Virus record (IMG/VR): IMGVR_UViG_3300017917_001778
Span: 1-24,085 of that record
DNA: 24,085 nt
Strand: one strand, 5' to 3'
From: a virus
The notes beneath the pieces were generated by a model, which saw nothing but the letters and a program-made list of their open reading frames with translations, had not been told where the DNA came from and ran no database searches. This document shows positions 1-24,085 of the stretch, one piece after another. The position numbers were made by a program, and so were the translations under genes. Numbering within the stretch: the first letter of the stretch is position 1; each line of letters starts with the position of its first letter.

Positions 1-1210
1 ATATGTTCTCATATTCTAAATCAGTATAAAGAGAATCTACTACCTGCTGCCCTATATCATTTGTTTCTACTAAACAGAAAGCATCATTATAATCTCTAGC
101 TACTTTATAGATTACTGTAGCATATAAAATAGGACTAATCTTATTGTTTCTATATTTGGCAACTATTCTAAACGGATATTCAGTAACATCAAGTACAGTG
201 AAAGCTGAATAATCGCCACCGACTCCTCTAGATGTATCAGCAGAAATCACATAAGTATGGGGTTTGCGAATCAATTCTCCCTTATCATTGAATGCGCCAA
301 TAATTGGTTCTTCTATAACATCTAACCCTTCATTTTCAAACACATATGGCAAAGGAGACATTCTAGATATAGCATCAGGAGAAATAAGAGTATTAGACGA
401 TCCAAGAAATTTACAAAGTACTTCTTGATTAAATTTAAGTTCACCTAGCAAAGCTTTTTGCTGAGCAGCCCATTCTTCAGTTCTGCCTGGTATTTTCCAA
501 TATGGAATAAACAAAGATTGAAAACCATTAATACCTTGTTCCGCATCATTCCAAAATTTCCAAAAATGATTATAACCAAAAGGAGTAGATGTGAGAAGAA
601 TTTTAGTAGTTTCACCTGCAGAAATAGTAGGATAAACAGATGTGAAGAATTCCTCCGCAACATTGTTTGGAATAATAGCGGCCTCGTCAATGTACAACCA
701 GTTCACAGATTTGCCTCGAATACCAGACATACTAGTAGCAGCTGTGAAAACTCGTGATCCGTTTTCTAATTCTATATCACCTTTATTAAATGTCTTTACT
801 CCCTGTTGCATCCATAATGGTAAGGCTTCATACATTACCTGATATCTATGTAAAACTTCTCTTGCAGCGGAAGATTTATTAGCCAAGATAGCTACAGTCT
901 TTGATTCTTGAAATAAAGTATACCATAAAATACAAGCAGCAGCTGTTATAGTTTTGCCCTGCTGGCGACCTTCCATTAGAATCACTTTACGATTATTAAG
1001 AATAATATCCACCTTTTCTCTTTGACAATCGTAAAGTTTGAAAGGAACCAATCCCTGATCCAATGAAACTATCATACAATAAGTTTCAATAAAGTATATT
1101 GGATCCCTAGAACATTTTATAATTTCTTGTACTTGCTCTGGAGTATAATTGATCACCGTCCCAATCTGTTTTAGATTGGGATTCCCATTATAGGATATTC
1201 TTTTATTCAT
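1..1210 (-). CDS. gp17: Large terminase subunit (gp17-like), 3' end cut by window edge
   Basis: This is the ATPase-nuclease motor that pumps DNA into the prohead and cuts the concatemer. About 403 residues are visible, starting at ATG 1210-1208 and open to base 1. Walker A is G81-R-Q-Q-G-K86-T87. Walker B is WLYIDE with D175 and E176, and the coupling motif is LTSTP at 206-210. The nuclease begins at D325 in ADTSRGVGGD, with a second Asp at D333, and the next acidic residue is E382 in LVETND. Spacings K86-D175 (89), D325-D333 (8) and D325-E382 (57) equal those I recall for T4 gp17 (K166, D255, D401, D409, E458). The N-terminus is therefore about 80 residues shorter than in T4. The last nuclease Asp lies beyond the window. 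The start overlaps the end of gp16 by 8 bp and has only a weak purine-rich leader. A perfect 8-bp hairpin lies just inside the gene. Confidence 0.96.
   Translation of the reverse strand, partial: MNKRISYNGNPNLKQIGTVINYTPEQVQEIIKCSRDPIYFIETYCMIVSLDQGLVPFKLYDCQREKVDIILNNRKVILMEGRQQGKTITAAACILWYTLFQESKTVAILANKSSAAREVLHRYQVMYEALPLWMQQGVKTFNKGDIELENGSRVFTAATSMSGIRGKSVNWLYIDEAAIIPNNVAEEFFTSVYPTISAGETTKILLTSTPFGYNHFWKFWNDAEQGINGFQSLFIPYWKIPGRTEEWAAQQKALLGELKFNQEVLCKFLGSSNTLISPDAISRMSPLPYVFENEGLDVIEEPIIGAFNDKGELIRKPHTYVISADTSRGVGGDYSAFTVLDVTEYPFRIVAKYRNNKISPILYATVIYKVARDYNDAFCLVETNDIGQQVVDSLYTDLEYENI
1160..1180 (-). other. Hairpin just inside the gp17 coding start
   Basis: On the plus strand the arms are CCCAATCT (1160-1167) and AGATTGGG (1173-1180), a perfect 8-bp stem around a 5-nt loop. 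In the mRNA it lies 31-51 nt downstream of the gp17 start codon (codons 11-17). No U-run follows it, so it is not an intrinsic terminator. It could slow ribosomes or shield the RNA, or be chance: a few 8-bp hairpins are expected in a window this size. Confidence 0.4.
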
Positions 1211-1601
1211 TATTCTTTTTCAAAAGCTTCATCAATTCTGCTGTGGAACCAGCAAAAACTACATTATTCTGTGTCCCAATTGAAGGAGTGCCTCCTTCAT
1301 CATTTAATTCTTTGACTTGTTTCTGCACTGCAAGTAAATCTTTAGCAACATCAGACATAGTTTTAATTAGTTGACCTGCTACCTCATATGTCCTTGGGTG
1401 CTCAGAATTTTTAGCCAAATTTATCATTTCATCAAGTGTATCCTCACCCTTCATTATTAATTTTCTTAATGTATTTCTAGCTAATTGATAATCATCCTCT
1501 CTGTCCAATTCCATAGATTTCGAAGGGAGTATGACAGGCAAATCGTCTTTTTTATCTGCCTCAATATTAAATAATTTATTCAATTCTGGTATAGTACTCA
1601 T
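1203..1601 (-). CDS. gp16: Small terminase subunit (gp16-like)
   Basis: This is the DNA-recognition subunit that works with gp17 to start packaging and stimulates the large subunit's ATPase. It has 132 residues, shorter than T4 gp16 (about 164). The middle is largely helical: residues 36-64 (DDYQLARNTLRKLI...) and 70-100 (a Lys/Glu/Gln-rich amphipathic stretch) look like the central coiled-coil region that forms the oligomer in T4-like small terminases. The C-terminus after residue 103 is Gly/Thr/Asn-rich, then a short helix ending KLLKKNNE. The start codon directly abuts the gp15 stop (TAA-ATG), and the stop overlaps the gp17 start by 8 bp, which suggests translational coupling of the two terminase subunits. 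The call rests on position and helical pattern as much as sequence. Confidence 0.85.
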   Translation of the reverse strand: MSTIPELNKLFNIEADKKDDLPVILPSKSMELDREDDYQLARNTLRKLIMKGEDTLDEMINLAKNSEHPRTYEVAGQLIKTMSDVAKDLLAVQKQVKELNDEGGTPSIGTQNNVVFAGSTAELMKLLKKNNE

Positions 1602-2351
1602 TTAAAAATCTTCAAAGTTTTCTGTGTAATCAATATTATCGCCAGGCACAGCAGTTGACGGGCTTACTTCTACAGTGTAAGTTTGTTGTTTTTGTGTAAG
1701 AGCTTTGTCTGAAAAAGTATCAGTAACAACTTTTCTTATTATACCCTGTTTATTAACAGGACCATAAAAATTGAGTTTCATTATAAAATTAAATGTCCAT
1801 ATTATAGATCTTCTAGTTTTAAAATCGCCTTCATATTGATCATCATATGTAATGTTTTCTAACAATATTGGCAAATCATTTTTTATATTAAGAGCCGGAA
1901 TAGCTTTTAAAGTTAAATTATAATCAGGATTAAAATAAGGAAGTATTTGTTCTACAATTTGCAATCCATCATCTTGATTTTTGGAATAAACATAAAGATT
2001 GACGTCTATATTATATGGAGTAGGAGCATACTGAGCATTAAGATTAGTAGAAGAATTTATAGCTCTATTTTGTTGTATAGGGCTAATTTTTCTATTCGGA
2101 TCATAACTCAAACCAATCATTTCAAAAGACATACGAGGCAAAACAACTTCTATGTTTTGTTCATCAACACTAGGTTGTTGTGCTATTCTTTGTACAAATT
2201 TTTGTTTTGGAGCATAAGCTAAAGGTACTCTAATAGTTTGAATAACATTACTAGATGAATCCAATCTATCTATACTAATGTTATTAAACATATTACCAAA
2301 AGCAACAATAGCTTTTCTAACCGTTCCCCAGTAAAATTTTTGATCTAACAT
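1602..2351 (-). CDS. gp15: Tail completion / sheath stabiliser (gp15-like)
   Basis: In T4, gp15 caps the finished tail tube and sheath and provides the surface that joins the head-neck complex. This protein has 249 residues against about 272 in T4. The N-terminus (MLDQKFYWGTVRKAIVAFGNMFNNI) and the segment EVVLPRMSFEMIGLSYDPNRK (about 88-108) are typical of the family. So is a later stretch with YVYSKNQDDGLQIVEQILPYF, a phage tail-terminator-like alpha/beta fold. Its ATG overlaps the gp14 stop by one base (TAATG), and a GGTGAG Shine-Dalgarno-like element sits 11 nt upstream. It is followed without a gap by the small terminase gene, as in the T4 order 14-15-16. Confidence 0.93.
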   Translation of the reverse strand: MLDQKFYWGTVRKAIVAFGNMFNNISIDRLDSSSNVIQTIRVPLAYAPKQKFVQRIAQQPSVDEQNIEVVLPRMSFEMIGLSYDPNRKISPIQQNRAINSSTNLNAQYAPTPYNIDVNLYVYSKNQDDGLQIVEQILPYFNPDYNLTLKAIPALNIKNDLPILLENITYDDQYEGDFKTRRSIIWTFNFIMKLNFYGPVNKQGIIRKVVTDTFSDKALTQKQQTYTVEVSPSTAVPGDNIDYTENFEDF

Positions 2352-3100
2352 TATCTGTAAATCTCACCAAACGGATTTCTTTCAGTAAAATCAAGTATGT
2401 CATCAATTTTAACATCAAAATCTTCGTTATCAGCAGCAGGATCCTTCACTATCGTAGAATAACTTTCTAACATCAAAGATGACTCAGAATAGTATTCCAA
2501 TAACAATTCTGTGTCATCTTCTTTGTGAAATTCATATAATTCTAAATCTAAAGTATGTTCTCCGGCCAAATTATCTATTTCTTCAACACCAGTCTCAATA
2601 CGTTCTGAAGCATATTCAAATAATTCACAATCCAATTTAAATACAAATAATTTTCCAACCTGGTAAAAAGGATCTTGCCCTGTTACCTTTCGTATTTCAA
2701 AAATAGATTTAGTTAAAGGGAAATATAATAGATCACCTTCTGCTGGTCTTAATTCTAAAATAGTATTTCCAAATCTGCCAACTACTTCATTCCAACGTCT
2801 ACGTGAAACTACAAATCTAGCGGTATCTCTTATTTCTACGCCAAATTTAGTTAATAGTTCCCCTTCGCCTTCAAATCCCATAACATTTTCCATATACATT
2901 TCTATGGGATAAGCATGCTCAAATTTTTGTAAAGGATCTTCGCCAAAAATAGGATCTTCATTAACAGTTTTTCTTGGGATATAATAGGTTTCAAAACCAT
3001 AAATCTTCATGCATTCAATTATTAGATCTTCATAGAGCAGTTGCTCTGATCTTCTCCCTACTGGAATGCCGGATTGGAAATATGGGTTAACTGTAGTCAT
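2351..3100 (-). CDS. gp14: Neck protein (gp14-like)
   Basis: With gp13 this forms the neck that closes the filled head and receives the tail. It has 249 residues, close to T4 gp14 (256). Family-like segments are the N-terminus with NPYFQSGIPVGRRSEQLLYEDLIIECMKI split around residues 5-33, a YYIPRKTVNED motif near 39-49, and RFVVSRRRWNEVVGR near 96-110. The C-terminal third is strongly acidic (many Asp/Glu), ending in an FTERNPFGEIYR tail. It is the only gene here preceded by a real gap (59 bp). An in-frame TAG lies two codons upstream of the ATG, which fixes the start. The leader has only a weak purine stretch. Confidence 0.94.
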   Translation of the reverse strand: MTTVNPYFQSGIPVGRRSEQLLYEDLIIECMKIYGFETYYIPRKTVNEDPIFGEDPLQKFEHAYPIEMYMENVMGFEGEGELLTKFGVEIRDTARFVVSRRRWNEVVGRFGNTILELRPAEGDLLYFPLTKSIFEIRKVTGQDPFYQVGKLFVFKLDCELFEYASERIETGVEEIDNLAGEHTLDLELYEFHKEDDTELLLEYYSESSLMLESYSTIVKDPAADNEDFDVKIDDILDFTERNPFGEIYR

Positions 3101-3159
3101 TCTAATCTATTGACTTTCTATAGACAAGGTGTTAGTATCTGCTATGTACCTAGATGATA
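3101..3159 (-). other. 59-bp intergenic gap between the two neck genes
   Basis: This is the longest non-coding stretch in the window. I see no NATAAATA late-promoter match, no stem-loop followed by a T-run, and no strong Shine-Dalgarno. It contains a small TCTATAGA palindrome and little else. It might hold an undetected promoter or RNA-processing site for gp14-gp17 expression, but nothing in it supports a specific call. Confidence 0.5.
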
Positions 3160-3903
3160 TTAGCCAACAAACATATCAACTGGTAATTCGAATCTAGATT
3201 GCATTTCATCTTCAATAGCTTTTATCTCACCTATTGCTTCTTGGTAAATAGTATCTCCATTAAGCATTACTCCACCTGGTAATTGTATGCCAGAAAACTT
3301 CTTAAGATTAACTCCCCATTGTCTTTTTATAAGTGCAGTGGTGTATTTCTTTAGAAAATAATCATCGTAAATATCTGTATATGTATCAGGATCGAGTATT
3401 CGATAGCATTCTACTATAGCATAATCATCTACTGCTATGTCTGCTGCCCAATCCCAATCTATGAAAACTCTATTCATATGACGATTGAATCTGACTGGTT
3501 TGACACCAACTAACAATTGATTTATAAGTTCAAGTTCCATCTTTACTTGAGTATAGTAAATCAAATCAGTAGACATTAAACTATATAAATCATTAATCAG
3601 TATTTGATATCGTATATCAAACATATTCATACCTCTTGTTCTATTAGTAAGAGGCAAAATACGATTTACACCGACAACCATATCGCTAACAGTAATATAT
3701 TGATTGGTTATATCTTCAGCTGTAAACTGCTTTTTAAGATAAACAAGTTCAACTGCATCATAATGATATTCTCTATAGAATTGAAACGCTTCGTCTATAC
3801 GATCTTCGACTTGATCATCGTCAACATTTATTTCTATAACCGGATGCCCGAGAGATCTAAGACAATAATCCCTTAGACCTTCTCTAGTAGTTACTTTAGC
3901 CAT
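3160..3903 (-). CDS. gp13: Neck protein (gp13-like)
   Basis: This is a head-completion/neck protein that seals the portal after packaging together with gp14. It has 247 residues, shorter than T4 gp13 (about 309) but in line with cyanophage-type homologues. Recognisable stretches are TTREGLRDYCLRSLGHPVIEINV (5-27), VEDRIDEAFQFYREYHYDA (about 32-50), a central hydrophobic part with GMNMFDIRYQ, and the DWDWAAD / LDPDTYTDIYDDYFLKKY region (about 150-190). The C-terminal region carries a GEIKAIEDEMQ helix. The start overlaps the preceding gene by one base (TAATG), and it is followed by the 59-bp gap before gp14. Adjacency of gp13 and gp14 is conserved across T4-like phages. Confidence 0.93.
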   Translation of the reverse strand: MAKVTTREGLRDYCLRSLGHPVIEINVDDDQVEDRIDEAFQFYREYHYDAVELVYLKKQFTAEDITNQYITVSDMVVGVNRILPLTNRTRGMNMFDIRYQILINDLYSLMSTDLIYYTQVKMELELINQLLVGVKPVRFNRHMNRVFIDWDWAADIAVDDYAIVECYRILDPDTYTDIYDDYFLKKYTTALIKRQWGVNLKKFSGIQLPGGVMLNGDTIYQEAIGEIKAIEDEMQSRFELPVDMFVG

Positions 3904-4232
3904 TACTTTGTTACCTCTGGAAATACGGTTATAATACCCTCTTGAATTCTATAAACCACATTGGCGTCATATAATTCTACATCATATACATATCTACCCA
4001 TTTTTAAATTAGCAGTTTGGCTAGAAGTCAATGATATATTCACATTTCCATTTGTATTACTATTGATAGCTGTAGTAAAGGTTGTAGCATTAGAGCTGTA
4101 ATACGATCTTCTCATACTAGCTCTTGGAGTAAGACCTGTAATATCTATAACATTTTTATTTTTATCTTTATAGATTACAAAGTCTGAAAATGTAGTGCCT
4201 TGATCTATAGCTAAATTTTTTACAGTTGCCAT
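3903..4232 (-). CDS. Small beta-rich virion-type protein, function unknown
   Basis: A 109-residue protein of a type often found next to tail-fibre genes in T4-like and other phages, with no assigned role I can defend. The pattern is an N-terminal strand with IDQGTTFSDFVIYKD, then VIDITGLTPRASMRRSYYSS, a Thr/Asn-rich turn, ISLTSSQTANLKMGRYVYDVELYD, and a final strand IQEGIITVFPEVTK. This looks like a small immunoglobulin-like beta-sandwich, similar in outline to the N-terminal domain of BppU-type baseplate proteins (resemblance by eye only). It starts one base after the stop of the 1450-residue fibre and overlaps gp13 by one base. Position suggests a fibre- or neck-associated structural part, perhaps filling the place of T4 wac. 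Confidence 0.7.
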   Translation of the reverse strand: MATVKNLAIDQGTTFSDFVIYKDKNKNVIDITGLTPRASMRRSYYSSNATTFTTAINSNTNGNVNISLTSSQTANLKMGRYVYDVELYDANVVYRIQEGIITVFPEVTK

Positions 4233-4233
4233 T

Positions 4234-7200
4234 TTAACCGCAGTGATAAGTAACAGCTATTTGTTTTATTTCTGTGGGCGATGAGAATGTAACCGATTCT
4301 CTAGCTTTTGCTACAGTATAATTTCTAATAATGTCATCTAATTGTTTCATGCCCTTGCCTGGAGTAGAAGAGGCCACAATTAAATCGCCGGCTTCTATAT
4401 CACCATTCTCACCGCAGACGTTCATTAATCCTTCACCCAATGCATTAATATTTACTACCTTGTATCCTGTTGGTATTGGATAATTTAATGTTCTAGTATC
4501 AGAAGAATTTATGGGAATTTGAGGTACCGATGATTCTTCATATGATCCATCCTCTTTCCATGGACCATCAACAACATTATTTACATGTGCTATAGCATTA
4601 GGAGAGGAAAAAGTTTCAGTATACCAATCTGCAGGCGGTTCATCATAAATCTTACTAAGTACTCCAACAACATTCTTTTGTAGAGGGGTAGTACTCTTTT
4701 TATATTCAACTATACTATTAGATATGTCCAAATGTTGTAATACTGAATGATCTACTACTATGTCACCTAATTGTATGTCTGTTTCATTAGTCAATCCATC
4801 GTGGACACCAGTAAATGGTGTCCAACCGGCTGTTGAATATCCTAACCCTGAAGCAAATGCGGCATAATCATTATATGCCAATATAATTCTACTTCTTTGA
4901 GTAGATCCGTCAGCACAATTTAATCTAAACAAGCCACCCCAAGAATTATTAGGATCTCCGCTAGTACCTATAGCAAATGCTACTTGGTATTGTCCTGTTA
5001 AAGGATTAAAATAACTAGGAGAATAATCGCTACCAGTAGAATACATAGCTCCTTGTATTGCTGTAGCAGCACATACATCTGAAACTATAGGTGTAAGTCC
5101 TGGGCAAGTATTAACGTAAACTTGTCCTCTGAAACAACTAGCAGAATTATTTCCTGGGGTAGAAACACTGTGATGTGCTCTAAACAAAGCAGCATAGTCT
5201 GCATAACCCAATAAAGATAAATTATGAAAACTATTCCAATTCGTGTTAAATGCAGATCCAAATACACCTGCAAAATTTACACCACAGGATATACCGCCTA
5301 CTGCCCAAGATGCACTAGGACTTGATTGACTGTTAAAACCATTTACAGCAGCTCCTGTTCCTGATGAGTTGAATGCTGCTGTTGATCTATATCCATTGAA
5401 GGTATCAGTTGAACCTAGCGAAAACGTTCCAAGACTATTTTGTGTCGGAGAAGTTCCAGAACATAATTTACTGGGAGATGTTGTTCCGGCATCAATACAA
5501 GTACCAGATATACTACAAATTTTAGCAGTAGTAATAGCACCAGCTGCTAATTGATTTGTTCCTATTGCCCCTGCACAAATTTTTGTAGCATCTATAGAAC
5601 CGGCCGCTATTTGATTTGCACCAATTGTTCCATTAACCACTAATCCACCATTTATATAAGCACCTATGGTTGACCAAGCAGAACCAGTCCAAAATCTTGT
5701 TTCTGAAAACCCCGTTGGTGAATTATAAAGTGTAACTTCATCTCTTGAACAAGGGCCCAACCCTGTTATAGTGGAAATAGCAGCGCATGCTGAAGCATCG
5801 CTCCAAACCCCAGAAGCTTGGCATTGTGCTACCTTAAGATTTCCTCTAGCTCCTGCAGCACCAGCAGCGCCAGCAGCACCGTCGCACCCGTTTCTCGCCG
5901 CAATTTGAGGAGTATTCCAAGTGGTTGCTGTTACTGTAGTTGTAGCATCAGTTGTTTGGAAAAAGAAACTAGCAAACCATGTCGGTGTAGTTGATGATGC
6001 AGGTTGTGTAGTTGACCAACCAGAGGGAGGTGTTAAAGTATTAGTACTAAAATTAAATGAACCACCCGACGGAGTCGAGGGAGTAGATGCTTGCTGCAAA
6101 TAAACTACCGCTGCATAATATGTTTTGCCGTCCGCCATGGTTTGAGCCACTTTGTACGGAGTATTATATGTACCGCCCGAGACTGTGCCTGTTCCTGTAA
6201 ACGTATAATTAGATGCCCAGGTAGGTGTTGTGCTAGTTGTCGGCGCAGTCGCAGACCATCCAGTTGGAGGTGTTAATGACCCTGTTGAAAAATTATAGGA
6301 ACCACCTGAAGGAGTTGCTGGTTGAGATGCTGATTGTAAAAATATTAAAGAAGTAAACGAAGAATTACCAGTAGATCCTGTTGATAGGAATAATCCCCAA
6401 GTACCACCTGTCTGTTTGATATATGTATTGTTATCGCCAGTATTCTTATAAACAGAATTTACCGGCGCACTGCCGCCATATCCTGCATCTGCTGCCGCAT
6501 TACTCGCAAAATTGCCTATAAATTGTATCGCATTTTGCCCAGATTGTGTTACTACATTAGATAGTGTTCTTAATGTGCCAGTATTATCAGCAACTACAAT
6601 TGTATTAGATAATACGGCTGTAGCACCAGAGCCAGCTCCTAGTAAAAGTGTTCCGTCAGCTGCCCTGATTGTCAGACCCCTGCTATCAATCATTGATGCA
6701 GTAATAGTATTAGCTGATATATGTTTCGAAGTAATAGCATTAGCAGCTAAAGCATCCGTTGTAACAGAATTAGCTTGAATCGCATTTGCATACACTGCAT
6801 TAGCTGCCAGTTGTACAGCTGTAATAGCGTTTGCTGCTATAGTTGCTGCCGTTATAGAATTAGCTTGTAATGCGTTTGCATATACCGAATTAGCTGCTAA
6901 TTGTACTGCAGTAATAGCATTAGCAGCTATTTGAGCTGCTGTTATGGAATTAGTTTGAATAGCATTAGCATAGACCGAATTAGCGGCAAGTTCTACCGCT
7001 GTAATCGCATTAGCTGCTATCTTATCTGAAGTTATAGCTCTTGCCTGCAACGCACCTGCATACACAGTATTAGCTGCTAATTGCACAGCAGTTATTGCAT
7101 TAGCGGCTATCTGTGCCGAAGTGATAGAATTAGTTTGAATAGCATTTGCGTAGACTGAATTGGCTGCTAACTGTACTGCAGTAATCGAATTCGCTGCTAA

Positions 7201-8586
7201 TTGAGCGGATGTAATTGAATTAGTTTGAATAGCATTAGCATAAACAGCATTTGCTGCTATTTGTACTGCTGTAATGGCATTGGCAGCAATTTTTGCGGAT
7301 ACAATTGCATTTGCTGCTATTTGATTTGCTCCAATTGCACCGGCAGCGATTTCGGTGGCGCTAATTGCTCCTGCCGCTATTTTGCCTGCTATAATAGCAT
7401 TAGAAGCAATAAGACTAGCAGTAATATTACCTGCTGCTATTTGTTCAGATGTTATTACACCTGCTGCAATAGTTCCAGCTACCACAGCATTGGCTGCTAT
7501 TTTTCCTGCAGTGATAGCATTTGCCGCTATCTCTGCTGCACCAATAGCCCCGGCGGATATTTTACCTGCTATAATTGCACCAGTAGCTATTTTTGCTGCA
7601 GTTATTACATTGTCTTGTAAAGCAGCGTTGTTAACTGACCCTGCGCTAAGAGACGGTGTACCTGATCCTTGAATATAACTGTTATAGTTATTCCAAGCAC
7701 CGCCTATATTTATGTAAAGATTGGATTCATTAGTCCAAAATATAGTTCTTCCGCTTTCGGCAGCAGTTGTTGCTGGTAAAGCTGCGCCGGTGTAAATTTG
7801 TATACCAGTTAAAGAATTGGCAGTCGGTGCTAATACCTCTGATGTGGATTTAAATGCACCACCGCTGTAGATATAAAGAGCACCATTAAATAATACTTGT
7901 CTGCCTTCAAAATTGCCAGTAACGGGCAATGACGATACTACTTGTACACCTGCTACTGAATTGGCATTAGGTGTGAACGCAGCACTAGCAGTAGTCCAAG
8001 CTGTACCGTTCCAAACATATAATCCATTATCAGTATTGTTTAAAACTGTTTGTCCAGTAGTAGTTCCTGGAGTATTCAAGTTAGAAACTATATTTACTTT
8101 TGCAGGAGTATTCGCTGAAACAGCTGAAACTAAATTACTAACGTTTCCTAGTAAAGAGAAATTGACTGTAGCTAACGCATTATTTAAATTATTAAGATTA
8201 ATTAAGGATAAATTAGCTAAAGCATTGTTTAAAGCGTTTAAACTAACAGCATTAACATTAGCTAAAGCTGCATTTAAATTAGATAAATTGACAGCATTAA
8301 CATTAGCCAACGCATTATTTAGTGCAGATAAATTTACAGCATTGACATTAGCTAAAGCATTATTCAACGCACTAAGATTTACACCTGTTACATTGGCTAA
8401 GCCTGATTCTACTAATGTAATAGTTGCATAATTAGTCAAATCCACATTAGCTGTTACGTTTCCTCCTCCTCCGCCAAGACCTATAACATAAGTAAAGTTG
8501 TCATTAATCTTATTAAAGGCAGTTCGAATCGGATCACCTGATCCGTCGTTAGCGCTGGAACCTATGTTTACGTAACAAAATGCCAT
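4234..8586 (-). CDS. Giant repeat-built tail fibre (1450 residues)
   Basis: A long trimeric-type fibre, probably the main receptor-contacting appendage. Residues 1-40 carry a GSGDPIRTAFNKINDNF motif common at the N-termini of aquatic T4-like fibres, a likely baseplate attachment. A run of glycines (38-42) follows. Next come five 15-residue units (66-140), three modules of about 45 residues with a G-x-LY-x-x-GAW pattern (162-302), and 31 decapeptide units in perfect register (321-630). Further on are two copies of an 80-residue module (747-896), five to six collagen-like triplets (900-916) and a cysteine-rich tip (901-1450, 15 Cys against one in residues 1-900). The last 195 residues, with LGDIVVDHS and ENGDIEAGDLIVASSTPGKGMKQ, look like an end domain of marine phage fibres that may act in trimerisation or self-cleavage (inference). 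The ATG abuts the stop of the 73-residue gene. Confidence 0.88.
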   Translation of the reverse strand: MAFCYVNIGSSANDGSGDPIRTAFNKINDNFTYVIGLGGGGGNVTANVDLTNYATITLVESGLANVTGVNLSALNNALANVNAVNLSALNNALANVNAVNLSNLNAALANVNAVSLNALNNALANLSLINLNNLNNALATVNFSLLGNVSNLVSAVSANTPAKVNIVSNLNTPGTTTGQTVLNNTDNGLYVWNGTAWTTASAAFTPNANSVAGVQVVSSLPVTGNFEGRQVLFNGALYIYSGGAFKSTSEVLAPTANSLTGIQIYTGAALPATTAAESGRTIFWTNESNLYINIGGAWNNYNSYIQGSGTPSLSAGSVNNAALQDNVITAAKIATGAIIAGKISAGAIGAAEIAANAITAGKIAANAVVAGTIAAGVITSEQIAAGNITASLIASNAIIAGKIAAGAISATEIAAGAIGANQIAANAIVSAKIAANAITAVQIAANAVYANAIQTNSITSAQLAANSITAVQLAANSVYANAIQTNSITSAQIAANAITAVQLAANTVYAGALQARAITSDKIAANAITAVELAANSVYANAIQTNSITAAQIAANAITAVQLAANSVYANALQANSITAATIAANAITAVQLAANAVYANAIQANSVTTDALAANAITSKHISANTITASMIDSRGLTIRAADGTLLLGAGSGATAVLSNTIVVADNTGTLRTLSNVVTQSGQNAIQFIGNFASNAAADAGYGGSAPVNSVYKNTGDNNTYIKQTGGTWGLFLSTGSTGNSSFTSLIFLQSASQPATPSGGSYNFSTGSLTPPTGWSATAPTTSTTPTWASNYTFTGTGTVSGGTYNTPYKVAQTMADGKTYYAAVVYLQQASTPSTPSGGSFNFSTNTLTPPSGWSTTQPASSTTPTWFASFFFQTTDATTTVTATTWNTPQIAARNGCDGAAGAAGAAGARGNLKVAQCQASGVWSDASACAAISTITGLGPCSRDEVTLYNSPTGFSETRFWTGSAWSTIGAYINGGLVVNGTIGANQIAAGSIDATKICAGAIGTNQLAAGAITTAKICSISGTCIDAGTTSPSKLCSGTSPTQNSLGTFSLGSTDTFNGYRSTAAFNSSGTGAAVNGFNSQSSPSASWAVGGISCGVNFAGVFGSAFNTNWNSFHNLSLLGYADYAALFRAHHSVSTPGNNSASCFRGQVYVNTCPGLTPIVSDVCAATAIQGAMYSTGSDYSPSYFNPLTGQYQVAFAIGTSGDPNNSWGGLFRLNCADGSTQRSRIILAYNDYAAFASGLGYSTAGWTPFTGVHDGLTNETDIQLGDIVVDHSVLQHLDISNSIVEYKKSTTPLQKNVVGVLSKIYDEPPADWYTETFSSPNAIAHVNNVVDGPWKEDGSYEESSVPQIPINSSDTRTLNYPIPTGYKVVNINALGEGLMNVCGENGDIEAGDLIVASSTPGKGMKQLDDIIRNYTVAKARESVTFSSPTEIKQIAVTYHCG
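4802..4824 (-). other. 9-bp perfect hairpin in the fibre tip coding region
   Basis: The plus-strand arms TGGACACCA (4802-4810) and TGGTGTCCA (4816-4824) pair perfectly around a 5-nt loop. The site is coding (about residues 1255-1262, near GWTPFTGVHDG). Roughly one such hairpin is expected by chance in 24 kb, so function is uncertain. Confidence 0.3.
5839..5889 (-). repeat. Short collagen-like Gly-X-Y run in the fibre
   Basis: Residues 900-916 read G-C-D, then G-A-A three times, then G-A-R and a final G-N, with glycine every third residue. Such runs in phage fibres form short triple helices linking beta domains. Here it separates the duplicated 80-residue modules from the cysteine-rich tip, and it contains the first cysteine of that tip. 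Confidence 0.6.
5899..6348 (-). repeat. Tandem duplication of an 80-residue (240-bp) fibre module
   Basis: Residues 747-816 and 827-896 align at an exact offset of 80 residues. Each copy contains TPSGGS-(Y/F)-NFST, LTPP-(T/S)-GWS, and STTPTW followed by a strand-rich part ending (Y/W)NTP. The same type of module recurs in J-like and other tail fibre proteins. It is probably a beta-sandwich shaft domain. Confidence 0.8.
6697..7626 (-). repeat. 31 decapeptide (30-bp) repeats forming the fibre shaft
   Basis: Residues 321-630 fall into 31 consecutive ten-residue units without a slip. The core is x-x-I/L-A-A-N/G-A-I/V-x-A/S (for example GKIAANAVVA, AQIAANAITA). Residues 431-610 (bases 6757-7296) form six copies of a 30-residue higher-order unit of three decapeptides: (A/D)xIAANAITA, then V-Q/E-LAANSVYA, then NAIQTNSITS. 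The regular hydrophobic/Ala pattern suggests a beta-helical or beta-prism trimer shaft. Related AxxIAxxAIT repeats occur in lambda J-type and other fibres, and three more short units appear at about 990-1024. Confidence 0.93.
7681..8103 (-). repeat. Three diverged modules of about 45 residues in the fibre
   Basis: Residues 162-302 contain three related blocks with the pattern V-x-x-L-P/N..., T-G-(Q/R)-(T/Q)-V-L/F, then LY-x-x-x-GAW/F. Examples are NGLYVWNGTAWTTA, GALYIYSGGAFKS and SNLYINIGGAWNNY. Such blocks are common between the attachment domain and shaft of phage fibres and probably fold as small beta domains. Confidence 0.7.
8167..8391 (-). repeat. Five 15-residue (45-bp) repeats near the fibre N-terminus
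   Basis: Residues 66-140 comprise five units of 15 residues. The consensus is VNAVNLSALNNALAN, with the first unit VTGVNLSALNNALAN and the last LSLINLNNLNNALAT. Spaced Val/Leu with Asn/Ala between them fit an amphipathic helix, so a parallel trimeric coiled coil is plausible. Confidence 0.85.
8530..8545 (-). other. Interrupted palindrome near the start of the fibre gene
   Basis: CGGATCA (8530-8536) and TGATCCG (8539-8545) are perfect complements around CC. The site encodes part of the GSGDPIR motif, 42-57 nt downstream of the fibre start codon. It could form a tight mRNA hairpin near the ribosome entry region, or may only reflect the conserved coding motif. Confidence 0.3.
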
Positions 8587-8808
8587 TTATTTTTCCGTCG
8601 AATTAGAGTTAACTAATTGAATAAGAAGAGATTTAATATCTGCTATATCAGATTTCATATTATTTATTTCTTCTGATAAACCGTTTACTCTGGTAACTAA
8701 ATTCTTCTTATTTTTATATTCGTTCAATGCAACTAAATCAGTGTTTATAAGGGCTTTATTCATTATATTTTTTTGAAAAGAATTTTCATCTTCTAATTTT
8801 ATTAACAT
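8587..8808 (-). CDS. Small coiled-coil protein between fibre genes, function unknown
   Basis: A 73-residue protein. I place the start at ATG 8808-8806, which overlaps the previous stop as TGATG and has a GGCGGTGAT Shine-Dalgarno-like stretch 4-12 nt upstream. The TTG one codon earlier is an unnecessary alternative. The N-terminal part (MLIKLEDENSFQKNIMNKALIN) is followed by a basic middle (EYKNKKNLVTRV). A helix with regular hydrophobic spacing (about residues 42-66, INNMKSDIADIKSLLIQLV) is a likely coiled coil. Small proteins of this kind sit beside fibre genes in aquatic T4-like phages. It directly abuts the giant fibre gene (TAA-ATG), so a role as fibre adaptor or assembly helper is plausible but unproven. 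Confidence 0.72.
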   Translation of the reverse strand: MLIKLEDENSFQKNIMNKALINTDLVALNEYKNKKNLVTRVNGLSEEINNMKSDIADIKSLLIQLVNSNSTEK

Positions 8809-10649
8809 CAAATCACCGCCGTCGCATACAAGTTTCTTACTTTGGGGGAATAATTATTTGTTGTGTCCCCATACATAACTATCTTTACTTGAAATTGATT
8901 AAAATTATTAAAGGTGGTAACCACCCCGCCTACGTTAGCTGAGTAAGCTAGATTAGCAGAATCAGTTTCTAATATTCTATAAGTTTCAGGAATAAATGTG
9001 GTGCTATCAGTACCTACACTAATTTTGGTAGGAGACACAATAGAGAAATTCACACCCGAAGTACTTTTAGAATTAGCAGCACTATATAATGGCATCAAAA
9101 CCCAATTTCTTTTTTCTATAGATGATTCTGGAGAATTATCAAAACTACTTTTCACTCTACAAAAAACATCTATGTCTGTATTATTTTTTCTATTAACTTC
9201 TAATTTTACTTCTATTCCTGTAGAATCGAAATCTGGATTTAGTGTAACTACTTTACTAAGATATTTTGCCTTACCGAATCCGTTAGAATATACCACTTCA
9301 GAATTTCTAATGATGCTTTGATCGTTTAAAGAATCTATCTCATCCTTCATTGTGACCAAATTAAGTGTAGAAAGATTTATAACTGGACTAATATTTTTAT
9401 CTTTATTGGTCATCAATACTTTAACTTTAGCATCACCTGTTTCATTTAAAGTTCTAAGTGTATTCAGTCTTTTTGCTGAATTATAAGGAATAAGTTCATA
9501 TGCTACTGTAGATCCAAGGGTATCTTTTGATTGTAGTTCTGTAGATATTACAGTATCATCACCAAATAATCTCGATCCAACAAATATTTTAGCCACACCG
9601 TAATTAAATCTAGCCGGATTAATATTTGTAGTTTGTTTTACAAATGATTTAGTACCGGTTTGAAAAACTGCTTTATTAATCGTAAATAGTAAACTTGCGC
9701 CAGTATCCTCAGTTTGTGCACCACTATTAGTCATTTTATAAAGTTTACCAACATTAGGACTTTTACTTGATAAAGTATTAGCTCCTGTCACAGTTGTCAA
9801 TTCTCCAACTCTGCTAACTAAAATTGTATAGTTTTCGTCAGGAGTTTTTACGCATAACGCATATTCTTTACCAGGAAATAAGTATATAGGATTACTAAAT
9901 TTAAATTTTGTAGAAGTTAAATTACCAGTAGCATCGGTATTCACATTAATACTTGAAGGTCCAAGAAAGGCTAATGATCCATCTACAATTCTGTTTGACG
10001 GCAATCCATCAACAACTTCTCTTAATTCTAACTTGACATCGCCCCCTATAGTCGAGGACTTTTGATAAAAATATATTTCTGCAGAAGTAGCGAAAATACC
10101 ATTTTTGTAGATGGTACCATCTACGTAAAAGGTTTGTGCTAAAGGTGAAACTGACGATGATAAAAAGTTACTGTTATTAGCATTAGTAGAAGATGTTGCA
10201 GTATTAGTAAGACCATTATCTCTTACGTTAGTTGTTTGATTTTGATCCACAACAATAGGAGTTCTAGAAGGTTCACCTGGCCCAATAATTTTCATAGGCA
10301 ATGTGGCAATGATGATCTTAAAGTCTGGATCACCCTCTTGTTCTTGAAATACTCGTTGCCCTGTTCTGGCTTGTATAGAATAACTATTAGGTTTGACAGG
10401 TGTTCTAACTACAAAATTGATATTAACTGTACCTGGTTTAGTTAAAATATCCAATCCGAGGGTATTGACTATGATGAGTTGCCCGGATAATCTACCAGTA
10501 CTTGGATCAGTAACCAATCCATCACCGAAACTTTTTCCTGTCTGGGCCGCGCAATTAGTAAAATCTACTCCATTTATTTCAATAGAAACATCCTGCCCAT
10601 AATAATCTGTAGAAATTACAAATTCTTGTTGAATGACTGGTAAACCCAT
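8808..10649 (-). CDS. Virion structural protein, tail-fibre/baseplate-associated (613 residues)
   Basis: Probably a baseplate- or fibre-associated structural protein, in the position T4 uses for genes 10-12. Residues 1-125 form an N-terminal part (MGLPVIQQEFVISTDYYGQDV...) that may dock to the baseplate. A Thr/Asn/Ser-rich linker (about 130-165) follows. Residues 168-335 form a beta-rich domain beginning PLAQTFYVDG, with KLELREVVDGLPSNRIV, FKFSNPIYLFPGKEYALCV and GKLYKMTNSG. This layout recurs in large structural proteins of T4-like cyanophages and resembles a jelly-roll carbohydrate-binding fold by eye. The C-terminal 270 residues are also beta-rich, with VVTLNPDFDSTGIEVKLEV and a final YSPKVRNLYATAVI. 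The ATG overlaps the previous stop (TAATG), and the stop overlaps the next gene by one base. Confidence 0.8.
   Translation of the reverse strand: MGLPVIQQEFVISTDYYGQDVSIEINGVDFTNCAAQTGKSFGDGLVTDPSTGRLSGQLIIVNTLGLDILTKPGTVNINFVVRTPVKPNSYSIQARTGQRVFQEQEGDPDFKIIIATLPMKIIGPGEPSRTPIVVDQNQTTNVRDNGLTNTATSSTNANNSNFLSSSVSPLAQTFYVDGTIYKNGIFATSAEIYFYQKSSTIGGDVKLELREVVDGLPSNRIVDGSLAFLGPSSINVNTDATGNLTSTKFKFSNPIYLFPGKEYALCVKTPDENYTILVSRVGELTTVTGANTLSSKSPNVGKLYKMTNSGAQTEDTGASLLFTINKAVFQTGTKSFVKQTTNINPARFNYGVAKIFVGSRLFGDDTVISTELQSKDTLGSTVAYELIPYNSAKRLNTLRTLNETGDAKVKVLMTNKDKNISPVINLSTLNLVTMKDEIDSLNDQSIIRNSEVVYSNGFGKAKYLSKVVTLNPDFDSTGIEVKLEVNRKNNTDIDVFCRVKSSFDNSPESSIEKRNWVLMPLYSAANSKSTSGVNFSIVSPTKISVGTDSTTFIPETYRILETDSANLAYSANVGGVVTTFNNFNQFQVKIVMYGDTTNNYSPKVRNLYATAVI
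10107..10124. other. Perfect 18-bp palindrome inside the 613-residue gene
   Basis: GTAGATGGTACCATCTAC is its own reverse complement with no central spacer. It encodes V-D-G-T-I-Y at residues 176-181. The flanks do not extend the symmetry, and no T-run follows on the coding strand. By rough chance estimate fewer than one 18-bp palindrome is expected here. It could bind a dimeric protein, or be coincidental. Confidence 0.35.
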
Positions 10650-11290
10650 TATCCGCCCCCGCCGAAGTCCATTAAGGTATAAACTATATTCTTATTTGCT
10701 GCAAATGCCAATTCTAAAGAATCTTCTACCACATCTATTCCAGAATTAGTTACAAACGAATTAGAAGTAAAACTATAATCTGTAAGGTAATTATTTGCTA
10801 AGGCATAACCCAAACCTGTTGTAATATTTAGATTAGAATAAGTATTAGAATTAGCTATCAAACTAGTACTGTAATTAGACAAATACGATGTAGTAATAGT
10901 ATTTTGTGAAAATGCATTTGCAAATCTGAAATCTTTTTCCGGCACTAAAACCTTATAGGCATTTGTTACAAATACGTTCGCGCCTACATTACTAGGCATC
11001 GTATTAAATGATTCTAAAACGCCTGAATCGTAAAATCCTGAGCCTTTATTTTGAATGAACGTGTTAGACCAATTCGAAGAAGTTTCTATAGAATCAATAT
11101 TTAAAGTTTTAATAGTATCAGCTGTTAGAATTCTAGAAACATCAGTTATAGCATTACTTAACCAATTGTATGTTACATTACCGTTAGCTGCGTTATTTTG
11201 TTTTTCTCTTAATACTTTCCCAACAAGATCTACATATGCTTGTTGCGTGGCAGTAGTTTGTATTGCTTCTATTGTTTGTAGAATTGACAT
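10649..11290 (-). CDS. Hypothetical virion protein (213 residues)
   Basis: I do not recognise a family with an assigned role. The N-terminus (about 1-35) is a polar helix rich in Gln/Ala/Thr (IEAIQTTATQQAYVDLVGKVLREKQ, residues 6-30). Residues 55-70 contain TADTIKTLNIDSIE, reminiscent of fibre-shaft repeats. The rest is rich in Asn, Ser, Thr and Tyr, typical of virion beta structures, and the chain ends in DFGGGG. The gene begins one base after the stop of the 1335-residue protein and overlaps the next gene as TAATG. It therefore lies between two large structural genes and is probably a tail-fibre or baseplate component. Confidence 0.7.
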   Translation of the reverse strand: MSILQTIEAIQTTATQQAYVDLVGKVLREKQNNAANGNVTYNWLSNAITDVSRILTADTIKTLNIDSIETSSNWSNTFIQNKGSGFYDSGVLESFNTMPSNVGANVFVTNAYKVLVPEKDFRFANAFSQNTITTSYLSNYSTSLIANSNTYSNLNITTGLGYALANNYLTDYSFTSNSFVTNSGIDVVEDSLELAFAANKNIVYTLMDFGGGG

Positions 11291-11291
11291 G

Positions 11292-14200
11292 TTACTGATC
11301 CAACAAAATTTTGCTTAGTTTATTGTAATTTACCATGTAATGCCCACTATCATTTTTATTTACTAAGTAAGGATGACTTACTAGTAATTCTTGAGCTAAT
11401 ACTCCAATTTCCTGTTTTCCAAACTTTTCATATCTATAAATGTTTATTCCGCTACTATGTGTATACAATTTTTCAATATTTTGTTTAAGTCTATTATCTG
11501 AGAAAAAAGCTAATATACCACCTATAAATTCTATCGCTGTTGCAATAAATCCGGTTTCAGCCGCAGCTGCACCTAAACCAATAGCTTCGCCTGTGAAAAA
11601 AGATGCGCCAGTTGCTGTTTCAAATAAACCAGCACTAGCTGCTAAATTGATACCTGCTGCAGTTGTAGCTGCTGCAGAAATTAAAGCATCTGTAGATAAA
11701 CCAACAGATCCTAATACTGATCCACTTTGTTCACCTCCAGTAATTAATCCTTCAGCAAAAGCTCCCGGAGCTTTAGCAATAGTGCTAACAGTTTCAGCAG
11801 CCGAATAAACCTGTCCTCCTGCAATAACTGCCGCCGATCCAATTTGTGGTGCAAAATATGCACCAGCTGCGCCGAGCAATGCTAATTCGGGAGTTGATAA
11901 ATTACCTGATCCTGAAGATTTTACCCCAGCAGGATTAGGATTTACGACTGATACTCCAACAGTTGTAGTTGTTCCTGTAGTATTTTTAACAAATGTAGGT
12001 TTCACTACTGAAATAAGTGGTTCCTCACTGACAACATTGAATGTAACTAAATCGTTTTCGACATTTAAATCTGGCTCAGATTCAAAAAATAAATTAAATG
12101 ATGTTGCCGATATGGAAGGATTAAGTTCTTTATTTGCAACCACACACGTTGAATGAGGATTTTTAATATCGTTAGGCCCAACACTTGAAAAATCATCAAC
12201 TAAAATACCAGTTTTGAAATATAAATTAGCAACATTACCACCATCAAAAACTTGATTATTTAACGCTATAATATCCAAGCCTTGTTTCTTTACTCTTTTT
12301 TCTAAACTTGTAAGCCTTTGATCTATGGTTTGAATATCTGCCATAGTATATCTTGGGGCTTTATTGTAAAATATTTTTACATCTGCCGCATTTTGAGTAA
12401 AAGGAGGTACAGCTAAAGTACCTATAAGTAATTTGTCCTTAGATGAAATATCTTTAGGTGTTTTTGGATATAAATCTGGAACACCTTTATCTAAATAAAA
12501 ATTAAATCCTGCTTTCGATCCTCCAGCATCTCTATTTAATAGATACAATCTATCTATTCTGCCTTGATAATAATCATAGTCTATTTGAATTGAATTATCT
12601 AGAATAGGATTCGGTGCGAAATGTGTATTGGAATTATTGTCGTGCCAAAAATTAGCAGCAACGTTTGTATCATTTTTCTTGGGTCTAAAATCTAATGCCT
12701 GCCTTAGATTAAAAGTAGTACCATCTTCTGATCTATATAAAGGTATATTATTTTGAACAGACGCAGGATATGAATTAAAATCTATTACCCCAGTTCCTGA
12801 ATGTGAAAAATAATCAAGTACTACTACTACATTCCCTGGATTTCTTACTGATAAATTTCCTTTATAAGAAATATAGGCATGGTCATAAAATAAATCTTTG
12901 GCTCCATTATCGAAAGAATAGAGTGGGGCATTTTCTTTAGGTATTTCCTTCCAATAGGTTTGATTTGTAACACTTTGACCTGTAGAACTAGTAACAGCTC
13001 TATAGATGATACCATCTTTAGAAACATGATCGTTAGTTACGTATGCTGTTCCGCTAGCATACTCCCTTAAAAATGTATTACTACCTATTGAATATATGCC
13101 TTTTAATGCATAAATGTCTGATCTATATGTGCTGTAAGGAAAATCTGTTGTAGTAATATTAATTGGTTCAGATACATAATTAGTATTCAATAATTTAGTT
13201 TTTCTGCTTAGTTCAGAATTATAAACAGTCACATAAAGATCAATCGCTCCAGTAACTAAAGTAGATCCAAGATTAATAGTTAATGTGGTTCTATTTGAAT
13301 CTAAAGTGAAAGTAAGATTATCAATATTTATAGGCTGACCAGCTGCAATTGTGCCTGAAGAAACTGATCTAGCTAATGCTTGATAATATCTTCTTTTTGT
13401 ATCCGTAGAAACTACACCTGCATTGCCAATGAATGTTTCGGTTCCTGAAAGTGATACTGTAACTACACTACCAGTGACTGTTTGATTTTCTATTTTTTTA
13501 CTATAGTAGACTCTTAAATTAGATACGCTTTTCAAAAATTTATTATCTATTGGGAATATAAGTCTTTTTCTTGGACCCATATCAAACCCAACCATTTTGT
13601 TATCAATTAAACCTTTGGTTGCGTTTATATTAGCAAAAAACTTCGGGCTATTGTATGTCCCGTCATTGCCAACTAATCCGGAAAGAATATTATTTTTGCT
13701 TATAAGTGATTTAATATTCTGTGGGGTTAGAGTTGCACTTGATTGATAATACCAACCTGGATACAATCTATATCTAGTGGAAGCCCCTTCGCCGCTATCA
13801 TATACCATGTGTTTAGGTATAACATAACCAACCAATGTACTAGCAGACATTGCTGATCTGTCTGTAGTACTATGTGCTTCTAAAAAATCATACAATCTTA
13901 TTTTACCAGGATCAATATAACCAAACTGAGGATTATCTATTACAATATACTCATCTTGATTTGCATTTACAAATATATCTTCTAATGAATCATATGTTTT
14001 AGCTTTTGGCACACTAAGTAATGTGGGTCCAATTGTTTCAATAGTTTGACCACCGACCACCGCCTTACCTGGGCTGATATGAAATCTAGCATTTGAATCA
14101 TCTGCAGAAGATCCTTTAGGTGATAATCTGAAAGATTTTATTTCATAATTCCCAGATTCATCATATGTTCTATCTGCTAATATGTTATTTAAGTATGAAG

Positions 14201-15299
14201 GCAAATTATTTCTAGTATTTTCAACCAGTACTACCTTACCTTCTACTAATCTTACTACTTCCACATGGTCATCTGTAGTATCAGGTGTCTCATCTGAATT
14301 AAGATTAACTGAATTGATAGTTAAAGATGTTTTTAATCTATCCGCCCCTGGCGCTAGATAATTTGAACTTTCAAAAGCTGGATCTAGTAAAGTTTCATCG
14401 TCTGTATAATCAGTCAATGATTCTGAATAGGTTAAAATAATAGATTTAGTTGGATATGCAGTATATTTACTTGGAACTATTGATTGACTACTTATTTTAG
14501 TAAAGTAACCATTTTTATAGTATACGCCAGGAGATACGTTGATAATAGATGTGGGGCAAGTATTTTTTCTTCTAAATATCATATTGGTTGAAGTACTTAA
14601 TGTACTACCAATAGGGAAATTTAGTCTCACACTGTTTTCTGTTAATACTTTAGTGACAACTAACCCTTGCCTAAAACTATTTGGCAATTCTAATTGATCG
14701 CCTTCTTTAATAACTCCAGATTTACTTGTTAAAGTTATTTCATCATCAGTTTCTGCAGCTGAAGCAGTAGCAGTAATATTTACGTTAAGTTCAGTTGTTT
14801 CGGTTGCTAAAATTTCTGTGTTTCTGTCATATGCGCTCTGTAAACTATTGTAAACTCTAATAGTTTCATTTTCATTATATTCAATATAACCATTTACAGA
14901 TTTAACGTCTATAACCAAAGTTGCAGGATCATTCAAATCAGGATCATCTTTGGGGAAAGCGAATCTAACTAAACCAATAGTATTAGAAGTGGTTCCTACA
15001 ATATATTTTCCAACATAGGACGCCACATTGGAACCTGTCCCTGTAAGTTTAACTGATCTTATAATTTGATTATGCGCATCATCTAAGATGTTAAAACTTA
15101 CTGGTTCGTTAGTAAGTCTTGCGCCTTCTCCGTAAATACCGTCTGCAGTTTTAGAAACACTATTATGGAAAATAGATTGTATTTGATTCAGTTCTCTTGA
15201 TTGAACCGAAACGCCAGGTTTGAATAATATTCTTTGATAATTTTTATCCTCATTGAAATCATCATAATACGGAGAACCTGTAATGTTAACTGTACTCAT
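11292..15299 (-). CDS. DUF4815-like baseplate/fibre protein with chitin-binding-like module and S74 chaperone (1335 residues)
   Basis: A very large structural protein directly after gp8, in the place of T4 genes 9/10, probably linking baseplate and fibres and contacting the host. Residues 1-60 (SPYYDDFNEDKNYQRILFKPGVSV split over 9-32, then SRELNQIQSIFH) are typical of DUF4815 proteins of T4-like cyanophages. Beta-rich regions follow to about 740. Residues 746-786 resemble a CBM5/12 chitin-binding-type module. After MADIQTIDQRLTSLEKRVKKQ (986-1006, coiled coil) and a beta region comes an Ala/Gly-rich hydrophobic stretch (1133-1266). Residues 1267-1335 (SDNRLKQNI...GVLAQELL) match the endosialidase-type intramolecular chaperone (peptidase S74). 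S1267 and K1272 would be the cleavage dyad, predicting self-cleavage before S1267. An AAGGA ribosome site overlaps the gp8 stop, 5 nt before the ATG. Confidence 0.87.
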   Translation of the reverse strand: MSTVNITGSPYYDDFNEDKNYQRILFKPGVSVQSRELNQIQSIFHNSVSKTADGIYGEGARLTNEPVSFNILDDAHNQIIRSVKLTGTGSNVASYVGKYIVGTTSNTIGLVRFAFPKDDPDLNDPATLVIDVKSVNGYIEYNENETIRVYNSLQSAYDRNTEILATETTELNVNITATASAAETDDEITLTSKSGVIKEGDQLELPNSFRQGLVVTKVLTENSVRLNFPIGSTLSTSTNMIFRRKNTCPTSIINVSPGVYYKNGYFTKISSQSIVPSKYTAYPTKSIILTYSESLTDYTDDETLLDPAFESSNYLAPGADRLKTSLTINSVNLNSDETPDTTDDHVEVVRLVEGKVVLVENTRNNLPSYLNNILADRTYDESGNYEIKSFRLSPKGSSADDSNARFHISPGKAVVGGQTIETIGPTLLSVPKAKTYDSLEDIFVNANQDEYIVIDNPQFGYIDPGKIRLYDFLEAHSTTDRSAMSASTLVGYVIPKHMVYDSGEGASTRYRLYPGWYYQSSATLTPQNIKSLISKNNILSGLVGNDGTYNSPKFFANINATKGLIDNKMVGFDMGPRKRLIFPIDNKFLKSVSNLRVYYSKKIENQTVTGSVVTVSLSGTETFIGNAGVVSTDTKRRYYQALARSVSSGTIAAGQPINIDNLTFTLDSNRTTLTINLGSTLVTGAIDLYVTVYNSELSRKTKLLNTNYVSEPINITTTDFPYSTYRSDIYALKGIYSIGSNTFLREYASGTAYVTNDHVSKDGIIYRAVTSSTGQSVTNQTYWKEIPKENAPLYSFDNGAKDLFYDHAYISYKGNLSVRNPGNVVVVLDYFSHSGTGVIDFNSYPASVQNNIPLYRSEDGTTFNLRQALDFRPKKNDTNVAANFWHDNNSNTHFAPNPILDNSIQIDYDYYQGRIDRLYLLNRDAGGSKAGFNFYLDKGVPDLYPKTPKDISSKDKLLIGTLAVPPFTQNAADVKIFYNKAPRYTMADIQTIDQRLTSLEKRVKKQGLDIIALNNQVFDGGNVANLYFKTGILVDDFSSVGPNDIKNPHSTCVVANKELNPSISATSFNLFFESEPDLNVENDLVTFNVVSEEPLISVVKPTFVKNTTGTTTTVGVSVVNPNPAGVKSSGSGNLSTPELALLGAAGAYFAPQIGSAAVIAGGQVYSAAETVSTIAKAPGAFAEGLITGGEQSGSVLGSVGLSTDALISAAATTAAGINLAASAGLFETATGASFFTGEAIGLGAAAAETGFIATAIEFIGGILAFFSDNRLKQNIEKLYTHSSGINIYRYEKFGKQEIGVLAQELLVSHPYLVNKNDSGHYMVNYNKLSKILLDQ

Positions 15300-15304
15300 C
15301 TTTT

Positions 15305-15309
15305 TCCTT
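15305..15309 (-). promoter_or_regulatory. Shine-Dalgarno of the 1335-residue gene
   Basis: AAGGA lies 5 nt upstream of the ATG and overlaps the TAA stop of gp8. It is one of the clearest ribosome-binding sites in the window, where most leaders are weak, and it supports the chosen start. Confidence 0.7.
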
Positions 15310-16594
15310 AGAATTCTATAACTATATGAACGTTTTCTGACTGATCATATGATCTAGTTATTTTTTCTCTATTTTCTACATATAGTATTTCCCCTGAGTA
15401 TTTTTGTACTTCAGGTGGTTCTACTCTAGTTATTCTTGCGAATGCGCCAGAACTTTGTCCTGTTAATCCTTCATTTACGCTAAAACTAACTACTCCAGTA
15501 GTCAATTCTTTAGGAGTTACATAACGAATTACAACATTTGGCGCTATTAGATTAGCACTTAAAATTTTAGCATTACCAAAATTGATATTACCGGTAATAT
15601 TCTCATCTAAAGTGAAGGTTCCGTTTAGTCTTCTAGCGGTTAATCTACCGGTAGCTGATAATGTAGCATTTGCTGCAGGATTTCCTTGATAATCCAATGG
15701 ATTCTTTATTAAACCTATTTGTCTATAATCGTTAGCAATAGGAAAATCACCAGATCCTTCTACAAAATTAAATCTACAATTAACTAGAACATGTCTTGCC
15801 CCAAGATCTTCAAAAACTTTCTTACCGTGACCTTTAATTGGTGTAATAATGGGACGAATATTTGCGTTACTACCATTACCTGTTACTGTTGCTATAGCAT
15901 TAGTATATCCTGCACCCGCATTAGTTACAGTGATTCCACTAATGCCGCCATTAGTAATTACTGGAGTACCAGCAAAAGAACTACCGTTACCGTATACAGT
16001 AACGAAAGCATATGAGTAATCGTTGCCTCTATTAACTATTTCAAAACTTCTTATTTCACCCCCAACTGCTGCAGCAGATACATTCACATCTGTATTCACA
16101 GGCATATAATCTCTAGTTAAAAACTTAAGAATATCAGCGTCAGTTAACGAATAGATATATTTCCATTTATAACCATCAGCAGTTGTAAAAACATTATTTG
16201 ATATACCAGAAGGTTTAGATGTCGAAATGCCATTATTGTTATTATCAATACAAAGGTAAACTCTATACTGAGGAGAAACTAATGCATAAAAATTACTACC
16301 TATAAGATCAGGATTTTTATCATCATATCTAGTATATCTAGTACCAGATGACCAATCTATTCTTGGTAAAACTAATTTGACATCATTAGAATTAATCTTC
16401 TTCAAAGAAATTATTTCATGCCAAGTATCTTTTTCTGTTGATGCATAATTACCTAATGCATCAGGTGAAGATTCATTTGACCAAGAGGTAGATTTACCAA
16501 TAAACGAATACAGTGTTGTATCGTTTCTGGCAATAGCATTCACAAATGAATTTGCGAAAAATGCTCTAAAGTTATTTGTAATTAATTGTGGCAT
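15308..16594 (-). CDS. gp8: Baseplate wedge subunit (gp8-like)
   Basis: This is a wedge subunit of the baseplate. It has 428 residues, longer than T4 gp8 (334), as is common in cyanophage-type relatives. Family-like segments are LYSFIGKSTSWSNE (28-41), DTWHEIISLKKINSNDVKLVLPRIDW split over 56-81, NFYALVSPQYRVYLCI (101-116), and the well conserved TTADGYKWKYIYSL (137-150) and DILKFLT (154-160). Residues 185-250 contain two glycine-rich beta repeats (NRGNDYSYAFVTVYGNG and NAGAGYTNAIATVTGNG). These are also seen in aquatic homologues and are absent from T4. The gene starts 11 bp after the upstream stop and is preceded by an AT-rich motif shared with gene 25. Confidence 0.92.
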   Translation of the reverse strand: MPQLITNNFRAFFANSFVNAIARNDTTLYSFIGKSTSWSNESSPDALGNYASTEKDTWHEIISLKKINSNDVKLVLPRIDWSSGTRYTRYDDKNPDLIGSNFYALVSPQYRVYLCIDNNNNGISTSKPSGISNNVFTTADGYKWKYIYSLTDADILKFLTRDYMPVNTDVNVSAAAVGGEIRSFEIVNRGNDYSYAFVTVYGNGSSFAGTPVITNGGISGITVTNAGAGYTNAIATVTGNGSNANIRPIITPIKGHGKKVFEDLGARHVLVNCRFNFVEGSGDFPIANDYRQIGLIKNPLDYQGNPAANATLSATGRLTARRLNGTFTLDENITGNINFGNAKILSANLIAPNVVIRYVTPKELTTGVVSFSVNEGLTGQSSGAFARITRVEPPEVQKYSGEILYVENREKITRSYDQSENVHIVIEF

Positions 16595-16608
16595 TTATAT
16601 ATTTATTA
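16592..16608 (-). promoter_or_regulatory. AT-rich junction motif before gp8 (late-promoter-like)
   Basis: On the minus strand the sequence reads TAATAAATATATAAATG, from the stop codon of the upstream gene to the gp8 start. It contains AATAAATA, matching the NATAAATA late-promoter pattern described for cyanophage S-PM2 and 7 of 8 bases of T4's TATAAATA. The same 17 bases, with one change, precede gp25. A promoter here would start RNA at or near the ATG, giving a leaderless message, so it may instead be an AT-rich translation-initiation context. Confidence 0.4.
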
Positions 16609-18222
16609 AAGATACTTGAATATATAGATTACATGATCTGCAGACAGCGGAAACTTGTATCCCGTAGGGGGATAAGTATAAGTTGTTGAATCTGCAGATA
16701 TTTCTTTATTTTCATAGTCAGCTGTTAAACCTAAATAATCTTGAACTTCAGATTTGCCAGTATCAGATACTACTAATTCATAATCATTAATTGATAGAAT
16801 ATCCCCAAACACTTCCTCACCGGAAGGATGGATAGTAGATTTAACTACATCTTTCCAAATATTAGTTGATACTTTGCTTCTAAGAACATATGAATAGGGC
16901 TGATAATAAAGTATACTAGGATCCAATGCATCAGCTAAAGAACCTTGTATTTTGTAACTATCAGAAGCACGCCCTTTGCTATTTAAATAGAAACCATCGC
17001 TTATTTTTAAAATTCCTAGATTACCTTTAAGATTTGCTGTACTATTGTAACTAAGATTAGCAGAAATATTAGTATTCGAGGCTGTATCTAAATAAAATAC
17101 AAATCTCTTGTCATCTAATATTTTGGAAGCTATAACATTACTTGAGAGCAAATTTAAGCTAGAACCAGTATTTCCGGCGAAAGTTAAAATTACAGGATCA
17201 TCTTTATGTAAAGTATGATTGTTGCTTGAAGTAAACGTACCTATTTTACCTACAACGGTAACATTTCCTTGTATTTTTTTATTGGGTAACCCAATATTTA
17301 CAGTAACAAATGATGGATGATTGCTAGTTGTAATAGATGAAGCAGGATAATAAACTCCTGATTCAATAACTGAAACCTTTTTTACGCTGCCAGCATTGTT
17401 TACTTTACTTAGGGCTAGAACAGACAAATCATGTGTTACACTTGCTTCTAAATCATATCCTGCAGCACTATTTAAAATGTCAACAGAAACTAATTGATAA
17501 TTAGTAACGCCTTTTACGTTTGCGCCATAAGAAGATATAACTGTTTCTTTACGAAATGAGCCTTTGATATCTTCTAAATAAAGTTCATAAAATTCCGTGG
17601 TTGAATCTGGGGTAGAATTATTGTCAAAATACTTATTGGTTTTAAGTATCTTAAGTACATCAACTACTTTTGCGGTGGCTTTAGAATTTTGTCCAGTTAT
17701 TATAGTGTTTATAGAATTAAATAAATTAGCATTTTGAACCGGTGAGACTAATAAGGTTTTATAACTTATCCATCTACCATCTGAACTTTTAAAAATGTAG
17801 TCGCCGGGAAACAAAAATTCTAGATCAGAATCATATAAAGCCCTAAATAGCAATTTGGCCGCTTCTTCTGAACCTTTAGTTTTGTATATATCTTTAAAAA
17901 ATTTTAGAAACTGTTTATTATTTGTCAATAAATTTCTAGGTATGTCGTTTCCATAATTTTTAAAGAAAGATTCTACTAAAGATACATTAGAATTATCTAT
18001 AGTTTGTTCTACATCCGCATATTCTTTAGCATTTTGTAATACTTCAGTTGGATATGTCTCTTTTTCTAAAAATCTATAATACGCTTCCACGAAATTAATA
18101 AATTTAGAATAATCTGCAGTTGCAGTATCATTACCTGAAACATAAGAAACATAATCACCTCTAATGTAATCCGGTAATTGACTTACAACTAAAGGAGAAG
18201 TATTACTATAAAGTTTAGGCAT
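16606..18222 (-). CDS. Baseplate wedge protein in the gp7 position (538 residues)
   Basis: Probably the wedge protein that takes the place of T4 gp7, about half the size of T4's (1032 residues). I recognise it as the aquatic T4-like type by SKFINFVEAYYRFLEKETYP (39-58), FFKNYGNDIPRNLL (86-99), FKDIYKTKGSEEAAKLLFRAL (109-129, helical) and YIFKSSDGRW (142-151). Near the C-terminus YYQPYSYVLRS and IHPSGEEVFGD are typical. The middle contains beta repeats and a TFTSSNNHTLHKDDPV segment like those in other structural proteins. The start overlaps gp6 by 8 bp. Position between gp6 and gp8 supports the wedge assignment, but sequence equivalence to T4 gp7 cannot be judged by eye. Confidence 0.8.
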   Translation of the reverse strand: MPKLYSNTSPLVVSQLPDYIRGDYVSYVSGNDTATADYSKFINFVEAYYRFLEKETYPTEVLQNAKEYADVEQTIDNSNVSLVESFFKNYGNDIPRNLLTNNKQFLKFFKDIYKTKGSEEAAKLLFRALYDSDLEFLFPGDYIFKSSDGRWISYKTLLVSPVQNANLFNSINTIITGQNSKATAKVVDVLKILKTNKYFDNNSTPDSTTEFYELYLEDIKGSFRKETVISSYGANVKGVTNYQLVSVDILNSAAGYDLEASVTHDLSVLALSKVNNAGSVKKVSVIESGVYYPASSITTSNHPSFVTVNIGLPNKKIQGNVTVVGKIGTFTSSNNHTLHKDDPVILTFAGNTGSSLNLLSSNVIASKILDDKRFVFYLDTASNTNISANLSYNSTANLKGNLGILKISDGFYLNSKGRASDSYKIQGSLADALDPSILYYQPYSYVLRSKVSTNIWKDVVKSTIHPSGEEVFGDILSINDYELVVSDTGKSEVQDYLGLTADYENKEISADSTTYTYPPTGYKFPLSADHVIYIFKYL

Positions 18223-20083
18223 CTACAGCTACCATATTAACAGATAACCCTGCTTTTGTATTATTGGCTGAATTAGATGTACTGTCATCCAATAAGATAA
18301 TTTGATTAAAGTTTACAGTAACATCGAGATATTCATTTTGTGGTTTGATCATTATTCTTAGATCAGAGCTATCATCATAGTATCCATATACTTTTAAATC
18401 TGGTATAACTATTTCACCTGTACCATAATTTATAGTTCCGTAATTACTATTTACAACGGTTTCTGTAGTTGGATCTATTAATCTTACTATACCTGTTCCT
18501 GTATAGTTTGGTGTAGTATCATTAGGGATATCTCTTAAAACTACTGGATAAATTGTATTTGTGTCGTTATAAGCAAATCTAGTGGATTCAAGACTCCCGG
18601 GCATAATACCTATATAGAATTTAACACTATCATTACCTGTAAGTAAATTACTTGCATTTAACACGGGAGATAATCGTTTTTGAACCTTTAGCCCTATTAG
18701 ATTACCTAATATTGCTTGATTGGTATTATCTATTAGTTTGGATAATTTAGAATAAAGAAAATCTTTGTCGAATTTTTTTAGATCTGTATTGAAATAAGTT
18801 TCTACTGTATCTATAACTTGTGATTTTAATTCATCCACCGTCATTGTCAATATTTTATAATTATATTTGACTGATATATCTAAATTAACATAGAAATAAT
18901 CTGGATCAACATATTCTGGAGCTATAGCTAAAACTTTTTTGGTTTTAAGAAAATTAGTTATCTCATCCTGTACCTTACTAGTAATTACAAAGCCTGATGC
19001 TGGGCTTAGAGCTATCATTACCCTTCCATATCTTTTAGGAATATTATCCTCGCCTCCCCAAACAGCTACAGAATCAATAAGACCTGGATTGTAAGAGTCA
19101 ATTAAAACTTTATAATCATTAAAATTAACTGCTCTATTATGTGCTGATCTAAACTTTGGAGCGTTAAATTTAATTTCTGTGATTGTTTCTTTGTCCGCAC
19201 CATAGGAAGAATTTTGCGTGACTGTAATACCAGTAATAGCCCCTCCGCCTATTAATGATGATGAACTAAATATTTGGGAAATTTTTCCTGATACGTTAGT
19301 GGATGTTCCTCTACTTATTAAATACTGAACTTTGATCAAATTTCCAGAAATAAGTTTTTTACCTAAGATACCATCACCAAATACTAGTTGATAGTATCCT
19401 CCAGGATTTTCTTCAAGAAAATATACTTTGGAAGTACCATCAATTCCCAGTGCTTCATCTGCTTCTGTATAAGTATCAATAGTAACATCAGTATTTGAAT
19501 TTTGAACTGTAACTAATAATGTAGAAGTGTCTACATCTAAATTTGGTATTTCATATTTTTCAGCTGGCCCAGGATTATTAACTCTGAATACAAATTCTAA
19601 CGGAACACCTTCAATAATTTCTACATCTGTAAAGTTATATTGTCCATTAACTCTTTGTATAGTTTTGGCCTCCAGATTAACAAATGTTCTTGAAACATTG
19701 TTTATCGTAGTGGTGAATGACGTGTATCTATCTAATGTCAAAGATGTAGGAGTTCCTACTGGAGAAGTTACTGAAAAACTAATTTTGGCTCTCGATCCTC
19801 TAACCGATCTAGAGGTATATCCTAAATGTTTAGCTATTGATACTGCTGACGATCTTTTAACTGCAGAATCTATAAACATTTCATTAATAAGCATGTTTGA
19901 TAGATAAGCATTATAATGAGTATTATAAGCTAATAAATCTAAAAGAACAGAAAGACCAGAACCGTCTAGATCGTAGTCAGTAAACACTAGATCACCATTA
20001 CTATCACGATATTGACTTATAAAAGTTTTTAGATTTTGCTTTATATCATCAAAATCTAATTCTGAAACTTTAAGATTTGCCAT
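18215..20083 (-). CDS. gp6: Baseplate wedge subunit (gp6-like, J family)
   Basis: This is the central wedge subunit, forming the ring that holds the baseplate together and changes shape on contraction. Its 622 residues compare with 660 in T4. The N-terminus is diagnostic: LDFDDIKQNLKTFISQY (9-25), GSGLSVLLDLLAYNTHYNAY (42-61) and NEMFIDSAVKRSSAVSIAKHLGYTSRSVRGSRAK around 67-100. The middle has VYFLEENPGGYYQLVFGDGILGKKL, and a baseplate_J-like core follows with FNAPKFRSAHNRAVNFNDYKVLI and VAVWGGEDN...RYGRVMIALSP. The C-terminal segment has GTGIVRLIDPTTETVVNSNYG...TGEIVI. It overlaps gp25 by one base (TAATG) and the next gene by 8 bp. Confidence 0.96.
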   Translation of the reverse strand: MANLKVSELDFDDIKQNLKTFISQYRDSNGDLVFTDYDLDGSGLSVLLDLLAYNTHYNAYLSNMLINEMFIDSAVKRSSAVSIAKHLGYTSRSVRGSRAKISFSVTSPVGTPTSLTLDRYTSFTTTINNVSRTFVNLEAKTIQRVNGQYNFTDVEIIEGVPLEFVFRVNNPGPAEKYEIPNLDVDTSTLLVTVQNSNTDVTIDTYTEADEALGIDGTSKVYFLEENPGGYYQLVFGDGILGKKLISGNLIKVQYLISRGTSTNVSGKISQIFSSSSLIGGGAITGITVTQNSSYGADKETITEIKFNAPKFRSAHNRAVNFNDYKVLIDSYNPGLIDSVAVWGGEDNIPKRYGRVMIALSPASGFVITSKVQDEITNFLKTKKVLAIAPEYVDPDYFYVNLDISVKYNYKILTMTVDELKSQVIDTVETYFNTDLKKFDKDFLYSKLSKLIDNTNQAILGNLIGLKVQKRLSPVLNASNLLTGNDSVKFYIGIMPGSLESTRFAYNDTNTIYPVVLRDIPNDTTPNYTGTGIVRLIDPTTETVVNSNYGTINYGTGEIVIPDLKVYGYYDDSSDLRIMIKPQNEYLDVTVNFNQIILLDDSTSNSANNTKAGLSVNMVAVDA

Positions 20084-20484
20084 TATCTTAATCTACCTAA
20101 TGTTTGAGTTATTGTGATAGGCGTATCCGTATTCTTAGGCGCGAAAGTAATATCGACCATTATTTCGTTAGTGTCTTGGTTTTCTATTACATCTACAGAA
20201 ATCATTCTTACTCTTGGCTCAAATCTTTCTATACTCATCATTATAGATTTTTCTATTGTATTTCTTAGAATAGGCGAATAATTCTCAAACATCATATTAG
20301 TGACCTGTGTTCCTATCTCGGGATGAAAAGGTCTCTCATAGTTTTTAGTAAGTATAAGATTCTTAACCGATGCTTTTATAGCTTCCAAATTAAATTTTCT
20401 ATTTACATCACTAGTGTAAGGGTGTGCCTGAAATAGAAGATCTAGATCAGAAAATTGTTTTTGATTTCGGTTTATAGTAGCCAT
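20083..20484 (-). CDS. gp25: Baseplate wedge subunit (gp25-like)
   Basis: This is the small wedge protein that nucleates sheath assembly. It has 133 residues, nearly identical in length to T4 gp25 (132). It has the GPW/gp25 family fold pattern: FSDLDLLFQAHPYT at 11-24, IKASVKNLILTKNYERPFHPEIGT split over 36-59 (the RPFHPEIG stretch is the signature), then NMMFENYSP, helix NTIEKSIMMSIERFEPRV, and strands to the end. Despite an old annotation of the family as lysozyme-like, no peptidoglycan-cleaving role is established for gp25. The gene starts 11 bp after gp5 with the same AT-rich junction as gp8 and is followed by gp6 with one base of overlap. Confidence 0.96.
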   Translation of the reverse strand: MATINRNQKQFSDLDLLFQAHPYTSDVNRKFNLEAIKASVKNLILTKNYERPFHPEIGTQVTNMMFENYSPILRNTIEKSIMMSIERFEPRVRMISVDVIENQDTNEIMVDITFAPKNTDTPITITQTLGRLR

Positions 20485-20498
20485 TTAAATATTTATTA
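20482..20498 (-). promoter_or_regulatory. AT-rich junction motif before gp25 (late-promoter-like)
   Basis: The minus strand reads TAATAAATATTTAAATG, from the gp5 stop to the gp25 start, differing from the gp8 junction by one base. AATAAATA fits the NATAAATA cyanophage late-promoter pattern. In both places the first TAA is the upstream stop, and the 11-bp gap begins with a second TAA in frame. Confidence 0.4.
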
Positions 20499-23117
20499 TG
20501 TGAAGTAATTCACAAATTGATTTCTAGCAGTCATTTGATTATTAACCATCGTACCAGTTTTTACTGGGCTAGTTGCTCCAGATTTATCGAAAGAATAATG
20601 TATCCAAGAAATAACTATAGTTCCTCGTCTTTCAAATTCAAGTAATAGTTGCTTATGAGGGATATTGTCTCTTATCCATTTTGCTATAGTAAAATACTGA
20701 GGATAGGAGTACGCGGGAAATTGAAGATCTGCCGCCATGCCTCTGCCATGATCTCCCTCAGGCCTTGGTTCATTTTTGCCGGTTTTCTTATTATAAAATA
20801 ATTTTCCGTCTTCTCTAAATCCAGATGTAACTACTACATCTGGATACTTTTTCATTATTAATTCTATCTGTTCTGCTAAAAATTTTAAGTTACACGCAAT
20901 ATCTGCTCTACTAAGTCCAAGTTGTGCTTTTAAAGGATCCACAGTAATGAAATTTCCTAGTACAAAATTCTTAGATATTTTAAGAGATTTTGGAAAATTA
21001 TTTTGTTTATCAAATGCCGCAAATTCAGAACAAGTAGTAGCAATTTTTGCACTACTCACCGCTGTAGGAGTAATACCTTTATTAGCATCTACTCCTGTAG
21101 TATTGTATGTCCCATCTTCTATAGTACCATCATTTAATTTATCTGTTCGTAGTTGTTGTGCTGCAGCAGTTTTGGCAGAGTCTGGATCATCATGCAAAAA
21201 AGTATTTTGATTAGTTTCAACACTATTCTTGGGAGGTTTGATTACTATAGAAGGAGTAATTTTATCGGGAGTATCCATTGCGGGGATTTTTACTTCCTGA
21301 AGTTTTGTTGCCCCCATCTTAGTTTTAATAACTGTAGCATCCATTTTTAATTCAAATCCACCATCAATACTTGTGGATTGTGTACCTTGCATAACTAGTT
21401 TTGAACTAGATTTCAATGTTAAATTATTTTCCTTAGAAAAAAGATTTAATTCTTTTCCTTGAATTTTCAATTGTTCATCTGATACTATAGTAAAACCTTT
21501 CTTTGCAGATATATTAACTGTTTCGCCTATAAGATTTAGTTTGCCTGCTGACTTAATGCTTACATCATTATTACCAACGATAGTAGTTGTACCTACTACT
21601 TGGATGTCCGCATTATTTTTAACAAATATTTTAGAAGAACCATCCACGGTTACATTCTGCGCACCTCTAATGTAAACATAATCATTGTTATCTATAACTT
21701 CATATCTATCACCTATAGTTTTACGAACACTTGTTCCATTGACATCTATTTCTATAAAAGTGCCAGATTTATGATAGATATTAATTCTTTCTCCACTTGG
21801 AGTATTATCAAATTCTAATAGATGCCCAGCTTCTGTTTCTAGAACTTGATTATATGGATATACGCCACCAAAAGGACTTGGGGGCTGATTCCATACTTGT
21901 GTAGAATTAGCTAAACCCACATCTGTTGCTCTAGTATTATCTTTCAAAGATATTGAAGGATGATCTTTTACACCTCTAGCTAATTTGTTAGTATCTGGTT
22001 GCCCTGCATAGTCTGCTTTCGGATAAACAGCATTGGGGTCCTTAAATCCTTGAAGGCTAAGCAATTGAGAATTTTTGTCTACATTATAATCAAATATATC
22101 TGTTATTAATGAATCTACAGGTAATGCTGTACTACCACCAATTGCATTACTACCTAATGCGTAGTAATCTTGTGTTGTTTTTCTACCATCTGATGCTGTT
22201 AAGCCTTTAGTTGCTAATTGTAATGCCCCGCCAATACCTCCGAGATGAGCGGCACTTAGTAGTCCGGCAATTTTTTCAGGTGGATCGGTGTTACTTATAG
22301 CATCTTTTTTCTTTAAAAAATTATAACTATACTCAAGATTTTTGAACATTATCAATTCTTGGACTGTTCCATTCTTATAAAAATCTTCTAAAGATTTTAA
22401 ACCATTTTTGTTTAACCATAAAGAATTGTTATTTAAATTACTATTATCTTTATTTTTAGAATCACCTAAACCAAAATGTTTCACGTAACCAAGAGTTGCT
22501 AAAGCTTCATAACCAAATTGATATTTGCCAACATAACCTAATGAATTTTTTGTTCTATAGTTTTGTTTGCCACCAGGGACAGATGATGATTCAGATTCAC
22601 CAATCTTATCCATTAAACTTTTAATCTGAGATACATTTAAGGGAGGTAAATTATTTGTAATGAAATCTTTGGTTGCTGGGTCAGTATTAAGAGAACTCGA
22701 AATTATTATTGGTTCACCTGATCCATCGGTAACAGTACTACCGTCACTTGATGTAACATAATTATTGTTTTGTTTATTAACTCTTTTAGCTTTTTCAAAT
22801 GGATCAGATTTATTTTTGCCGGCAAGTGTTCCCATCATAATAGGTTGTTGCATATCATTACCGTCTAAAAACCAACCAACAACCCAGGATCCTTCTAAAA
22901 CTCCAACTGGCGCTGTGCCTTTACCTGATATAGCCGCCGAAGTGATTGGTTGTAAAGGCATTGCCCAAGGTAAATCTTTTGTTGGTAGTATATTTTTATC
23001 TTCTGTATGCAAACCAAAGATTCTTACCTTACATCTTCCAAGTTCTTCAGGGTCATTTCTATCTTCTACTACTCCGACCCACCAACCTAAATTATTGGAT
23101 TGTTTATTAGTAAACAT
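20496..23117 (-). CDS. gp5: Baseplate central spike (gp5-like) with transglycosylase-like and M15 peptidase domains
   Basis: This is the central spike of the tail hub, acting on the envelope at injection. It has 873 residues against 575 in T4. Residues 8-100 are the OB-fold (NLGWWVGVVEDRNDPEELGRCKVRIFG split over 9-35, ...GTLAGK). About 160-330 resembles a tail transglycosylase: IGESESSS (172-179, E174 or E176 a candidate acid) and GYVGKYQFGYEALATLGY (194-211). Residues 425-605 are the beta-helix, with VgrG/gp5-like repeats such as SIKSAGKLNLIGETVNISA. Residues 735-870 form an M15/VanY-type zinc peptidase with SGFRED (765-770), GDHGRGMAAD (788-797, H790 and D797) and SWIHYSF (837-843, H840). 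The muralytic domain sits between OB-fold and helix, exactly as T4's lysozyme does. The start overlaps the hub gene by 11 bp. Confidence 0.93.
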   Translation of the reverse strand: MFTNKQSNNLGWWVGVVEDRNDPEELGRCKVRIFGLHTEDKNILPTKDLPWAMPLQPITSAAISGKGTAPVGVLEGSWVVGWFLDGNDMQQPIMMGTLAGKNKSDPFEKAKRVNKQNNNYVTSSDGSTVTDGSGEPIIISSSLNTDPATKDFITNNLPPLNVSQIKSLMDKIGESESSSVPGGKQNYRTKNSLGYVGKYQFGYEALATLGYVKHFGLGDSKNKDNSNLNNNSLWLNKNGLKSLEDFYKNGTVQELIMFKNLEYSYNFLKKKDAISNTDPPEKIAGLLSAAHLGGIGGALQLATKGLTASDGRKTTQDYYALGSNAIGGSTALPVDSLITDIFDYNVDKNSQLLSLQGFKDPNAVYPKADYAGQPDTNKLARGVKDHPSISLKDNTRATDVGLANSTQVWNQPPSPFGGVYPYNQVLETEAGHLLEFDNTPSGERINIYHKSGTFIEIDVNGTSVRKTIGDRYEVIDNNDYVYIRGAQNVTVDGSSKIFVKNNADIQVVGTTTIVGNNDVSIKSAGKLNLIGETVNISAKKGFTIVSDEQLKIQGKELNLFSKENNLTLKSSSKLVMQGTQSTSIDGGFELKMDATVIKTKMGATKLQEVKIPAMDTPDKITPSIVIKPPKNSVETNQNTFLHDDPDSAKTAAAQQLRTDKLNDGTIEDGTYNTTGVDANKGITPTAVSSAKIATTCSEFAAFDKQNNFPKSLKISKNFVLGNFITVDPLKAQLGLSRADIACNLKFLAEQIELIMKKYPDVVVTSGFREDGKLFYNKKTGKNEPRPEGDHGRGMAADLQFPAYSYPQYFTIAKWIRDNIPHKQLLLEFERRGTIVISWIHYSFDKSGATSPVKTGTMVNNQMTARNQFVNYFT

Positions 23118-24085
23118 CTGCTATAGCTGTAAAAGAATCTTTAGTAACTTCCATAATCATACTATGCCTTGGTAAAGCACTAATTTTATGATGAATTTTA
23201 GTTATAAGATAATTTCCAGATGACATTGGATCAAAATTTTCTGCTGATCTATCACTGTCGTCAAGTGGTCCTGTATCTGGTAAATCTATATACATTAGAG
23301 AACCGACTTCTACATCTGTTCTTCCAGGAATGACTATTTCCATATTGTAATTATTCAAGTTTAATAGATTAGATAATCTGTTGCCGTAAATTTCCGACAC
23401 TTTTTCTGTAAAATTATCTTCAACATCAGTATGTAATCCCGGATGCTTAAAATTTATTTTAAAATTATTTGATGGATTAACTACTGCACCGTTGACAAAT
23501 AAAGGTGCTGATTTTACATCTTTGTTACCTGCACTGTGAGCATATTCAGAAAATTGTTCTGGATATGAATAATCCACATACTCATAATCCTTATCCATAA
23601 TATTTAAGTCTATAACTCTAGTACCGTAGTAACCACTAGTAATGTTTTCTAGATTATTAGTTGATGTTAGCATTCTAACATCTTGAATTTGAAATAATTT
23701 TTTGTTGGCATCAGTAGTTTCAAAAACACCTGGAGGAAAATATCTGTATGCTCCTATTGATACATTTATACCAAGATTAAATATTGTTTCTATTGGTGTA
23801 AAATAGAAAATCTTATTTCCCTCAAAGAACATGTAATTACATGCTTTTCCACTTTTTGGTATTGCTTTAGATGCTAACCACTGTATACATTTTATAGGAG
23901 ACCAACCTGGGCTAACGAATTTAACACTATTTTCAGTTTCGTCAATTATTGCTAATTGACTTTTAGGCATATTATCTATTTTTTCACCATTAGGTGAAAT
24001 ATATCTTGTATTAGTAAAATAATTTTCAAAAATGTCTCCTACTATATCTGAGACTTTACCTTCAAAGGCCTGTCTGATAGGTAAT
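23107..24085 (-). CDS. gp27: Baseplate hub subunit (gp27-like), 5' end outside window
   Basis: Probably the hub ring protein that holds the gp5 spike. The frame is open from the right edge, giving about 325 residues. The Met at 23970 is internal: 38 further in-frame codons precede it (including SDIVGDIFENYF) without a stop. Later segments are SPGWSPIKCIQWLASKAIP, a strand pair NYMFFEGNKIFYFTPIETIF, and GYYGTRVIDLNIMDKDYEYVDYSYPEQF. Close to the end are NLNNYNMEIVIPGRTDVEVGSLMYIDLP and the strand GNYLITKIHHKISALPRHSMIMEVTKDSF, patterns shared with gp27-type hub beta-barrels. T4 gp27 has 391 residues, so little is probably missing. Overlap with gp5 by 11 bp fits the known partnership of the two proteins. 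Confidence 0.75.
   Translation of the reverse strand, partial: LPIRQAFEGKVSDIVGDIFENYFTNTRYISPNGEKIDNMPKSQLAIIDETENSVKFVSPGWSPIKCIQWLASKAIPKSGKACNYMFFEGNKIFYFTPIETIFNLGINVSIGAYRYFPPGVFETTDANKKLFQIQDVRMLTSTNNLENITSGYYGTRVIDLNIMDKDYEYVDYSYPEQFSEYAHSAGNKDVKSAPLFVNGAVVNPSNNFKINFKHPGLHTDVEDNFTEKVSEIYGNRLSNLLNLNNYNMEIVIPGRTDVEVGSLMYIDLPDTGPLDDSDRSAENFDPMSSGNYLITKIHHKISALPRHSMIMEVTKDSFTAIADVY

Follow-up and report, generated by a model that had tools for sequence, protein, structure and literature searches.

The 873-residue open reading frame at 20496..23117 on the minus strand of the window (the whole IMG/VR record of 24,085 bases; all coordinates below are on the minus strand) is, on sequence grounds, a T4-type gp5 baseplate spike (phrog_430, E 2.5e-93) with its domains in the order OB fold, lytic-transglycosylase-like domain, GFxDP linker, beta-helix, variable linker and M15-type domain. 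We consider it likely that each chain of this spike, presumably trimeric by analogy with T4, bears two peptidoglycan hydrolase modules that act at entry: a transglycosylase before the needle and a linker-tethered M15 peptidase after it. The common picture of a phage entry enzyme is the single lysozyme of the T4 needle, whereas here a peptidase-like and a glycan-cutter-like domain share one needle chain. The initial annotation had proposed two distinct wall-degrading domains on one spike, and their identities are now backed by the family matches of relatives, structure prediction and fold comparison.

Results

The spike gene and its scaffold

Profile matches place the spike gene in a T4-type cluster with terminase, sheath stabiliser, neck, fibre and baseplate genes, and its own neighbours matched phage baseplate, neck, fibre and terminase families. 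Two wedge genes lie directly downstream, the first of them gp25-like by size and place (20083..20484; phrog_261 'baseplate wedge subunit', E 2.3e-39), and upstream is a tail protein gene that is cut by the record end (23107..24084; phrog_350, E 5.3e-50). The best 15 of 2357 records matching the gp6-like protein came from Pelagibacter phages, the Methylophilales phages Melnitz and cyanophages, at 34-38% identity. An assembly chimera can be rejected as the source of the open reading frame because five other contigs carry a near full-length protein (90, 85, 84, 73 and 55% identity in the best segment). Within the phage collection, 2339 records matched some part of the spike protein and none matched more than 80% of it in one place.

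The N-terminal OB fold (residues 1-110; 22788..23117) matches PF06714 over residues 39-108 above the Pfam cut-off (E 1.4e-22). T4 gp5 (PDB 1k28) aligns with residues 7-106 and 398-514, the latter being the counterpart of the start of the T4 needle. Both T4 gp5 and the gp5 of Aeromonas phage 25 share the OB fold and needle start with the window protein and have one cutter between OB fold and helix. A motif scan located a GFxDPN...YP...DTNKLARG linker at residues 357-385 (21963..22049), which is followed by the beta-helix region at about 400-610 (21288..21920), its C-terminal limit set by eye. PF22178 scored 16.6 bits against this region (cut-off 30.9), and a custom TRI profile also picked it up in four relatives (L001-L004). 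The post-helix linker, residues about 611-705 (~95 residues; 21003..21287), is the fastest evolving segment, with the highest dN among five segments in all five comparisons; the dN/dS values are rough, since dS approaches saturation in several of these comparisons and two segments of L003 give an infinite dS.

A lytic-transglycosylase-like domain before the needle

A transglycosylase-like domain had been suspected between OB fold and beta-helix, and we find it at residues about 150-335 (22113..22670), with the GKYQFG motif at 197-202 (22512..22529) and a putative catalytic glutamate, E176 (22590..22592), within GESESSS, which begins at residue 173. The domain matches phrog_27932 ('baseplate hub subunit and tail lysozyme') at E 3.7e-24. 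Searched alone against Pfam it had no enzyme-family match, and PF06737 (transglycosylase-like) was found at E <=0.1 in 25 of the 58 members of its family (best 3e-5), the window not among them. PF00959, the T4-type lysozyme family, had no Pfam match in the window, which alone does not exclude such a domain; the middle domain nevertheless appears to belong with another family.

The AF2 model of the domain has a mean pLDDT of 91.9. Its best PDB match in Foldseek was the phiKZ lytic transglycosylase gp144, at a weak E of 0.062 and followed largely by other lytic transglycosylases, and there was no PDB match at E <=0.001. VIA-align placed it on the soluble lytic transglycosylase Cj0843 (8gfq) with Z 10.0 and rmsd 3.1 over 133 aligned residues, a moderate match, since a Z of 10 falls within the range that helical folds reach without kinship. 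Taken together, these comparisons support a lysozyme-like, lytic-transglycosylase-like fold in which E176 would be the catalytic residue. By tblastn, the domain occurs in 30 phage records, 28 of them from phages of Rhizobium, Agrobacterium, Sinorhizobium or Ochrobactrum. Its homologs include Pootjesviridae gp5 (Sinorhizobium phage phiM9, Agrobacterium phage OLIVR5), where a GKYQFG-type domain likewise stands shortly before the helix; unlike the window protein, these have a long, different N-terminal region, and the OB and M15 profiles matched nothing in them.

An M15-type domain after the needle

Residues 706-873 (20499..21002) follow the beta-helix region, where the initial annotation had placed an M15 domain. 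H790 (20748..20750), D797 (20727..20729) and H840 (20598..20600) are at the positions it gave and are putative zinc ligands, forming the H-x6-D plus downstream H pattern that we take to be the zinc site of the Peptidase M15 family. To these we add a conserved E827 (20637..20639), a putative general base in LLLEF from residue 824. A query of residues 640-873 matched phrog_894 endolysin at E 3.6e-7. The C-terminal domain alone had no enzyme-family match in Pfam, and PF08291 (Peptidase_M15_3) was found at E <=0.1 in 37 of 50 M15-family members (best 1.7e-9), again without the window. In sequence, support for the two family assignments comes from those relatives that match PF06737 and PF08291.

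The AF2 model of residues 706-873 (pLDDT 94.4) had the Zn DD-peptidase 1LBU as its top match in both Foldseek (E 7.4e-4) and VIA-align (Z 12.5, rmsd 3.0, 127 aligned), where the next best match reached Z 6.8 and other values were 4.4 for Ply500, 4.0-4.2 for MepA and 3.9 for VanY. The model thus supports an M15-type fold (M15A / Peptidase_M15_3), and, because the domain is nearer 1LBU than Ply500, MepA or VanY, it suggests D-Ala cross-links or termini as the predicted target. Sequence searches of the PDB with family profiles gave nothing significant: profile A1 retrieved RpfE alone (E 0.77) and A2 hedgehogs alone (E 0.15 at best), the four matches of A3 (E 0.87 at best) are taken as chance, and A4 had none.

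The architecture recurs among relatives

The order OB fold, transglycosylase, helix, M15 was found in 34 of 154 non-redundant open reading frames, nearly all on environmental contigs; the window has the full order and stands outside these 34. Because the loci are the best 80 of at least 453 and the best 80 of at least 528 confirmed relatives from two scans, the architecture counts are not frequencies in nature. In all, 173 loci were scanned, and removing reading frames contained in longer ones reduced the set from 164 to 154; the search patterns contained E827 and GKYQFG and left out H790, D797, H840 and E176, and the domain profiles were self-built from 2 sequences (PAAR) up to at most 19. 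A further 30 reading frames have OB fold, helix and M15 without a transglycosylase-like middle domain, some carrying another enzyme there. Pieces with helix and M15 (16) or OB fold and transglycosylase (11), reading frames with the transglycosylase after the helix region (8), PAAR-M15 fusions (2) and other or partial classes make up the rest. The dual-domain gp5 layout, as read from these frames, recurs in environmental T4-like phages, and the window is not a one-off. An M15 domain at the needle end had been thought structurally unusual. The rarity so implied is contradicted by the 34 other non-identical frames from the best 80 per scan, and C-terminal domains after the needle are known in type VI secretion system (T6SS) VgrG and PAAR proteins (PMC6899460).

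In L061, L070, L073, L080 and L088 two genes encode the spike; the break falls after the transglycosylase, and an ATG stands shortly behind the stop codon. Split spikes also occur in Melnitz-3 and RHph_I1_18. L070 and L073 are near-copies. In L162 the order of reading frames suggested a split as well, and it was left out for want of a clear second start.

Conservation and decay of the active sites

The full set H790, D797, E827 and H840 (H-D-E-H) is present in 81 of the 87 non-identical M15 domains, the window counted. The other six read FNET (L006, L036), YNEG (L046, L047) or LEQR (L044, L045); here the three zinc ligands have gone together although the domain stays on the spike, so M15 may also have a structural role. 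It is a further step, and one we judge improbable, to see the M15 domain chiefly as a structural or binding element and the transglycosylase as the sole working enzyme. Hedgehog proteins, known mostly as signals, are among its fold relatives and would fit such a role. The retention of H-D-E-H in the great majority of domains, the window included, speaks against it, as do dN/dS ratios of 0.056, 0.043, 0.054 and 0.103 for the M15 domain against L001-L004, although the ratio against L005 is 0.302 and dS is near saturation.

Similar considerations apply to the middle domain, where 76 of the 81 non-identical copies, the window counted, retain E176 and five lack its counterpart. We take the retention of both sites to exceed chance. 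The five exceptions, together with the missing Pfam match of the window domain, could mean that this lysozyme-superfamily domain has decayed or binds carbohydrate and is not a working transglycosylase. We think this improbable, given that E176, GKYQFG (partly selected by the search pattern) and H291 are present in the window and most relatives and that lytic transglycosylases or lysozymes make up most of the fold matches listed.

Among the 36 proteins with both domains, the window included, 26 keep both sites, six have lost only the zinc site, four only the glutamate and none both. The absence of double losses might seem to show that the spike needs one cutter; it carries no weight, because only about 0.7 would be expected and 0/36 does not differ significantly from this. 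The single losses suggest that one cutter can be enough on the spike, and they offer naturally occurring mutants with which the need for each cutter can be probed.

Other partners and two insertion points

By Pfam, the C-terminal M15 is paired with other enzyme domains elsewhere. Caulobacter phage Cr30 gp5 resembles the window protein in its OB fold, central glycan hydrolase, helix and C-terminal M15 with H-D-E-H, but its central domain is Phage_lysozyme2 (PF18013, E 5.5e-29) and a small PAAR gene directly follows gp5. In BUCT-ZZ01 the partner is GH19 (E 1.7e-8), a family that L164 matches below threshold (E 0.0021), and in Melnitz-3, whose split gp5 also has an M15, the OB protein has a VanY-like match just under the Pfam cut-off (1.1e-4). 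Ochrobactrum phage OC gp5 has Peptidase_M15_3 (5.7e-13) and Phage_lysozyme2 (1.2e-20), both before the linker, with no Pfam enzyme match beyond the helix; pf16 had no Pfam enzyme match between OB and helix. Since the central or partner domains differ in Cr30, BUCT-ZZ01, Melnitz-3 and OC, two-cutter T4-like spikes appear to have been assembled from different parts.

The position of the enzyme differs as well. It precedes the GFxDP linker in the window, BUCT-ZZ01, L164, L093 and OC, and follows it in Aeromonas phage 25, where Phage_lysozyme (PF00959) stands after the linker and no enzyme match was found after the helix, the place of the window's M15. The arrangement would thus reflect two insertion points, not a simple enzyme swap. 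This contrast with T4-type gp5, a transglycosylase before the linker and a T4-type lysozyme after it, had been overlooked. The motif scan did not find GFxDP in Cr30 or pf16.

M15 domains on PAAR tip proteins

The window M15 domain matches 55 records in the phage collection, 35 of which are spike or PAAR proteins by annotation or our own reading (five of these carry the label hypothetical and were assigned solely by kinship); most of the remaining 20 are stand-alone M15 proteins or could not be placed. In Milchi, Vibrio phage 1.244.A and PpuM-Aura, the protein that bears M15 is a PAAR protein encoded between the gp5-like gene and the wedge genes. Vibrio phage 207E48.1 has, in the same setting, a close homolog of the 1.244.A protein annotated as hypothetical, and in Paride the PAAR-M15 protein lies among metabolic genes. 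In a tree of 38 self-chosen M15 domains, the five PAAR M15s form one clade (100/100) within a supported group with the gp5 of pf16 and Melnitz-3 (96/97), and six stand-alone phage M15 proteins form their own clade (100/95). The fork between the PAAR/gp5 side and the stand-alone side is weak (76/68), and the M15 of RHph_I1_18 gp5, on a very long branch, is placed beside the stand-alone proteins. Taking the stand-alone proteins as outgroup, we read this tree as a single move of M15 from gp5 to PAAR. The presence of a related M15 clade on PAAR tip proteins fits a placement of the window domain near the needle tip.

The stand-alone relatives raise another possibility, namely that a protease frees M15, or that the domain works in late lysis of the host cell instead of entry. 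Two of these proteins are annotated endolysin and one lies beside a holin; moreover, T4 gp5 is cut during maturation, and the post-helix linker evolves fast. We nonetheless give this little credence, as the six stand-alone proteins are a supported clade of their own, 25 of 26 spike M15s fall outside the weak group around it, and the fusion persists in the 34 non-identical full-order reading frames.

As a general rule, the idea that M15 replaces the PAAR cap fails, as several gp5-M15 phages also encode a small PAAR gene; for the same reason the peptidase need not be at the very tip. PAAR matched in 10 of the 24 records searched. Genes over the Pfam cut-off were found near an intact-M15 gp5 in L024, L025, L030, L040 (about 2 kb away), Cr30 and Melnitz-3, and BUCT-ZZ01 has a PAAR gene elsewhere in its genome. 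The Melnitz-3 PAAR was under the Pfam cut-off in a second search. The PAAR search found none in pf16 and RHph_I1_18, nor in the window or the fragmentary records of L003, L004 and L005.

Discussion

In regard to mechanism, a two-enzyme spike acting at entry would work as follows. On sheath contraction the needle, thought in T4 to puncture the outer membrane (PMC7600766), would carry three copies of each enzyme to the periplasm, so that three transglycosylases near the collar and three peptidases tethered beyond the helix meet the wall. The lysozyme-superfamily lytic transglycosylase, held between OB collar and needle, would cut glycan strands, and the zinc M15A-type peptidase, on a presumably flexible linker of ~95 residues after the needle, would cut stem-peptide bonds, probably at D-Ala cross-links or termini. 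The mesh would thereby be loosened for the tail tube.

More broadly, we lean slightly toward the view that the far side of the needle is an exchangeable enzyme mount in T4-like phages, as it is in the T6SS. The M15 arm would have become established behind the gp5 helix, joined to unrelated central hydrolases in separate lineages and passed once to the PAAR cap, and either cutter could decay while the other is kept; the spike would then act as a drill with two enzymes, its tip surrounded by three peptidase arms. The shift of M15 from gp5 to PAAR parallels the modularity reported for T6SS spikes. According to PMC6899460, the evolved VgrG2b of P. aeruginosa also has a zinc peptidase fused after the needle, with homologs grafted on PAAR proteins, but it has a HEXXH gluzincin fold and is an effector with an immunity protein, in a secretion system and not a phage. 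M15-domain proteins are listed for Neisseria VgrG loci in PMC10210955.

The two-cutter kind is already known, since dual-hydrolase hubs and evolved VgrGs exist. In the hub gp15 of Anabaena phage A-1(L), both an endoglucanase and a peptidase domain are active, as shown on cells (PMC10966104); like the window protein it is a contractile-phage baseplate protein with a peptidase and a glycan cutter, but these are on the hub, not the spike. The diffocin hub-hydrolase CD1368 (PMC10996793) combines a lytic transglycosylase and an endopeptidase in one baseplate protein, but its transglycosylase is compared with MltA, its endopeptidase is of another family, it is gp27-like and its target is Gram-positive. 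Titles and abstract openings among the openly licensed PMC matches listed made no mention of an M15 domain on a T4-like gp5, a scope that makes this weak evidence of novelty; relative to that literature, the gp5 version of the design and its recurrence may be new.

The gp5-M15 proteins of the isolates Cr30, Melnitz-3, BUCT-ZZ01, pf16 and RHph_I1_18 are labelled baseplate hub, tail lysozyme or hypothetical. The Melnitz paper (PMC9004378) reports no lysin-like genes in Melnitz besides gp67, whereas the split gp5 of Melnitz-3 has both the sub-cut-off VanY-like match and the M15 domain.

Loss of putative catalytic residues

Degraded zinc sites among relatives of the spike hint that its C-terminal M15 domain can take on a structural role. 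At six relatives' loci (L006, L036, L044, L045, L046, and L047), all three zinc ligands are gone from the M15 domain at the gp5 C-terminus; the domain nevertheless remains attached to the spike, and in L006, L036, and L047 an insert broadens the segment that precedes the former first ligand.

The transglycosylase-like domain has its own record of loss. The conserved glutamate is absent from this domain in the gp5 of L161, L166, L118, and L110, each of which keeps an intact M15 site on the same protein, and likewise from the domain at L162:1676-2797. The L162 spike frame (L162:1676-4216) is broken by a stop codon downstream of the middle domain, and no clear second start was seen after this internal stop.

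Alternative arrangements of spike enzymes

The order of domains also varies. In L051:3450-5522, L083:2778-5516, L094:3477-5564, and five other spike-like ORFs, a transglycosylase domain of the window type is C-terminal, following the helix region. The gp5 of Ochrobactrum phage OC (L190:1462-3888), in which an M15_3 peptidase adjoins a Phage_lysozyme2 domain, both ahead of the helix, is a separate route to a two-cutter spike.

M15 domains also occur beyond gp5. Pseudomonas phage Paride, which infects dormant cells, has one at the C-terminus of its PAAR protein (L178:2922-3944), annotated under the category moron/host takeover. A spike-like M15 domain also lies in a 294-residue stop-to-stop frame at L186:3159-4041, in a 735-kb uncultured giant-phage record that carries no annotation.

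In Methylophilales phage Melnitz-3 (L008:2962-6005), gp5 is split and bears VanY-like and M15 domains, while a passage of PMC9004378 gives Melnitz no lysin-like gene besides gp67.

A 213-aa window ORF at 10649-11290, which matches no PHROG family with an E-value of 0.001 or lower, sits within the structural gene cluster.
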